NCBI RefSeq assembly: GCF_039555535.1 | Contig: NZ_CP154630.1 | Location: forward strand, 2,927,001 to 2,991,000 | Direction: 5' to 3' | Length of the DNA: 64,000 nt | From: Stenotrophomonas maltophilia | GTDB lineage: Bacteria > Pseudomonadota > Gammaproteobacteria > Xanthomonadales > Xanthomonadaceae | Part shown: positions 1 through 64,000 of the stretch, piece after piece | Layout of the letters: the number at the start of each line of letters is the position of its first letter | How positions within the stretch are numbered: position 1 is the first letter of the stretch | Notes under the pieces: generated by a model | Database searches by the model: none | Told to the model about the DNA's origin: nothing | The model's input: only the letters and a program-made list of their open reading frames with translations | Made by a program: the position numbers and the translations under genes

Positions 1-350
1 ACCTTGCCGCTGATGCGGCCGGTGATGGTTTCGTTCTTTTCCAACGCTTCTTCCAGCTCGTCCCACACCATCGCGCGCTTGGCCTTCTCGCGCGACAGGA
101 CGGTTTCGCCGAAGCCGTTCTCGATCGAGTCGAGGGCGACCTTGACGATGTCGCCTTCGGCGACGTCGATTTCGCCAGCGTCGTTACGGAACTGTTCGAT
201 CGGCACGATGCCTTCGGACTTCAGGCCAGCGTTGATCACCACGACGTCGCCGCGGACTTCAACAACGGTACCGCTGACGATGGCGCCCGGCTTCAGCTTG
301 GCCAGGTTGGCCTGGCTGGCTTCAAACAGTTCGGCAAATGATTCGGTCAT
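1..350 (-). CDS. rpsA: 30S ribosomal protein S1 (5' part, runs off the window)
   Basis: Binds mRNA on the 30S subunit and helps initiation on structured leaders. The visible N-terminal ~116 residues begin MTESFAELFEASQANLAKLK and run into the first S1/OB repeat (GAIVSGTVVEV, then GLKSEGIVPIEQF), which is the standard S1 start. The gene leaves the window at position 1, so only the start is present. It lies downstream of cmk on the same strand, the usual cmk-rpsA order in gammaproteobacteria. The ~200-bp space between the two could hold the rpsA leader that S1 binds in related bacteria; that last point is inference. Confidence 0.95.
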   Translation of the reverse strand, partial: MTESFAELFEASQANLAKLKPGAIVSGTVVEVRGDVVVINAGLKSEGIVPIEQFRNDAGEIDVAEGDIVKVALDSIENGFGETVLSREKAKRAMVWDELEEALEKNETITGRISGK

Positions 351-548
351 TAGATTTACTCTGTTGGACACATGGGTCGGTGGCGTCCCCTTCAGGGGAA
401 TGGCGACCGCCCGCCTGTTGGTCGACCCCGGAAACGCAGGTCGTGTGTAGTAGGAAAACCGCCACGCATCATTGCGCGACGGAGCTGGTACAGCACTGCT
501 TTGCGCGACCACCACCGATGCTGCTGGCAGTGCTCCTGCGCGAACGGA

Positions 549-1226
549 TCAGGCAGCCGGAACCGGAAGCAGATCCATCACTCGGGCAACGACATCATCG
601 ATGCCGATGCCTGTGGTGTCGATGAGGACAGCATCGTCTGCCGGCTTCAGGGGCGCCACGGTACGCTGAGCATCACGGGCGTCGCGGGCCATGATCTCGC
701 GCAGGAGGTCATCAAAGTTAACAGAAACCCCCTTGTCTTTCAACTGCTTATGCCGGCGCTCGGCGCGCTCCTCGGCACTGGCGGTCAGGAAGACCTTGTA
801 GGGGGCGTCCTTGAAGATCACTGTGCCCATGTCACGGCCGTCGGCGACCAGGCCCGGCAGCTCCCTGAATGCGCGCTGGCGCTCCTTCAGGGCAGCCCGG
901 ACCTCGGGAATGGCGGCAATGGCGGAGGCCAGGGCGCCGGTGGTCTCCAGGCGCAGCTCGTCGGTGGCATCGGTGCCGTTGACCATGACCCGCATCGACT
1001 CGCCCTGTTCAACAAACTGAACATGGGTGTCGAAGGTGCACCGCACCAGCGCCGAGGCGTCAGAAGTGTCGATGTCGGCCCAGCTCGCGGCCACGCCCAC
1101 CGCGCGGTACAGCGCGCCCGAATCCAGGTAGTGCCAGCCCATCCGGCGCGCGATGATGCGGCTGATGGTACCCTTGCCGGCCCCGGAAGGGCCGTCGATG
1201 GTCAGGACGGGAGCGAGTGGATTCAT
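549..1226 (-). CDS. cmk: cytidylate kinase
   Basis: Phosphorylates CMP and dCMP to the diphosphates with ATP in the cytoplasm (pyrimidine nucleotide recycling). The 225-residue protein has the P-loop GPSGAGKGT at residues 12-20, the DSGALYRAV substrate motif just after it, and the [12 protein letters not shown] segment typical of CMP kinases. Length is normal for the family. The gene precedes rpsA on the minus strand and is divergent from rpmJ. The ATG at 1226 is chosen because the family motif follows about ten residues later. Confidence 0.95.
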
Positions 1227-1301
1227 GGGGTTCCCAGAGCGTGTGAAGGGGTCATTCTAGCCCCTGCCCGGGGCCCCGCGCGGCGACTTTCGTGCAACCA
1301 C

Positions 1302-1331
1302 TTGAAACATCGACAAAAAGCCCGGTAGAAT
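1302..1331 (+). promoter_or_regulatory. sigma70-type promoter of rpmJ
   Basis: TTGAAA at 1302-1307 and TAGAAT at 1326-1331, separated by 18 bp, give a near-consensus -35/-10 pair about 95 bp upstream of the rpmJ start. It lies in the cmk/rpmJ divergent space. Confidence 0.6.
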
Positions 1332-1423
1332 GGCGGGCTTGAACGAGCGTCAACTGCCGATTGTCTTTCGCATATCGCGGCCACGCTCCACCCGAACAAC
1401 TACTGTTTACGCCGAGGTATGCC

Positions 1424-1549
1424 ATGAAAGTCCTGTCCTCCCTGAAGTCGGCGAAGGCCCGTCACCGCGACTGCAAGGTCGTCCGTCGTCGCGGCAAGAT
1501 CTTCGTCATCTGCAAGTCGAACCCGCGTTTCAAGGCGCGTCAGCGCTAA
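1424..1549 (+). CDS. rpmJ: 50S ribosomal protein L36, zinc-free (type B, YkgO-like) form
   Basis: A 41-residue, highly basic large-subunit protein. It begins [14 protein letters not shown] and ends [12 protein letters not shown], which matches the YkgO/L36-B type. The zinc-ribbon pattern of ordinary L36 (two Cys, one Cys, one His) is incomplete: only two cysteines remain, in DCKVV and VICKS. The upstream in-frame extension to 1361 is not family-like, so ATG 1424 is the start. A good promoter precedes it and an intrinsic terminator follows, so it is probably a single-gene transcript. Confidence 0.93.
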
Positions 1550-1604
1550 GCCCAACAGCCCTCGCGGCTGCGGCTGGCCCTACGCGGGGCCGACCCGATG
1601 CAAG

Positions 1605-1628
1605 AAACCGCCTTCGGGCGGTTTTTTG
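1605..1628 (+). terminator. intrinsic terminator after rpmJ
   Basis: A CCGCC-TTCG-GGCGG hairpin directly followed by a run of T (1622-1627), 56 bp past the rpmJ stop. Confidence 0.85.
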
Positions 1629-1695
1629 TTTATGCGGCTTTTTCCTGCCGTTTTTGCTGTAATCGCCTTTCTTGACCACTGGGGAGTAGATCGAG

Positions 1696-2025
1696 ATGAA
1701 GCGTTACCTGTCCGCCCTGGCCGTGATGGCCACCCTGGCTGCCGCCACGCCGGCGATGGCCGATACGCTGCTTGTCGACCGCGCCCGCGAGAAGCCGGCC
1801 GGCGCCCTGCCCGTTCGCGGCCAGAGCATGCAGCAGGTGCAGGCGCAGTTCGGCGCGCCGAGCGAACAACTGCAGCCGCGTGGCGGGCAGAAGCGGCAAT
1901 GGCCAACCATCAACCGCTGGGTGTACCCGCAGTTCACCGTCTACTTCGAGAAGCAGAAGGTGATCGACGTGGTGGCCAACCAGGCGGACCCGAACGAAAT
2001 CGGCCCGAAACCGCCGATCCGTTGA
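1696..2025 (+). CDS. small secreted protein with BamE/OmlA-like segment
   Basis: A 109-residue protein with a cleavable signal peptide (MKRYLSALAVMATLAAATPAMA, predicted cut after AMA near residue 22), so probably periplasmic. The mature part contains GQSMQQVQAQFGAPSEQ followed by a short beta-rich stretch YPQFTVYFEKQKVIDVV. This resembles the BamE core (GQSKQQVTALLGTPS, then NFVVFFENDTVTRW) encoded at the far end of this window. It has no lipobox. Function is unknown; a SmpA/OmlA-type fold is inferred from this similarity only. It stands alone between the rpmJ terminator and aguA. Confidence 0.75.
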   Translation: MKRYLSALAVMATLAAATPAMADTLLVDRAREKPAGALPVRGQSMQQVQAQFGAPSEQLQPRGGQKRQWPTINRWVYPQFTVYFEKQKVIDVVANQADPNEIGPKPPIR

Positions 2026-2064
2026 TCCCTTTACCCGCCGTGGGCGGGCCTGTGTAGCGAGACC

Positions 2065-3102
2065 ATGAACCAGACCCTTCGTTTTCCTGCCGAGTGGGAA
2101 GCCCAGAGCGGCGTCCTGATTGCCTGGCCCACCGCCGACACCGACTGGGCCGACCGCCTGGGCCAGGTGGAAGAGACCTACATCGCCCTGGTCGCGGCCA
2201 TCACCCGCTTCCAGCCGGTGCTGATCTGCGTGGCCGACGACGATGTGGAGACCTATGCCGAAATGCGGCTGCGCTCCAACCGCATCGACATGGACAAGGT
2301 CCACTTCACCACGGCCGCCTACGACGATACCTGGCTGCGTGATTCGGGCCCGATCACCCTGCGCCGCGCCGATGGCAGCTTTCAGCTGCTGGACTTCCGC
2401 TTCACCGGCTGGGGCGGCAAGTTCGATGCCACCCTCGATGACCAGCTGGTGGGCGTGCTCGACCAGGCCGGGGTGTTCAACAACGCGGCGGTGCGCAGCA
2501 TTCCGTTCGCGCTGGAAGGCGGCGGCATCGAGACCGATGGCGAAGGCACCCTGCTGACCACCTGGAAGTGCCTGCACGAGCGCCACCCGGACCGCGACCG
2601 GGCAAGCCTGAGCGCCGACCTGACCGACTGGCTGCAGCAGGACCGCGTGCTGTGGCTGGACCACGGCTACCTGGAAGGCGACGACACCGACGCGCACATC
2701 GACACCCTCGCCCGCTTCGCCTCGCCGGACAGCATCGTCTACCAGGCCTGCGACGATGAGAGCGACTCGCACTACGCCGAACTGCAGGCGATGGGCAATG
2801 AGCTGGCCGCGCTGCGCACCAAGGATGGCAAGCCGTACCGCCTGTTCCCGCTGCCGTGGGCACAGCCGGTGATCGACGAAGGCCGCCGCCTGGCTGCGTC
2901 GTACGCCAACTACCTGATCATCAATGGCGCGGTGCTGATGCCGGCCTATGGCGACCCGGCCGATGACCTGGCCCGCGACGTGCTGGCACAGGCGCACCCG
3001 GGCCGCGAGATCGTGCAGGTGCCCTGCCGCTCGCTGATCTGGCAGAACGGCAGCCTGCACTGCATCACCATGCAGCTGCCGGCAGGGCTGTTGAAGGCGT
3101 AA
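2065..3102 (+). CDS. aguA: agmatine deiminase
   Basis: Hydrolyses agmatine to N-carbamoylputrescine and ammonia, the first step of the agmatine route from arginine to putrescine. The 345-residue protein shows the family start FPAEWEAQSGVLIAWP, the LEGGGIETDG loop, the catalytic-His region DDTDAHIDTLARF, and the C-terminal GSLHCITMQ with the nucleophilic Cys near residue 333. Length is as expected. It is followed by aguB after a 223-bp spacer filled with SMAG hairpins, so the two enzymes of the pathway are adjacent. No signal peptide, so cytoplasmic. Confidence 0.95.
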   Translation: MNQTLRFPAEWEAQSGVLIAWPTADTDWADRLGQVEETYIALVAAITRFQPVLICVADDDVETYAEMRLRSNRIDMDKVHFTTAAYDDTWLRDSGPITLRRADGSFQLLDFRFTGWGGKFDATLDDQLVGVLDQAGVFNNAAVRSIPFALEGGGIETDGEGTLLTTWKCLHERHPDRDRASLSADLTDWLQQDRVLWLDHGYLEGDDTDAHIDTLARFASPDSIVYQACDDESDSHYAELQAMGNELAALRTKDGKPYRLFPLPWAQPVIDEGRRLAASYANYLIINGAVLMPAYGDPADDLARDVLAQAHPGREIVQVPCRSLIWQNGSLHCITMQLPAGLLKA

Positions 3103-3104
3103 CG

Positions 3105-3242
3105 GTAGTGCCGGGCCTCGCCCGGCACCGCTTTTGTAGAGTCGAGCCATGCTCGACTGGCTTCTTGTAGAGCCGAGCCCACGCTCGGCTGGCCGCTCGC
3201 GCGATCGAAGCGGAACGCAGCCGAGCATGGGCTCGGCTCTAC
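3105..3242. repeat. SMAG palindromes (four hairpins) between aguA and aguB
   Basis: Four GTAG-headed hairpins with different arms: GTAGTGCCGGGC from 3105, GTAGAGTCGAGC from 3136, GTAGAGCCGAGC from 3167, and an inverted copy ending CTCTAC at 3242. GTAG plus an imperfect palindrome is the signature of the S. maltophilia SMAG/REP family. Their place inside a probable operon suggests mRNA stem-loops that could uncouple aguA and aguB levels (inference). Confidence 0.85.
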
Positions 3243-3325
3243 AACACCGGCCCATTCAGCGCACGACACGCCGTCGCCGCCCATCCGCGCTAACATGCAG
3301 GTTTTCCCCCGCAGGAACGCCCCGC

Positions 3326-4213
3326 ATGAACTCGCGCAGCCCCCTTACCGTCGCCCTGATCCAGGAGCGCAACCACGGTGATGCCGCCGCCAACCTGGCG
3401 GTGATCGAAGCACGCGTGGCCGAGGCGGCTGCGCAGGGTGCCAAGCTGGTGCTGCTGCAGGAACTGCACAACGGCCCGTATTTCTGCCAGCACGAATCGG
3501 TGGACGAATTCGACCTGGCCGAGCCGATTCCGGGCCCGAGCACCGAGCGCCTGGGCGCACTGGCGAAGAAGCATGGCGTGGTGCTGGTCGGCTCGCTGTT
3601 CGAGCGCCGCGCTGCCGGCCTGTACCACAACACCGCCGTGGTGTTCGAGAAGGACGGTACCGTGCTCGGCAAGTACCGCAAGATGCATATCCCGGATGAT
3701 CCGGGCTTCTACGAGAAGTTCTACTTCACCCCGGGCGACATCGGCTTCAAGCCGATCGATACCTCGGTGGGCCGCCTTGGCGTGCTGGTGTGCTGGGACC
3801 AGTGGTACCCGGAAGCGGCGCGCCTGATGGCGCTGGCCGGCGCCGAACTTCTGCTGTACCCGACCGCGATCGGCTGGGACCCGGACGATGTGCAGGACGA
3901 GAAAACCCGCCAGCGCGACGCCTGGGTGCTGAGCCACCGTGGCCACGCCGTGGCCAACGGCCTGCCGGTGCTGAGCTGCAACCGCGTCGGCCACGAGGCG
4001 TCGCCGCTGGGCGCGTCGGGCATCCAGTTCTGGGGCAACAGCCACGTGCTCGGCCCGCAGGGCGAGTTCCTGGCCGAAGCCGGCACCGATGCCACGGTTC
4101 TGCTGTGCGATGTCGACCTGCAGCGCAGCGAGCACGTGCGCCGCATCTGGCCGTTCCTGCGCGACCGTCGCATCGACGCGTACGGTGACCTGCTCAAGCG
4201 CTACATCGACTGA
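3326..4213 (+). CDS. aguB: N-carbamoylputrescine amidase
   Basis: Hydrolyses N-carbamoylputrescine to putrescine, CO2 and ammonia, completing the agmatine pathway begun by the upstream gene. This 295-residue nitrilase-superfamily enzyme has the Glu-Lys-Cys triad in KLVLLQELHNG, GKYRKMHIPDD and GVLVCWDQWYPE. ATG 3326 is chosen because MNSRSPLTVALIQERN begins the nitrilase fold; the open frame extends upstream only through SMAG repeats. The GNAT gene starts 13 bp after the stop, so they are probably co-transcribed. Confidence 0.95.
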   Translation: MNSRSPLTVALIQERNHGDAAANLAVIEARVAEAAAQGAKLVLLQELHNGPYFCQHESVDEFDLAEPIPGPSTERLGALAKKHGVVLVGSLFERRAAGLYHNTAVVFEKDGTVLGKYRKMHIPDDPGFYEKFYFTPGDIGFKPIDTSVGRLGVLVCWDQWYPEAARLMALAGAELLLYPTAIGWDPDDVQDEKTRQRDAWVLSHRGHAVANGLPVLSCNRVGHEASPLGASGIQFWGNSHVLGPQGEFLAEAGTDATVLLCDVDLQRSEHVRRIWPFLRDRRIDAYGDLLKRYID

Positions 4214-4226
4214 GCCGGAGCCGCGC

Positions 4227-4757
4227 ATGGCCGTCCTCATCCGTGATGCCGGCCCGGCCGACATCGACGCGATCACCGCGATCTATGCGGTGGAAGTGAC
4301 CGACTTCGTCAACACCTACGAGTACGACATCCCGGACGCGACCGAGATGCTGCGCCGCATGCGCGACATCATCGATCGTGGTTTCCCCTACCTGGTCGCC
4401 GAGATCGACGGCCAGGTGGCCGGCTATGCCTACGCCAACACTTACCGCACCCGCGTCGCCTACCAGTGGACCGTGGAAAACTCGGTCTACGTCGATGCCC
4501 GCTTCCAGGGCAAGGGCGTCGGCACCGGCCTGCTGCAGGCCCTGATCGACGCCTGCGTGGCGCGTGGCTACCGGCAGATGGTGGCGGTGATCGGCGAACC
4601 GACCAATACCGCTTCCATCAAGCTGCACGAACGCTTCGGCTTCGAACTGGTGGGCGTGTTCCGTGGCCTCGGCCGCAAGCACGGCCGCTGGCTGGATACC
4701 GTGCAGATGCAGCGCGCGCTGGGCGATGGCGCCGACACCGCACCTTCCAATGAATGA
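4227..4757 (+). CDS. GNAT N-acetyltransferase (phosphinothricin acetyltransferase/MnaT-like)
   Basis: A 176-residue acetyl-CoA-dependent N-acetyltransferase. It begins with the YncA/Pat-type IRDAGPADIDAITAIYAVEV. The acetyl-CoA loop is YVDARFQGKGVGTGLLQALI (Q-x-x-G-x-G/A) and the C-terminal part IKLHERFGFELVGVFRGLGRK is typical of the phosphinothricin/methionine sulfoximine acetyltransferase group. Its natural substrate is unknown. It sits directly after aguB and its end overlaps the start of the next gene by 8 bp, so it may act in the same operon, but a link to polyamines is not shown by the sequence. Confidence 0.85.
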   Translation: MAVLIRDAGPADIDAITAIYAVEVTDFVNTYEYDIPDATEMLRRMRDIIDRGFPYLVAEIDGQVAGYAYANTYRTRVAYQWTVENSVYVDARFQGKGVGTGLLQALIDACVARGYRQMVAVIGEPTNTASIKLHERFGFELVGVFRGLGRKHGRWLDTVQMQRALGDGADTAPSNE

Positions 4758-5982
4758 ACCCATGACCGAAACCCTTCCCGAGACCGGCGACGATCTGTTC
4801 GCCGGCCAGCCGGTGCGCGTCGTCGAACGCGACGGCGTGCGCTACACCCTGCTGGGCACTGCCCACGTTTCGCGCGCCAGCGTTGAAGCCGTGGAGAAAG
4901 CCATCGACAGTGGCCGCTTCGATGCGGTGGCGGTCGAGCTGGACCCGCAGCGCCTGCAGGCGCTGAGCGACCCGGACACGCTGGCCAAGCTCGACCTGGT
5001 CGAGGTAATCCGCAAGGGTCGCGTCGCCCTGTTCGCCGCCAACCTGGCCCTGTCCGCCTACCAGCGCCGCCTGGCCGAACAGCTCGACATCGAACCGGGC
5101 GCCGAACTGAAGCGCGCAGTGGAACTGGCCCGCGAACGCGACCTGCCGGTGCACCTGATCGACCGCGAGGTCGGCCTGACCTTCCGCCGCGCCTCGCAGC
5201 GGCTGGGCTTCTTCGGCAAGCTGAAGCTGGTCGCCGGCCTCGGCGCCGGCCTGTTCTCGTCCGAGGAAGTGGGCGAGAACGAGATCGAGAAGCTCAAGCA
5301 GGGCGACATGCTGGAATCGAGCTTCGGCGAGTTCGCCAGCGAGAGCCCGGCGCTGTACGAGACCATCATCGGCGAACGCGACCGCTACATGGCCACGCGC
5401 CTGCGCGAGGAACACAACCCGCAACAGCGTGAAGTACTGGCGGTTGTCGGTGCGGGCCATCTTGCAGGCCTGGCGCGCTACCTGGAAACCGACACCGAAG
5501 CACCGGCACCGCTGCGTGCCGAGCTGGAAGCAGTACCGAAGAAGCGCAACATCCCGTGGTTCACGCTGGGCATCCTGGCGATCGTGGCGACCGGCATCGG
5601 CGTTGGCTTCTACCGCGGCGGCCTCGGCGTGGGTACCGAACTGCTGGCGACCTGGGCGATGTATACCGGCGGCCTGGCGGGCCTGGGCTGCCTGCTGGCC
5701 GGCGGGCATCCGCTGAGCATCCTCACCGCGATCGCGGTGGCCCCGTTCAAGCCGTTCCGCCTGAGCATTCCCACCGGCGCGTTCTCGGCGCTGGTGGAAG
5801 CGCGACTGCGCAAGCCGGCGTACGAGGACTTCCTCAAGCTGCGCGACGATGCGCAGAGCCTGAAGGGCTGGTACCGCAACCGCGTCACCCGCGTGGTGCT
5901 GACTTTCATGCTGACCAACATCGGCAGCATGCTCGGTCTGTGGCTCACCACGTTCAAGGTATGGGGCAAGGTCGCGGGGTAG
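4750..5982 (+). CDS. TraB/PrgY-family membrane protein
   Basis: A 410-residue protein with an N-terminal TraB domain: YTLLGTAHVSRAS early, DAVAVELDP, and VVGAGHLAGLARYL near residue 240. Three or four hydrophobic segments follow in the C-terminal third (TLGILAIVATGIGVGF, ELLATWAMYTGGLAGLGCLLA, and a final VVLTFMLTNIGSMLGLWLTT). The family includes PrgY/TraB, linked in enterococci to pheromone inactivation, but the role in proteobacteria is unclear. Start is 4750, or the in-frame ATG at 4762. It overlaps the GNAT gene by 8 bp and is followed by a long SMAG array. Confidence 0.85.
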   Translation: MNEPMTETLPETGDDLFAGQPVRVVERDGVRYTLLGTAHVSRASVEAVEKAIDSGRFDAVAVELDPQRLQALSDPDTLAKLDLVEVIRKGRVALFAANLALSAYQRRLAEQLDIEPGAELKRAVELARERDLPVHLIDREVGLTFRRASQRLGFFGKLKLVAGLGAGLFSSEEVGENEIEKLKQGDMLESSFGEFASESPALYETIIGERDRYMATRLREEHNPQQREVLAVVGAGHLAGLARYLETDTEAPAPLRAELEAVPKKRNIPWFTLGILAIVATGIGVGFYRGGLGVGTELLATWAMYTGGLAGLGCLLAGGHPLSILTAIAVAPFKPFRLSIPTGAFSALVEARLRKPAYEDFLKLRDDAQSLKGWYRNRVTRVVLTFMLTNIGSMLGLWLTTFKVWGKVAG

Positions 5983-6000
5983 GCCTCAACCGGCCACAGA

Positions 6001-6690
6001 ATCTGTAGCGCCCGAGCCCATGCCCGGGCGACGCCGCGACGCGGCGAACAGCAGCCGAGCATCGGCTCGGCTCTACATGGGCACGGAATCTGTAGCGCCC
6101 GAGCCCATGCTCGGGCGACGCCGCAACACGGCGAACAGCAGCCGAACACCGGCTCGGCTCTACATGGGCACGGAATCTGTAGCGCCCTTAGCCCACGCTC
6201 GGGCGACGCCGCGACGCGGCGAACAGCAGCCGAGCATCGGCTCGGCTCTACATGGGCACGGAATCTGTAGCGCCCGAGCCCATGCTCGGGCGACGCCGCG
6301 ACGCGGCGAACAGCAGCCGAGCATCGGCTCGGCTCTACATGGGCACGGAATCTGTAGCGCCCGAGCCCATGCCCGGGCGGCGCCCGCGAAGCGGCGAAGT
6401 GCAGCCGAGCATGGCTCGGCTCTACATGGGCACGGAATCTGTAGCGCCCAAGCCCATGCTCGGGCGGCGCCCGCGAAGCGGCGAAGTGCAGCCGAGCATG
6501 GCTCGGCTCTACATGGGCACGGAATCTGTAGCGCCCGAGCCCATGCTCGGGCGGCGCCCGCGACGCGGCGAAGTGCAGCCGAGCATGGCTCGGCTCTACA
6601 TGGGCACGGAATCTGTAGCGCCCGAGCCCATGCTCGGGCGACGGCGCGACGCGGCGAACAGCAGCCGAGCATGGCTATGCCGGCCGTCCT
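6001..6690. repeat. tandem array of eight 87-bp SMAG dimers
   Basis: The motif ATCTGTAGCGCC recurs at 6001, 6088, 6175, 6263, 6350, 6437, 6524 and 6611, a period of 87 bp (one interval of 88). Each unit has a GTAG-headed hairpin with arms CCCGAGC/GCTCGGG, a short GC spacer, and an inverted hairpin ending GGCTCTAC, with a short ATGGGCACGGA linker. Units 1-4 and 8 have the spacer GACGCGGCGAACAG; units 5-7 have GAAGCGGCGAAGTG or a close form. The last unit loses its second hairpin after 6675. No gene is seen in 5983-6868. Confidence 0.9.
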
Positions 6691-6780
6691 GGCCGACACC
6701 CTCCGGGCCGTCGCAAGCGACGTTGGCAGCGGCTCCTGCCGCTGCCTTCGGCTCTACAGAGGCAAACAGACGCGGCGAGC

Positions 6781-6822
6781 AAAAAAAAGGGGGAGGCCGC
6801 CCCACTACGACCGGCCTCCCCC
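6781..6822 (-). terminator. intrinsic terminator of the RND operon
   Basis: On the minus strand GGGGGAGGCC and GGCCTCCCCC form a 10-bp stem followed by eight T (the A run at 6781-6788 on the plus strand). It lies 47 bp beyond the stop of the last permease gene. Confidence 0.9.
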
Positions 6823-6849
6823 ACACCACAACACGTTGATGTGCATTAC

Positions 6850-6872
6850 GGTCGAGCAAGCTCGACCACTAC
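6850..6872 (-). repeat. SMAG-type hairpin overlapping the permease stop codon
   Basis: On the minus strand GTAGTGGTCGAGCTTGCTCG forms a GTAG-headed hairpin. The TAG of its GTAG head (6869-6871) is the stop codon of the RND permease gene. Confidence 0.65.
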
Positions 6873-9800
6873 ACCGGGGTACCCGCCACGACCTCCAGGC
6901 CACGCGCGCGGCGGATCAGCCGCGTCACGGCATTGCGCAGGTCATCGAGCACCGCATAGATCGTCGGCAGGAACAGCAGGCTGACCACGGTCGAGAACGC
7001 CAGGCCGCCGGCAATCGCGCGCGCCATCGGTGCGTACTCCGGGCCGTTGCCGAACATCTGCGTGTTGGTCAGCGAGATCGGCACCATCGCCAGGATTGCC
7101 GTGCCCATGGTCATCATGATCGGGCGCAGGCGCTCGCGGGAGCCTTCCACCAGTGCCTGCGTCCGGCCCATGCCGCCGCGCCGCAGGTTGTTGATGTGCT
7201 CGATCATCACGATGCCGTTGTTCACCACCACGCCCATCAGCACCAGGATGCCGATGAAGGACATGATTCCGAACGAGGTGCCAGTGATCCAGAACAGCCA
7301 GAACACGCCGAAGATCGAGAACAGCACGCCGCTCATGATCGCCGCCGGGAACAGCAGCGACTCGAACACTGCCGCCATCACCACGTAGATCATCACCAGC
7401 GCGATCAGCAGGTTGAACACCATCTGCTGCATGGCCTCGTCATCGTTGCCGTAGTCGCCACCATCGAAGGTGAAGCCATAGCCTGCCGGGAAGTTCATCG
7501 GCTTGAGCACCGACTCCATCGCCTTGCGGCCATCCGGCGCGGTGACTTTCTCGGCCAGGTTGGCCTTGATGGTCAGCGTAGTCTGGCGGTTGGTGCGGCC
7601 GATCTGGGTGGCTGACGAACCGACGTCGACGGTGACCAGGCTCAGCAGCGGCACGCTGCGGCCGTCGCCGGTACGCACGCTGAAACCGGCCAGGTCTTCC
7701 GGGCTGCTCTGCTCGGCACCCGCGAAACGCACCCACACCGGCACTTCGTTGTCGCCACGGCGGAACTCGCGCATCGGTGCACCGCGCAGCGCCAGGCCGA
7801 CGAAGCTGGCGACCTGTTCGGCGTTGAAGCCGAACGCCGCCGCACGCTCGCGGTCGACACGCACCTTCAGTTCGCCGCCCTTCTCGCCATTGTCGATGCG
7901 CACGTCGCGCAGCTCGGCACGCTGGGCCAGCAGCGGCACCACTTCCTGGCCGATCTCCTGCAGCATCGAACTGGAATCGCCGACCAGCTGCACCTGCACG
8001 CCCTGGTTGCCGCCACCGCCGCCATCACCGCCCTGGTTGCCGACGAAGTAGTCGGTACGCGCCGACTTCGGCAGCCCCTTGCGCAGTTCTTCCTGCAGCG
8101 CCTTGATGTCCTTGGCGTAATTCTCGTCCAGGGTGACCACGGTCGAGCTGCCTTCCTGCTCGCTGTACCAGGAGTACACCTGCTTGACGTGCAGGCGCTC
8201 GCGGTTGGCGTCGATCCAGTTCTCCACCCGCGCCACTTCCTCTGACATCTGCCGGTAGGTGTAGGCGCCCTTCCACATGTAGCCGATGAAGATGTCCTTG
8301 CCGCCGTCACCACCGAACATGTCGATCTTGGTCAGCTTCATCGGCACCAGGCTGACCAGCACCACCAGCAGAATGCCAAGCAGGCTCCAGCCGCGGTGGC
8401 GCAGCGACCAGTCCAGCAGCCTGGCGTAGCGGCGTTGCAGGCGCGCGATCAGGCCGGTCTGCGAGTGCACCAGCTTGGGCGTGGCCATGCGTGCGGACAA
8501 CATCGGGATCAGGCTGACCGCGACCAGCCACGAGGCCAGCAGCGAGACCGAGATGGTGATCGCGATCTGCGCCATGAAGATGCTGATGTTGTTGGTCTCG
8601 CCGAACAGGTTCGGCACGAACACGATGCAGTGGCACAGCGTGCCGGCGCTGAGCGCGATGGCCACGTTGCGGGTGCCGATGATCGAGGCCAGCCGCGGCT
8701 GCCCCGGCAGGCGCTCGCGCTCCTGGTAGATGCTCTCCACCACCACCACGGCGTTGTCGACCAGCATGCCCACCGCCAGCAGCAGGCCCATCATGGTCAG
8801 GATGTTCAGCGTCACCCCGACGAAGTACATGAAGCCCAGGGTGATGGTGAAGCAGATTGGAATGGCCAGGGTCACCATCAGCGTCGATGGCCAGTGCCGC
8901 AGGAAGAAGAACAGCACCGTCACCGACAGGATCAGGCCGACCGCACCGGCCTCGGCCAACTCCAGCAGCGAGGAGGTCACCGCCTTGCCCTGGTTGTCGA
9001 TCACCTTGATCTGGACGTCGCGCATCGAAGCTTCGGCACGGATCGCTTCAACCTCCGCCAGCGCCGCGCGCGACACCTCCACCAGGTTGGCGCTACGCTC
9101 CTTGAAGATGTCCAGGCCAACCGCCGGGTTGCCGTCCAGGCGGCGCCCGTAGTTCATCCGCGCCGGCTTCAGGCGCACGTCGGCGATGTCGCCCAGGCGC
9201 AGGCCCTTGGCGTTGATCACCAGGTCGCGCATTTCCTGCAGGTCGGTGATCTCGCCCACCGGCTGCACGCGCACGCGCTGCCCGTTGTCATCGATCTGCC
9301 CGGCCGAGATCGAGAAGTTCAGCGTGCGCAGGCGCTCGCTGAGCTCATTGATGCTCAGGCCATGCGCGTTGAGCCGGTTCGGGTCGATGGCAATCTCGAC
9401 TTCGTTCGGCGGCGCACCGGTGATGTCGACGCGGGCCACGCCGGGAATGCGCTCGATGCGCCGCTTGAATTCGCGGTCAAGCATGTCGTACGCGGTGGTC
9501 AGGTCGGTGGTGCTGGCCAGGCGCACCTTCAGCACCGGCTGGTCGCTGCTGGACCACTTGAACACGTTGTAGCGCTGCAGGTCATCGGGCAGGTCGCTGC
9601 GGATCGCATCGATGCGCTCGCGGGCATCGGACGCGGCGATGGCGATGTCGCGGTCCCAGTCGCTGAACTCGATGAAGATCAGCGCCGCTTCGGAGGTAGC
9701 CGACGAACGCATGCGCTTGATGCCGGTCATCGTCGCCAGCGATTCCTCCACCGGGCGGATGATGGTCCGCTCCACTTCTTCCGGGGTTGAACCGGTATAC

Positions 9801-9949
9801 GGAATCTGTACGAACAGGAACGGCGCGGAGATGTCCGGCAGCGCTTCCAGCGGCAGCCGGAACGAGGCGATCAGGCCGATCACCACCAGTGACACGAAAC
9901 ACATGATGGTGGTGACCGGGCGGCGGATGGAGAACTCGGCAACACTCAT
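6869..9949 (-). CDS. RND efflux permease (second of two)
   Basis: An inner-membrane proton-driven drug exporter subunit of 1026 residues, normal for the HAE1/AcrB class. It begins MSVAEFSIRRPVTTIMCFVS (first membrane helix), has two large periplasmic loops, and ends with the usual block of helices (FGIMSFIGILVLMGVVVNNGIVMIEHINNL). In helix 4 the proton-relay motif reads GMLVDNAVVVVE, so only one of the two acidic residues of AcrB (VDD) is present. The start overlaps the previous permease by 4 bp (ATGA), and a strong terminator follows. Substrate unknown. Confidence 0.93.
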   Translation of the reverse strand: MSVAEFSIRRPVTTIMCFVSLVVIGLIASFRLPLEALPDISAPFLFVQIPYTGSTPEEVERTIIRPVEESLATMTGIKRMRSSATSEAALIFIEFSDWDRDIAIAASDARERIDAIRSDLPDDLQRYNVFKWSSSDQPVLKVRLASTTDLTTAYDMLDREFKRRIERIPGVARVDITGAPPNEVEIAIDPNRLNAHGLSINELSERLRTLNFSISAGQIDDNGQRVRVQPVGEITDLQEMRDLVINAKGLRLGDIADVRLKPARMNYGRRLDGNPAVGLDIFKERSANLVEVSRAALAEVEAIRAEASMRDVQIKVIDNQGKAVTSSLLELAEAGAVGLILSVTVLFFFLRHWPSTLMVTLAIPICFTITLGFMYFVGVTLNILTMMGLLLAVGMLVDNAVVVVESIYQERERLPGQPRLASIIGTRNVAIALSAGTLCHCIVFVPNLFGETNNISIFMAQIAITISVSLLASWLVAVSLIPMLSARMATPKLVHSQTGLIARLQRRYARLLDWSLRHRGWSLLGILLVVLVSLVPMKLTKIDMFGGDGGKDIFIGYMWKGAYTYRQMSEEVARVENWIDANRERLHVKQVYSWYSEQEGSSTVVTLDENYAKDIKALQEELRKGLPKSARTDYFVGNQGGDGGGGGNQGVQVQLVGDSSSMLQEIGQEVVPLLAQRAELRDVRIDNGEKGGELKVRVDRERAAAFGFNAEQVASFVGLALRGAPMREFRRGDNEVPVWVRFAGAEQSSPEDLAGFSVRTGDGRSVPLLSLVTVDVGSSATQIGRTNRQTTLTIKANLAEKVTAPDGRKAMESVLKPMNFPAGYGFTFDGGDYGNDDEAMQQMVFNLLIALVMIYVVMAAVFESLLFPAAIMSGVLFSIFGVFWLFWITGTSFGIMSFIGILVLMGVVVNNGIVMIEHINNLRRGGMGRTQALVEGSRERLRPIMMTMGTAILAMVPISLTNTQMFGNGPEYAPMARAIAGGLAFSTVVSLLFLPTIYAVLDDLRNAVTRLIRRARGLEVVAGTPV

Positions 9950-12900
9950 GCCGGTTCCTCCGCGCCCGCCTCACTGCCCGCCTCACTGCCCGCCGCACCC
10001 GGCTCGATCTCACCGGCGTGCTTGCGGCCACGCTCGCGGTAATAGGCATCACCGCGGCGATCCATCAGGTCGTACACCACCGGGATCACCAGCAGGGTCA
10101 GCAGGGTCGACACCAGCAGGCCACCGATCACGGTGATCGCCATCGGCGCGCGCACTTCGGCGCCCTCGCCCATCGCCACCGCCAGCGGCAGGAAGCCGAA
10201 CAGCGTGCACAGCGTGGTCATGATGATCGGCCGCAAGCGCGAGCGCGCACCTTCCACCAGCGCTTCATGCTTGGCCACGCCGGCCTCGCGCAGCTGGTTG
10301 ACCTTGTCGATCAGGATGATCGCGTTCTTGGTGACCAGGCCGACCAGCAGGATCAGGCCGATGAACACCACCACCGAGATGGGCTTGCCGGTCAGCATCA
10401 GCGCCAGGATCGCGCCGACCAGCGCCAGCGGGATGGTGAACAGGATCACGAACGGATGCAGCAGCGACTCGAACTGCGAGGCCATCACCAGATAGACCAG
10501 GAAAATCGCCAGGCCGAAGGCGAAGATCAGCGATTTCGCCGCCTGCGCCAGCTCCTCGCCCTGGCCGCCGATGTGCAGGCCAACGCCCGCACCCAGTGGC
10601 TGTTCGGCCACCATCTGCTGCACTTCGCGCATGGCAGCGCCCAGATCGATGTCACGCAGGTTGGCCGAGACCACGGCGACGCGGGTCTGGTCGGCGCGAT
10701 GGATCTCGCTGGGGCCGGTGGTGGCGACCACGTCGGCTACTGCGTCCAATGTGACCGGACGGGTGCTGCCCGGATTGACGATCAGCCGGCGGATGCTCTC
10801 CACGCTGGCACGGTCGCCCTCCTGCGCACGCACCAGCACGTCGATCTTGCGATCGCGGAAGCTGTAGCGGGTGGCCACGTCGCCGCGCACCTTCTTCACC
10901 ACCACATCGGCGATCTGTCGGGTGGTCAGGCCCAGTGCACCGGCACGCTCCTGGTCGAAGCGGATCTGGATTTCCGGGAAGCCCTCTTCCACCGTCGACT
11001 TCACGTCGGCGTAGTGTGCATTGCCACGCAGCATCGCCGCCAGACGCTGGCCAGCCACTTCCAGCGTCGCCATGTCCTGCCCGCGCAGCTCGATTTCCAG
11101 CGGCGTGGAGAAGCTGAACAGCGCCGGCCGCGCGAAGTCGACCTGTGCACCTGGATGCTGGCCCATGGTGTCACGCAGGCGCTCGGTGATCTCCGCTTCG
11201 GTTCGCGCGTTGCCACCGCCTTCCATCACCACGGTCAGCTTGCCGATGTTCTCGCCGCTCTCGGTCGGGCTGGCATCCAGGCGGGTGCCACTGCCACTGA
11301 CGCCGTACAGCGACGCCACGCCCTCGCCGTTGCCGTGGGCCAGCTGCAGCTCGCGCACCAGCGCATCAGTCTGCTTCAGCGGCGTGCCGGCCGGCAGCTT
11401 CACCGTCATTTCGAAACGGTCCTGTGCCAGCTGCGGGATCAGGTCGGCACCGAGCATCGGCACCAGCGCCATGGTCGCCACGAAGATGATCGTGGCCACG
11501 CCCAGCACCTTGCCCGGATGGGCCAGCGCGCTCGGCAGCAGCCGCAGGTAGCCGCGCTCGGCACCGGCATAGGGCTTCATTGCCAGGTCGCTGGCCTTGC
11601 GCATCACCGGGCCGACCACCGCCACCACGCCACGCCATGCACGCACCACCAGCCAGGCCAGCGCGTAGAAGCTCCAGCGCGCGGTTGCGACGGCGCCACG
11701 ACGGCCCAGTGCGACCGGCTTCTGCCAGCGGTTCTGCGGCTGCCACGGCTCGTTCGGTGCTTCTTCCGGGAACGCCAGCGGTGGCCGTCCCTTCAGCGAG
11801 CTCAGCATCGGAATCAGGGTCATCGACACCAGCAGCGAGATCGCAATGGCGATCGCCACGGTCAGTGCCTGGTCGCGGAACAGCTGGCCGGCGATGCCGT
11901 CGACGAACACCAGCGGCAGGAATACCGCGATGGTGGTCAGGGTCGAGGCGACCACCGCCATGCTCACTTCGCGGGTACCGACGATGGCCGCCTGCAGGAT
12001 GCCCAGGCCACGCTCGCGGGCCTTGGCGATGCTCTCCAGCACCACGATCGAGTCGTCCACCACCAGGCCGGTGGCCAGCGCGAGGCCGCCCAGCGACATC
12101 ACGTTCAGGCTCAGGCCCATCTGGCCCATGAAGAAGAACGTGGCGATGATCGAGACCGGCAGCGACAGGCTGATCACGAACGTGCTCCAGCCATCACGCA
12201 GGAACAGGAAGATGATCAGGATCGCCAGCAGGCCGCCGATCACTGCATCCTTCTTGACGTCGGCGATGGCGTGCTCGATGAAGCGCGACTGGTCCTCGAT
12301 GGTGGTCATCTCGACATCGGAGGGGAACGTGCCCTTGATCTGCTCCAGGCGCTTGCGCAGCGCTTCGGCGGTGGACACGGTGTTGGCATCGCCTTCCTTG
12401 TAGATGGCCAGTTCAACCGATTCCTTGCCGCCCAGGCGGATCACCGCTTCGCGTTCCTTGTAGCCCTGGCGCACGGTGGCCACATCCTTCAGCCGCACCG
12501 GCACACCATTGGCGACCACGCTGGAGCCACCGCCGGACGATGCGCTCTGCGCCGCCGAGGCCGCCGCGATGGCGGCCGCCGAACCGGTCGACGCGGCGAT
12601 GTTGAACATCTGCTGCAGCGCCGAGTCGGCCGCGCTGCCGTTCGACGCCTGGGTGGTGACCAGCAGGTTGCGGATCTCCTCCAGGTCGGCGAACTGGTTG
12701 ACGGTACGCACCAGGAAGCGCTGCGAGCCCTCCTCCAGGCGGCCACCGGAGATGTTGATGTTCTCGTCCTTCAGGCGCTTGATGACGGTGTCGATCGGCA
12801 GGTTCAGCTGCGCCAGCTTCTGCTGGTCGATGTCGACCTGGATCTCGTCTTCCAGGCCACCGCCCACCTTCACTGCTGCCACGCCGGTGACCGGCTCCAG

Positions 12901-13479
12901 CTTCTTCTTCAGGTCTTCATCGGCATAGCGGCGCAGGCCGGTCAGCTCGCGGATCGCATCGGCATCGGTGGCCGGCGCGGTCTTGCTGGACAGCACCAGG
13001 CGCATGATCGGCTCGGTGGACGGATTGAAGCGCAGCAGCACCGGAGCCTTGGCCTCCAGTGGCAGGTTCAGCGCTTCCATCTTGTCGCGCACCTCCAGGC
13101 TGGCCTGGTCCATGTTGGTGCCCCAGGCGAACTCCAGCACCACATCGCTCTGGCCGGTGCGCGAGACCGACTTCAGCTTGCGCAGGTTCTTGACCACGCC
13201 GACCGCTTCTTCGACCGGCTGGGTGATCAGGGTTTCGATTTCGGTCGGCGCCGCACCGGTGTACTCGGTGCGCACGGTCAGCGTCGGGTAGCTCAGGTCA
13301 GGCAGCAGGTTGACCTTGAGGTTGCCCAGCGCGATCAGCCCGAACAGCAGCAGGGTGACCGTGCACATGGCGATGGTCACGCGGCGGCGGGTGGCGAATT
13401 CCACCAGGCCGCCGCGCATGCCGGCGGCGGCGCCGTCGCTCGCCGGCGAGGCACCGTGGTCGTGGCCCGGGGCGGTCAT
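9946..13479 (-). CDS. RND efflux permease (first of two), unusually long
   Basis: A 1177-residue HAE1-type RND transporter, about 130 residues longer than AcrB. Its N-terminus RRRVTIAMCTVTLLLFGLIA is the first helix, and helix 4 carries GLVVDDSIVVLES with both acidic residues. The extra length comes from an Ala/Gly/Ser-rich insert in the first periplasmic loop (around AASTGSAAAIAAASAAQSA) and a longer link between the two halves containing a hydrophobic FYALAWLVVRAWRGVVAVVG stretch. It overlaps the adaptor gene and the second permease by 4 bp each. Two different permeases with one adaptor recall MdtABC-type heteromers (inference). Confidence 0.93.
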   Translation of the reverse strand: MTAPGHDHGASPASDGAAAGMRGGLVEFATRRRVTIAMCTVTLLLFGLIALGNLKVNLLPDLSYPTLTVRTEYTGAAPTEIETLITQPVEEAVGVVKNLRKLKSVSRTGQSDVVLEFAWGTNMDQASLEVRDKMEALNLPLEAKAPVLLRFNPSTEPIMRLVLSSKTAPATDADAIRELTGLRRYADEDLKKKLEPVTGVAAVKVGGGLEDEIQVDIDQQKLAQLNLPIDTVIKRLKDENINISGGRLEEGSQRFLVRTVNQFADLEEIRNLLVTTQASNGSAADSALQQMFNIAASTGSAAAIAAASAAQSASSGGGSSVVANGVPVRLKDVATVRQGYKEREAVIRLGGKESVELAIYKEGDANTVSTAEALRKRLEQIKGTFPSDVEMTTIEDQSRFIEHAIADVKKDAVIGGLLAILIIFLFLRDGWSTFVISLSLPVSIIATFFFMGQMGLSLNVMSLGGLALATGLVVDDSIVVLESIAKARERGLGILQAAIVGTREVSMAVVASTLTTIAVFLPLVFVDGIAGQLFRDQALTVAIAIAISLLVSMTLIPMLSSLKGRPPLAFPEEAPNEPWQPQNRWQKPVALGRRGAVATARWSFYALAWLVVRAWRGVVAVVGPVMRKASDLAMKPYAGAERGYLRLLPSALAHPGKVLGVATIIFVATMALVPMLGADLIPQLAQDRFEMTVKLPAGTPLKQTDALVRELQLAHGNGEGVASLYGVSGSGTRLDASPTESGENIGKLTVVMEGGGNARTEAEITERLRDTMGQHPGAQVDFARPALFSFSTPLEIELRGQDMATLEVAGQRLAAMLRGNAHYADVKSTVEEGFPEIQIRFDQERAGALGLTTRQIADVVVKKVRGDVATRYSFRDRKIDVLVRAQEGDRASVESIRRLIVNPGSTRPVTLDAVADVVATTGPSEIHRADQTRVAVVSANLRDIDLGAAMREVQQMVAEQPLGAGVGLHIGGQGEELAQAAKSLIFAFGLAIFLVYLVMASQFESLLHPFVILFTIPLALVGAILALMLTGKPISVVVFIGLILLVGLVTKNAIILIDKVNQLREAGVAKHEALVEGARSRLRPIIMTTLCTLFGFLPLAVAMGEGAEVRAPMAITVIGGLLVSTLLTLLVIPVVYDLMDRRGDAYYRERGRKHAGEIEPGAAGSEAGSEAGAEEPA

Positions 13480-14627
13480 TGCTTGCTCCCGGCCTTGTCT
13501 GCCGGCTTGGCGGCCGCTGCGACCGTCTTCGCCTTTGCCTTCGGATCGGCGATCACCTGCACCGCGGTACCGTCGCGCAGCGCGACCTTGCCGGCGGTGA
13601 CCACCTGATCACCGGCCGCCAGGCCATCACGGATCTCCACCCACGGGCCCTCGGCGTAACCCAGCTTGACCGGAACGCGTGCGACCTTGCCTTCGCGCAC
13701 CCGGAACACCGCCGGCTCACCGTCGTCGAGCAGCGCCAGGCGCGGCACCACAAGCGCATCGGCACGCTGGTCGTAATCGATGCGGATGCGCCCGAACATG
13801 CCGGGCTGCAGCGCATGGGCGGCGCCGTCGAAGGCACTGACCACGCGAAACGTCCCGCTGCCCGAATCCACCACCGGCGCGATGCGATCGACGGTGCCGG
13901 TGAAGCTCTGGCCCGGCAGCGCATCGGCGGCCAACGTTACCGGCTGGCCGGCACGCAGCGTGGCCAGTTCGCGCTCGGGCACGTTGAGGGTGGCTTCCAG
14001 GCGCGAGTTGTCGACGATGCGGAAGATCGGCGTGTTGATCTGAACGAAGTTGCCGGTCTTGATCGAGCGCGAGGCGATCACGCCGGAGATCGGTGCCACC
14101 ACCGTGGTGTAGGACAGCTCCAGCGTGGCCAGGCGGTACTGTGCGCGGACGTTCTCGAGGTCGAAGCGCAGCTGGTCGACACTGGCCGCACTGACCAGCT
14201 GCTGGACGACCAGCTTCTGTGCACGCTGATAGTCGTTTTCCAGCTTGCGCATCTGCGCTTCGCTCTGGGCAACGGCCAGGCGTGCGCGGTCCGGGTCCAG
14301 GCGCACCAGCGGCTGGCCAGCGGTCACCCGCTGGCCTTCCTCGACCAGCACCGCCAGCGCCACGCCGGAGGTCTTGGCGACCACCTGCGATTCGGCGCGC
14401 GGCTCCAGCGCAGCGGTTCCGGTGTAGCTGGCCGCGACCGCACGGTGGCTGGCCACTGCCACCTCGACCGGCACCGCGTCGACCTTCTTCTCCTCCTTGG
14501 TCTCGGCGGCCTTGGCTTCGGAATTGGGCCCTGCGGCGCAACCGCCCAGCAGCAGGGAGGTGGAGATCAGCAGTGCGGCGGCACAGATTCCGCTGCGACG
14601 GCCGGACAGGAAGGTTGGGTGCGACAT
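13476..14627 (-). CDS. RND efflux periplasmic adaptor lipoprotein
   Basis: Membrane-fusion protein linking the RND permeases to an outer-membrane channel. The 383-residue protein has a lipobox LLLGGC (Cys near residue 30) when translation starts at 14627, which is why this ATG is preferred over the one at 14711. The lipoyl half-motifs (SGVALAVLVEEGQRVTAGQPLV and APISGVIASRSIKTGNFV) flank a coiled-coil hairpin, followed by the beta-barrel. No outer-membrane factor gene lies nearby, so a channel encoded elsewhere must be shared. First gene of a three-gene minus-strand operon, divergent from the cytochromes. Confidence 0.92.
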   Translation of the reverse strand: MSHPTFLSGRRSGICAAALLISTSLLLGGCAAGPNSEAKAAETKEEKKVDAVPVEVAVASHRAVAASYTGTAALEPRAESQVVAKTSGVALAVLVEEGQRVTAGQPLVRLDPDRARLAVAQSEAQMRKLENDYQRAQKLVVQQLVSAASVDQLRFDLENVRAQYRLATLELSYTTVVAPISGVIASRSIKTGNFVQINTPIFRIVDNSRLEATLNVPERELATLRAGQPVTLAADALPGQSFTGTVDRIAPVVDSGSGTFRVVSAFDGAAHALQPGMFGRIRIDYDQRADALVVPRLALLDDGEPAVFRVREGKVARVPVKLGYAEGPWVEIRDGLAAGDQVVTAGKVALRDGTAVQVIADPKAKAKTVAAAAKPADKAGSKQ

Positions 14628-14745
14628 CGTCAGGTCCCTGGAGGATGCGTGGACAGGTGTGGTAGCAAAGTAATGCACCACTTCACGGCCACACCATATC
14701 CCAAAGGTCATGGTGCCTTCACGCCACCGGTCGGACCGACCCCAT

Positions 14746-14774
14746 TTCAGCTAGATGAAACCTGAGGCTATACT
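14746..14774 (+). promoter_or_regulatory. possible promoter of the cytochrome pair
   Basis: TATACT at 14769-14774 is a good -10; the -35 at 14746 (TTCAGC) is weak, spacing 17 bp. It lies 58 bp before the first cytochrome start. Confidence 0.4.
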
Positions 14775-14832
14775 CGGGTCGTTCCGTACCCCACGCCGGA
14801 ACGACCAGACCCGAATCCCCGGAAACGACACC

Positions 14833-15222
14833 ATGCGCCCGCAGCCGCTCGCCGCTTGTCTCGCTCTGGCCGTCCTCCTGCCCCTTGGGGCCGCCGCACA
14901 GCCCGCTCCTGCTCCTGCCACACCCGCTCCGGCCCCGGCTCCTGCCGCCGCGCCGGCGCCTGCCGCGCCCACCGGCAACTTCGACAATGGCCGCGTGCTG
15001 GCCTACACCTGCCAGGGATGCCACGGCATCACCGGCTACAAGAACGCCTATCCCAGCTACCGGGTGCCGAAGATCGGCGGCCAGACCCAGCAGTACCTGG
15101 CCCAGGCCCTGACCGAGTACCGCCAGGGCAAGCGCCGGCATCCAACGATGCAGGCGCAGTCGATGAGCTTCAGCGAACAGGAGATCGCCGATCTCTCTGT
15201 TTACCTGTCCACCGTCAAGTAA
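14833..15222 (+). CDS. periplasmic c-type cytochrome
   Basis: A 129-residue monohaem cytochrome c. A signal peptide (MRPQPLAACLALAVLLPLGA, then AAQ) is followed by an Ala/Pro-rich linker and then the haem site CQGCH in YTCQGCHGITGY; a candidate distal Met is in MQAQSMSF. ATG 14833 is taken because it gives a proper signal peptide. The fold resembles one half of a cytochrome c4. It is followed after 9 bp by a second cytochrome, so the pair probably works together as a soluble plus anchored electron carrier (inference). Electron partners are not visible. Confidence 0.88.
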   Translation: MRPQPLAACLALAVLLPLGAAAQPAPAPATPAPAPAPAAAPAPAAPTGNFDNGRVLAYTCQGCHGITGYKNAYPSYRVPKIGGQTQQYLAQALTEYRQGKRRHPTMQAQSMSFSEQEIADLSVYLSTVK

Positions 15223-15231
15223 GGCCCGCCC

Positions 15232-15693
15232 ATGTCGAAAGCCGCGCATCCGATGCGTCATGCCATCGCCCTGTCCGTTGCCCTGCTGCTGGCCGCCTGT
15301 TCGCAGTCGCAGGTGGAAAACAGCGAGAAATCCGCCGCCGACCCGGGCCATGCCAGCGGCGAACACGGCTCTTCTTCTTCGGCCGGCCTGCCCGCAGGCC
15401 GCGAGGCCGCCGGTGAAGCCCGCGCCAGGGTGAAGGGCAAGGCCACCAACCAGAGCTGCATCGACTGCCACGGGGCTGACGGTAACGCGCCGATCGACCC
15501 GACCTATCCGAAGCTCGGTGGGCAGTACGGCGACTACCTGGCGCATGCCCTGCAGGCCTACCGCGCCGGTGACCGCCAGCACATGCTGATGACGCCGCAG
15601 GCGAAGGACCTGAGCGATCAGGACATCGCCGATCTGGCCGCGTATTTCGGCAGCCGGCCGAGCCAGCTGCGGGATCTGCACGGGGTCAAATGA
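15232..15693 (+). CDS. c-type cytochrome lipoprotein
   Basis: A 153-residue monohaem cytochrome c with a lipoprotein signal: LSVALLLAACSQSQ gives a LLAAC lipobox. A Ser/Gly-rich linker precedes the haem motif CIDCH in NQSCIDCHGADGN. The C-terminal half (KLGGQYGDYLAHALQAYRAG, then LSDQDIADLAAYF) parallels the preceding cytochrome and cytochrome c4 domains, suggesting duplication. Start is 15232, or ATG 15253, which also preserves the signal. It is probably membrane-attached and co-transcribed with the upstream gene. Confidence 0.88.
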   Translation: MSKAAHPMRHAIALSVALLLAACSQSQVENSEKSAADPGHASGEHGSSSSAGLPAGREAAGEARARVKGKATNQSCIDCHGADGNAPIDPTYPKLGGQYGDYLAHALQAYRAGDRQHMLMTPQAKDLSDQDIADLAAYFGSRPSQLRDLHGVK

Positions 15694-15722
15694 CCGCCCC
15701 CGGCGGGTGCGGAATCCGCTTT

Positions 15723-15887
15723 GGTGGGTGCGGACCTTGGTCCGCACTGATGCAGGCATCCACGGACCTACCAGCCGAGCATGGGCTCGGCTCTACAGCG
15801 CCTGCTGGCATGCCTCGGTAGAGCCGAGCCTACGCTCGGCTGCACTGGGGCCAGATCGCGATGAGCCGAGCATGGGCTCGGCTCTAC
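15723..15887. repeat. ACCTTGGT palindrome followed by three SMAG hairpins
   Basis: A palindrome at 15723-15747 with arms TGCGGAC/GTCCGCA around CTTG, then SMAG hairpins at 15772-15796 (inverted), 15818-15842 (direct) and 15863-15887 (inverted). They fill the space between the convergent cytochrome and uup genes. Confidence 0.85.
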
Positions 15888-15920
15888 ATCAATAGCCTCG
15901 CCGCTGGCGCCGACCGGCGC

Positions 15921-17804
<1,884 letters not shown>

Positions 17805-17832
17805 CCGGATATTGTACGGGTTGGGGGCGTCG

Positions 17833-18147
17833 GCCGGGTTGCACCCGGCACCCGCAGAGGCAACGTCAACCGCCGAAGCAACAGCTGAAGCGGGTTTCCT
17901 GTGGGATGGCGGGGCGGTGTGGGTATGCAGGACACGCCGTAAACCCATCCATGGGGGCTCGATGGCGCCATCCATGGCGCCAACGGTCCTGCATACCCAC
18001 ACCGCCCCGCCTTCGACAGATTTCCGCAATCTGTCGGAACTGCATTCTGCTCCGGTGGGTGTCGACCTTGTCTGTCGGAACGGCATTCCGCTCAGGTGGG
18101 TGTCGACCTTGGTCGACACGGTAGATCCACGCCATGCGTGGATGAAC
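17833..18147. repeat. half copy of the composite stem-loop element, plus other palindromes
   Basis: Contains a terminal hairpin (17833-17849), a perfect 25-bp inverted repeat (17908-17932 with 17987-18011) around a 54-nt loop that itself holds two ATCCAT-centred palindromes, a CGACAGATT/AATCTGTCG hairpin (18013-18035), an ACCTTGGT palindrome (18095-18119) and a SMAG-like hairpin GTAGATCCACGCCATGCGTG at 18121. The mirrored second half found in the other copies is missing. No gene is seen in this 389-bp space. Confidence 0.8.
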
Positions 18148-18193
18148 GCTGCAGGGACTGTCGACGGATGGAATCGACTTGGAATCTGATGGC

Positions 18194-19069
18194 TTACCCC
18201 ACCTCCCCCAACAACGCCTGCAACCCCGGCAGCCATTGTTTGCCCGGGTGGCGCACCAGCCACAGGGTGCGCTGCAGGGCGGGCAGCGGGGTCTCGAGTA
18301 CGCGCAGGCGGCCGAGGGCCAAGGGTTCTTCCAGCGCGTGGCGCGAGAGGCAGGCCAGGCCGAGGCCGGCGATGGCGGCCTGCTTGATCGCTTCGGTATT
18401 GCCCAGCTGCAGGGTCTGGGCGAAGCCACGCAGGTGCGGGAGCAGCGCCTGTTCGACGGCTTCGCGGGTGCCGGAGCCGGGCTCGCGCAGCAGCCAGCGG
18501 GCAGCGCGCAGTTCGTCCAGTGACCAGCTGGCGGGGGCATCGGCGGCAGCCACGATCACCAGCGGGTCCTGCTGCCAGGCGGTCACCTGCAGGCCGCGCT
18601 CGTGGCACGGGCCTTCGATCAGGCCGGCGTCCACGTCCAGGCGCTGCACGGCAGCGACCACGCCGGCACTGTTGTCGATGCGCAGGTCGACCTCGGCCTG
18701 CGGCGCCTGGCGCAGCAGGTCGGCGATGCGCGGCGGCAACAGGTAGTTGCCGATGGTGGTACTGGCGGCCAGCACCAGCCGCAGCGGTGCGCCCTGCCCC
18801 GGGTCGCCGCCGGCGGCCAGCTGCCGCTCCAGATCGGCGGCGTTGACCAGCAGCGTGCGGGCAGGCTCCAGCAGTGCGCGGCCGTGCCCGTTCAGCGCCA
18901 GGCGGCGGCCGATGCGGTCGAACAGCGGGGTGCCGAAGTGTGCCTCCAGCTCCTGCAGGGCGGCGCTGCTGGCCGACTGAGAGAGCGCGATGGCCTGGCC
19001 AGCGGCGGTGGTGCTGCCGTGATCGGCGATGGCGACGAAGACCTGCAGCTGGCGCAGGGTCAGGCGCAT
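18194..19069 (-). CDS. LysR-family regulator (YeiE-like), divergent from yeiH
   Basis: A 291-residue transcription factor. The N-terminal winged helix-turn-helix is MRLTLRQLQVFVAIADHGST followed by AAGQAIALSQSASSAALQELE; the C-terminal co-inducer domain starts near residue 90. It is encoded back to back with a YeiH-type transporter (101 bp between starts), matching the yeiE-yeiH pair of enterobacteria, so it probably controls that gene. The divergent space is AT-rich around 19095-19120, where promoters and operator are expected. Ligand unknown. Confidence 0.88.
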   Translation of the reverse strand: MRLTLRQLQVFVAIADHGSTTAAGQAIALSQSASSAALQELEAHFGTPLFDRIGRRLALNGHGRALLEPARTLLVNAADLERQLAAGGDPGQGAPLRLVLAASTTIGNYLLPPRIADLLRQAPQAEVDLRIDNSAGVVAAVQRLDVDAGLIEGPCHERGLQVTAWQQDPLVIVAAADAPASWSLDELRAARWLLREPGSGTREAVEQALLPHLRGFAQTLQLGNTEAIKQAAIAGLGLACLSRHALEEPLALGRLRVLETPLPALQRTLWLVRHPGKQWLPGLQALLGEVG

Positions 19070-19170
19070 GGAAATTACCCGCTGGATAGGTAGGTTTCAC
19101 CCATATTATTCGTTTTACAGGTCATCGTCTCAGGCGCACGCTTGCCCCATCTCTCCAGCGCTGCCGTGCC

Positions 19171-20250
19171 ATGAACGTCCCTGCCCTCTCCCCCTGGACC
19201 CTGCCCGCCCTGCGCCAACGCTGGCAGCCGCGCCTGCCCGGCCTGCTGCTGGTCGGCCTGATCGCAGCGGCGTCGCTGTACCTGGCCGAGCTGCCGTGGC
19301 TGCAGGCACACGGCCTGAGTGCGCTGACCGTGGCCATCGTCGCCGGCATCGTGATCGGCAACACCTTCTATCCGCGGCTGGCACCGAGCAGCGCGGCCGG
19401 TGTTGGTTTCTCCAAACACTGGCTGCTGCGCGCCGGCATCGTGCTGTACGGGCTGCGCCTGACCTTCCAGGACATCGGCCATGTCGGTGTCAGCGGCGTG
19501 CTGATGGACGTACTGGTGGTTGCCAGCACCTTCGGCCTGGCCTGCTGGCTGGGCGTGCGCGTGTTCAAGATGGAACGCGAGGCGGCCATGCTGATCGGCG
19601 CCGGCAGCGCGATCTGCGGCGCCGCGGCGGTGATGGCTGCAGAACCGGTGGTGCGCGGGCGCGCAGCACAGGTCACGGTGGCTGTGTCGACGGTGGTGGT
19701 GTTCGGCACGCTGGCGATGTTCCTGTACCCGGCGCTGTATGCACTGGTGCAGTCGCACGGCTGGCTGGCGATGGACGCACGGCAGTACGGCCTGTTCACC
19801 GGTGCGACGGTGCATGAAGTAGCACAGGTGGTGGCGGCCGGCCGTGCGGTCAACGAAGCGGCGGCTGATACCGCGGTGATCACCAAGATGGTGCGGGTGA
19901 TGCTGCTGGCGCCGTTCCTGATCGCGCTGTCGCTATGGCTGGCACGTGGGGGCAAGGCCAGCGCCGACGGCAGCAAGGCGCGCATCGTGGTGCCGTGGTT
20001 CGCGTTCGGTTTCGTGGCGGTGGCCGGTTTCAACTCGCTGCACCTGCTACCGGCTGGCCTGCAGGCGGGGCTGGTGCAGCTGGATACCGTGCTGCTGGCG
20101 ATGGCGATGGCTGCGCTGGGTCTGACCACCCACGTCTCGGCGCTGCGCCAGGCGGGCCTGAAGCCGCTGCTGCTGGCGCTGATCCTGTTCGCCTGGCTGC
20201 TGTTCGGTGGCCTGGTGATTCATCAGGGCGTGCTGGCGGTGCTGGGCTGA
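19171..20250 (+). CDS. yeiH: YeiH-family inner-membrane protein (putative sulfate exporter family)
   Basis: A 359-residue polytopic membrane protein with about ten hydrophobic segments, among them LLLVGLIAAASLYLAELPWL, GLSALTVAIVAGIVIGNTFY and AVSTVVVFGTLAMFLYPALY. The conserved family stretch GSAICGAAAVMAAEPVVRGR lies in the middle, followed by TGATVHEVAQVVAAGRAV. The family (UPF0324) is annotated as putative sulfate exporters, but direct transport data are few. The divergent LysR gene is its likely regulator. A SMAG pair follows 12 bp after the stop. Confidence 0.88.
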   Translation: MNVPALSPWTLPALRQRWQPRLPGLLLVGLIAAASLYLAELPWLQAHGLSALTVAIVAGIVIGNTFYPRLAPSSAAGVGFSKHWLLRAGIVLYGLRLTFQDIGHVGVSGVLMDVLVVASTFGLACWLGVRVFKMEREAAMLIGAGSAICGAAAVMAAEPVVRGRAAQVTVAVSTVVVFGTLAMFLYPALYALVQSHGWLAMDARQYGLFTGATVHEVAQVVAAGRAVNEAAADTAVITKMVRVMLLAPFLIALSLWLARGGKASADGSKARIVVPWFAFGFVAVAGFNSLHLLPAGLQAGLVQLDTVLLAMAMAALGLTTHVSALRQAGLKPLLLALILFAWLLFGGLVIHQGVLAVLG

Positions 20251-20262
20251 GTCTACCCCCGA

Positions 20263-20324
20263 TGTAGAGCCGAGCCGACGCTCGGCTTCAGAGGTGAAGC
20301 AGCCGAGCATCGGCTCGGCTCTAC
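20263..20324. repeat. SMAG inverted pair
   Basis: GTAGAGCCGAGCCGACGCTC at 20263 and its inverted partner ending CTCTAC at 20324. The two can also pair with each other into one long stem, between yeiH and dbpA. Confidence 0.85.
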
Positions 20325-20363
20325 AAAGGGCAGCCGCGCGCGACCAGACGGGTACAATGCGCC

Positions 20364-21740
20364 ATGACTGACTTCTCGACCCTGCCGCTGAGCCCGGCCC
20401 TGCAGCCCGGCCTGGATGCCCTCGGCTACACCACCCTCACCCCCGTGCAGGCGCAGAGCCTGCCGGCCATCCTGGATGGCCGCGATGTGATCGCACAGGC
20501 GCCGACCGGCAGCGGCAAGACCGCCGCCTTCGGCCTGGGCCTGCTGCAGTCCATCGACCCCAGCCTGATCCGCGTGCAGGCGCTGGTGCTGTGCCCGACC
20601 CGCGAACTGGCCGACCAGGTCGGCAAGCAGATCCGCAAGCTGGCCACCGGCATTCCCAACCTGAAGCTGTTGCTGCTGGTCGGTGGCGTGCCGCTGGGCC
20701 CGCAGCTGGCATCGCTGGAAGGCCATGACCCGCACGTGGTGGTCGGTACGCCCGGCCGCGTGCAGGAGCTGGCACGCAAGCGCGCGCTGAATCTTGGCGC
20801 GGTGCGCACGCTGGTGCTGGACGAGGCCGACCGCATGCTCGACATGGGCTTCGAGGAGCCGATCCGCGAGATCGCCGGCCGCACCCACAAGGACCGCCAG
20901 AGCCTGCTGTTCTCGGCCACCTTCCCCGACAGCATCCGCGCCATGGCGCGTGACCTGCTGCGCGAGGCGGTGGAAGTGACCGTGGAAGGCGCCGACCAGG
21001 CACCCGCGATCCGCCACATGTTCTGCGAGGTGGAACCGGCACACCGGCAGAAGGCATTGGCCGGCCTGCTGCTGAAGTACACGCCGGAATCGGCGGTGGT
21101 GTTCTGCAACACCCGCAAGGACGTGGACGAAGTAGCCAACTCGCTGCAGCAGTTCGGCTTCTCCGCGCTCGCCCTGCATGGCGACATGGAGCAGCGCGAT
21201 CGCGAGGAGGTGCTGCTGTTGCTGGCCAACCGCAGCTGCAACGTGCTGGTCGCCAGCGACGTGGCCGCGCGCGGCCTGGACGTGGAAGAGCTGGCCGCGG
21301 TGATCAACTACGAGCTGCCGACCGACGTGGAGAGCTACCAGCACCGCGTGGGCCGTACCGGCCGTGCCGGTGCCAGCGGCCTTGCGATCAGCCTGGTGGC
21401 CGGCCGCGAAAAGACCCGCGCCGAAGCCATCGAAGCGCAGATGGCGCAACCGCTGGATTGGCAGAAGACGCCGCTGGCGACCGCGCGCCCGGCCGAGCTG
21501 CCGCAGGCCGCGATGCGCACGCTGCGCATCGACGGTGGCAAGACCGACAAGCTGCGCCCGGGCGACATTCTCGGTGCACTGACCGGCGACGCCGGCCTGT
21601 CGAGCAAGTTCATCGGCAAGATCGCGATCTTCCCGACCCGTTCCTACGTGGCGATCGCCCGTGAGCAGGTCAACAAGGCCGTGGCCAAGCTGGAAGCCGG
21701 CAAGATCAAGGGCCGTCGCTTCCGCGTGCGGATGATGTGA
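20364..21740 (+). CDS. dbpA: ATP-dependent RNA helicase DbpA
   Basis: DEAD-box helicase that acts on 23S rRNA helix 92 during 50S assembly. The 458-residue protein has all motifs: Q motif (TTLTPVQAQSLPAI), AQAPTGSGKTAAF, PTRELADQV, TPGRV, VLDEADRML, SATF, and the second domain with VASDVAARGLDVEEL and HRVGRTGRAG. The C-terminal ~75 residues (LRPGDILGALTGDAGLSSKF, then IGKIAIF and FRVRMM) are the DbpA-type RNA-recognition domain that gives rRNA specificity. Length matches DbpA. Stands alone between a SMAG pair and palindromes. Confidence 0.95.
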   Translation: MTDFSTLPLSPALQPGLDALGYTTLTPVQAQSLPAILDGRDVIAQAPTGSGKTAAFGLGLLQSIDPSLIRVQALVLCPTRELADQVGKQIRKLATGIPNLKLLLLVGGVPLGPQLASLEGHDPHVVVGTPGRVQELARKRALNLGAVRTLVLDEADRMLDMGFEEPIREIAGRTHKDRQSLLFSATFPDSIRAMARDLLREAVEVTVEGADQAPAIRHMFCEVEPAHRQKALAGLLLKYTPESAVVFCNTRKDVDEVANSLQQFGFSALALHGDMEQRDREEVLLLLANRSCNVLVASDVAARGLDVEELAAVINYELPTDVESYQHRVGRTGRAGASGLAISLVAGREKTRAEAIEAQMAQPLDWQKTPLATARPAELPQAAMRTLRIDGGKTDKLRPGDILGALTGDAGLSSKFIGKIAIFPTRSYVAIAREQVNKAVAKLEAGKIKGRRFRVRMM

Positions 21741-21749
21741 TTGACGCAG

Positions 21750-21822
21750 CGTTGCCAACCACGGTTGGCAACGACCGGCTCCCGGCCATTCGCTCTGGCA
21801 GGTGCCAACCTTGGTTGGCACC
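21750..21822. repeat. two palindromes with GCCAAC arms
   Basis: 21750-21773 (arms CGTTGCCAACC/GGTTGGCAACG) and 21801-21822 (arms GGTGCCAACC/GGTTGGCACC with the ACCTTGGT core) lie between the convergent dbpA and apt genes. They are variants of the ACCTTGGT palindrome family and may terminate both transcripts. Confidence 0.7.
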
Positions 21823-21832
21823 CATCCTACGG

Positions 21833-22369
21833 TCAGAACACCAGTTCGGTGTGCAGCGGCAGATCCGCTTCCCAGCGCGCACGGCCGCCGAGGCCATCGA
21901 GCTCGACCAGTACGCCGGCACCCACCACCTCTACACCCAGGCGACGCACCAGCGACAGCGCGGCGACCAGCGTGCCGCCGGTGGCCAGCACGTCGTCGAT
22001 GATCGCGACGCGGGCACCGGCCGGCAGCGCATCGACGTGCACCTCGATGCAGTCGCTGCGGTATTCCAGCGTGTACTCCTCGCGCAGCACCTGGCCCGGC
22101 AGCTTGCCCGGCTTGCGCACCGGCACGAAGCCTACGCCCAGTTCCAGCGCCATCGCGGCGCCGAGGATGAAGCCACGCGATTCGATGCCGACCACCGCGT
22201 CCAGCTTCTGGTCGCGCCAGCAGTCGGCCATCGCGGTGATGGCACCGCGGAAGTCCTCGCCGTGGGCGAGCAGCGGCATGATGTCCTTGAAGAGGATGCC
22301 GGGCTTGGGGAAGTCGGCGATGTCGCGCAGGCGGGAGGCCCACTGCGGAGCGACGAGGGCGTCGGTCAT
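21833..22369 (-). CDS. apt: adenine phosphoribosyltransferase
   Basis: Purine salvage: adenine + PRPP to AMP + PPi. The 178-residue protein begins [20 protein letters not shown] and carries [39 protein letters not shown] and the PRPP-binding motif [20 protein letters not shown] 22369 is preferred because it matches family length; an in-frame ATG at 22396 would add nine residues. Neither has a strong Shine-Dalgarno. Divergent from selO across a composite repeat element. Confidence 0.93.
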
Positions 22370-22439
22370 GTCACGTTGGCTATCTGATGGCGGCATAGGG
22401 TACCTGTTCCGGGCGCCGGCTGCCTGTTGGGGGTGTTCG

Positions 22440-22852
22440 GCCGGGCTGCGCCCGGCACCTGCAGAGGCCACGGCACAAGCAAAAGCGAAAGCAAAAGCCG
22501 TATTCCGAGGGATGGCGGGGTGGGCCCGCCTTCGATAGTTTCCTGCGATCTGTCGGAACGGCTCGTGGGGTCAGATCCGTTTTCCGCAGGAAAACGGATC
22601 TGACCCCATTCTCGTATAACGATATCTGACAGATGTGTCGACCAAGGTCGACACCTACCCACAGCAGCGGGAATCTGTCGGAGGTGGGGCGGTGTCGGAG
22701 TGCGGGGTGTCAGCCGCATGGATGCGGCTGCCAAGCCCCCAGGGATGGGTTTACGGCGTCCCCGCACTCCGACACTGCCCCGCCAAACCACGGAATCCAG
22801 CCTTTGCTCTGGCTGTTGACCTGGCCTCTGCGGGTGCAGGGCGCAGCCCTGC
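22440..22852. repeat. composite nested inverted-repeat element (413 bp, one arm collapsed)
   Basis: Bounded by terminal hairpins GCCGGGCTGCGCCCGGC (22440-22456) and GCAGGGCGCAGCCCTGC (22836-22852). The right half has an intact stem-loop: 25-bp arms 22683-22707 and 22760-22784 with two G-T pairs, around a 52-nt loop. In the left half the matching stem-loop is reduced to GGCGGGGTGGGCCCGCC near 22513, with loop and most of both arms lost. The middle carries the 41-nt GGGGTCAGA palindrome and an ACCTTGGT palindrome (22635-22659). No gene is seen between apt and selO. Confidence 0.8.
22567..22607. repeat. 41-nt GGGGTCAGA palindrome
   Basis: Perfect 17-nt arms (GGGGTCAGATCCGTTTT and its complement) around a 7-nt CCGCAGG loop, inside the composite element. 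Two more copies of identical geometry lie at 51429 and 63036. Confidence 0.9.
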
Positions 22853-22864
22853 CGAAACCCACCC

Positions 22865-24430
22865 TCAGGAACTGCAGGACAGCATCGAGCAGCCGGCGCG
22901 GTTATCGGCCCATGCAGGGCGCTTGCCTGCGAAGTGCTCGAGCCCCGGGCGCTCGGTGTACGGGTCGCGCAGTACGTCCTGCAATGCATGAACACCGCCG
23001 AGATCCCCCTGCTCGGCGCGATCGATGGCCTCCTGCGCCAGCCAGTTGCGCAGCACGTACAGCGGATTGGCCGCGGCCATCTTCGCCGTGCGTTCACTGG
23101 CCGACAGCGTATCCATGCGCAGCCGCGCCGCGTAGTCCTGGAGCCACTGCTGCAACGATGCCTGCACCGACTGCTGGCGCGCCTCGTCGTAGTACACCGC
23201 GTCCAGCCGGCCCACATCGGGCGACGCTGGATCAACGCGCATCAGCGCGCGCCAGGCCAGCGTCATGTCCATGCTGCCGTCCTGCATCAACTGCTGCCAG
23301 CGCAGGTAGAGCTGCAGGTCCTCATCATCGGCCGCAGCCAGGCCGAGCTTGGCCGCTGCATCGCGACGGGTGCAGGCAACGAACGTGGACTGGTACGCCG
23401 CCAATCCTGCCTGCAGCGGTTCGACATCGGCAAACAATGACGACAACGCCTGCGCCAATCGGCTCAGGTTCCAGTACGCCACCTGCGGCTGGGTACCGAA
23501 ACGATAGCGCCGGCCTTGGGCATCGGTGGTGTTCGGCGTCCAGTCCGGATCGAAGTCCTCGACCCATCCATAGGGACCGTAATCCAGCGTGAGGCCGAGC
23601 ACGGACAGGTTGTCGGTGTTCATCACGCCATGGACGAAGCCCACGCGCATCCAGTGCGCGATCATCTCGGCGGTGCGCACCGCGATCTGCGCGAACCAAT
23701 CGCCATACAGCGCTTCGCCCTGCCCTTCCAGCCCGGGGAAATCGCGGGCGATGCAGGCATCGACCAGCTGCTGCAGCAAGGCGGTTTCACCACGCGAGGC
23801 CGGCAGTTCGAAGGAACCGAAACGCAGGAACGAAGGCGATACCCGGCACACGATGGCGCCGGGCTCGGCACGCGGGTGGCCGTCGTAGAACATGTCGCGC
23901 ACCACGTCTTCGCCGGTGCCGACCAGCGACAGCGCGCGCGTGGTCGGCACGCCCAGGTGATGCATCGCTTCACTGCACAGGAACTCGCGGATGGACGAGC
24001 GCAGCACCGCGCGACCATCGGCGCCCCGCGAATACGGGGTCGGGCCGGCACCCTTCAGCTGCAGCTCCCAATGACCGCCATCCGGTGCGACCACTTCGCC
24101 CAGCGAGATCGCGCGGCCATCACCCAGCTGCCCCGCCCAGTGACCGAACTGATGGCCGCCATAGTTGGCCGCCCACGGCTGCATGCCGGGGTATAGCGCA
24201 TTGCCGCCGAATACGCGCGCGAAGCCTTCGCTCTCAACCTCAGCGGTATCGAAGCCGAGCATCGTGGCAACGTCCGGCGACCAGGCCAGCAGCGTGGGGA
24301 CTGCCACGGGCGTCGGCATCACCGGCGACCAGGCGGCGCCCAGTACTTCGCGGCGACGCGGGCCGGATTCGGGGTCACCCGGCAGGGCATTCAGCAGGCG
24401 ATTGTCGAAACGGGGGCTGTCGGTATCCAT
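22865..24430 (-). CDS. selO: protein adenylyltransferase SelO (YdiU family)
   Basis: A pseudokinase-fold enzyme that transfers AMP to Ser/Thr/Tyr of proteins and is tied to redox stress. The 521-residue protein has the conserved GGHQFGHWAGQLGDGRA, LQLKGAGPTPYSR, SIREFLCSEAMHHLGVPTTR, VGFVHGVMNTDN and TLDYGPYGWVEDFDP segments. It ends CSMLSCSS, the Cys-containing tail that corresponds to the selenocysteine end of eukaryotic SelO. ATG 24430 (MDTDSPRFDN) is chosen over the upstream extension to 24466. A glutathione S-transferase gene lies directly upstream on the same strand, consistent with a redox context. Confidence 0.93.
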   Translation of the reverse strand: MDTDSPRFDNRLLNALPGDPESGPRRREVLGAAWSPVMPTPVAVPTLLAWSPDVATMLGFDTAEVESEGFARVFGGNALYPGMQPWAANYGGHQFGHWAGQLGDGRAISLGEVVAPDGGHWELQLKGAGPTPYSRGADGRAVLRSSIREFLCSEAMHHLGVPTTRALSLVGTGEDVVRDMFYDGHPRAEPGAIVCRVSPSFLRFGSFELPASRGETALLQQLVDACIARDFPGLEGQGEALYGDWFAQIAVRTAEMIAHWMRVGFVHGVMNTDNLSVLGLTLDYGPYGWVEDFDPDWTPNTTDAQGRRYRFGTQPQVAYWNLSRLAQALSSLFADVEPLQAGLAAYQSTFVACTRRDAAAKLGLAAADDEDLQLYLRWQQLMQDGSMDMTLAWRALMRVDPASPDVGRLDAVYYDEARQQSVQASLQQWLQDYAARLRMDTLSASERTAKMAAANPLYVLRNWLAQEAIDRAEQGDLGGVHALQDVLRDPYTERPGLEHFAGKRPAWADNRAGCSMLSCSS

Positions 24431-24462
24431 GGGGTTGAAGATGGGGGCGACCGCCGCCCGCC

Positions 24463-25152
24463 TCAATTGCCGCTGAGCGCCTGCAGATGCCCGCCATGTG
24501 CTTCGGCGCGCTGATAGGCCGGGCGCTCGCTGATGCGCTTGAGGAAATCGCGTAGCGCCGGCTTGTCATCCAGGCCACCACCACGGGCGGCGGCAGCCTG
24601 GATCGGGAAGCTCATCTGGATGTCGGCCGCGCTGAACCGCTCACCCGCGAACCAAGGGCTTTCGGCCAGGCGGCGCTCCATCCAGTCCAGGTGCAGGCGC
24701 CTTTGCGGGCCAATGAAGCCACGCTCGGCCTTGTCCGCGATGCTGCGCGCGATCGGGCGCGCAAAGAACGGCATCGGCGCGTTGCGGATGCGGCCCATCA
24801 CCAGGGTCAGCAGTAGCGGCGGCATCGCCGAGCCTTCGGCGTAGTGCAGCCAATAGCGGTAGGCGATGCGCTCGGCGCCATCGGCCGGCGTCGGTGACGG
24901 CGACAGCTGGCGCTGGGTGTCGTAACGGTCGGCGAGGTAATCCAGGATTGCGCCGGACTCGGCCAGCACCAGTTCGCCATCCTGCAGCACCGGCGACTTG
25001 CCGAGCGGATGCACGTTGCGAAGCTCCGGCGGTGCCAGCAGCGTCTTCGGATCGCGCGGATAGCGGCGCAGCTCGTAGTCCAGCCCGAGCTCCTCCAGCA
25101 TCCACAGCACGCGCAGGGAACGGGAGTTTTCCAGGTGGTGGACGATGCGCAT
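24463..25152 (-). CDS. glutathione S-transferase
   Basis: A 229-residue cytosolic GST. The thioredoxin-like N-terminal domain starts MRIVHHLENSRSLRVLWMLE, where the Ser of NSRS is the likely catalytic residue, and contains GKSPVLQDGELVLAESGAIL, the cis-Pro and Glu-Ser glutathione contacts. An alpha-helical C-terminal domain follows (WFAGERFSAADIQMSFPI). ATG 25152 is selected because the thioredoxin fold begins there. The stop is 32 bp from the selO start on the same strand, so the two may be co-transcribed. Substrate unknown. Confidence 0.9.
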   Translation of the reverse strand: MRIVHHLENSRSLRVLWMLEELGLDYELRRYPRDPKTLLAPPELRNVHPLGKSPVLQDGELVLAESGAILDYLADRYDTQRQLSPSPTPADGAERIAYRYWLHYAEGSAMPPLLLTLVMGRIRNAPMPFFARPIARSIADKAERGFIGPQRRLHLDWMERRLAESPWFAGERFSAADIQMSFPIQAAAARGGGLDDKPALRDFLKRISERPAYQRAEAHGGHLQALSGN

Positions 25153-25205
25153 GGGGACGATCCTTGGGGAGGCCCACATCGTACCGTGATGGCTGCATGC
25201 CCCAT

Positions 25206-25263
25206 GTAGAGTCGAGCCATGCTCGACTGTCTTTGAGAGCAGTCGAGCATGGCTCGACTCTAC
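25206..25263. repeat. SMAG inverted pair (GTCGAGC arms)
   Basis: GTAGAGTCGAGCCATGCTCG at 25206 and its mirror copy ending CGACTCTAC at 25263 make a 58-bp nested palindrome between the GST and cold-shock genes. Confidence 0.85.
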
Positions 25264-25278
25264 AGAACAGCGGGCAAC

Positions 25279-25311
25279 AAAAAACGCCGAAAGCTTTCGC
25301 TTCCGGCGTTC
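25279..25311 (-). terminator. intrinsic terminator of the cold-shock gene
   Basis: On the minus strand, arms CGCCGGAAGC and GCTTTCGGCG (one mismatch) are followed by a T run (A run at 25279-25284 on the plus strand), 26 bp past the stop. Confidence 0.85.
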
Positions 25312-25336
25312 TGGCTACCAAACGGTAGCAGACGGA

Positions 25337-25546
25337 TTAGACCGCCTGCACTTGGTCAGCCTGCATACCCTTCTGACCCTGGACGGCGATGAAGGTAACC
25401 TTCTGGCCTTCCTGCAGGGTCTTGAAGCCGGTGCCCTGGATGGCACGGAAGTGCACGAACAGGTCCGGGCCGCTTTCCGGGGTGATGAAGCCGAAGCCCT
25501 TGGCGTCGTTGAACCACTTGACGGTGCCGGTCTGACGATCAGACAT
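25337..25546 (-). CDS. cspA: cold-shock protein (CspA family)
   Basis: A 69-residue single-stranded nucleic-acid-binding OB-fold protein. RNP1 is KGFGFIT and RNP2 is LFVHF, and the start [20 protein letters not shown] is typical. The Shine-Dalgarno CAGGAG lies 9-14 bases before the ATG. The upstream space up to YaiI is about 300 bp and AT-richer than its surroundings, as expected for the long structured leaders of cold-shock mRNAs. Followed by a SMAG pair and its own terminator. Whether it is cold-induced cannot be read from the sequence. Confidence 0.93.
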
Positions 25547-25848
25547 TTGACTAACTCCTGAAACACATGTTGAAAAAAATCGCAGCCACCGGGTATCGGG
25601 GCCGAGACTGAGTTGCAGGCGTTGGTAAAGCGGATCGATGAGCGGATCGTGAGATCAACTGCACCAGGCCACGATTCACGGTGACCCTAGCAAACACAGT
25701 GGGTCGAACGATACGCGTGTTTTCTGCAAAAAGCGATAGCCCGGACGTTCATGGGCAAACCCTGCCCGCTAGGCGTGACAAGGCTTGGCAGCCGATCAAG
25801 CCTAACTCCGAGTCCCCATTCAGGTTTTTCCTACCCTACACTGGGTAA
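25547..25848. promoter_or_regulatory. divergent cspA/yaiI regulatory space
   Basis: About 300 bp without a gene. It should hold the cspA promoter and leader (minus strand) and the yaiI promoter (plus strand). A short palindrome GCGGATCGATGAGCGGATCG lies at 25628-25647. TACCCTACACT just before the yaiI ATG resembles a -10 so close that the yaiI mRNA might be nearly leaderless. No cold-box motif could be fixed by eye. Confidence 0.4.
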
Positions 25849-26337
25849 ATGACTGAAGCTGAAACCCAAGCTGAACCCGCCCTCCCACGCATCTGGGTGG
25901 ACGCGGACGCCTGCCCCACCGTCATTCGCGACATCCTGTTCCGGGCCGCTGAACGGGTCGGGATCGAGCTGACCCTGGTCGCCAACCAGTGGATCCGCAC
26001 CCCGCCCTCGCGCTGGCTGCGCTCGATCCAGGTGCCGCAGGGCCTGGGCGTTGCCGACAGTGCCATCGTCGAACGGGTGGCCGCCGGTGACCTGGTGGTC
26101 ACCCAGGACATCCCGCTGGCCGCACTGGTGCTGGAAAAGAAGGCCGTGGCGCTGAACCCGCGCGGCCAGCTGTACACGCCGAACAACATGGCCGAGCGGC
26201 TGTCGATGCGCAATTTCATGGAGGAGCTGCGCGGCGCCGGGGTACAGACCGGGGGACCGCCCCCGCTGGGGCCGCGCGACCGGCAGCTGTTCGCCGCCGA
26301 GCTGGACCGCTGGCTGGCGCGGTGCCCGGCTCGCTGA
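25849..26337 (+). CDS. yaiI: YaiI/YqxD family protein (DUF188)
   Basis: A 162-residue cytoplasmic protein of the UPF0178 family. It begins with an acidic, PIN-like metal-binding pattern ([20 protein letters not shown]), has [20 protein letters not shown] with DIPLA (second acidic cluster), and the family end [19 protein letters not shown] nuclease-type activity is suspected from the PIN-like fold but not established. No clear Shine-Dalgarno precedes the ATG. Convergent with the next gene, with 6 bp between stops. Confidence 0.88.
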
Positions 26338-26343
26338 ACAGAG

Positions 26344-27222
26344 CTAGTCGCCGTTGCCGGGCAGGCACAGGCGCCGCTGGCTGCTGAACCGCCGCGGCTC
26401 CCCGGTGAGTGGATCATCGAAGGCCAGCCCCTGTGCCAGCAACTGGAGCGGTGGCTCGGCACTGCTCTCAGGCCGCGACTGCAGCTGCGGGTAAAGGTCA
26501 TCACCCTCGATCGGCGCGCCCAGCGCGGCCATGTGCACACGCAACTGGTGCTTGCGGCCGGTTTCCGGCTTCAGCCGGTAGCGCCAGATCGGTCCCTCCG
26601 CCTCGATCGGCTCGATCAGGCTGCGCGCATTGGGCTCACCTGGCACTTCGGCCATGCGGAAGAACGGCTCGTCCGGCGCCAGCCGGCTGTGCCGTCGCAG
26701 CGGGAACGCCAGCCGGGGCAGCGCCGGTGCCAGCGCCTCATAGGTCTTTTCAATGCGGCGCTCGCGGAACAACCGCTGGTAGGCATCGCGCGTGGCCGCC
26801 TGCGTCGAGAACAGCACCAGGCCAGCGGTCAGCCTGTCCAGCCGATGCAGCGGCGCCAGCCCGGTATTGCCCGTGCGTGCGATCAGGCGTGCCAGCAGGG
26901 TTTCGCGTACGTAGCTGCCGGCCGGCGTCACTGGCAGGAAGTGCGGCTTGTCGGCCACCAGCAGGTGCTCATCCAGATGCAGGATGGTCTCGGCGAAGGG
27001 AATCACCGGTTCGTCGGCCACCTCGCGGAAGTACTGGATCTCCAGTCCCACCTGCCAGGGCATGTCCGGCGACAGCGCCCTGCCCTGCATGTCCTGCACG
27101 CGGCCACGGGCGAAGCGATCCTGCCACTGCGCACGGTCGATGCGCGGGAAACGTGCGCACAGGCCATCAAGCAGGCTGGGCCAGAGGCCGGGCGGCAGCT
27201 GCAGGCGGCTGGGCAGGGTCAT
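26344..27222 (-). CDS. RluA-family pseudouridine synthase
   Basis: Converts uridine to pseudouridine in rRNA or tRNA. The 292-residue protein carries the RluA catalytic motif GLAPLHRLDRLTAGLVLFS (nucleophilic Asp in HRLDR), then EKTYEALAP and the C-terminal KPETGRKHQLRVHMAALGAP, all standard for the family. It lacks an obvious S4 domain, so the N-terminus (FPRIDRAQWQDRFARG) is a short variant. Start 27222 (MTLPSRLQ) is preferred; the in-frame ATG at 27297 would add 25 unlike residues. The target uridine cannot be assigned. Divergent from yaeQ. Confidence 0.9.
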   Translation of the reverse strand: MTLPSRLQLPPGLWPSLLDGLCARFPRIDRAQWQDRFARGRVQDMQGRALSPDMPWQVGLEIQYFREVADEPVIPFAETILHLDEHLLVADKPHFLPVTPAGSYVRETLLARLIARTGNTGLAPLHRLDRLTAGLVLFSTQAATRDAYQRLFRERRIEKTYEALAPALPRLAFPLRRHSRLAPDEPFFRMAEVPGEPNARSLIEPIEAEGPIWRYRLKPETGRKHQLRVHMAALGAPIEGDDLYPQLQSRPESSAEPPLQLLAQGLAFDDPLTGEPRRFSSQRRLCLPGNGD

Positions 27223-27345
27223 CGTATCCACTTCTGCGGCGGGAAAGCGTGCAAGGGTGCCACGTTGACGTCCCGCAGACAGTCTGGCAACGGACACCCC
27301 GGAAGCAAACCTCTATCATTGTCGTCTTTAGTCCACGGATCCCCC

Positions 27346-27894
27346 ATGGCTCTTACCGCCACCATCCGCAAGGCCGAACTGCAGATCAGCGACATGGATC
27401 GCGGCTACTACGCGACCCACAACCTGACCCTGGCCCAGCACCCGTCCGAGACCGACGAACGCCTGATGGTGCGCCTGCTCGCCTTCGCCCTCAATGCCGG
27501 TGACCGCCTGGAGTTCGGCCGTGGCCTGAGCACCGACGATGAGCCGGACCTGTGGGAACACGACTACACCGGCGACATCCTGCAGTGGATCGACCTGGGC
27601 CATCCGGACGAATCGCGCATCCGCAAGGCCAGCAACCGCAGCCGCCAGGTGCAGGTGATCAATTACGGCGGCAACGCCTCGGACATCTGGTGGGGCAAGC
27701 AGGGCAAGGGCCTGGCGCGCTTCGACAACCTGTCGGTGGTCGACCTCGATGGTGCCTTCGTAGAACTGTGGGGCCAGCAGATCCAGCGCGCGATGCGCTG
27801 GAGCGTGCTGATCCAGGACGGTGAAGTGCAGCTGCTCAACGATCAGATGCAGCTCGACGTGATCCCGAACTGGCGCAAGCGCGCCAAGGCATGA
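27346..27894 (+). CDS. yaeQ: YaeQ family protein
   Basis: A 182-residue cytoplasmic protein matching YaeQ (DUF1512-like, PD-(D/E)XK-like fold) along its length. It starts MALTATIRKAELQISDMDRG, continues LAQHPSETDERLMVRLLAFA and ends DQMQLDVIPNWRKRAKA. The acidic/Lys pattern around DEPDLWEHDYTGDILQWIDL fits the nuclease-like core, but no activity is proven. The stop overlaps the start of the next gene by 4 bp (ATGA), so the two are co-translated. Confidence 0.9.
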   Translation: MALTATIRKAELQISDMDRGYYATHNLTLAQHPSETDERLMVRLLAFALNAGDRLEFGRGLSTDDEPDLWEHDYTGDILQWIDLGHPDESRIRKASNRSRQVQVINYGGNASDIWWGKQGKGLARFDNLSVVDLDGAFVELWGQQIQRAMRWSVLIQDGEVQLLNDQMQLDVIPNWRKRAKA

Positions 27895-29075
27895 GCACGA
27901 TCCGCTGCGACGTGGTGGTCATCGGCGCCGGCGCGGCCGGACTGATGACCGCGATCACGGCTGGCCAACGCGGCCGCCAGGTGCAGGTGATCGACCATGC
28001 CAACAAGGTCGGCAAGAAGATCCTGATGTCCGGCGGTGGCCGCTGCAACTTCACCAACACCGGCACCACCCCAGCCAATTTCCTGTCAGCCAACCCGCAC
28101 TTCTGCAAGTCGGCGCTGGCGCGCTACACGCCCTGGCACTTCATCGAGCTGGTCAGCAAGCACGGCATCGCCTATCACGAAAAGGAGCTGGGCCAGCTGT
28201 TCTGCGACATCTCCTCCAAGCAGATCGTGAAGATGCTGGTGGACGAATGCCAGGCGGCCGGCGCGCAGATCCGCACCGAGTGCAGCGTGCAGCGCATCGA
28301 GCACGGCAGCGACGGTTTCCGCGTGCACACCACGCACGGCCTGTTCCACTGCGCTTCGCTGGTGGTGGCCACCGGCGGCCTGTCGATTCCGAGCATGGGC
28401 GCCACCGGCTTCGGCTACGAGATTGCCCGCCAGTTCGGCCACCAGGTGCTGCCGACCCGCGCAGGCCTGGTACCGCTGACGCTCAGCGGCAAGCACCAGG
28501 AGCGGCTGGCCGATCTGAGTGGTGTCGCCCTGCCGATCGAGGCGCGCTGCAACGGCAAGCGCTTCCAGAACTTCATGCTGCTGACCCATCGCGGCGTCAG
28601 CGGCCCGGCGATCCTGCAGATCTCCTCGTTCTGGCAACCCGGCGATGCACTGGAGCTGGACCTGCTGCCCGGCCAGGATGCCGGCGAGTGGCTGCGCCAG
28701 ATGAAACGCGAGCGCCCGGCCGCCGAGCTGCGCACCGTGCTGGGCGAGGTACTGCCGAAGCGGCTGGCGCAGCGCCTGTGCGAGCACTGGCTGCCCGACC
28801 GGCCCGTGCGCCAGCTGGACGAGCCGGTGCTGCGCCAGGCCGCGCAGCTGCTGGGCGCGTTCCCGCTGGTGGCCAGTGGCACCGAGGGCTACCGCACCGC
28901 CGAGGTCACCCTGGGCGGCGTGGATACGGCCGAGGTGTCGTCCTCTACGATGGAATCCAAGCGGGTGCCCGGCCTGCATTTCGTTGGCGAGGTGCTGGAC
29001 GTGACCGGCTGGCTGGGCGGCTACAACTTCCAGTGGGCCTGGGCCAGCGGCCACGCCGCCGGTGGCGTGGTGTGA
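27891..29075 (+). CDS. HI0933/YhiN-family flavoprotein
   Basis: A 394-residue FAD-dependent oxidoreductase. The dinucleotide-binding motif VVVIGAGAAGLMTAITAGQR is at the N-terminus, followed by the family marker GKKILMSGGGRCNFTNT. Near the end, FVGEVLDVTGWLGGYNFQWA carries the second FAD contact. The enzyme's substrate is unknown across the family, although some relatives act on tRNA or 23S rRNA. Overlaps yaeQ by 4 bp. Confidence 0.9.
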   Translation: MSTIRCDVVVIGAGAAGLMTAITAGQRGRQVQVIDHANKVGKKILMSGGGRCNFTNTGTTPANFLSANPHFCKSALARYTPWHFIELVSKHGIAYHEKELGQLFCDISSKQIVKMLVDECQAAGAQIRTECSVQRIEHGSDGFRVHTTHGLFHCASLVVATGGLSIPSMGATGFGYEIARQFGHQVLPTRAGLVPLTLSGKHQERLADLSGVALPIEARCNGKRFQNFMLLTHRGVSGPAILQISSFWQPGDALELDLLPGQDAGEWLRQMKRERPAAELRTVLGEVLPKRLAQRLCEHWLPDRPVRQLDEPVLRQAAQLLGAFPLVASGTEGYRTAEVTLGGVDTAEVSSSTMESKRVPGLHFVGEVLDVTGWLGGYNFQWAWASGHAAGGVV

Positions 29076-29166
29076 AGCAGATCGCCGTTCGATGCGTGCA
29101 AGGGGTGCACCCATGGACGGTTCGCCGCGCATCGTGTATCTAGATTCGCAGATTGGGGAGCAGTGC

Positions 29167-31236
29167 ATGCAGAACGCGAACGACATCACCATCCGCCTGC
29201 TGATCGTTGATGACAGCGGCGAAAACGCCGAAGCCATTGTCAGCACCCTGCGCAACAGCGGCATCGCGGTGCGCCCCTGGCGGCCGCAGGATGCGGCCGA
29301 GCTGTCCCAGGTGCTGTCCGGCCAGGCCATCGACCTGGTGCTGGCATCGCCCTCGCAGGGCATCCCGCTGCCACTGGTGGCCCAGCACATCGCCGCCAGT
29401 GGCAAGGACATCCCGCTGGTGCTGCTGGCCGAGCGCATCGACGAGGACGAGCTGGTGCAGGCCAGCAGCCACGGCATCCGTGCCCTCGCCCTGCGCCAGC
29501 GCCCAGAGCACCTGCTCGCCGTGGTCCGCGACCAGTGGGTGGACCTGCAGGCGCGGCGTGGCCTGCGCCGCATCGAGGCGCAGATGCGCGAGACCGAGCG
29601 CCGCTGCGATGCGCTGATCGCCTCCTCACGCGACCCCATCGCCTACGTGCATGAAGGCATGCACATCCGTGCCAACGACGCCTACCTGGAAATGTTCGGT
29701 TACGAGCATTTCGACGATATCGAAGGCATCTCGCTGCTGGACATGGTCGCCGCCCAGCATGTGGAGGGCTTCAAGCAGCTGCTGAAGGGCCTGAGCCGTG
29801 GTGAAGCGCCACCGCCGCAGTACCAGCTCGATGCCCGTCACGAAGATGGCAGCGCGTTCCCGGCAACGATGGAATTCACTGCCGCCACCTACGAGGGCGA
29901 ATCCTGCCTGCAGGTGGTGCTCCGCCGCCGCATGGAGTTCGACCCGGAACTGGCGCGCGAGGTCGAGGACCTGCGCCAGCGCGACCAGGTCACCGGCCTG
30001 CTCAACCGCCCGACCTTCATGCTGCAGCTGGAAAGCGCGGTGGCCCAGGCCGGGCGCAGCGAGGGCCAGTTCGGCCTGCTGCTGATCGAGCCGGACCACT
30101 ACGCGCGCCTGCTGCCGGACATCGGCCTGGCGTCGGCCGACACCCTGATCGGCGCCCTGGCCGGCCTGCTGGCCGAGGTGGTCGGCGAGGACGCGCAGCT
30201 GGCCCGCTTCGGCGAACACAATTTCGCCGTGCTGCAGGCCGGGCCCTACGCGCAGACCGTGGCGCTGGCCGAGCGCATCCGCGAAGCCTACGCCGCACAC
30301 GTCTTCAGCATCGGCGCGCGTTCGGCCACGGTGACGGTCAGCATCGGCGGCGTACAGGTGGGCGAGAAGATCGCCAGCATCGGCCAGGTGCTCGCACGCG
30401 CCAGCGAGTGCACGCATGCCGCCGCCGAACTGGGCAATACCTGCCGCATCTTCGACCCGGCTGCGGCCGACCGCGTCGAGGAAGAGCGCGTGCTGCGCTG
30501 GGTCACCCGTATCCGTGAAGCACTGGCCGGCGACGGCTTCCAGCTGCACTACCAGCCGGTGCTGAACCTGCAGGGCGAGCCGCTGGAGCTGTACGAAGCC
30601 TACCTGCGCCTGGAGCACAACGGCGAGCTGTTGAGCCCCACCGCGTTCCTGGGCATCGCCGAGGAGCACGGCCTGCTGGCCGACATCAACCGCTGGGTGG
30701 TTTCGCAGGCCATCGCCGTACTGGGCCAGCGTGCGCGCCAGGGCCATGCCACCCAGGTACTGGTGAAGGTGACGCCGGAATCGTTCGACGACCCGCAGAT
30801 GATCGCCACCCTGCGCCGCGAACTGCACGCGCAGGGCGTACCCGGTGAGCGACTGTGGCTGCATGCACCGGAAGCGAAGGTGTTCACCCACCTGCGCAGT
30901 GCGCAGCAGTTCCTTGCCGAAGTGGCGCCGCTGGGCTGCCGCATCGGCCTGGAGCAGTTTGGTTCGGGATTGGACTCGTTCCAGCTGCTGGCCCACTTCC
31001 AGCCGCAGTTCCTCAAGCTGGACCGCGGTTTCACCAGCGATCTGGCGGCCACCCGCGAGAACATCGACCGCATCAGCCAGATCACCGCACGCGCGCAGGA
31101 AGCCGGTATCCATACCATCGCCGAGTTCGTCAGCGATGCCAATTCGATGACCCTGTTGTTCAGTGCCGGGGTGGACTACGTGCAGGGCGACTTCGTCGGC
31201 CCGGCGCTGCCGGAGATGGGGTTCGAGTTCGGGTGA
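29167..31236 (+). CDS. FimX-like type IV pilus regulator (degenerate REC-PAS-GGDEF-EAL)
   Basis: A 689-residue c-di-GMP effector resembling FimX, which localises to the pole and promotes type IV pilus assembly. Domain order: receiver-like (IRLLIVDDSGENAEAIV, about 1-125; the usual phosphoacceptor position reads DLVLASP), PAS (about 135-255), GGDEF-like (about 270-420, active site RFGEHNFAVL instead of GGDEF) and EAL-like (about 435-680, YEAYLRLEH instead of EAL). Both catalytic motifs are broken, so it should bind rather than make or break c-di-GMP. ATG 29167 has a GGGGAG Shine-Dalgarno. Confidence 0.9.
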   Translation: MQNANDITIRLLIVDDSGENAEAIVSTLRNSGIAVRPWRPQDAAELSQVLSGQAIDLVLASPSQGIPLPLVAQHIAASGKDIPLVLLAERIDEDELVQASSHGIRALALRQRPEHLLAVVRDQWVDLQARRGLRRIEAQMRETERRCDALIASSRDPIAYVHEGMHIRANDAYLEMFGYEHFDDIEGISLLDMVAAQHVEGFKQLLKGLSRGEAPPPQYQLDARHEDGSAFPATMEFTAATYEGESCLQVVLRRRMEFDPELAREVEDLRQRDQVTGLLNRPTFMLQLESAVAQAGRSEGQFGLLLIEPDHYARLLPDIGLASADTLIGALAGLLAEVVGEDAQLARFGEHNFAVLQAGPYAQTVALAERIREAYAAHVFSIGARSATVTVSIGGVQVGEKIASIGQVLARASECTHAAAELGNTCRIFDPAAADRVEEERVLRWVTRIREALAGDGFQLHYQPVLNLQGEPLELYEAYLRLEHNGELLSPTAFLGIAEEHGLLADINRWVVSQAIAVLGQRARQGHATQVLVKVTPESFDDPQMIATLRRELHAQGVPGERLWLHAPEAKVFTHLRSAQQFLAEVAPLGCRIGLEQFGSGLDSFQLLAHFQPQFLKLDRGFTSDLAATRENIDRISQITARAQEAGIHTIAEFVSDANSMTLLFSAGVDYVQGDFVGPALPEMGFEFG

Positions 31237-31245
31237 CGCGTCTCT

Positions 31246-31311
31246 GTAGAGCCGAGCCATGCTCGGCTGCAGGACTCAAGCGAAGAGCAGCCGAGCATGG
31301 CTCGGCTCTAC
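31246..31311. repeat. SMAG inverted pair
   Basis: GTAGAGCCGAGCCATGCTCG at 31246 and an inverted copy ending CTCTAC at 31311, just after the FimX-like gene. Confidence 0.85.
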
Positions 31312-31320
31312 ACAAACGAG

Positions 31321-31345
31321 AAGGCCGGCTTTCGCCGGCCTTTTC
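31321..31345. terminator. bidirectional terminator between fimX-like gene and fabV
   Basis: AAGGCCGGC-TTTC-GCCGGCCTTTTC: an eight-pair GC stem with A on one side and T on the other, serving convergent genes from both directions. Confidence 0.8.
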
Positions 31346-31350
31346 ATTGA

Positions 31351-32610
31351 TCAGGTCATGTCGACCAGGTTGTCGATCTTCACGTCCGGGTTGACGTCGG
31401 CCTCGTAGTCGACACCCTCCACGCCAAAGCCGAACAGGCGCAGGAAGTCGGCCTTGTAGCCGGCCAGGTCGCTGATCTCGTACAGGTTCTCGTTGGTCAC
31501 CTGCGGCCACAGCGCGACCACCTTGCCCTGCACGTCCGCCGCCATTTCCTTGTAGTCGGCACGCAGGCGGCCTTCCTTATCGACCAGCGCGACGGTGTGG
31601 CCCTCGCCATCGACCAGGTCGTGGCGCAGGCGATCGATCGCCACGCCGTCGGCCTTGCCGCCGTAGAGGATGTCGTACAGCACGTCGAGCTGCTCGATGC
31701 AGCCTTCGTGGGTGCCCTTTTCCTTCATCACCTTGAACAGCAGCGACAGGTACAGCGGCATGGTCGGAATGGCCGAGCTGGCCTGGGTGACCACGGCCTT
31801 CAGCACCGACACGCGCGCGTCGCCGCCGATTTTCGCCAGCTTTTCGCGCAGGCCAAGCACCTTGGTGTCCAGGTCCTTCTTGGCGGCACCGATGGAACCG
31901 TTCCAGTAGATCGCCTGGGTGATTTCTTCGCCCACGTAAGTGAAGGCCGTGGTGGTGCAGCCGTTGGCCAGCACGCCGGCGTCGGCCAGCGCATCGATCC
32001 ACATCTGCCAGTCCTCACCGCCCATCACCGCAACGGTGCCGGCGATTTCTTCCGGCGTGGCCGGCTGCAGGTGGGTCTCGGTCAGTACTTCCTTGTCGGT
32101 ATCCAGGCCACGCAGGGTGATCGGCTCACCGATCGGCTTCAGCGTGGAGCTGATGATCTCGCCGGTCTTCGGATGCTTGCGGCGCGGCGCCGCCAGGCTG
32201 TAGACAACCTGGTCGACCTGGCCGAGATCGGCCTTGATCATTTCGATGGTCTTCGCCTTCACTTCATCGGAGAAGGCATCGCCGTTGATGCTCTTGGCGT
32301 ACAGGCCGGCTTCGTCAGCGTACTTGTGGAACGCGGCCGAGTTGTACCAGCCCGCGGTGCCCGGCTTGGATTCGGTACCCGGGCGCTCGAAGAAGATGCC
32401 CAGGGTCGCGGCGCCGCTGCCGAAGGCAGCGGTGATGCGCGCAGCCAGACCGTAGCCGGTGGAGGCGCCGATCACCAGCACGCGCTTGGGGCCGTTCTGG
32501 ATCGGCGGACGCGCGCGGATGTAGTCGATCTGCTGCTTGACCGCGGCCTCGCAGCCGGTCGGGTGGGTGGTGACGCAGATGAAGCCGCGGACGCGCGGTT
32601 TGATGACCAT
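31351..32610 (-). CDS. fabV: enoyl-ACP reductase FabV (NADH-dependent)
   Basis: Last reductive step of fatty-acid elongation. The 419-residue protein is much longer than FabI and has the FabV features: NAD-binding [20 protein letters not shown], the catalytic Tyr-x8-Lys in [15 protein letters not shown], and the C-terminal [20 protein letters not shown]. FabV enzymes are insensitive to triclosan in several species, so this gene may explain intrinsic tolerance (known for the family, inferred here). ATG 32610 ([10 protein letters not shown]) is the family start; the open frame upstream runs into repeat DNA. Confidence 0.95.
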
Positions 32611-32749
32611 GGATACCTCGGGTTGGCAGATGCGGCGCACGGGGCGCTCAGCAGGAATGCGGGCGCGCGCCTGCGCGCGCGAACCGCAGGATCGTAGTGC
32701 GCGGGGGCCGAATGCACAACCGACGCTGGCGTAGGGTGGTGTTTCTTTT

Positions 32750-33258
32750 GCAGGGTTGCACCCTGCACCCGCAGCGGCCGGAGCAACGGCCACAGCCGGA
32801 GCAACGTCAAAAGCTGGGCTCCTGTGAGATGGCGCGGTGGGTCCGGTTGAGCGGGACGCTGCAAGTACATCCATGTAAGCTCGGTCGCCGCATCCATGCG
32901 GCTCACGCCCCCTCAACCGGACCCACCCCGCTTTCGACAGTTCTCCGCGATCTGCCAGGAAGGCGTGCGGCCCTGGTAGGTGTCGACCTTGGTCGACACG
33001 GTTGAATTCACTCGATATCTGACAGATGTGTCGACCAAGGTCGACACCTACCAACAGCTACCGGAATCTGTCGGAGGTGGGGCCATGTGGGTTGGCAGGA
33101 CCGTTGGCGCCATGGATGGCGCCATCGAGCCCCCAAGGATGGGTTTACGGCGTGTCCTGCCAACCCACATGGCCCCGCCCAACCAGCAGAAAGCCAGCTC
33201 CGGCTTTTGACGTTGCCGTTGCCGTTGCATTGAGCGGGTGCAGGGCTGCAAGCCCTGC
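32750..33258. repeat. complete composite nested inverted-repeat element (509 bp)
   Basis: Terminal hairpins GCAGGGTTGCACCCTGC (32750-32766) and GCAGGGCTGCAAGCCCTGC (33240-33258). Inside are two large stem-loops in opposite orientation: arms 32832-32855/32908-32931 (24 bp, two mismatches, 52-nt loop) and arms 33076-33100/33155-33179 (25 bp, one G-T, 54-nt loop). Between them lie two inverted ACCTTGGT palindromes (32975-32999, 33028-33052). Left and right flanks are mirror images rich in CAACG/CGTTG steps. No gene is seen in 32611-33312. Confidence 0.85.
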
Positions 33259-33262
33259 CAAC

Positions 33263-33287
33263 AAAAAACCCCGCTTGCGCGGGGTTC
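33263..33287 (-). terminator. intrinsic terminator of the yajC-secDF operon
   Basis: On the minus strand AACCCCGC-GCAA-GCGGGG is followed by six T (A run at 33263-33268 on the plus strand), just after secF. Confidence 0.9.
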
Positions 33288-33312
33288 TCTGTGTGCTGCG
33301 GGCAGCAGGTGA

Positions 33313-34293
33313 TTACGGGCGACGCTCCAGGGCTTCGATGTCCTTTGCCTTGGGCAACAGGTCCTGCTTGCTGACGCGCAGGAAGCCGATCGTCAGCATC
33401 GGCACCGCCACCAGGATCGAGGACAGCACCACGATCACTGCACCGATCATGTGCGTCTCGGCCAGGCCTTCCATCGAACTGCCACCGTACAGGTACAGGG
33501 CAAGCGCCGACAGGAAGAACATCACCGCGGTGATCACCGTACGCGACAGCGTCTGGTTGATCGAACGGTTCAACACTTCCATCGAGTCCACGCGCAGGCT
33601 GCGGAAGTTCTCGCGGACGCGGTCGAAGACCACGATGATGTCGTTGATAGCAAAGCCCATCACCGACAGCAGGCCGGCCAGCACGGTCAGGTCGAACTCA
33701 CGGCCCAGCAGGGACACGTAAGCCACCGTCACGATCAGGTCGAACATCGCCACGATGCTGGCGGTGACCGCGAACTTCCATTCGAAGCGCACCGCGATGT
33801 AGATCAGGAAGCCGGCCAGCATGAAGATGGTGGCGTACAGGCCATTCATCGCCAGGTCCTTGCCGATCTGCGGACCCACGAACTCGTTGCGCAGCACGGT
33901 GGCCTGGTTGTCGGCCGACGACAGCGCCTTCACCACAGCGGCAGCAGTGGCCTTGTCCTCGGCGGCGGCGTCACCGGTACCCGGCGCATGCTCACCGTGC
34001 GGGGCCAGGCGGATCAGCAGGTCGGTGTTGCCACCGACGCTCTGCACCTGGGCGCCTTCGAAGCCATTCTGCTCGAGCTTGGTGCGGACCTGCTCGACGT
34101 CCACCGGCTTGTCGAAGCGGGCTTCGATCAGGGTGCCGCCGGTGAAGTCCAGCGCGTAGTTGAAGCCCTTGATGCCGATGATGGCGATCGAGGCCAGGAA
34201 CACCACGATGGTGACTGCCATGGCGACATGGCGCCAACGCATGAAGTCGATCTTGGTGTCGTTCGGGAGGATGTGCAGCGGAAACAGTTTCAT
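33313..34293 (-). CDS. secF: protein translocase subunit SecF
   Basis: Inner-membrane partner of SecD that uses the proton motive force to finish protein export through SecYEG. The 326-residue protein has a first helix (MAVTIVVFLASIAIIGIKGF), a periplasmic domain beginning FTGGTLIEARFDKPVDVEQV, then five more helices including the conserved VMGFAINDIIVVFDRVRENF. It follows secD after 16 bp and ends shortly before a strong terminator. Length is normal. Confidence 0.95.
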   Translation of the reverse strand: MKLFPLHILPNDTKIDFMRWRHVAMAVTIVVFLASIAIIGIKGFNYALDFTGGTLIEARFDKPVDVEQVRTKLEQNGFEGAQVQSVGGNTDLLIRLAPHGEHAPGTGDAAAEDKATAAAVVKALSSADNQATVLRNEFVGPQIGKDLAMNGLYATIFMLAGFLIYIAVRFEWKFAVTASIVAMFDLIVTVAYVSLLGREFDLTVLAGLLSVMGFAINDIIVVFDRVRENFRSLRVDSMEVLNRSINQTLSRTVITAVMFFLSALALYLYGGSSMEGLAETHMIGAVIVVLSSILVAVPMLTIGFLRVSKQDLLPKAKDIEALERRP

Positions 34294-34309
34294 TGTGCGT
34301 GTCGTCCCG

Positions 34310-36166
34310 TCAGATGGCCACGTTCTGGAGCTTCTTGCGACGGCCGTAGATCAGCGTCGCCAGCGCACGCGACACGGTGATCGCGGTGAACATGGAGGCG
34401 AAAATACCGATGATCATGGTCAGCGCGAAGCCCTTCAGCGGACCGGTACCGAATGCGAACAGCGCCACACCGACGATCAGGCCGGTCAGGTTGGCGTCGA
34501 GGATGGTGCCCGAGGCACGCTCGTAGCCGGTCACGATCGCGGTCTTGCCCGGCACGCCGGCACGCAGCTCTTCACGGATACGCTCGTTGATCAGCACGTT
34601 GGCGTCCACCGACAGGCCGACCGACAACGCCAGGCCGGCGAAGCCCGGCAGGGTCATGGTGGCACCAAACAGCGACATCACCGCCACTACGATCAGCAGG
34701 TTGAACAGCATCGCCGCCGAGGTGATCACACCGAACATGCGGTAGTACACGCTGAAGAACACCAGGGTGAACAGGAACGCGAACACCACCGCGCGCATGC
34801 CGTTCTTGACGTTCTCGGCGCCCAGGCTCGGGCCGACCACGCGCTCTTCGACGAAGTCCATCGGTGCGGCCAGCGAGCCGGACTTCAGCAGCTTGGCCAG
34901 GTCGTCGGCTTCCTTCTTCTGCAGGCCGGTGGTCTGGAAGTTCTTGCCGAACACGCCGTTGATGTTGGCCACCGAGATCACTTCCTCGTTGACCTTGAAG
35001 CCACGCACTTCCTGGCCGTCAACCATGGTCACGGTCGGCACGCGCTCGGTGTACACCACCGCCATCGGCTTGTTCACATTGGCGCTGGTGAAATCGAACA
35101 TGCGCTGGCCGCCGACGTTGTTCAGCGTCACGCTGACCGCCGGTGCACCGCTGTTGGAGTCGGTCACCGCCTGCGCGCCGACCATCTGGTCGCCGGTGAC
35201 GATCACGCGCTTGTTCAGCAGGATCGGACCGCCGCCGTCACGGCGCTGGTAGACCTTCGCTTCCGGCGGGATGCGACCGGAGTTGATCGCGTCCTGCGCG
35301 TTGCCCTCGACCACCGCACGGTATTCCAGGGTGGCGGTGGCGCCGATCATGCGCTTGGCTTCGGCGGTGTCCTGCACGCCGGGCAGCTGCACGACCACGC
35401 GGTCGGCACCCTGGCGCTGGATGATCGGCTCGGCCACGCCGAGCTGGTTCACGCGGTTGCGCAGGGTGTTGATGTTCTGCTCGATGGCGCCATTGGCGAT
35501 CTGCGCGATCTCGGTCTCCGGCACGGTGACCGTGATGCGGTTGCCGCTGACGTCGTAGCCGAGCGTCGGCTGCGCCTTGACCAGGGCCGTACGGGCGCGC
35601 TGCGCGGCGTCATCACCGGCGGACGGGCTCAGGTTGGCCACGATGCTGTTGTCCGCGCGGCGCTCCACCGACTGGTACGCGATGCGCGCGTCACGCAGGG
35701 TGCTGCGCACGTCTTCGGTGTAGGCGTCCAGGCGCTTGTCCAGGGCGGCCTTCTGGTCGACCTGCAGCACGAAGTGCACACCGCCCTGCAGGTCAAGGCC
35801 CAGCACCATCGGACGACCGCCGAGGTTGGCCAGCCAGTCCGGCACGGTCGAGGCCAGGTTCAGGGCCACGGTGTACTTCTCGCCGACGGTGTCACGCAGG
35901 GCGTCGCTGGCGGCGGACTGCGCCTTCAGGTCCGGCAGGCGGACGATCAGGCTTTCCCCTTCCTTCTCGGCACCGAGGGTGTCCACTCCGGCCTTCTTCA
36001 GGTCGGCCAGCACACGGTCGCGCAGCGCGTCGTCGACCTGCCCGCCACGGTTGGCGGTGATCTGGACGGCCGGGTCCTTCTGGTAGATGTTGGGCAGCGC
36101 GTACAGCGAGCTGAGCGCCAGTACGATCAGGATGACGACGTACTTCCAGCGTGGAAATTCGAGCAT
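34310..36166 (-). CDS. secD: protein translocase subunit SecD
   Basis: The larger SecDF subunit, 618 residues. The first helix is VVILIVLALSSLYALPNIY. The large periplasmic domain contains GLDLQGGVHFVLQVD and the P1 head, and the C-terminal helix bundle carries LPGFAGLALSVGLSVDANVL with the DANVLINERIREELR motif characteristic of SecD. ATG 36166 (MLEFPRWKY) is chosen; an extra nine residues from an upstream ATG at 36190 are unlikely. Order tgt-yajC-secD-secF on one strand is the common operon. Confidence 0.95.
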   Translation of the reverse strand: MLEFPRWKYVVILIVLALSSLYALPNIYQKDPAVQITANRGGQVDDALRDRVLADLKKAGVDTLGAEKEGESLIVRLPDLKAQSAASDALRDTVGEKYTVALNLASTVPDWLANLGGRPMVLGLDLQGGVHFVLQVDQKAALDKRLDAYTEDVRSTLRDARIAYQSVERRADNSIVANLSPSAGDDAAQRARTALVKAQPTLGYDVSGNRITVTVPETEIAQIANGAIEQNINTLRNRVNQLGVAEPIIQRQGADRVVVQLPGVQDTAEAKRMIGATATLEYRAVVEGNAQDAINSGRIPPEAKVYQRRDGGGPILLNKRVIVTGDQMVGAQAVTDSNSGAPAVSVTLNNVGGQRMFDFTSANVNKPMAVVYTERVPTVTMVDGQEVRGFKVNEEVISVANINGVFGKNFQTTGLQKKEADDLAKLLKSGSLAAPMDFVEERVVGPSLGAENVKNGMRAVVFAFLFTLVFFSVYYRMFGVITSAAMLFNLLIVVAVMSLFGATMTLPGFAGLALSVGLSVDANVLINERIREELRAGVPGKTAIVTGYERASGTILDANLTGLIVGVALFAFGTGPLKGFALTMIIGIFASMFTAITVSRALATLIYGRRKKLQNVAI

Positions 36167-36227
36167 TGCTTGGGTCCCGCGCGGCGCCATCCCCGGCGCC
36201 GCGGTTGTGCATCGGAAAGGGAGTGAC

Positions 36228-36572
36228 TTACTGGGCCGACTTCAGGGTACCGGCCGGCAGCACGTTGCCGACAGCGCCCTTCTGCACGCGGATGCGCACG
36301 TTGTCAGCCACTTCGATGGTGATGAAGTTGTCGCCGATGTCGGTGACGATGCCGGCGATGCCGCCGTTGGTCAGCACTTCGTCGCCGCGCTTGATCTTCT
36401 CCAGCATGGCCTTGTGCTCCTTCTGCCGCTTCATCTGCGGGCGGATCATCAGGAAGTACATGATGGCGATCAGGATGATCGGGAACAGCAGGGTGGTCAG
36501 GCCCATGCCCTGCGGTTGGCCGCCGGCGGCCTGGGCGTGGGCGGCGGGAATCAGGAAGGCAAGCAGGTTCAT
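36228..36572 (-). CDS. yajC: Sec translocon accessory protein YajC
   Basis: A 114-residue single-span inner-membrane protein that associates with SecDF. It begins MNLLAFLIPAAHAQAAGGQP, the membrane helix is TTLLFPIILIAIMYFLMIRP, and the cytoplasmic part starts QMKRQKEHKAMLEKIKRGDE with the conserved VLTNGGIAGIVTDIGDNFIT. The ATG at 36572 gives the family start; the open frame extends to 36617 without homology. Sixty-one bp upstream of secD. Confidence 0.95.
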   Translation of the reverse strand: MNLLAFLIPAAHAQAAGGQPQGMGLTTLLFPIILIAIMYFLMIRPQMKRQKEHKAMLEKIKRGDEVLTNGGIAGIVTDIGDNFITIEVADNVRIRVQKGAVGNVLPAGTLKSAQ

Positions 36573-36706
36573 CGTTGGTCCTTTGGTTGGGCGGCGCTCC
36601 GGCCCTTTCACGGGCACGGGGTGTCGACCGCGGATCTGGGTCAGCCTTGAAGTATGCCACGGCCCCGGGCGTTCGTCCTTGGGCCGTTTGGCAGGGGGCG
36701 TCCGGG

Positions 36707-37837
36707 TTACAGGGCCGGCGCGACCGCCCCGCGTGCCGCGTAGAAAGACTCACGGAAGGCCAGGAAGGTTCCCGCCTCGATCGCCGCGCGGATGTCGGCC
36801 ATCAGCTTTTCGTAATAGAACAGGTTGTGCAGCGTGCCCAGCATCGGCGCCAGCATCTCGTTGCAGCGGTCCAGGTGGCGCAGGTAGGACCGGGTGTAGC
36901 CGCCGGTGCAGGCCACGCAGCCGCAGCCCGGCTCGATCGGATCCATGTCCCGCGCGTACTGGGAGTTGCGGATGCGGACGGTGCCGAACGAGGTGAAGTA
37001 GTGACCGTTGCGCGCATTGCGGGTCGGCATCACGCAATCGAACATGTCCACGCCACGTGCGACACCCTCGACCAGGTCCTCCGGCCGGCCGACACCCATC
37101 AGGTAGCGCGGACGGTCGCCCGGCAACTCCGGGTCCAGGTGGTCAAGCATGGCATTGCGCTCGTGCTCGGGCTCGCCCACGGCCAGGCCGCCGATGGCAT
37201 AGCCGTCGAAGCCGATCGCCTGCAGGGCCTCGGCCGAGCGGCTGCGCAGGTCGGTGTGAACGCCGCCCTGGACGATGCCGAACAGCGCCGCGTCATTGCC
37301 CAGCTCGTCATGCGCATTGCGGCTGCGCTGGGCCCAGCGCAGGCTCAGTTCCATCGAGCGGCGGGCAACATCCTCTGTAGCCGGGTACGGGGTGCACTCG
37401 TCGAAGATCATCACCACGTCCGAGTCGAGCACCTTCTGGATCTTCATGCTCTCTTCCGGGCCCAGGAACACGCGGGCGCCGTCGGTTGGCGAGGCGAAGG
37501 TCACGCCCTGTTCGGTGATCTTTCGGCGGTGGGCCAGCGAGAACACCTGGAAGCCGCCGGAGTCGGTCAGGATCGGGCCATCCCAGCGGCAGAAGCCGTG
37601 CAGGCCGCCGTGGTCGGCGATGATGTCCAGGCCCGGGCGAAGGTACAGGTGGAAGGTGTTGCCGAGGATGATCTCGGCGCCCAGCGCACGCACCTGGTCC
37701 GGCAGGATGCCCTTGACCGAGCCATAGGTTCCCACCGGCATGAAGGCCGGCGTTTCCACCGTGCCACGCGGGAAGGTCAGGCGGCCACGGCGGGCACGGC
37801 CGTCGCGGGTCTGGAGCTGGAACTGCAGTCGGGACAT
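36707..37837 (-). CDS. tgt: tRNA-guanine transglycosylase (queuine/preQ1)
   Basis: Exchanges guanine-34 for the queuosine precursor preQ1 in Asp, Asn, His and Tyr tRNAs. The 376-residue protein shows [25 protein letters not shown] with the catalytic Asp, the second Asp in [17 protein letters not shown], and the zinc site [10 protein letters not shown] followed by the distant His in TLHN. Lies downstream of queA and upstream of yajC, so queuosine synthesis and export genes share a strand and probably transcripts. Confidence 0.95.
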
Positions 37838-37918
37838 GGAGCGGTCATTCGGGCAAATAGTTGGCTATTGTCTCCCAAAACCAGCTCGACCGCCCATTCA
37901 GGCCTGAACGGCACGGCA

Positions 37919-37991
37919 GTAGAGCCACGCCATGCGTGGCTTTCCTGGTCTCCAGGCACCTGCAAGTGCGCACCAACGGTGCGCACCCACC
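37919..37991. repeat. SMAG-like hairpin and a GTGCGCAC palindrome between queA and tgt
   Basis: GTAGAGCCACGCCATGCGTG at 37919-37940 is a SMAG variant with CCACGC arms. 37966-37991 has arms GTGCGCACC/GGTGCGCAC followed by CCACC, the reverse of the ACCTTGGT-type palindromes with another arm sequence. Confidence 0.7.
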
Positions 37992-38013
37992 ACAATCAGG
38001 CAGAGGTCAGCCC

Positions 38014-39045
38014 CTACCCCGCCTGCGGGAACAGCAGCATCGCGTCGCCGTAGCTGAAGAAGCGGTAGCGCTGCTCGATCGCGTGCTGGTAGGCCTCGAA
38101 TACGCGCTCCTTGCCGGCGAACGCGGAGATCATCATCAGCAGCGTGCTTTCCGGCAGATGGAAGTTGGTCACCATCGCGTCGACGCTGCGGATGCGGTAA
38201 CCGGGGGTGATGAAGATCTGGGTCTCGCCGGCAAACGGCAGCAGCTCACCGTCACGCATCGCGCTCTCCAGCGCGCGCACCACGGTGGTGCCCACGCCAA
38301 TCACCCGGCCGCCGGCCGCGCGCGTGCGCCGTACCTGCTGCACCAGCTCAGCGCCGACGTTCAGCCACTCGCGGTGCATCACGTGGTCCTTCAGGTCATC
38401 GGCGCGCACCGGCTGGAAGGTGCCCGCGCCAACGTGCAGGGTGACGTGGCCGAACTCCACGCCCTTCTCCTTCAATGCGGCCAGCAGCGGTTCGTCGAAA
38501 TGCAGGCCGGCGGTCGGCGCGGCCACCGCGCCCACTTCGCGCGCGAACACGGTCTGGTAGCGCTCGCGGTCGTCCACGCCCGGCTCGCGCTGGATGTAGG
38601 GCGGCAGCGGCAGGCGGCCGGCATGCAGCAACCACTGCTCCAGCGACTCCGGCACATGGAACTGCAGCACGTAGAACTCGCCGTCACGGCCCAGCACCTC
38701 GGCTTCGCCACCTGCGTCCAGGGCGATGCGACTGCCGGCCTTCGGCGACTTGCTGGCGCCGACCTGCGCGCGGGCCTGCTGGCCACCGAGCAGGCGCTCG
38801 ATCAGGATTTCAACGCGGCCACCACTGGCCTTCTGCCCGAACAGGCGCGCCGGGATCACCCGGGTGTCGTTGAACACCAGCAGATCGCCCGGCTGCAGCA
38901 GCGACGGCAGGTCGCGCACCTGCAGATCGGTGAAGGCGGCCGGTGCCGGCGGCACCAGCATCAGTCGGCTGGCGGAGCGCTCGGCCAGGGGAGCCTGCGC
39001 GATCAGTTCAGCCGGCAGGTCGTAGTGGAAATCGGACTTCTTCAA
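38014..39045 (-). CDS. queA: S-adenosylmethionine:tRNA ribosyltransferase-isomerase
   Basis: Transfers and rearranges the ribose of SAM onto preQ1-tRNA, the step after Tgt. The protein contains the family segments [61 protein letters not shown] and the end [14 protein letters not shown]. The start is probably TTG 39045 (reading [15 protein letters not shown]), where QueA homologues begin; ATG 39081 would add 12 residues without likeness. 343 residues from the TTG, as expected. Confidence 0.93.
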
Positions 39046-39181
39046 GGCGGTGGGCGGCAACAGGTCGACAATGGCGCGCATTGTACGTCCAGCGTCTGCG
39101 AGCCGGCGCGCTTCGCGGCGAACGTCGCGCAAAATGCTGCTATGCAGCAGGTTTCTGCGGGGTTATCGCGCAAAAAAACAA

Positions 39182-39253
39182 GTGCTAGCATCGAGTCGGA
39201 AGTCCGCTGCACGAGCCTGCCCCAAGCGCGCGTGATGACGCGCGTTTTGCTTT
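39182..39253 (+). promoter_or_regulatory. leader of the aminotransferase gene with terminator-like hairpin
   Basis: A possible -10 (TGCTAGCAT, 39183-39191) is followed by a 7-bp stem CGCGCGT-GATG-ACGCGCG (39227-39244... pairing ends at the T run) with TTTTGCTTTT after it. This lies only ~40 bp before the coding start at 39292, which has a strong CAGGAG. A terminator in front of the start codon suggests attenuation, or it may simply end an upstream transcript. Confidence 0.4.
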
Positions 39254-39291
39254 TGAAGACCCGTGCGACCCATTGTTTCAGGAGATCTGCA

Positions 39292-40788
39292 ATGAGCTTC
39301 ATCGAACGCCTCGCCCCCCTGCGCAGCCAGCCCGGCACCCGCCTCACCACCGGCCTGGACGACGCCACCCTGACCGCCCTGTCCGCCCACCACCCGCAGC
39401 TGATCGCCGCGGTGGACGCCGCCGCCGAGGAATTCGCGCGTGTGCAGGCCGACCTGGGGCCGCTGCTGGCGCAGGACGAACAGGCGCAGATCGACGCGAT
39501 GCAGGACGGTTTCGTCAATTTCTACGCCGATGACGCAGTGACGCCGTACGTGGCGCTGGCCGCGCGCGGCCCGTGGGTGGTCACCCTGAAGGGCGCCGTG
39601 CTGTACGACGCCGGCGGCTACGGCATGCTCGGTTTCGGGCATACCCCGGACGCGGTACTGGAAGCGATGGCCCGTCCGCAGGTGATGGCCAACATCATGA
39701 CCCCCAGCCTGTCGCAGCAGCGCTTCATCACTGCCCTGCGCGCCGAGATCGGCCACCGCCGTGGCGGCTGCCCGTTCACCCGTTTCATGTGCCTGAATTC
39801 CGGCTCCGAAGCGGTCGGTCTGGCCGCCCGCATTGCCGACGTCAATGCCAAGCTGCAGACCGACCCGGGCGCGCGCCACGCCGGCGCCGCGATCAAGCGC
39901 GTGGTGGTCAAGGGCAGCTTCCATGGCCGCACCGACCGCCCGGCGCTGTACTCCGATTCCAGCCGCAAGAGCTACATGCAGCACCTGGCCAGCTACCGTG
40001 GCGAGGATTCGGTGATCACCGTGGCGCCTTACGACGAGGCCGGCCTGCGCAAAGTGTTCGAGGATGCCGCGCGCAACCAGTGGTTCATCGAGGCGGTATT
40101 CCTGGAGCCGGTGATGGGCGAAGGCGACCCGGGCCGTTCGGTGCCGCCGTCGTTCTATGCCGTTGCCCGTGAACTGACCCGTGCCCATGGCAGCCTGTTG
40201 CTGCTGGACTCGATCCAGGCCGGCCTGCGCGCGCATGGCGTGCTGTCGGTGGTCGATTACCCCGGCTTCGAAGGCCTGGACCCGCCGGACATGGAGACCT
40301 ACTCCAAGGCACTGAACGCGGCGCAGTACCCGCTGTCGGTGCTGGCGGTGACCGAACATGCCGCGCAGCTGTACCGCAAGGGCATCTACGGCAACACCAT
40401 GACCAGCAACCCGCGTGCGCTGGACGTGGCCTGCGCCACCCTGGCGCAGCTGACCCCGCAGGTGCGCGCCAACATCGCCGAGCGCGGTGCCGAGGCCGTG
40501 CGCAAGCTGGAGCAGCTCAAGGGTGAGCTGGGTGGCCTGATCACCAAGGTGCAGGGCACCGGCCTGCTGTTCTCCTGCGAGCTGGCCCCGCAGTTCAAGT
40601 GCTACGGCGCCAACTCCACCGAGGAATGGCTGCGCCAGCACGGCATCAACGTGATCCACGGTGGCGAGAACTCGCTGCGCTTCACCCCGCACTTCGGCAT
40701 GGACAGCGAGGAGCTGGACCTGCTGGTGGGCATGGTCGGCCGCGCCCTCCGCGAAGGCCCGCGCCGCGAGCAGGCTGCGGCGGCGTAA
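39292..40788 (+). CDS. class III aminotransferase (PLP-dependent), specificity unknown
   Basis: A 498-residue fold-type I PLP enzyme. Landmarks are YDAGGYGMLGFGHTPDAVLE near the N-terminus, FMCLNSGSEAVGLAARIADV (cofactor phosphate site), KGSFHGRTDRPALYS, and LLLLDSIQAGLRAHGVLSVV. In the last, the canonical DEVQTG is DSIQAG. The lysine that holds PLP is probably in METYSKALNAAQYPLSVL. The departures from the omega-aminotransferase consensus and the longer N-terminus make the amino donor hard to guess. ATG 39292 is preceded by CAGGAG. Followed by a SMAG pair. Confidence 0.85.
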   Translation: MSFIERLAPLRSQPGTRLTTGLDDATLTALSAHHPQLIAAVDAAAEEFARVQADLGPLLAQDEQAQIDAMQDGFVNFYADDAVTPYVALAARGPWVVTLKGAVLYDAGGYGMLGFGHTPDAVLEAMARPQVMANIMTPSLSQQRFITALRAEIGHRRGGCPFTRFMCLNSGSEAVGLAARIADVNAKLQTDPGARHAGAAIKRVVVKGSFHGRTDRPALYSDSSRKSYMQHLASYRGEDSVITVAPYDEAGLRKVFEDAARNQWFIEAVFLEPVMGEGDPGRSVPPSFYAVARELTRAHGSLLLLDSIQAGLRAHGVLSVVDYPGFEGLDPPDMETYSKALNAAQYPLSVLAVTEHAAQLYRKGIYGNTMTSNPRALDVACATLAQLTPQVRANIAERGAEAVRKLEQLKGELGGLITKVQGTGLLFSCELAPQFKCYGANSTEEWLRQHGINVIHGGENSLRFTPHFGMDSEELDLLVGMVGRALREGPRREQAAAA

Positions 40789-40801
40789 GCCCCTGCTTCT
40801 T

Positions 40802-40876
40802 GTAGAGCCGAGCCATGCTCGGCTGGGACCTTGCCGCGATCTGAACGAAGAGCAGCCGAGCATGGCTCGGCTCTAC
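40802..40876. repeat. SMAG inverted pair
   Basis: GTAGAGCCGAGCCATGCTCG at 40802 and its inverted copy ending CTCTAC at 40876, separated by 25 bp, after the aminotransferase stop. Confidence 0.85.
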
Positions 40877-40916
40877 AAGGGCATGTGGCGATTCAAGGCC
40901 TCATACTCTACGCACA

Positions 40917-40963
40917 CCCCGTCCCTGACCGCCTTCCGGTCGGCGGCGGGGCGTTTTCGTTTC
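40917..40963 (+). terminator. probable terminator upstream of the LOG gene
   Basis: CCCCG ... GACCG-CCTTC-CGGTC ... CGGGG forms an interrupted GC stem followed by CGTTTTCGTTT. It lies 23 bp before the next start, so it either ends the aminotransferase transcript or acts in the leader. Confidence 0.45.
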
Positions 40964-40985
40964 CGGCCAAGAGACAGGAAGATCC

Positions 40986-41579
40986 ATGAAATCGATCTGT
41001 GTGTACTGTGGTTCCAACGCTGGCAGCAAGCCGGCCTATACCGAACGTGCCATTGCCCTGGGTGACCGCATTGCCCGCGACGGCCTGCGCCTGGTGTATG
41101 GCGGCGGCAACGTCGGCCTGATGGGAACCGTGGCCAATGCGGTACTCGCCGCCGGTGGCGAGGTGACCGGCGTGATCCCGCGCCAGCTGGCCGATTGGGA
41201 AGTGGCCCACCGTGGCCTGACCGAACTGGAGATCGTCGGTTCGATGCATGAGCGCAAGTCGCGCATGTTCGATCTTGCCGACGGCTTCGTCACCCTGCCG
41301 GGCGGCTTCGGCACCATGGAAGAGATCTTCGAGATGCTGACCTGGCGCCAGCTGGGCATCGGCAACAAGCCATGCGCATTCCTCGACGTGGAAGGTTTCT
41401 ACGCCCCGTTGATCGGCATGATCGACCGCATGGTGGAAGAGCGCTTCCTGCACCCGGACCAGCGCCAGGACCTGTGGTACGGCTCGGACATCGAAGAGAT
41501 GCTGGAGTGGATGAAGAACTACCAGCCGGCGCAGGCCTCGAAGTGGATCGATGAGAAGCGCCGCGCCGCCCTGCGATGA
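40986..41579 (+). CDS. LOG-family nucleoside 5'-monophosphate phosphoribohydrolase
   Basis: A 197-residue lysine-decarboxylase-like/LOG protein. It starts MKSICVYCGSNAGSKPAYTE, has the Rossmann LVYGGGNVGLMGTVANAVL, the MHERKSRMFDLADGFVTLPG stretch, and the hallmark PGGFGTMEEIFE. Characterised members remove ribose-5-phosphate from cytokinin nucleotides or purine monophosphates; a role in lysine decarboxylation is a legacy misname. The true bacterial substrate is uncertain (often AMP or pyrimidine/purine nucleotides). Convergent with the GGDEF-EAL gene, 19 bp apart. Confidence 0.9.
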   Translation: MKSICVYCGSNAGSKPAYTERAIALGDRIARDGLRLVYGGGNVGLMGTVANAVLAAGGEVTGVIPRQLADWEVAHRGLTELEIVGSMHERKSRMFDLADGFVTLPGGFGTMEEIFEMLTWRQLGIGNKPCAFLDVEGFYAPLIGMIDRMVEERFLHPDQRQDLWYGSDIEEMLEWMKNYQPAQASKWIDEKRRAALR

Positions 41580-41598
41580 TGCAGCGGCACGCGGCGGC

Positions 41599-44442
41599 TC
41601 AGGCCGCCGCGTGCGCCCATGGGGCGGGCCGCCCCAGCAGGTAGCCCTGGCCGTAGTCGCAGCCCAGTTCGCGCAGGGTATTTCGCTGCGCCTCGGTCTC
41701 GATGCCTTCGCCGATGGTTTCGATGCCCAGCGTGCGCGCCAGCGACAGCACGCCCTCAACCAGCGCGCGCGTACTCTGCACTTCCGGACCATGCAGGCCG
41801 GCGATGAAGCTCTGGTCGATCTTCAGCGTGCTGATCGGGAAGCGATGCAGGTAGGACAACGCGGAGAAGCCGGTGCCGAAATCATCCAGCTGTACCTGGA
41901 TGCCGCGCTCGCGCAGGCCCTGCAGGATGCGCAGCGTGTGCGGGCCATCGTCCAGCAGTGCGACCTCGGTGATCTCCAGCCGCAGTCGCTGCGGATCGGC
42001 GCCGTATGCATCCAGCAGGCCGAACAGGCGGCCGCTGAACTCCGCCGAGCGGAAATGACGCGGTGACACGTTCACCGATACGTAGCTGTGCCCCCCTTTG
42101 GCCAGCCCCGCGATGACCTGCTCGTAGATCAGCCAATCCACCTGTTCGATCAGGCCACTCTCTTCGCCCAGTTCCAGGAACGCACCGGGCAGCAGCAGGC
42201 CACGGCGCTCGTGCTGCCAGCGAAGCAGCGCCTCGTGACCGACCACTTCGCCGTCGGACAAGCGCACGATCGGCTGGTAGAACGGCAGGAAGTCGCGGTT
42301 GTTGATCGCACGTCGCAGATCGGCTTCCAGGTCCAGGCTGCGCATCGCTTCTTCGCGCATGTCTTCGTCGAAGATCGCGCAGCGGTCATGGCCCTGCGCC
42401 TTGGCCCGGTACATCGCTGCGTCCGCATCGCGCAGCAGCTCTTCACCGGTGCGGTAGCGCGGATTCCACAGGGCAATGCCCAGGCTGCCGGACGGAAACA
42501 GTTCGCGCCCGGCGATCCACATCGACTCCTGCAACGCCAGCAGCAGCCGCTGGCCGAAATCCAGTGCCTGCGCCAGCCCCTGCGGGCACTGCAGCAGCAC
42601 GGCAAACTCATCACCGCCGAGCCGTGCCACCACATCTTCGGTACCGGCCATCGACACGATGCGCTTGGCCACTTCCACCAGCATGCGGTCACCGGCGGCA
42701 TGGCCGATGCTGTCATTGACCAGCTTGAAGCGATCAAGGTCGAGGAACAGAACTGCAAACACCGGCCCGCCCTCACGCTTGGACAGTGCCAGGGCATCCT
42801 GCAGGCGATCCAGCAGGTGCAGACGATTGGGCAGGCCGGTCAGGGCATCGTGCATGGCCTGGTGGGTCAGGCGCTGTTCCGCACGCAGGCGCTCGCCGAT
42901 CTGGCCGAGCAGTTTCTCGTTCACTTCGGCCAGTTCACGGGTGCGTTCTTCCACGCGCTTTTCCAGCTCGGCATGCGCCGAACGCAGCCGCTGCTGGTCG
43001 CGCTGGCGGGCCAACCCGGTACCGATGTTCTGCGCAACGAAGGTCAGCAGGCGCTGGTCGTGCACGCTGAAGGTACTGTTCTGGCTGTAGCTCTGCACCA
43101 CGATCGCGCCGACCACTTCGTCGTCGCGCAGCAGCGGCACGCCCAGCCAGCAGTGCGAACGCGCGCCGTGTTCGCGCACTTCGCCGGCCGCCAGCAGGGC
43201 ATCGATCTGCGCGCGCGATGCCAGCAGCGGGCGCCGGTTGCGCACCACGTATTCGGTCAGGCCACGGCTGAACGGCCGCGGCGCGCGGCTGGCGTTGTGC
43301 TCGTCCACCGAATAGACGAAGTCCAGGCCATTACCGGCGGCGTTGACCAGGGCGATGTAGAAATTGCGCGCATCGAGCAGGCGCCCGACCACGCCGTGCA
43401 CCTGGCCGTAGAACTGGGCCAGGCTGTCGGCCGACATCGCCATCTCGGCGATGTTGTAGAGCGCGGTCTGCAGCTGCTCGGCACGGCGCCGTTCGGCTAC
43501 TTCGTCCTGCAGGCTGCGGTTGGCGCGCTGCAGTTCCTGGGTGCGCCGCTCCACCTGCTGCTCCAGCCGTACCTGCGCCTGGCGCCGGTCCATCGCGGTC
43601 TGTACGTGCTGGGCGACGAACCCCAACAGGGCGCGCTCGGCCTCACCATAGCGGGCGGCACGCTCATAGCTCTGCACCACGATGGCGCCACAGACGCGGC
43701 CATCGCGCAGCATCGGCACGCCCAGCCAGTCCAGGCTTTCGGGGCCACGCTGCGGGTCATGCTCCTGTTCCACCACCCGCGCCAGCAGTTCGCGCGACGG
43801 GCCACTGAGCGGCTTGCCATGGCGCAGCAGCGCCACGGTCAGGCTGCGCGGCATCTCGCTGGCGTCATGGCTCTGCGACGGATCGGCAACGAAGTCATCC
43901 ACCTGGTCGGCGAAGTACAGGAAGCGGATCTGTTCACGCACATCGTCGTACTCGACGATGTAGCAGTTCTCCGCGTACATCAGCGTGCCCAGCACACCGT
44001 GCACGTGGCGCAGCATCTCGCCCATCTCCAGGTCTGCGCCGGCCAGGTCGGCGATCTGGAACAACGCCTGCTGCAGCCGCTCGGCCTCTTCCAGGGCCTT
44101 GATCTGCCCTGCCTGTCGCCCACGCTGCAGGGCCAGTTCCATCGCCTGCCGGGCCAGTCCCCACCACGCGGGCGAAGGCGCCGCACCGACCACCGACAAC
44201 AGCAGCCGCGCGCCGTCGTACTCCCAACCGTGCTGGCCATCGCCAACGCCGGGGTCCACGAACGGGGCGCCGTCGATCACGACCGGGGGCCAGCCGCCCT
44301 GGCCACGCCCCAGCTGCGGGTCGTCCCAACCGACCCGGACCACCGCCGATTCAGGCAGCAGCGCATGCAACGCGCGCACCAGCGCCGTGCTCAGCACGAC
44401 CTCGTGTGGTGGCTCTTCCGCCGGTTCAGCATGCGTGGACAA
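41599..44442 (-). CDS. GAF-GAF-GGDEF-EAL c-di-GMP enzyme
   Basis: A 947-residue soluble signalling protein. Two GAF-type sensor regions (around residues 130-285, with RFLYFADQVDDFV and LGVPMLRDGRVCGAIVVQSY, and 320-480, with FYIALVNAAGNGLDFVYSVD and LGVPLLRDDEVVGAIVVQSY) are each followed by coiled coil. The GGDEF domain has an intact RLGGDEFAVLL and the EAL domain an intact VGHEALLRWQ, plus IQVQLDDFGTGFSALSYLHR. Both active sites appear complete, so it could make and degrade c-di-GMP; the net activity cannot be told. No membrane segment. The two GAF repeats look like an internal duplication. Confidence 0.93.
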   Translation of the reverse strand: MSTHAEPAEEPPHEVVLSTALVRALHALLPESAVVRVGWDDPQLGRGQGGWPPVVIDGAPFVDPGVGDGQHGWEYDGARLLLSVVGAAPSPAWWGLARQAMELALQRGRQAGQIKALEEAERLQQALFQIADLAGADLEMGEMLRHVHGVLGTLMYAENCYIVEYDDVREQIRFLYFADQVDDFVADPSQSHDASEMPRSLTVALLRHGKPLSGPSRELLARVVEQEHDPQRGPESLDWLGVPMLRDGRVCGAIVVQSYERAARYGEAERALLGFVAQHVQTAMDRRQAQVRLEQQVERRTQELQRANRSLQDEVAERRRAEQLQTALYNIAEMAMSADSLAQFYGQVHGVVGRLLDARNFYIALVNAAGNGLDFVYSVDEHNASRAPRPFSRGLTEYVVRNRRPLLASRAQIDALLAAGEVREHGARSHCWLGVPLLRDDEVVGAIVVQSYSQNSTFSVHDQRLLTFVAQNIGTGLARQRDQQRLRSAHAELEKRVEERTRELAEVNEKLLGQIGERLRAEQRLTHQAMHDALTGLPNRLHLLDRLQDALALSKREGGPVFAVLFLDLDRFKLVNDSIGHAAGDRMLVEVAKRIVSMAGTEDVVARLGGDEFAVLLQCPQGLAQALDFGQRLLLALQESMWIAGRELFPSGSLGIALWNPRYRTGEELLRDADAAMYRAKAQGHDRCAIFDEDMREEAMRSLDLEADLRRAINNRDFLPFYQPIVRLSDGEVVGHEALLRWQHERRGLLLPGAFLELGEESGLIEQVDWLIYEQVIAGLAKGGHSYVSVNVSPRHFRSAEFSGRLFGLLDAYGADPQRLRLEITEVALLDDGPHTLRILQGLRERGIQVQLDDFGTGFSALSYLHRFPISTLKIDQSFIAGLHGPEVQSTRALVEGVLSLARTLGIETIGEGIETEAQRNTLRELGCDYGQGYLLGRPAPWAHAAA

Positions 44443-44584
44443 ATGACAATCTCTTGGCGCCGTCTAAGCGTCGCCTCCCCTGAGCCGCCGAGCATAGCGC
44501 GCCACCCGGGGGGCAATGGAAGCCCGTAAACCCCGAATCGTGCGCCCGTACGTTTTTCGTGCTGTCCGTAGCCGCTTCCATGCC

Positions 44585-45208
44585 ATGAACCTCGCCCTGC
44601 CCGCCCCTGCCACCGGCTATGCGCCACCGCCTGCAGGCCTTACCCTGTACGCCGTGGAAGCCAGCGCACTGCCAACCGATGAAGCCTTGATGCTGGCCTG
44701 GGCCGGTGGTGACCTGCGCGCGTTCGAAAGCCTGTATGCGCGCCACCGCAAACGCCTGTTCGGCTTCCTGCTGCGGCAACTGCGCGACACGGCACTGGCC
44801 GAGGAGATCTTCCAGGACGTGTGGCAGCGGGTGATCAGCGCGCGCGCCGGCTGGCAACCCGAGGCGGCGTTCAGCACATGGCTGTTCCGCATCGCCCACA
44901 ACCGACTGAACGACCATTGGCGTGCGGCACGTCATCGCCCGGCCGCACCTGCCGATGCCGATCTGCGCCTTGCGGCGATCGAGGATGGGCAGACCCCGGA
45001 AGCGGAACTCTCTGAATTCGAACAACGTCGCCGCATCCAGCTGGCGATGGAGCAACTGCCGCCGGAGCAGCGCGAAGTGCTGCAGCTGCGGCTGGATCAG
45101 GAACTGAGCCTGGAGGAGATCGGCCAGATCACCGGCGTGGGCCGGGAGACCGTGAAATCGCGGCTGCGCTATGCGATGGACAAGCTGCGTGCGGGACTGA
45201 ACGCATGA
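44585..45208 (+). CDS. ECF-family RNA polymerase sigma factor
   Basis: A 207-residue alternative sigma factor. Region 2 is DLRAFESLYARHRKRLFGFL followed by EIFQDVWQRVI and WLFRIAHNRLNDHWRA; region 4 is LPPEQREVLQLRLDQELSLE with EIGQITGVGRETVKSRLRYA. A proline/alanine-rich 40-residue N-terminal tail precedes region 2. ATG 44585 (MNLALPAPATG) is preferred to 44516. The stop overlaps the next gene by 4 bp (ATGA); that gene encodes a membrane protein, the typical sigma/anti-sigma layout. Confidence 0.9.
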   Translation: MNLALPAPATGYAPPPAGLTLYAVEASALPTDEALMLAWAGGDLRAFESLYARHRKRLFGFLLRQLRDTALAEEIFQDVWQRVISARAGWQPEAAFSTWLFRIAHNRLNDHWRAARHRPAAPADADLRLAAIEDGQTPEAELSEFEQRRRIQLAMEQLPPEQREVLQLRLDQELSLEEIGQITGVGRETVKSRLRYAMDKLRAGLNA

Positions 45209-46224
45209 ACCGAGACGAACCCCTGACGCCGGAAGAACGCGAGCTGGCCCGGCTGCTCGGCCGTCGCGCCGAGCAGGCACCGCCGCCCGCGCTGGATGCT
45301 GCCATCCTGGCCGCGGCGCGTGCCGCCGTGGATGCTCCGGCCGCTGGCGCCGTTGCCTCTGCGGACGCACCGCGCGCACGACAGGCACGCCCTCGCTGGC
45401 CGGCAGTGTTCGGCATTGCCGCCTCGATGGTGTTCGCCATCGGCATCGCCTGGCAGCTGCGCCCGGAGCCGCCGCCGGTTCCGGCCGGTGAGGCCGCTGT
45501 TGCTGCGGCACCGGCACCGGCAGAAGACGTTGCGGCTGCCCGTCAGGCCGCTGACCGCAGTGCAGCCGACAGCGCTGTGGCGGCTGCCGAACCAAGCGCT
45601 GCGCCCGCAGCACCCGAGGCCGCCCCTGTTGCCGCTGCCCCGGCACCGGCCATCGCTCGCGCGCCCGAGCCGGCGCCGGCCGAGACCGCTGAAGCGCCGG
45701 CCCAAGCTGCACGATCGATGGCTGCGGATGCGGCCGCCGATACCGCCTTTGCGCCCCCCCCACCGGCGCCGACGGCAGCGCCGGCAGCAGCGCCGCCTGC
45801 GCCACCGGCACCCGCAGCCTACTCTGCACCGGCAACGGAATTCGCGCCGGCAGAGTCCGGGGCACTGAAAGCACGCACGGCCGCGGCACCTGCACCGGCA
45901 CCGGCACCAGCAGCCAATGCCGCCGAGGTCGAGCGGGCGGAGGCGCTGGATCGGGTGGAGATCACCTCGATGAAGCGTGAGGCTCCCAGCCGTTCGGCTC
46001 CGGGCATCATGCGCCGCGGCAGCGATGCGGGCCTGAGCGCGGACACGGTGCAGGCCGAAGTAGACGCCGACGCGCGCCTGCCACGCCGGCAGTGGCTGCA
46101 GAAGATCCGCGAGCGCCGTGACCAGGACCAGCGCGACCTCGCCCGCGCCAGCCTGGAACGCTACATACAGCAGTATCCGGAAGCGCGCCTGCCGCGCGAC
46201 CTGCGCCCGCTGCTGGACGACTGA
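45205..46224 (+). CDS. probable anti-sigma factor, Ala/Pro-rich single-span membrane protein
   Basis: A 339-residue protein with a short charged cytoplasmic N-terminus (MNRDEPLTPEERELARLLGR), one membrane helix (WPAVFGIAASMVFAIGIAWQ, about residues 68-88), then a ~200-residue periplasmic Ala/Pro-rich linker, and an ordered C-terminus (LPRRQWLQKIRERRDQDQRD, then LARASLERYIQQYPEARLP). Translational coupling to the sigma gene suggests it holds that sigma factor at the membrane. There is no clear zinc anti-sigma (ZAS) motif, so the assignment rests on position and topology. Confidence 0.65.
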   Translation: MNRDEPLTPEERELARLLGRRAEQAPPPALDAAILAAARAAVDAPAAGAVASADAPRARQARPRWPAVFGIAASMVFAIGIAWQLRPEPPPVPAGEAAVAAAPAPAEDVAAARQAADRSAADSAVAAAEPSAAPAAPEAAPVAAAPAPAIARAPEPAPAETAEAPAQAARSMAADAAADTAFAPPPPAPTAAPAAAPPAPPAPAAYSAPATEFAPAESGALKARTAAAPAPAPAPAANAAEVERAEALDRVEITSMKREAPSRSAPGIMRRGSDAGLSADTVQAEVDADARLPRRQWLQKIRERRDQDQRDLARASLERYIQQYPEARLPRDLRPLLDD

Positions 46225-46255
46225 AACGGACGGGGGGACCCGACAACGCCGTAGA

Positions 46256-46861
46256 ATGATGGGAATGCTCGATACCCTCGCCCAGCCCGTCAGCCACACG
46301 CTGGAAGTCAAACACAGCCGCTTCATCGCCCATGCCGCGCCGATCGATGGCGCCCCCGCAGCATTGGCGTTCCTGCAACAGGTTGCCGTGGCCGACGCCA
46401 CGCACAACTGCTGGGCCTACCGGCATGGCCAGGACTACCGCTCCAGCGATGACGGCGAGCCGGCAGGCACCGCCGGGCGGCCGATCCTGGCCGCGATCGA
46501 CGGCCAGGGCTTCGACCGGGTGATGGTGGTGGTGACGCGCTGGTTTGGTGGCATCAAGCTCGGAGCAGGCGGCCTGGTCCGTGCCTACGGCGGGGCCGCC
46601 GCCGAATGCCTGCGCACCGCGCCGCGGCTGGCGCTGGTCGCCATGGCACGGCTGCAGCTGCAGGCCGGCTTCGAGGACCTGGGCACCCTGCACGCCGCCC
46701 TGCCTGCGTTCGGTGTGGAGAAGCGCGATGAGCAGTTCGACGCGAACGGGGTATGCCTGCGGGTCGAATTGCCGGCCGATCAGGTCGACGCATTGAAAAT
46801 CCGCCTGCGCGACGCCACTCGTGACCGTATCCGCATAGAAGACGACCACCAGGATGACTGA
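46256..46861 (+). CDS. yigZ: YigZ/IMPACT family protein
   Basis: A 201-residue cytoplasmic protein with the UPF0029 N-terminal domain (VKHSRFIAHAAPIDGAPAAL, then NCWAYRH and SSDDGEPAGTAGRPILAAID) and VVVTRWFGGIKLGAGGLVRA, the family signature, followed by a C-terminal DUF1949 ferredoxin-like domain. Bacterial YigZ is linked to translation or RNA binding by fold only. Three in-frame ATGs lie at 46256, 46259 and 46265; the last would also fit. It overlaps the ABC transporter start by 8 bp. Confidence 0.9.
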   Translation: MMGMLDTLAQPVSHTLEVKHSRFIAHAAPIDGAPAALAFLQQVAVADATHNCWAYRHGQDYRSSDDGEPAGTAGRPILAAIDGQGFDRVMVVVTRWFGGIKLGAGGLVRAYGGAAAECLRTAPRLALVAMARLQLQAGFEDLGTLHAALPAFGVEKRDEQFDANGVCLRVELPADQVDALKIRLRDATRDRIRIEDDHQDD

Positions 46862-48626
46862 CAAGGACGGCGCCCCCGCCTCGCCCCCGCCGCTGCGCCG
46901 CCTCGGCAGCCTGCGCACGCTATGGCCGTTCGTGCGCCGCCATAGTGGCCTGTTCACCGCCTGGCTGCTGGCGCTGGCGGTGTCTTCGGCGGCCACGCTG
47001 AGTCTGCCGCCGGCGGTCAAGCAGATGATCGACCATGGTTTCAGCAGCGGCGGCCAGATCAACCGTGCCTTCGCCCTGCTGATGCTGGTGGCCGTGGTGC
47101 TGGCCCTGGCCACCGCCGCGCGCTTCTACTTCGTGTCGCTGCTGGGCGAAAAGGTCGTAGCTGACCTGCGCAGCCGCCTGTACGCACACCTGATCCAGCT
47201 CGGTGCCGGGTTCCATGACCGCAGCCGCAGCGGTGAGCTGGTCTCGCGCCTGACCGCCGACAGTGAGCTGCTGCGCAGCGTGGTCGGCTCGACCATGTCG
47301 GTGGCACTGCGCAGCAGCGTCACGGTGGTCGGCAGCCTGGCGATGCTGTTCGTCACCAGCCCACGGCTGGCGGCGTGGTCGCTGCTGGGCATTCCGCTTG
47401 CGGTACTGCCGATCATCATCGGTGCGCGCAAGCTGCGTACCGTCGCGCGCAGTAGCCAGGACCGCATCGCCGATGCCAACAGCCTGGCCAGCGAGACCCT
47501 CGGTGCGGTACGGACGGTGCAGGCGCACGCACGCGAACCCTACGAGCGCGGCCGCTTCGACCACGCACTGGGCGATGCCATCAAGGCCGCCCGCCGCCGC
47601 ATCGGTGCGCAGTCGCTGGTCACCGCCAGCGCCATCCTGCTGGTGTTCGGCGCCATCGTCGGCGTGCTGTGGCTGGGTGCGCACGATGTCATCGACGGTC
47701 GCCTCAGCGCAGGCACCCTGGGCCAGTTCGTGCTGTACGCACTGATCGGCGGTGGCTCGGTCGGTGCGCTGGCCGAAGTCTGGAACGAACTGCAGCGCGC
47801 GGCCGGCGGCATGGGCCGCATCGGCGAACTGCTGGAGGAAGACATCGAGATCCGCGCGCCGGCGCAGCCGCACGTGCTGCCGCAGCCGCTGCGTGGCGAG
47901 ATCCAGTTCGACGACGTGGTGTTCCACTACCCGCAGCGACCTGACCAGGCGGCGCTGGACCATTTCAACCTGCACGTGCGCCCGGGCGAGACCGTGGCCC
48001 TGGTCGGCCCGTCAGGCGCGGGCAAGAGCACGGTGCTGTCCATGCTGCTGCGCTTCCACGATCCGGCGGGTGGCCGCATCTGCGTGGATGGCATCGACGT
48101 TCGCCAGGTCGACCCGGCCGAGCTGCGTGGACAGCTGGCGCTGGTGCCGCAGCAGCCGACGCTGTTTGCCGCCAGTGCACGTGACAACATCCGCTATGGC
48201 CGCCTGCAGGCCAGCGACAGCGAGGTCGAGGCTGCCGCACGCGCCGCCGAGGCAGACGGCTTCCTGCGCGCGTTGCCGCAAGGCTACGACAGTGAGCTGG
48301 GCGAGCGCGGCGCGCGCCTGTCCGGTGGCCAGCAGCAGCGTGTGGCGATTGCCCGCGCACTGCTGAAGGACGCACCGATCCTGTTGCTGGATGAAGCCAC
48401 CAGCGCGCTGGACGCACAGAGCGAACATGGCGTGCAGCAGGCCCTGGAGCGCTTGATGGCTGGCCGCACCACGCTGGTGATTGCGCACCGCCTGGCCACC
48501 GTACTCAAGGCCGACCGCATCGTAGTGATGGACCAGGGCCGCATCGTGGCGGAAGGTACGCACGCACAGCTGCTTGCCGAAGGCGGCCTGTACGCTGAAC
48601 TGGCACGACTGCAGTTCATCGATTGA
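46854..48626 (+). CDS. ABC exporter, fused membrane and ATPase domains (MsbA-like)
   Basis: A 590-residue half-transporter. The N-terminal half has six helices (for example LFTAWLLALAVSSAATLSLP and SLVTASAILLVFGAIVGVLW). The ATPase has Walker A GPSGAGKST, Q-loop LALVPQQPTLF, signature LSGGQQQR and Walker B ILLLDEATSALD, ending HRLATVLKADRIVVMDQGRI. It should dimerise and export a lipid, drug or peptide; the substrate is not evident. Resembles the MsbA/LmrA group, but it lies away from lipid A genes. Translationally coupled to yigZ. Confidence 0.92.
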   Translation: MTDKDGAPASPPPLRRLGSLRTLWPFVRRHSGLFTAWLLALAVSSAATLSLPPAVKQMIDHGFSSGGQINRAFALLMLVAVVLALATAARFYFVSLLGEKVVADLRSRLYAHLIQLGAGFHDRSRSGELVSRLTADSELLRSVVGSTMSVALRSSVTVVGSLAMLFVTSPRLAAWSLLGIPLAVLPIIIGARKLRTVARSSQDRIADANSLASETLGAVRTVQAHAREPYERGRFDHALGDAIKAARRRIGAQSLVTASAILLVFGAIVGVLWLGAHDVIDGRLSAGTLGQFVLYALIGGGSVGALAEVWNELQRAAGGMGRIGELLEEDIEIRAPAQPHVLPQPLRGEIQFDDVVFHYPQRPDQAALDHFNLHVRPGETVALVGPSGAGKSTVLSMLLRFHDPAGGRICVDGIDVRQVDPAELRGQLALVPQQPTLFAASARDNIRYGRLQASDSEVEAAARAAEADGFLRALPQGYDSELGERGARLSGGQQQRVAIARALLKDAPILLLDEATSALDAQSEHGVQQALERLMAGRTTLVIAHRLATVLKADRIVVMDQGRIVAEGTHAQLLAEGGLYAELARLQFID

Positions 48627-48696
48627 TGACGGCCGGCTAACATCGGCGGAGTGAAGCTGGCACCGCATCAACAGCATCCGCTGAAGGAGGTGCACG

Positions 48697-48891
48697 ATGT
48701 CGTTCCGTCAGTTTCCCGCCGTCGACAGCCATGGTGAAAGCCACATCATTATCGAGTTCAAGCCCGAGGCGAACGGCAGCGGGCACCACTCCGAAGCCAC
48801 GCCCCGCTACGAGCTCGACGATGGTCGCTTGCTGGTGCGAAATGGCCGCGAATTCACTACCAGCGGTGGTGAGCTGAGGCTGACGATCTGA
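48697..48891 (+). CDS. small conserved-looking protein of unknown function
   Basis: A 64-residue hydrophilic protein (MSFRQFPAVDSHGESHIIIE, ending GREFTTSGGELRLTI). A very strong Shine-Dalgarno, AAGGAGGTG, ends 5 bases before the ATG, which supports real translation. The alternating pattern HIIIEFKP, YELDDGRLLVRN, FTTSGGELRLT suggests a small all-beta protein. It follows the ABC exporter by 70 bp and precedes a repeat cluster. No function is recognised. Confidence 0.7.
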   Translation: MSFRQFPAVDSHGESHIIIEFKPEANGSGHHSEATPRYELDDGRLLVRNGREFTTSGGELRLTI

Positions 48892-48995
48892 GGTACGCCG
48901 GGCATGGCCCGGCACTCCCGGATCCGCTCTGGTGGGTGTCGACCTTGGTCGACACGCGCCGTGGCCGAAAGCAGCCGAGCATGGCTCGGCTCTAC
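48892..48995. repeat. three palindromes after the 64-residue gene
   Basis: A CGCCGGGCATGGCCCGGC hairpin (48896-48913), an ACCTTGGT palindrome with GTCGAC arms (48931-48955) and a single inverted SMAG hairpin (48972-48995). The rest of the space to 49113 is AT-richer, with no gene seen. Confidence 0.75.
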
Positions 48996-49113
48996 GGTAA
49001 TGGCATGGTCAATTTTTGATCAACCATCTTGACAGCCTTGGCTGCCAAGGGCTGCACGCGGTTATCCACATGTTTGCTCAGGAATCATCCACACCGCCTA
49101 TGGATGAATGCGC

Positions 49114-50238
49114 TCAGCCGAGCACGCGTCCGATGCCGCTGGCGTCCACGTCGGCCGCCGCCAGGGTGATTGCAGCAGGATCACTGCCCGCAACGAAACC
49201 GATGCGGAAATGGACTTCGCCGCCGGGCGTACGCGAGGAGTGGATCGAGGCCAGGCTGATGCGGTGCTGCTCGAACACGTTCAGCAGTTCGCGCAGCGAA
49301 CCCGGCCGGTCTTCGGGCAGGTGGACCGACAGCGCGTTGCGCTCGGTCAGGTCTGCCAGCAGATAGCCCACGCGTTCGAAGGTGTAGTTGCCCTCGGCCA
49401 GCGCCTGCTCACCGAACGCACTGCGATTGGCCGACAGCAGCTGCTCGCGGAATGCACTGCGTGCAGTGTCGTCGCCCTGCCCGACCTGGCCCTGCAGGGC
49501 CTGCAGTTGGGCGACCAAGCGCTCCAGCATCGGCGCCACATACGGGTTGCCGAACTGGATGTCCTCGTAGATCGCCGGGTTCAACGACAGGATGCGCGAG
49601 ATGATCGCCGTATCCAGTTCGAACGACGCCGAACGGTACGGCATCATCGCGGCCAGGTCGCCCAGCTGCGGCTGGTACTGGCGCAGCACGCCGGCCTGGG
49701 CCAGATGGGTGGCGTGCACCATCGCCTGCACCAGCGCCATCATCTGGTCATGGTGCTGCGGCATGGCGCGCACGCATTCGGCCTGCAACGCCGCGCACAG
49801 CGTATCGACCCACGGCTGCCAGTGTTGCAGCCGCGCTTCGCAGATCACCATCACCCGGCCCTTCAGGGTGGGTGCCTTGGGCGGCGCGGTCATCGGATGC
49901 AGCCCGACCACCTCTGCCAGCGAGGCCAACATCGCCTGCACCGGCGCCTCCTTCACCGAGGTCACGTCCAGCCACAGTCGGTCGCGTTCACGGCCTGCGG
50001 ACTGCCGCACGTACTCGGCGATCAACGCGGGCGTGTGCCGGATCGGCGCCGAGAACACCAGCACGTCGGCCTGCGCCAGCAACTGCTCCGGCGTATGCGA
50101 TTGCGGATCAGCCGGATCATGGCCAATCACCTGCAACTGCATGTGCTGCTGGAAGAAGCGGGTCAACCAGCGCCCGTAGGCGCCAGCACTTCCGACGATG
50201 CCGACCGTGCGCGGCGTGCGTTCAAGCAGGCCGCTCAT
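49114..50238 (-). CDS. tyrA: prephenate dehydrogenase with C-terminal ACT domain
   Basis: Tyrosine biosynthesis: prephenate + NAD(P)+ to 4-hydroxyphenylpyruvate. The 374-residue protein starts with a nucleotide-binding GIVGSAGAYGRWLTRFF, has LWLDVTSVKEAP and the substrate motif GLHPMTAPP, with the His/Gln-rich MPQHHDQMMALVQAMVHATH helix of TyrA enzymes. The last ~80 residues (NALSVHLPEDRPGSLRELLN and ISLASIHSSRTPGGEVHFRI) form an ACT domain, probably for tyrosine feedback. There is no chorismate mutase domain. It overlaps pdxY by 4 bp. Confidence 0.9.
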   Translation of the reverse strand: MSGLLERTPRTVGIVGSAGAYGRWLTRFFQQHMQLQVIGHDPADPQSHTPEQLLAQADVLVFSAPIRHTPALIAEYVRQSAGRERDRLWLDVTSVKEAPVQAMLASLAEVVGLHPMTAPPKAPTLKGRVMVICEARLQHWQPWVDTLCAALQAECVRAMPQHHDQMMALVQAMVHATHLAQAGVLRQYQPQLGDLAAMMPYRSASFELDTAIISRILSLNPAIYEDIQFGNPYVAPMLERLVAQLQALQGQVGQGDDTARSAFREQLLSANRSAFGEQALAEGNYTFERVGYLLADLTERNALSVHLPEDRPGSLRELLNVFEQHRISLASIHSSRTPGGEVHFRIGFVAGSDPAAITLAAADVDASGIGRVLG

Positions 50239-51143
50239 GCCACGCGTTCGGCGCGGAAGCGCGTGCCTTCGGCCAGGGCAGCGGGTGCTGCGACTATTAC
50301 GTCGAACTCTTCGAAACCGTTGTCCAGGGTCGCTTCCAACGCCGCATGGGTACCGGCGATCGCACGCGAGATCGCCTGCTGCATCGATTCACCGCGCAGC
50401 AGGAACGACACCACCAGCGACATCAGCACATCGCCGGTGCCGGCCACATCCACCGGCAGCAGCGGCGAGGTCCAGCGCCAGGTTTCCTCGCGGCCAACGG
50501 CCAGGGTCACCAGTTCCCCCGGGTTGCCGCCGACGCTATGCGCGATCACCCAATGGGGGCCACGGTCCAGCAGCGTGCGCGCGGCGGCGATGGCATCGGC
50601 TTCGGCCAACGCCGGCATGCCAGTAAGGCGATTGAGTTCGAAAGCATTCGGCGTGACCAGCCAGGCATGCGGCAGCAGGCGCTCGGCGAAGATCGCTTCC
50701 AGGCCTGGCTCCACATAGGGGCCGGTGTGGGTGTCGCCGATGACGGGGTCGAGGCAATAGCGCAGCTGCGGGCAGGCCGGCAGGATTTCGTCCAGCCAGT
50801 CGGCAAACGCGGCACCGTTGGCGGTGCTGCCGAAGTAACCGGAGACGAGCATCTTCGCCCGCTGCGGCAGGCCGCGCTCATGGGTACCGAGCAGCAGGTC
50901 GGCGAACCAGTCGGCCGGCAGCACGCGGCCACGGGTGGTGTCGTAGAACGGCGCATTGCTGAGCAGCACGGTCGGGATTTCCGCGACGCGCACGCCAAGT
51001 GCGCGCATGGGCGGCACGGCGGCGCTGTTGCCGGCGTGGCCGTAGACGAGTTGCGACTGGACCGAGATGACATCGATCGGCGACGGACCGTCGGGCCGCT
51101 GGCGGCGGCCGTGGACCAGGTGGTTATCAAGGGATTCGCTCAT
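50235..51143 (-). CDS. pdxY: pyridoxal kinase
   Basis: Phosphorylates pyridoxal to the cofactor PLP (vitamin B6 salvage). The 302-residue ribokinase-fold protein has VISVQSQLVYGHAGNSAAVP, the PdxY-type substrate loop, PVIGDTHTGPYVEP, TPNAFELNRLTG and the anion hole VDVAGTGDVLMSLVVSFLLR with the catalytic Asp. Its stop overlaps the tyrA start (ATGA), so a PLP-making and an aromatic amino acid gene are coupled. The upstream space is a 520-bp composite repeat element. Confidence 0.93.
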   Translation of the reverse strand: MSESLDNHLVHGRRQRPDGPSPIDVISVQSQLVYGHAGNSAAVPPMRALGVRVAEIPTVLLSNAPFYDTTRGRVLPADWFADLLLGTHERGLPQRAKMLVSGYFGSTANGAAFADWLDEILPACPQLRYCLDPVIGDTHTGPYVEPGLEAIFAERLLPHAWLVTPNAFELNRLTGMPALAEADAIAAARTLLDRGPHWVIAHSVGGNPGELVTLAVGREETWRWTSPLLPVDVAGTGDVLMSLVVSFLLRGESMQQAISRAIAGTHAALEATLDNGFEEFDVIVAAPAALAEGTRFRAERVA

Positions 51144-51172
51144 GCCCGCATTCTACGCCCGGTAAGGGGTTC

Positions 51173-51692
51173 GGCAGGGCTTGCAGCCCTGCACCTGCTC
51201 AATGCAACAGCAACGGCAACGGCAACGGCAAAAGCGAGCTATCCGTGGGGTGGCGGGGCGGTGTCGGAGTGCGGGGACGCCGCAAGTACGTCCCTGTAGG
51301 CTTGGCAGCGACATCCATGCCGCTGACACCCCGCAATCCGACACCGCCCCGCCTTCGACAGGTTCACGCGGCTGTTGGTAGGTGTCGACCTTGGTCGACA
51401 CATCTGTCAGATATCGATACACAAAAATGGGGTCAGATCCGTTTTCCTTCGGAAAACGGATCTGACCCCACGAGATGTTCCGACAGATTGCGGCCAACTG
51501 TCGAAGGCGGGGTGGGTCCGGTTGAGGGGGCGTGAGCCGCATGGATGCGGCGACCGAGCTTACATGGACGTACTTGCAGCGTCCCCCGCAACCGGACCCA
51601 CCCCGCCAACCCACGGATAGCCAACTTCTGCTGTTGCTTCTGCTGTTGCTTCGGCCCTGGCTTGCAGCAGGTGCAGGGCTGCAAGCCCTGCA
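51173..51692. repeat. complete composite nested inverted-repeat element (520 bp), best-preserved copy
   Basis: Terminal hairpins GCAGGGCTTGCAGCCCTGC (from 51174) and GCAGGGCTGCAAGCCCTGC (51673-51691) bound the element. Two opposed stem-loops lie inside: arms 51252-51276/51329-51353 (25 bp, one mismatch, 52-nt loop) and 51506-51530/51583-51607 (25 bp, one mismatch, 52-nt loop). Between them are an ACCTTGGT palindrome (51377-51401) and the 41-nt GGGGTCAGA palindrome. The flanks mirror each other (GAGCTATCCGTGGGGT against its complement at 51606-51622, and CAACGG-type runs against TGTTGC-type runs). No gene is seen. Confidence 0.88.
51429..51469. repeat. 41-nt GGGGTCAGA palindrome
   Basis: The same arms as the copy at 22567 (GGGGTCAGATCCGTTTT) but a different 7-nt loop (CCTTCGG), at the centre of the composite element. 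Confidence 0.9.
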
Positions 51693-51705
51693 AACCCACC
51701 CTCCC

Positions 51706-52905
51706 TCAGTGAACAGCAGGCCGCGACGGCGGCAGCCACGCCGCCACGATGCCGAGCAGCGGCAGGAACGCGGTCAGGTGGTACACGTACTCGATGCTGG
51801 TCTTGTCCGCCAGCAGGCCGAGCACGGCTGCACCCAACCCGCCCATGCCGAACGCGAAGCCGAAGAACAGGCCGGACACCATGCCGATGCGGTGCGGCAT
51901 CATTTCCTGCGCATAGACCACGATCGCCGAGAATGCCGATGACAGCACGAAACCGATCAGCACGGCCAGCACCGTGGTCCAGAACAGATCCGCATGCGGC
52001 AGCATCAGCGCGAACGGCGCCACGCCCAGGATCGAGGTCCAGATGATCGGCTTGCGGCCAATGCGATCACCCAGCGGACCACCCAGGAAGCCGCCGGCGG
52101 CCGACGCCACCAGGAACGCGAACAGGTGCAGCTGCGCCTGTGCCACCGGAATCCCGAAGTGATGGATCAGGTAGAAGGTGAAGTAGCTGCCGATGCTGGC
52201 CATGTAGAAGTACTTGCTGAAGATCAGCACCAGCAGGATCGCCAGCACCTTGGCCACGGTGCGCGGCGGATGGCGCGGGGCCATCGACGCGGTGCTGACC
52301 GGGCGCGGGGTGCCCAGGTGCAGCGCGTACCAGCGGCCGACATAGGTCAGCAGCGCGATGCCGATCAGTGCAGCGCCAGCAAACCACGACGCGGCATGCT
52401 GGCCATACGGCACGATCACCGCCGCAGCGATCAGCGGGCCGAGCGCGGTACCGAAGTTGCCGCCGACCTGGAACACCGATTGCGCGAAGCCATGGCGACC
52501 GCCCGAGGCCAGCCGCGCGATGCGCGAGGCTTCCGGATGGAAGATGGCCGAACCAATGCCGACCATCGCCGCCGCCATCAGCACCATCGCGTAGTTCGGT
52601 GCGAAGCCGAGCAGCAGCATGCCGCACAGGGTCGAGGCCATGCCGATCGGCAGCGAGTACGGCGCCGGGCGGCGGTCGGTAGCCATGCCGATCAGCGGCT
52701 GGAAGATCGAGGCGGTCAGCTGGTAGGTCAGCGTGATCAGGCCGATCTGGGTAAAGCTCAGGTTGAAGCCGCCCTTGATCACTGGATAGATGGCCAGGAT
52801 CAGCGACTGCATCATGTCGTTGACGACGTGCGAGGTGGAAATGGCGGCCAGCACGCCGGGAGCCACCGGGCGTGAGGGTGTTGCGGGGGAAGCCAAGGCG
52901 GACAT
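51706..52905 (-). CDS. MFS transporter, fosmidomycin-resistance (Fsr) type
   Basis: A 399-residue, twelve-helix major facilitator exporter. It starts in the cytoplasm and the first helices include DMMQSLILAIYPVIKGGFNL and TYQLTASIFQPLIGMATDRR, with the Fsr-like GIGSAIFHPEASRIARLASG between helices. The second half has GGPLGDRIGRKPIIWTSILG. Fsr relatives expel fosmidomycin and some toxic metabolites; the real substrate here is unknown. Divergent from an AraC regulator with 72 bp between starts, a pairing that suggests induced expression. Confidence 0.88.
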   Translation of the reverse strand: MSALASPATPSRPVAPGVLAAISTSHVVNDMMQSLILAIYPVIKGGFNLSFTQIGLITLTYQLTASIFQPLIGMATDRRPAPYSLPIGMASTLCGMLLLGFAPNYAMVLMAAAMVGIGSAIFHPEASRIARLASGGRHGFAQSVFQVGGNFGTALGPLIAAAVIVPYGQHAASWFAGAALIGIALLTYVGRWYALHLGTPRPVSTASMAPRHPPRTVAKVLAILLVLIFSKYFYMASIGSYFTFYLIHHFGIPVAQAQLHLFAFLVASAAGGFLGGPLGDRIGRKPIIWTSILGVAPFALMLPHADLFWTTVLAVLIGFVLSSAFSAIVVYAQEMMPHRIGMVSGLFFGFAFGMGGLGAAVLGLLADKTSIEYVYHLTAFLPLLGIVAAWLPPSRPAVH

Positions 52906-52977
52906 GGACGCAGTCAGGTTGGGGGCGAGCCACGCATGCTACGGTTGCCCTCTCTTCCCTTCTGCCGCGTTCGGGTC

Positions 52978-53775
52978 ATGCCCTATCGCAAAAAGGACAT
53001 TGCCAGCGATGTCGATCCGGCCGCACCGTGGCGGGAGGTGCCGCTGCATCGCCCTGTCACCTACCGGGTTACCCAATACCCGGCCGGCACCCATATCGCC
53101 GGGCACAAGCACCAGCGCCACCAGCTGGTCTACGCCATCTCCGGACTGATGGTGGTGCGATCGGAAGTGGGGCGCTGGGTGGTGCCCTCGACGCGCGCGA
53201 TCTGGATGCCGGCGGGCATGGTGCACGCGGTGGACTGCATCGCCGCCGTGCACATGCGCAGCCTGTACATCGATCCGTCATTCGCCCCGCACCTGCCATC
53301 CGAACCATTTGCGGTACAGGTGGCACCGCTGCTGCGCGAACTGCTGCAGGCCGCCACGCTGATCAAGGGGGAGCACATCGAAGACAGCCGCGATGGCCGC
53401 GTGGTGCGCCTGCTACTGGACGAACTGCACCGCATGGACGTGCTGCCGCTGCACCTGCCCGCCCCGACCGACCCGCGCCTGCGGCGGATCTGCCAGCACC
53501 TGCAGAAGCATCCGGGTGACGACGCCACGTTGCAGGACTGGGCGCAGGCGCTGGAGGTGGACGTGAAAACCATCCAGCGCCACTTCGCCCACGAGCTGGG
53601 CATGACCTTCGGGCAATGGCGGCAGCAGGCACGGCTGCTGGCCGCGATGGAACGACTGGCGACCGGCGACAAGGTCATCGATGTCGCGCTGGCGACGGGC
53701 TACGACAGCCCCAGCGCGTTCACCAGCATGTTCAAGCGGCAGTTGGGGCAGACGCCGGCGGCATTTTTCCGGTAA
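52978..53775 (+). CDS. AraC-family transcriptional regulator with cupin sensor
   Basis: A 265-residue activator. The N-terminal cupin part includes YPAGTHIAGHKHQRHQLVYA and IWMPAGMVHAVDCIAAVHMR (His ligands of a cupin barrel). The C-terminal DNA-binding domain has two helix-turn-helices: TLQDWAQALEVDVKTIQRHF and KVIDVALATGYDSPSAFTSM with FKRQLGQTPAAFF. ATG 52978 is chosen because it begins the cupin domain. It is read away from the MFS gene and probably controls it. Confidence 0.9.
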   Translation: MPYRKKDIASDVDPAAPWREVPLHRPVTYRVTQYPAGTHIAGHKHQRHQLVYAISGLMVVRSEVGRWVVPSTRAIWMPAGMVHAVDCIAAVHMRSLYIDPSFAPHLPSEPFAVQVAPLLRELLQAATLIKGEHIEDSRDGRVVRLLLDELHRMDVLPLHLPAPTDPRLRRICQHLQKHPGDDATLQDWAQALEVDVKTIQRHFAHELGMTFGQWRQQARLLAAMERLATGDKVIDVALATGYDSPSAFTSMFKRQLGQTPAAFFR

Positions 53776-53845
53776 CCGCATTCACGCATGGCGTGGATCT
53801 GCCACAGCGGCGTATGCCCGGCGGAAACCACCGCCGCCCGCAAAC

Positions 53846-53873
53846 GAAAACGCCGGGCATGGCCCGGCGCTAC
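53846..53873 (-). terminator. terminator of the heat-shock operon formed by a SMAG hairpin
   Basis: On the minus strand GTAGCGCCGGGCCATGCCCG continues into GGCGTTTTCGTTTG: a GTAG-headed palindrome with perfect CGCCGGGC/GCCCGGCG arms directly followed by T-rich sequence, 23 bp beyond the dnaJ stop. Confidence 0.75.
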
Positions 53874-53896
53874 CGTTCACCGTCTGCGTTGAGAAC

Positions 53897-55021
53897 TCAG
53901 GACGTCATCCGGTCCCAGAAGCCCTTCACGCCATCCATGAAGGTGGCCGACTTCGGCGAATGCTTACGCGCTTCCTCGCCGACGAAGGTGGCTTCGAACT
54001 GCTCCAGCAGCTTGCGCTGTTCGTTGGTGAGGTTCACCGGCGTCTCCACCACCACGCGGCAGTACAGGTCGCCTTCGCTGCGGCTGCGAACCGAACGCAC
54101 GCCCTTGCCGCGCAGGCGGAACAGCTTGCCGGTCTGGGTCTCGGCCGGAATGCGGATCTCCGCTTCGCCGCCCAGGGTGGCCACGCGCACGGTGTCACCC
54201 AATGCGGCCTGCGAGATGCGGATCGGCACTTCGCAGTGCAGGTCGTCGCCATCGCGCTGGAAGATGGCGTGCTCGCGCACGCGCACTTCCACGTACAGGT
54301 CACCCGGCGGCGTACCGGCCGGGCCGGCCTCGCCCTCGCCCTGCAGGCGGATTCGGTCACCGGTGTCGACGCCGGCCGGCACCTTCACCGACAGCACCTT
54401 GTCTTCCTCGACACGGCCGTTGCCGTGGCAGGTCTTGCAGGGCTTGGCGATGATCTGGCCACGGCCGCCGCAGTTGTGGCAGGCCTGCTGCATGGCGAAG
54501 ATGCCGCGCTGGATGCGCACCTGGCCACGGCCATGGCACACATTGCAGGTTTCGACCTTGCCGTCTTCGGAGCCACTGCCATCGCAGTCGCCGCACTCGG
54601 CCAGAGTCGGAATCTCGATGCGGCGCTCGACGCCGCGCACGGCTTCTTCCAGGTCCAGCTCCATCACGTAGCCGATATCGGCGCCGCGACGGGCCTGGCG
54701 CGGACCACCGCCCCCGCCGCCAAAGATGTTGCCGAAGATATCGCCGAAGATATCGTTCATGTCCGGGCCGCCCGGACCACCGCCGCCCATGCCGTGCTCG
54801 AACGCAGCGTGGCCGTGGCTGTCATACATGCGGCGCTTGTTGCCGTCGGACAGCACTTCGTAGGCTTCCTTGCACTCCTTGAAGGAGGCTTCGGCCGCCG
54901 CATCACCCGGGTTGCGGTCCGGGTGGAACTTCATCGCACAGCGACGGTAGGCCTTCTTCAGCTCGTCGTCGGTGGCGGTGCGGGCAACGCCCAGCACTTC
55001 GTAGTAATCGCGCTTGCTCAT
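53897..55021 (-). CDS. dnaJ: co-chaperone DnaJ (Hsp40)
   Basis: Stimulates DnaK ATPase and delivers unfolded clients. The 374-residue type I DnaJ has the J domain with [11 protein letters not shown], a Gly-rich G/F region ([20 protein letters not shown]), four zinc-finger repeats ([36 protein letters not shown]) and a C-terminal client-binding domain. All zinc cysteines are present. It follows dnaK after 154 bp containing several hairpins, so relative DnaJ levels may be set by RNA processing or partial termination. Confidence 0.96.
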
Positions 55022-55139
55022 ATCGTGAATCGGGTTCCGAAACGTCGGGATTCGTCAAAGCGGAAGAGCGGAACCAGGTCCGCTCTTGCGTCGGGCGCCC
55101 CGACACGCCGGTGGGCGGTCAGGACCCTGATGCGACAAC

Positions 55140-55162
55140 GGGACGCTGGTGGCCAGCGTCCC
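55140..55162 (-). other. strong hairpin between dnaK and dnaJ
   Basis: Perfect 10-bp stem GGGACGCTGG/CCAGCGTCCC with a 3-nt loop, 14 bp past the dnaK stop, with no T run. Further hairpins (GAGCGGA/TCCGCTC near 55066) follow before dnaJ. It could protect the dnaK mRNA end or slow polymerase. Confidence 0.6.
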
Positions 55163-55175
55163 GCGTCGGTCCGGA

Positions 55176-57098
55176 TCAGGACTTCTTGTCGTCCTTGACT
55201 TCGGTGAACTCAGCGTCGACCACGTCATCCTGCGCCTTGCCGGCATTGCCGGCGTCGGCGCCCGGGGCACCGCCCTGGTCGGCCGAAGCAGCGGCGAACA
55301 GCGACTGGCCAGCCTCTTCCAGCGCCTTCGACTTGGCTTCGATCTGTGCCTTGTCGTCACCCTTCATCGCGGTTTCCAGGTCGGCCAGCGCGGCCTCGAC
55401 CTTGCCGATGACATCGCCGCCGACCTTGCTGCCGTGCTCGGTGATGGCGCTGCGGGTGCCGTGGATCAGGGCGTCGGCCTGGTTGCGGGCCTGCACCAGC
55501 TCCTGGAACTTCTTGTCTTCTTCGCGGTTGGCTTCCGCGTCGGCGACCATGCGTGCGATCTCCTCCTCGGACAGGCCCGAACCGGCCTTGATCTCGACCT
55601 TCTGTTCCTTGATGGTCTTCTTGTCCTTGGCCGACACGTGCAGGATGCCGTTGGCGTCGATGTCGAAGGACACTTCCACCTGCGGCAGGCCACGCGGGGC
55701 CGGCTCGATGCCGGACAGGTCGAACTTGGCCAGCGACTTGTTGAAGCGGGCCTGTTCGCGCTCACCCTGCAGCACGTGCACGGTCACGGCCGACTGGTTG
55801 TCCTCGGCGGTGGAGAACACCTGCGAGGCCTTGGTCGGGATGGTGGTGTTCTTCTCGATGATCTTGGTGAACACGCCGCCCATGGTCTCGATGCCCAGCG
55901 ACAGCGGGGTCACGTCCAGCAGCAGCACGTCCTTGACGTCGCCGCCCAGCACGCCGCCCTGGATGGCCGCGCCCAGTGCCACGGCTTCGTCCGGGTTGAC
56001 GTCCTTGCGCGGTTCCTTGCCGAAGAACTCGGTCACCGCCTGCTGCACCTTCGGCATGCGGGTCTGGCCACCGACCAGGATCACTTCGCTGATGTCGCTC
56101 GAACGCAGGCCGGCATCGTTCAGGGCGACGCGGCACGGCTCGATCGACTTCTTGATCAGGTCGTCCACCAGCGCTTCCAGCTTGGCGCGGGTCAGCTTGA
56201 TGTTCAGGTGCTTCGGACCCGACGCGTCAGCGGTGACGTACGGCAGGTTCACTTCGGTCTGCTGGGCGCTGGACAGCTCGATCTTGGCGCGCTCGGCAGC
56301 ATCCTTCAAGCGCTGCAGGGCCAGCGGATCCTTGCGCAGGTCGATGCCCTGGTCCTTGTTGAATTCTTCAACCAGGTACTCGATGACGCGGTTGTCGAAG
56401 TCTTCGCCGCCCAGGAAGGTGTCGCCGTTGGTGGCCAGCACTTCGAACTGCTTCTCGCCGTCGACGTTGGCGATCTCGATCACCGACACGTCGAAGGTGC
56501 CGCCGCCCAGGTCGTACACCACGATCTTGCGATCCTTGTTGTCGCCCTTGTCCAGGCCATAGGCCAGTGCGGCCGCGGTCGGCTCGTTGATGATGCGCTT
56601 GACGTCCAGGCCGGCGATGCGGCCGGCGTCCTTGGTCGCCTGGCGCTGGCTGTCGTTGAAGTAGGCCGGCACGGTGATGACCGCTTCGGTGACCTTCTCA
56701 CCGAGGAAGTCCTCGGCGGTCTTCTTCATCTTTTCCAGCACCTTGGCCGAGATTTCCTGCGGGGCCATCTTCTTGCCGTCGCTGGTGGCCACCCAGGCAT
56801 CGCCATTGTCATGGGCCAGGATGCTGTACGGGACGTGGGCGATGTCCTTCTGCACTTCGGCGTCGGTGAACTTGCGGCCGATCAGGCGCTTCACCGCGTA
56901 GAAGGTGTTCTTCGGGTTGGTCACGGCCTGGCGCTTGGCCGAGGCGCCGACCAGGACTTCGCCGTCCTTGGTGTAGGCGACGATCGACGGGGTGGTGCGA
57001 TCGCCTTCCGAATTCTCGATGACGCGGGCCTTGCCGCCGTCCATGATCGCCACGCACGAGTTGGTGGTGCCGAGGTCGATACCAATGATCTTGCCCAT
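55176..57098 (-). CDS. dnaK: chaperone DnaK (Hsp70)
   Basis: ATP-driven folding chaperone, 640 residues. The nucleotide-binding domain begins [20 protein letters not shown], with [32 protein letters not shown] and [14 protein letters not shown]; the linker is [15 protein letters not shown] and the substrate-binding domain with lid follows, ending in the [11 protein letters not shown] tail. Length and motifs are fully normal. It has its own heat-shock-type promoter in the grpE-dnaK space. Confidence 0.97.
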
Positions 57099-57162
57099 GG
57101 GGGAGACTCCTGAGGATGCTTGTTGGTGTCAGTCCGGCCGTTCGGCCGGTGGATGAATACGA

Positions 57163-57190
57163 TGTGGGGGAGGCTCGTGGAACATTCAAG
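57163..57190 (-). promoter_or_regulatory. sigma32-type heat-shock promoter of dnaK
   Basis: On the minus strand CTTGAA (57185-57190) and CCCCACAT (57163-57170), separated by 14 bp, match the heat-shock consensus CTTGAA/CCCCATNT. It lies 65 bp before the dnaK start; the leader carries a CCGGCCG-style hairpin (57135-57150). Confidence 0.75.
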
Positions 57191-57279
57191 CCATCTCCCG
57201 AACGCTGTGTTTCCGGTCGTCCGGCGCGTTCAGCGTCGGGCCGGGTCGCGGGTCATTCCCGCCTCCCGGCCCCGCAGGG

Positions 57280-57795
57280 TCAGTCGGCGGCCACCACCAC
57301 CAGCGCCGGCCGCAGCAGGCGCTCGTTGAGCAGGTAGCCCTTCTGGAACACGGTGACCACGCTGCCCGGGGCTGCGCCCGGGGTCGGCACCTGGCTGATG
57401 GCCTGGTGGTGTTCCGGGTTGAACGGCTGGCCGATCGGGTCCAGCAGCACCAAGCCGTTGTCGGCGGCCACCTTCAGCAGCTGCTTGTAGGTCAGCTCCA
57501 GGCCTTCGCGCAGCGGGTGCGGGTCGTCGCCGGCGGCTTTCAGGCCGGCATCCAGGCTGTCGAACACCGGCAGCAGCTCGCCCAGCAGCTTCTCGTTGGC
57601 GAACTTGCGGGCCTGCTCGATGTCACGGGCCACGCGCTTGCGCTGGTTCTCCAGGTCGGCGCGCTCACGCAGCGCATCGGCCTTGATCTGCTCGACTTCG
57701 GCGCGCAGGCGCTCCACTTCGTCGTTGACGCCGGCGGCGGCAGCCGCGTCGGCGGCACTCTGCTGGGATTCGATATCTGGATGTTCGTGGTTCAT
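57280..57795 (-). CDS. grpE: nucleotide exchange factor GrpE
   Basis: Releases ADP from DnaK. The 171-residue protein begins [20 protein letters not shown] with an acidic flexible tail, then a long coiled coil ([20 protein letters not shown], then [20 protein letters not shown]), followed by the beta-wing domain with [13 protein letters not shown] and [23 protein letters not shown] 57795 is the better start; the upstream ATG at 57816 adds seven residues. Located between hrcA and dnaK. Confidence 0.95.
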
Positions 57796-57858
57796 GTCTG
57801 GGTCCCTGGCGGTCACTCTCCGCCTCCACCCACCCTAGTGTGGGCGGGATGCTGCGTT

Positions 57859-58923
57859 TCAAGCGTCGGATGTTCCCGGCGTGCGTCCGGCCGGCGAAAA
57901 GGCCGCGCCGAGCACATCGGCGGTGGCCTGGACCAGCGGGATCATGCGGTCGTAGGCCATGCGCTTGGGGCCGATCACGCCCAGCACGCCCAGCACCTGG
58001 CCGTTGGCGGTGTACGGGGCAGTGACCAGCGAGACGCCCTGCAGCGGCATCATCCCGGTCTCCTCGCCGATGAAGATGCGCACGCCCGGCGCCTGGATGG
58101 TCCGCTCCAGCAGCTGCAGGATCTCGCGCTTGCTGGAGAACAACTCGAACAGCTCGCGCAGGCGCTCCAGGTCGGACAGGTCCTGTACCCCCATCAGGCG
58201 GGTCTGGCCGGCCACCAGCATGTCGTCGGCCGCTGGCTGCAGGGCCTGCTCGGCCAGCTCGATGCTGTGCGCCAGCAGCTGCTCCAGCTCGGAGCGGGCG
58301 TCGCGCAGCTCCAGCAGCAGGCGGGTACGGATCTCGGCCATCGGCAGGCCGGCGAAATGGGCATTGAGGTAGTTGGCGACCTGCTCCAGCTGGCCCGGCG
58401 CGAACTCCTGGCGGGTCTCGATGACCCGGTTCTGCACCTCGTTGTCGGCGAACACCAGGATCGCCAGCACCCGGCGACCGTCCAGCGCCACGAAATCGAT
58501 CTGGCGGAAGGCGAACTGCTCGCGTCGCGGCGCGCTGACCACGCCGACGAAGTGGCTCATCGCCGAGAGCAGCTCCGAGGCGCTGCCGAGCAGGGCCTGG
58601 GTGCTGCCGCCGCCAGCCAGCTCCTGGCGCAACCGGGCCAGCTCGCCCTCGCCCGGCGGCTGCATCTGCAGCAGGCTGTCGACGAACACCCGGTAGCCAT
58701 GCGCGGTCGGGACGCGCCCGGCCGAGGTATGCGGCGAGGCCAGCAGCCCCAGGTCCTCAAGGTCGCCGAGGATGTTGCGGATGGTGGCCGGGCTGACCTC
58801 CAGGCCGGCCACGCGCGCCAGCGTCTGCGAGCCGACCGGCTCACCGTCCTGGATGTAACGCGCGATCAGCGTGCGCAGCAGATGGTGCGCACGCGGGGCA
58901 AGCTGGTCGGGAGAACCGTGCAT
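57859..58923 (-). CDS. hrcA: heat-inducible transcription repressor HrcA
   Basis: Repressor of chaperone genes that binds the CIRCE operator and depends on GroEL for folding. The 354-residue protein starts with a winged helix: APRAHHLLRTLIARYIQDGE, VGSQTLARVAGLEVSPATIR and NILGDLEDLGLLASPHTSAG. The rest is the GAF-like dimerisation domain ending near IGPKRMAYDRMIPLVQATAD. ATG 58923 (MHGSPDQLAP) is chosen over the open-frame start at 58983. First gene of the hrcA-grpE-dnaK-dnaJ group. No CIRCE palindrome was seen at its own promoter. Confidence 0.94.
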   Translation of the reverse strand: MHGSPDQLAPRAHHLLRTLIARYIQDGEPVGSQTLARVAGLEVSPATIRNILGDLEDLGLLASPHTSAGRVPTAHGYRVFVDSLLQMQPPGEGELARLRQELAGGGSTQALLGSASELLSAMSHFVGVVSAPRREQFAFRQIDFVALDGRRVLAILVFADNEVQNRVIETRQEFAPGQLEQVANYLNAHFAGLPMAEIRTRLLLELRDARSELEQLLAHSIELAEQALQPAADDMLVAGQTRLMGVQDLSDLERLRELFELFSSKREILQLLERTIQAPGVRIFIGEETGMMPLQGVSLVTAPYTANGQVLGVLGVIGPKRMAYDRMIPLVQATADVLGAAFSPAGRTPGTSDA

Positions 58924-58953
58924 GGAATCAACCTGTGAGACACGGACACTAGA

Positions 58954-58979
58954 TAATGGCGACGCATCACCTTGGCAAG
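58954..58979 (-). promoter_or_regulatory. probable sigma32-type promoter of hrcA
   Basis: On the minus strand CTTGCC (58974-58979) and CGCCATTA (58954-58961), 12 bp apart, approximate the heat-shock consensus. They sit 31 bp before the hrcA start. Confidence 0.6.
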
Positions 58980-59038
58980 TCATTGGACCTCCCTCGCCCG
59001 CGTGCTAGCGTTGCGCGGCTGCTGATACCCCCTTACCC

Positions 59039-60700
59039 ATGCTCAGACATCTTTCGATCAAGGATTTCGCCGTCGTCCGCGCCACCGAACTGGAGTTCGG
59101 GCCAGGCATGACCGTAGTTTCAGGCGAGACCGGCGCCGGCAAGTCGCTGATGGTCGACGCGCTGGGCTTCCTGTCCGGCCTGCGCGCCGACAGCGGCGTG
59201 GTCCGCCATGGCGCCGCCCGCGCCGAGCTTTCGGCCGAGTTCGCACTGGAGCAGCTGCAGGCCGCGCGCCAGTGGCTGGCCGACAACGAGCTGGACGATG
59301 AGGAACAGTGCCAGCTGCGCCGGGTGATCCGCGCCGATGGCGGTTCGCGGGCCTGGATCAATGGCCGCCCGGTGACCCTGGCGCAGCTGGGCGACCTGGC
59401 CTCCCTGCTGGTGGAGATCCACGGGCAGCACGAACAGCAGGCCCTGCTGACGCGCCCGTCGCAGCTGGCCCTGCTCGACGCCTATGCACGCAACGAAAAC
59501 GAACGCCGCCAGGTGCGCCGCGCCGCCGCGGCCTGGCAGGCACTGGTCGATGAATCGCTGGCGCTGTCGCAACAGGGCGACGTCAGTGACCGGATCGGCT
59601 TCCTGGAACACCAGCTGCGCGAGCTCGACCGTGAAGACCTGGAACCGGAGTCGATCGCCGCGCTCGGCGCCAGCCACCGCCGCCAGGCCCACGCCAGCGC
59701 CCTGCTGAGCGCCTGCCAGGCGGCCAGCAACCAGCTCAACGGCGACGACGGCAGTTCCGCACTGGACCTGCTGCAGCAGGTACGCCACGAACTGTCACGC
59801 CTGATCGAACACGACCCGCGCCTGGGCGAGGTGGACGGCCTGATCGAGAATGCCTCGATCCAGCTGCACGAAGCCCTGTCGCTGCTGGACCGGGTGCACG
59901 ACGACCTCGACGCCGACCCGGAGCAGTTCGAAGAGAACGAGCGCCGCCTCGGCCGCCTGCACGACCTGGCACGCAAGCACCGCGTGCCGATGGATGAGCT
60001 GGGCGCGCAGCGCGAGCGCATGCATGCCGAAGTGGAACAGCTGCGCGGTGCCGACGAGCGCCTGCAGCGCCTGGCCGGCGAGATCGACAAGGCCGCTGCG
60101 GCCTGGCGCGTGCAGGCCGAGGTGCTGACCGCCAGCCGCCGCAATGCCGCCGCCGAGCTGTCGGCTACCACCACCGGCATCATCTCCGAGCTCGGCATGG
60201 GCGGTGGCCAGTTCCTGATCGAACTGGAACCGCAGGATGCCGGCAAGCCCGATCCGCAGGGTGCCGAGCGCGTGGAATTCCTGGTCGCGGCCAATGCCGG
60301 CCAACCGCCGCGCGCACTGCGCAAGGTCGCCTCGGGCGGTGAACTGTCACGTATCTCGCTGGCCATCGAAGTCGCCGCGCTGGACCTGGATGCGGTGCCG
60401 ACGATGGTGTTCGACGAGGTCGACTCCGGCATCGGCGGCGCCGTGGCCGACATCGTCGGCCAGAAGCTGCGCGCCCTCGGCGAGAAGCGCCAGGTGCTAT
60501 GCGTGACCCACCTGCCGCAGGTCGCCTCCAAGGGCCACGCGCATTACCGGGTCAGCAAGGCGCCAGTGGAAGGCATGACCCAGAGCGCAGTGGAAAAGCT
60601 GGACAGCAAGGCGCGCGAGGAAGAGCTGGCACGCATGCTCGGCGGCGTGGAAGTGAGCAAGGAAGCGCGCGCCGCTGCGCGCAAGCTGCTGCAGGTGTAG
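59039..60700 (+). CDS. recN: DNA repair protein RecN
   Basis: An SMC-like ATPase for double-strand break repair, 553 residues. N-terminal Walker A GETGAGKS lies at residues 29-36; two coiled-coil arms (FVNRRL-type alpha stretches such as LEHQLRELDREDLEPESIAA and LHDLARKHRVPMDELGAQRE) flank the centre; the C-terminal half has KVASGGELSRISLAIEV (signature) and VFDEVDSGIGGAVADIVGQK (Walker B). Ends in CVTHLPQVASKGHAHYRVSK. Divergent from hrcA; no clear LexA box was found by eye. Confidence 0.95.
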   Translation: MLRHLSIKDFAVVRATELEFGPGMTVVSGETGAGKSLMVDALGFLSGLRADSGVVRHGAARAELSAEFALEQLQAARQWLADNELDDEEQCQLRRVIRADGGSRAWINGRPVTLAQLGDLASLLVEIHGQHEQQALLTRPSQLALLDAYARNENERRQVRRAAAAWQALVDESLALSQQGDVSDRIGFLEHQLRELDREDLEPESIAALGASHRRQAHASALLSACQAASNQLNGDDGSSALDLLQQVRHELSRLIEHDPRLGEVDGLIENASIQLHEALSLLDRVHDDLDADPEQFEENERRLGRLHDLARKHRVPMDELGAQRERMHAEVEQLRGADERLQRLAGEIDKAAAAWRVQAEVLTASRRNAAAELSATTTGIISELGMGGGQFLIELEPQDAGKPDPQGAERVEFLVAANAGQPPRALRKVASGGELSRISLAIEVAALDLDAVPTMVFDEVDSGIGGAVADIVGQKLRALGEKRQVLCVTHLPQVASKGHAHYRVSKAPVEGMTQSAVEKLDSKAREEELARMLGGVEVSKEARAAARKLLQV

Positions 60701-60708
60701 CGCCGGCG

Positions 60709-60783
60709 GAGCCGAGCATGGGCTCGGCTCTACAGGAACATCCCGAACGAAACCGACATGTAGAGCCGAGCCCATGCTCGGCT
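60709..60783. repeat. two SMAG hairpins after recN
   Basis: An inverted copy (60709-60733, ending CTCTAC) followed by a direct copy (GTAGAGCCGAGCCCATGCTC from 60760), between the convergent recN and LysR genes. Confidence 0.85.
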
Positions 60784-60800
60784 TCTGTCCGCCGGCGCTC

Positions 60801-61718
60801 TCACCCCAACGGCCGCGCCAGATCCACGTTCTCCACCAGGTAATCCAGGAACGCGCGCACCCGCAGCGGCAGGTAGCCGCCCTGCCCCAGGAACACCGCG
60901 TGCACCTCTTCCAGGTCACCGGGATTGGCTTCCTCCAGCACCGGCAGCAGGCGTCCGGCAGCGATGTCGGCCTGCACCTGGAACGCTGCCAGCCGTGCCA
61001 TGCCCAGCCCCCCCAGCACCAGCTGGCGCAGTGCATCGCCGTTGCTGGCACGGGCGTTGCCGCTGGGCAGCAGCATCCGTTCGCGACCGTCCTGCAGCAG
61101 CGGCCAACCCTGCATCGCCCGCGCATGGCCAATGTCCAGACGGTTGTGCGACTGCAAGTCCTCCACGGTGGCCGGCAGGCCATGCCGTTGCGCATAGGCC
61201 GGCGCGGCCACGATCATCATCCGCGTCGCGCCCAGCCGCCGCGCCACCAGGCTGGAGCTCTTCAGCGGACCGGCCCGCACCGCCACATCGGTGCGCTGCT
61301 CCAGCAGATCGATCACCTCGTCGTTGAGGGTCAGGTCCACGCCTACCTGCGGGTTGCGCTGCAGGAACACCGGCAGCAGCGGCAACAGGAAATGCTGGCC
61401 GAACGGCACATTGGAATTGACCCGCAGGCGTCCACGCGGCTCGGCGTGGGCACTGGCACAGCGCTCGGCCTCGTCCAGGTCGGCCAGCACGCGCAGGCCG
61501 CGCTCGTAGAACGCGCAGCCCTCGGGAGTCAGCTGCAGCTGGCGGGTGGAACGCTGCAGCAGGCGTGTCCCCAGACGCTGTTCCAGCCTCGCCACCAGCT
61601 TGCTGACCGCCGACGGAGTCATCTCCAACGTTCGGGCGGCCGCGGAAAAGCCCCCGGTCTCGATCACCCGCACGAACACTTCCAGTTCGCCGGATCGGTT
61701 GATGTCGGAGCGCGCCAT
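60801..61718 (-). CDS. LysR-family regulator divergent from the SGNH esterase gene
   Basis: A 305-residue LysR regulator of the CrgA/AaeR-like type. The DNA-binding domain is GELEVFVRVIETGGFSAAAR with TLEMTPSAVSKLVARLEQRL; the effector domain includes GRLRVNSNVPFGQHFLLPLL and VGVDLTLNDEVIDLLEQRTD. It is encoded back to back with the SGNH hydrolase (98 bp between starts) and may control it. Inducer unknown. Confidence 0.9.
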   Translation of the reverse strand: MARSDINRSGELEVFVRVIETGGFSAAARTLEMTPSAVSKLVARLEQRLGTRLLQRSTRQLQLTPEGCAFYERGLRVLADLDEAERCASAHAEPRGRLRVNSNVPFGQHFLLPLLPVFLQRNPQVGVDLTLNDEVIDLLEQRTDVAVRAGPLKSSSLVARRLGATRMMIVAAPAYAQRHGLPATVEDLQSHNRLDIGHARAMQGWPLLQDGRERMLLPSGNARASNGDALRQLVLGGLGMARLAAFQVQADIAAGRLLPVLEEANPGDLEEVHAVFLGQGGYLPLRVRAFLDYLVENVDLARPLG

Positions 61719-61815
61719 GGCAATGAATCCCGTTCACAGATGATTTTCCATGCGCAGTCTAGTTCACAGATGAGTACGGAATCACCATGGCCTTCCCTCC
61801 ACCCGGGATTGCCCG

Positions 61816-63072
61816 ATGAACCGCTTCAACCAGCTCGTAGCCACCGCATTGATCGGTCTGTCCGGCGCCGCCAGCGCCGCCTCTGCCCCGCACTGGGTGG
61901 CCAGCTGGCAGGCCAGCCCGCAACCGGTCTGGGGAGCGGACTTCCTGTTCCCGTCACTGATACCGGCGTCGCTGCACGACCATACCTTCCGCCAGACCGC
62001 GCGCATCAGCCTGGGCGGCCCGCGCCTGCGGGTGCGGCTGAGCAATGCCTATGGCACCCAGCCGCTGCGGATCGGCGGTGCCAGCGTCGCGCCGCAGGCC
62101 GGTGCGACGCCGCATCAGCTCCGCTTCGATGGCCGGCCCGAGGTGCTGATCGGCCCCGGCCAGGAACGGCTGAGCGATCCGCTGCCGCTGGCGGTGCAGG
62201 ACCGTCAAGCGCTGCAGGTCAGCGTCTTTGTGCCGGAGTCGACGCCGTTGCAGACCTTCCACTGGGACGGCCGCCAGACCAGCTGGATCGCCCCCGGCGA
62301 CCAGAGCCTGGCGCGCGAGCTGGACAGGGCCAGCGCCACCACGGCCCGCCTGTTCCTGACCGGCATCGAAGTCGAGGCCCCGACCAGCGCACGCAGCGTG
62401 GTGGTGATCGGCGATTCGATCACCGACGGCGCCACCGCCAGCCTCGACCGGGACCAGCGCTGGACCGACCACCTGGCCGCCCGCCTGGCCCCGCAGGGGG
62501 TGGCGGTGGTCAGTGCCGGCATCTCCGGTGGCCGCCTCTTGCGCGACGGCATGGGCGAAGCCGCGCTGGCCCGCTTTCAACGCGATGCGCTGGATCAGCC
62601 TGGCGTGTCCAGCGTGATCGTGCTGATCGGCATCAATGACATCAGCTGGCCCGGCACCGCCTTCGCGCGCAAGCAGGCGCGGCCCACGCTTGCCGAACTG
62701 CAGGCGGGCTACCGCGCCCTGGCCGGACAGGCCCATCGCCGTGGCGTTCGGATCGTGGGCGCGACCCTGCCGCCGTTCGCTGGCGCCCTGCCCGGTACGC
62801 CGCTGGACGACTACTACCAGCCGGACAAGGACGCCCTGCGCAGCCAGCTCAATGCGTGGCTGCGCACCGACGGCCCGTTTGACGCAGTGATCGACCTGGA
62901 CGCGGCGCTGCGCGACCCGGCCGATCCGTCGCGGATGGCCGCCGCCTATGACTCCGGCGACCACCTGCACCCGGGTGACGCGGGGAACCGGGCAATGGCC
63001 GAGGCGGTGGATCTGGACGCGCTGCTTGGAGGTCAGGGGTCAGAGCCCTTTTCCCATGGAAAAGGGCTCTGA
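61816..63072 (+). CDS. secreted SGNH/GDSL-family hydrolase (esterase)
   Basis: A 418-residue exported esterase/lipase-like protein. A signal peptide (MNRFNQLVATALIGLSGAAS, cut near ASA-A) precedes a beta-sandwich region, then the SGNH fold: block I VVVIGDSITDGAT with the nucleophile Ser, Gly in VVSAGISGGRLLRDG, Asn in IVLIGINDISWPG, and DHLHPGDAGNRAMAEAV with Asp and His. The natural ester substrate is unknown; family members deacetylate glycans or cleave esters. The last 12 codons lie in a 41-nt palindromic repeat, so the C-terminal GSEPFSHGKGL is repeat-derived. Confidence 0.92.
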   Translation: MNRFNQLVATALIGLSGAASAASAPHWVASWQASPQPVWGADFLFPSLIPASLHDHTFRQTARISLGGPRLRVRLSNAYGTQPLRIGGASVAPQAGATPHQLRFDGRPEVLIGPGQERLSDPLPLAVQDRQALQVSVFVPESTPLQTFHWDGRQTSWIAPGDQSLARELDRASATTARLFLTGIEVEAPTSARSVVVIGDSITDGATASLDRDQRWTDHLAARLAPQGVAVVSAGISGGRLLRDGMGEAALARFQRDALDQPGVSSVIVLIGINDISWPGTAFARKQARPTLAELQAGYRALAGQAHRRGVRIVGATLPPFAGALPGTPLDDYYQPDKDALRSQLNAWLRTDGPFDAVIDLDAALRDPADPSRMAAAYDSGDHLHPGDAGNRAMAEAVDLDALLGGQGSEPFSHGKGL

Positions 63073-63076
63073 CCCC
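63036..63076. repeat. 41-nt GGGGTCAGA palindrome at the end of the esterase gene
   Basis: Perfect 17-nt arms (GGGGTCAGAGCCCTTTT and its complement) around CCCATGG, the same 17-7-17 geometry as the copies at 22567 and 51429 but with different inner arm sequence. It contains the esterase stop codon (63070-63072). Confidence 0.92.
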
Positions 63077-63093
63077 AGCATCAGGCCCACCAA

Positions 63094-63123
63094 CGAAAAA
63101 CCCCGGGCAGGCCCGGGGTTTCG
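63094..63123. terminator. bidirectional terminator between esterase and fur
   Basis: CGAAAAACCCCGGGC-A-GCCCGGGGTTTCG: an eight-to-ten-bp GC stem with A on the left and T on the right, between convergent genes. Confidence 0.85.
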
Positions 63124-63147
63124 TCGCATATGGCTGGCCGGATCGGC

Positions 63148-63555
63148 TTACTTGCGCTTCTTGCGCACGTACAGCACCAGCGAGTGCTCTTCCAGCTCGT
63201 AGCCGTGGTCGGCTGCGATCTTGCGCTGCAGCTCCTCGATCTCGTGGCTTTCGAACTCGATGATCTTGCCGCTGTCCACGTCGACCATATGGTCGTGGTG
63301 GCCGCCACGGTCCAGCTCGTAGACGGCCTGGCCACCTTCGAAATTGTGCTTGAGCACGAGGCCGGCGGCCTCGAACTGGGTCAGCACCCGGTACACCGTG
63401 GCCAGGCCGATCTCGTCGCCATGCTCCAGCAGCTGGCGGTAGATGTCTTCGGCGGTCATGTGGTGCTGGGCATTGCGCTGCTCGAGCAGCGCCAGGATCC
63501 GCATCCGCGGATGGGTCACCTTCAGGCCGACTTTACGCAGGTCGTGGGTTTCCAT
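63148..63555 (-). CDS. fur: ferric uptake regulator Fur
   Basis: Iron-dependent repressor, 135 residues. The winged helix is KVTHPRMRILALLEQRNAQH followed by MTAEDIYRQLLEHGDEIGLA, TVYRVLTQFEAAGLV. The metal-sensing part has HNFEGG, GGHHDHMVDVD and FESHEIEELQRKIAADHGYE. The usual structural-zinc Cys-x2-Cys is replaced by DVDSG, and the whole protein has no cysteine. Divergent from bamE (103 bp between starts), the arrangement described for omlA-fur in Xanthomonas. Confidence 0.95.
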   Translation of the reverse strand: METHDLRKVGLKVTHPRMRILALLEQRNAQHHMTAEDIYRQLLEHGDEIGLATVYRVLTQFEAAGLVLKHNFEGGQAVYELDRGGHHDHMVDVDSGKIIEFESHEIEELQRKIAADHGYELEEHSLVLYVRKKRK

Positions 63556-63658
63556 AGGTCTCCGTTCATTGGCGATTTAGCGCCAGCTGCCTCGGATTGG
63601 GTCGCGGTGGCACGCCGGGAGTGTATCATCGGTTTGATTTCCCCAACCGCCAGTCCCG

Positions 63659-64000
63659 ATGCGCAATCTCCTGTTGGTCGCCGCCGTCGCCCTGTCCACC
63701 ACCGGGTGCGGCATCATCTACAAGCAACCCATCTATCAGGGCAACCTGATCCGGGAAGATGCCGTGGCCAAGCTGCAGGTCGGGCAGAGCAAGCAGCAGG
63801 TCACCGCCCTGCTGGGCACCCCGTCCATTCCCGATCCGTTCCACGCCCAGCGCTGGGACTACACCTCCAGCCAGCGCGTGAACCGCCTGGGCCGTACCGA
63901 AGTGAAGAACTTCGTGGTGTTCTTCGAGAATGACACCGTGACCCGTTGGGAAGGCGACTACTTCCCGGGCAACGACAAGGCCCTGGCCCAGCAGACCGTG
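63659..64000 (+). CDS. bamE: outer membrane assembly lipoprotein BamE (OmlA/SmpA), 5' part
   Basis: Lipoprotein subunit of the BAM complex that inserts beta-barrel proteins in the outer membrane. Only the first ~114 residues are in the window. The lipoprotein signal is MRNLLLVAAVALSTTGCGII (Cys 17), and the mature part has YQGNLIREDAVAKLQVGQSK, QQVTALLGTPSIPDPFHAQR and NFVVFFENDTVTRWEGDYFP, all BamE landmarks. A TATCAT at 63624-63629 is a possible -10. Divergently transcribed from fur. Confidence 0.93.
   Translation, partial: MRNLLLVAAVALSTTGCGIIYKQPIYQGNLIREDAVAKLQVGQSKQQVTALLGTPSIPDPFHAQRWDYTSSQRVNRLGRTEVKNFVVFFENDTVTRWEGDYFPGNDKALAQQTV

Follow-up and report, generated by a model that had tools for sequence, protein, structure and literature searches.

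Dispersed three-way-junction repeats with twin CsrA/RsmA-type hexaloops in Stenotrophomonas maltophilia and other Gammaproteobacteria

Introduction

CsrB/CsrC and RsmX/Y/Z are many-site small RNAs encoded by few loci. The repeat arms described here resemble them in their GGA-loop hairpins and in having sites at distances that one dimer can span, but each of their units bears only two sites, held on a long stem, and approximately 130 copies are scattered through the genome, many of them head to head. For CsrA itself, SELEX gave the consensus RUACARGGAUGU, mostly in six-nucleotide hairpin loops with ANGGAN contacts, according to two reports (PMC4347634, PMC7652899), the second of which describes one CsrA dimer bridging two sites 10−63 nt apart, best above 18 nt. 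Xanthomonads are reported to be without rsmB (PMC3937308). In the related genus Xanthomonas, RsmU (sRX061) of X. campestris is described as an RsmA-binding RNA (PMC7694677); we liken it to the arms by that description, and it differs in being one locus, situated in a 3′ UTR and reported there from Xanthomonas only. The same report states that RsmU bound RsmA in vitro even with all four GGA motifs changed, so the binding of RsmU involves more than its GGA loops.

Among the catalogued families, TwoAYGGAY (RF01731) and the reverse complement of Bacillaceae-1 (RF01690) are hairpins with CsrA-type loops, and both have been proposed as CsrA-binding on the same kind of loop evidence as is used here (PMC4333381). 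Yersinia sRNA 224 (Ysr224, RF02770), a weak relative and the closest Rfam entry, resembles the arms in the core sequence of two of their hairpins, P2 and P3, and in being multi-copy, but its model describes the CCAT strand, opposite to the GGA strand of the arms, and lacks their long stem, P1. Ysr224 ranks within the 20 most prevalent bacterial sRNAs, and in Y. ruckeri several of its copies are reported as transcribed (PMC9029176, PMC12112432). At the DNA level, REP/SMAG elements and BIMEs are likewise palindromic, intergenic and arranged in head-to-head pairs. A REP is defined as a 20−40 bp palindrome with a GTAG or CGTC head (PMC3733652); the arms, in contrast, are three-way junctions of approximately 102 nt with no such head. 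MITEs share with the composite their non-coding nature, inverted terminal parts and high copy number, although no target duplication could be defined for the composite at the orthologous loci read and no parent transposon was seen between the paired arms of this genome. In the open-access literature, we found no account of the composite, nor of any dispersed repeat that binds CsrA.

The composite and its copies in the window

The window is a 64 000-nucleotide stretch of the S. maltophilia genome (RefSeq GCF_039555535.1, contig NZ_CP154630.1, positions 2 927 001−2 991 000). An earlier note, made from the letters of the sequence, had described one element of this window as nested inverted repeats in mirror order, and this plan was borne out: a palindrome stands at either end, followed inward by flanks of CAACAG/CAACGG repeats, a pair of 25-bp stems that close 52-nt loops, and smaller palindromes in the centre (table 1). 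As a single strand, its 520 nt fold at −378 kcal/mol, against −214 (s.d. 7) for shuffled sequences, which is 23 s.d. better. What the note missed were two CsrA/RsmA-type hexaloops on one strand, and relatives across the Gammaproteobacteria. Its statement that the element is not a plain SMAG/REP holds for the arms, which at approximately 102 nt and headless fall outside the REP definition, but not for the centre, where there are GTAG REP/SMAG-type palindromes that resemble the REP classes described for Stenotrophomonas (PMC2817692).

Three loci had been said to share this layered plan. Two of them do, whereas the third retains just one stem-loop. All three do sit between genes, as claimed, and by our own gene calling each is flanked by two minus-strand genes.

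Table 1. Features of the composite and of the other copies in the window (window coordinates).
Feature	Position	Strand	Remarks
Whole composite	51173−51692		two arms head to head, REP-containing centre between
Left terminal palindrome (GCAGGGC..GCCCTGC)	51174−51193		
CAACAG/CAACGG repeats, left arm flank	51204−51230	+	
Left arm, B-type P1, three-way junction	51252−51353	−	GGA strand minus
Left arm P2 hexaloop C-AGGGAC-G	51289−51296	−	
Left arm P3 hexaloop C-AUGGAU-G	51312−51319	−	
GTAG-type REP (GTAGGTGTCGACCTTGGTCGACAC), centre	51378−51401	+	
Perfect palindrome, 20-bp arms (TGGGGTCAGATCC..), centre	51428−51470		
Right arm, A-type P1, three-way junction	51506−51607	+	GGA strand plus
Right arm P3 hexaloop C-AUGGAU-G	51540−51547	+	
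Right arm P2 hexaloop C-AUGGAC-G	51563−51570	+	23 nt after P3
CTTCTGCTGTTG repeats, right arm flank	51625−51648	−	
Right terminal palindrome	51673−51692		
Second composite	32750−33258		arms 32831−32932 (GGA strand minus) and 33076−33179 (GGA strand plus)
Third composite	22440−22852		right arm 22683−22784 intact (GGA strand plus); left arm a 17-nt remnant, 22514−22530
Single arm, absent from the earlier note	17908−18011	−	G000:C1:2944908-2945011; between convergent genes; GGA strand minus

The arm as the repeat unit

The unit that repeats is the arm of approximately 102 nt, in which a stem of approximately 25 bp (P1) closes a three-way junction with the hairpins P2 and P3. Two covariance models agree on 132 arms in this genome, the second adding four weak matches; the figure derives from 138 matches of the first model once five shadows on the opposite strand and a weak match (3622110) had been removed. 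Recurrence of the layout elsewhere in the genome had been set beforehand as a test, and the layout does recur: 82 of the 132 arms form 41 head-to-head pairs, with 50 arms standing singly. Paired arms are 127−262 nt apart with one exception at 865 nt, and arms that are not paired with each other are at least 1.9 kb apart. The exceptional pair (L144, G000:C1:3076963-3078033) has stems unlike the common types and encloses a KDPG-aldolase-like gene (named by eye). Since the one wide pair encloses a gene of this kind, an autonomous element with its gene between the arms was rejected. No related transposon was seen between paired arms in this genome.

Covariation and wobble pairs point to one strand

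Aligned, the arms of this genome (44 of 45 located arms) give a three-way junction in which 23 of 38 pairs are changed on both sides. Across a wider set of 59 arms, from this genus and others, drawn from 63 listed arms with L062, L089, L116 and L173 left out, 37 of 40 pairs are changed on both sides. The sequence of P1 differs by lineage, yet 95.5% of its cells are paired; a count of 95.6% of cells paired compares with 39−47% when slid.

The GGA strand, which is the strand reading outward from the composite centre, carries P1 mismatches that are mainly of the G-U rather than the A-C kind. In the genome under study the ratio is 74 : 6 (distinct contexts 49 : 6, p = 9 × 10^−10; a looser count gave 77 : 11), for the 26 arms that come from other genera in the family it is 18 : 0 (17 : 0, p = 8 × 10^−6) and for 86 arms of other Gammaproteobacteria it is 39 : 11 (35 : 9, p = 5 × 10^−5). 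Read on the opposite strand, the same G-U mismatches would be A-C. The arms of this genome and of the family were found with an opposite-strand model, so ascertainment bias runs counter to this result. REP stems, taken as a control, gave 5 : 2, a count too low to serve as a comparison, with two of the five consensus stems wrongly set. The folded arm is thus under strand-specific selection, and the excess of G-U over A-C on one strand means that it is a single folded strand, most simply RNA, that is selected. G-T pairs form in single-stranded DNA too, so the wobble bias alone leaves room for a transposase that reads a DNA hairpin. On these sequence patterns, the arms very probably act as RNA. 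The structured RNA/DNA locus that the earlier note offered as one possibility is strongly supported by the covariation and the strand-specific wobble together.

The loops match CsrA/RsmA sites

Read outward, P2 and P3 end in C-[ANGGAN]-G hexaloops, as in the published CsrA/RsmA element. With the hairpins located by their stems alone, both loops had this form in 124 of 131 located arms of this genome (132 tested), in 24 of 25 located arms from other genera of the family (26 tested) and in 71 of 78 located arms from other Gammaproteobacteria (86 tested), although the last set was found with a model that already contained GGA loops and its loop conservation is therefore partly ascertained. Hairpins were located by Watson-Crick stems plus the lower P2 pairs; allowing G-U in the stems led to wrong hairpins, with 42 of 132 arms fitting. 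The two N positions of the loop vary, while the remaining loop positions hardly do so. Among arms with two sites, P3 and P2 are 23 nt apart in 126 of 129 from this genome and 79 of 80 from the class, a spacing within the 10−63 nt that one CsrA dimer bridges.

The full 12-nt SELEX consensus RUACARGGAUGU occurs exactly in 13 of the 86 class arms on the GGA strand and in none on the other strand; no exact copy is present in the 132 arms of this genome. The form UACANGGANGUA is fitted by 40 of 132 arms here and by 61 of 86 in the class. Plain minimum free energy (MFE) folding recovers both C-G closing pairs in just 28 of 129 arms of this genome and 37 of 80 of the class; P3 closes in 115 of 129 and 78 of 80, respectively, and P2 is a weak hairpin that closes in far fewer. 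Both GGA motifs stay free of pairing in 74 of the 129 arms here and 45 of the 80 class arms, while both hexaloops are fully open in none of 129 and two of 80, a rarity explained by A-U pairs that close inside the loop, which makes this test too strict.

A CsrA gene is present in this genome. Across the class, a CsrA match was found in 70 of 75 arm-bearing and 243 of 294 arm-less genomes (p = 0.012, phylogeny ignored); among the 314 good genomes, the figures were 61 of 62 with arms and 219 of 252 in which no arms were found (p = 0.004, phylogeny ignored). In five of the 75 arm-bearing genomes, including one that is 98% complete, CsrA had no match. Taken with the loop evidence, the arms are most likely CsrA/RsmA-binding.

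Distribution beyond this genome

A covariance-model search of further genomes had been suggested in the earlier note, and when run it placed arms in at least 31 of the 119 family genomes (from 15 of 54 genera) and in at least 75 of the 369 genomes from the class Gammaproteobacteria (66 of 271 genera), the latter being a lower bound because at most 10 candidates per genome were scored and the filters were strict. The class set of 86 arms came from 29 genomes and comprised 60 hand-picked matches plus 26 loci out of 28, the two dropped being L244 and L256, which are short and have shifted coordinates. Carriers by the 42-nt loop pattern, among the matches listed, include Xanthomonas, Arenimonas, Marinobacter, Shewanella, Alteromonas, Microbulbifer, Methylotuvimicrobium and Ectothiorhodospira. 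Our work on named loci was based on 80 loci among the matches listed, where 16 of 22 close neighbours were head to head, five opposite-facing and one a tandem pair. In Xanthomonas sp. LMG 31884 and X. euroxanthea (L420, L391), four arms stand in short arrays of alternating orientation. The twin-loop pattern is also present in two viral contigs (L461, L462, IMG/VR). The right arm of the window with some of its flank had no match at E ≤ 10^−5 in plasmid and phage collections.

Among the catalogued families, the Ysr224 model gave 73 matches at E ≤ 10^−3 in this genome, none above the gathering score, and 0 of 21 genomes passed the gathering threshold, with nine of 21 having matches at E ≤ 10^−3. 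The possibility, raised earlier, that the element belongs to a catalogued repeat is thereby realized weakly, by a family that scores below its gathering cut-off. At E ≤ 10 RF01731 matched none of eight loci, and at E ≤ 0.1 none of 20 from the class. The RsmY and PrrB_RsmZ models exceeded their cut-offs in 0 of 21 genomes, and the RsmW model matched L079 at E = 5.2 only. A conventional RsmY in this genome was considered and rejected: there were three weak matches (3603043−3603123 and 3604247−3604354, both at L463, and 4807143−4807279), and the first two, which were inspected, end in ordinary gene-end terminators. Matches to Rfam families of the miRNA type were taken as chance matches to long hairpins.

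Orthologous sites

At the 51173 site, 25 loci were readable (that of this genome and 24 from relatives), and under a strict pattern 11 had two arms, 10 had one and four had none. Of these four, L208 and L209 have no element, L194 has a solo terminal palindrome and L205 has arms broken by inserts. At the 32750 site, 14 of 28 loci had two arms, 10 had one and four had none. Seven of 60 orthologous loci were without one flank. A solo terminal palindrome stands alone at one locus of each of two sites (L194 and L229, the latter degraded); these, together with the empty L208 and L209, fit deletion as well as insertion. The comparison of occupied and empty sites that had been proposed thus yielded two loci without the element and two with a solo palindrome, and no target duplication could be defined. 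As far as the pattern reads, the A-type arm keeps its side while the B-type stem varies by species, as expected from conversion between copies.

P1 is near-identical (by eye) among several copies inside single genomes, for example G209 and G241, and on this sequence pattern P1 families look to have been amplified inside some genomes. A passive mobile element, as suggested earlier, is possible in view of the dispersed copies and these apparently amplified families, but neither a transposase nor a recent insertion came to light among the paired arms and orthologous loci read, and no target duplication did so either.

Gene context

By our own gene calling, the 41 pairs of this genome lie in 17 convergent, 20 tandem and four divergent contexts, the 17 against four giving p = 0.007 for equal odds. 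An element serving convergent genes in both directions was rejected on these counts and on the tandem setting of the three window copies. Single arms of this genome between tandem genes are split evenly, with eight GGA-sense and eight antisense. A cruder ORF picker, which put many arms aside as ‘inside ORF’ or ‘edge’, gave sense : antisense ratios for single arms of 4 : 11 in this genome, 1 : 6 in class loci, 0 : 2 in family loci and 12 : 14 in the named loci among the matches listed; for pair members, the ratios were 12 : 15, 1 : 1, 2 : 5 and 4 : 7, respectively. If anything, the counts by this caller lean to an antisense excess. A simple cis-acting UTR site was rejected because the GGA strand does not follow the direction of the neighbouring genes; the readings left are a decoy acting in trans and a mobile element.

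Discussion

The reading that we favour, with a probability of roughly 0.6, is that the arms are a dispersed RsmA/CsrA-binding RNA module working as a reservoir of decoys in trans. Each arm would encode a small RNA domain in which the long stem P1, free in sequence but kept in pairing, presents the short hairpins P3 and P2 with their C-G-closed ANGGAN hexaloops set 23 nt apart, and a single CsrA/RsmA dimer could then take both loops of one arm. The head-to-head arrangement would provide one arm in the binding sense whichever way a composite is transcribed. Approximately 130 arms in one genome make an action in trans the most likely one, and the dispersed arms would together form a reservoir of RsmA decoy sites. 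From the fold, the strand and the loops we infer that the arms would be expressed, bound by RsmA and active as decoys.

A rival reading is an interspersed repeat at the DNA level, REP/BIME-like or MITE-like, in which an HUH/RAYT-type transposase reads the folded top strand, the arms are its hairpins, the outward pairs are BIME-like and the GGA loops are a DNA recognition signal or coincidence. Dispersed copies, near-identical P1 stems in several copies of single genomes (by eye), head-to-head pairing like that of BIMEs, the lack of co-direction with genes and the true REPs in the composite centre would all suit such an element, as would G-T pairs, which are tolerable in single-stranded DNA. 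Yet the arms have no GTAG/CGTC head, the sole gene between paired arms is KDPG-aldolase-like (named by eye), no target duplication could be defined, and the loops fit the CsrA consensus at both its fixed and its free positions, with the exact SELEX 12-mer in 13 of 86 class arms; on balance we regard the DNA repeat as unlikely. If the arms are instead a structured RNA, their partner could conceivably be another RNA-binding protein or an RNase, given that the strand-specific selection stands independently of CsrA and that CsrA is named as partner from the motif match alone. We think this quite improbable, because the arms match the published CsrA site in their fixed and variable loop positions, loop size, closing pair and paired spacing alike. 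Bidirectional terminators, 3′-end stabilizers or supercoil/gyrase sites between genes would accord with the 17 convergent against four divergent contexts among the 41 pairs and with the several copies that abut stop codons, but they would leave the loop consensus and the wobble strand unexplained; moreover, the three window copies and 20 of the 41 pairs are in tandem contexts and no U-tracts follow the terminal hairpins (by eye, in the copies printed), which makes a function of this kind very improbable.

Beyond the decoy reservoir itself, we raise as a tentative and somewhat doubtful extension that the arms are widespread, multiplying, minimal CsrA-decoy RNA genes, that is, CsrA-dimer-sized units on lineage-specific stems, often head to head and so direction-independent. 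In this extension, a hundred-odd copies might replace the sponge in xanthomonads, which reportedly have none of the CsrB/RsmB type, or a selfish element might use CsrA to spread. Were the decoy reading true, this would be an interspersed bacterial repeat maintained by folded-strand selection for binding to a global regulator, and it could help to account for why Ysr224, an unexplained Rfam family, is so abundant. It would also set approximately 130 RsmA-site-like arms in one genome beside RsmU, described as one Xanthomonas locus (PMC7694677).

Inserts and flank repeats

Smaller multi-hairpin inserts of two kinds were seen in composites L183, L197, L198, L199, L205, L210, L214, L217, L222, L224 and L234, as well as L016 and L019, several of these being known by short tags alone. 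Where read, the inserts occupy the P2 or P3 loops of arms, in several species, and some of their hairpins again show AGGA in the loop (by eye). The number of CAACAG/CAACGG flank repeats differs among copies (e.g. L002), and CAACAG/CTGTTG repeats have grown to long runs in L002 (approx. 1430−1530), L234 and L236, which could serve as a variable-number marker.
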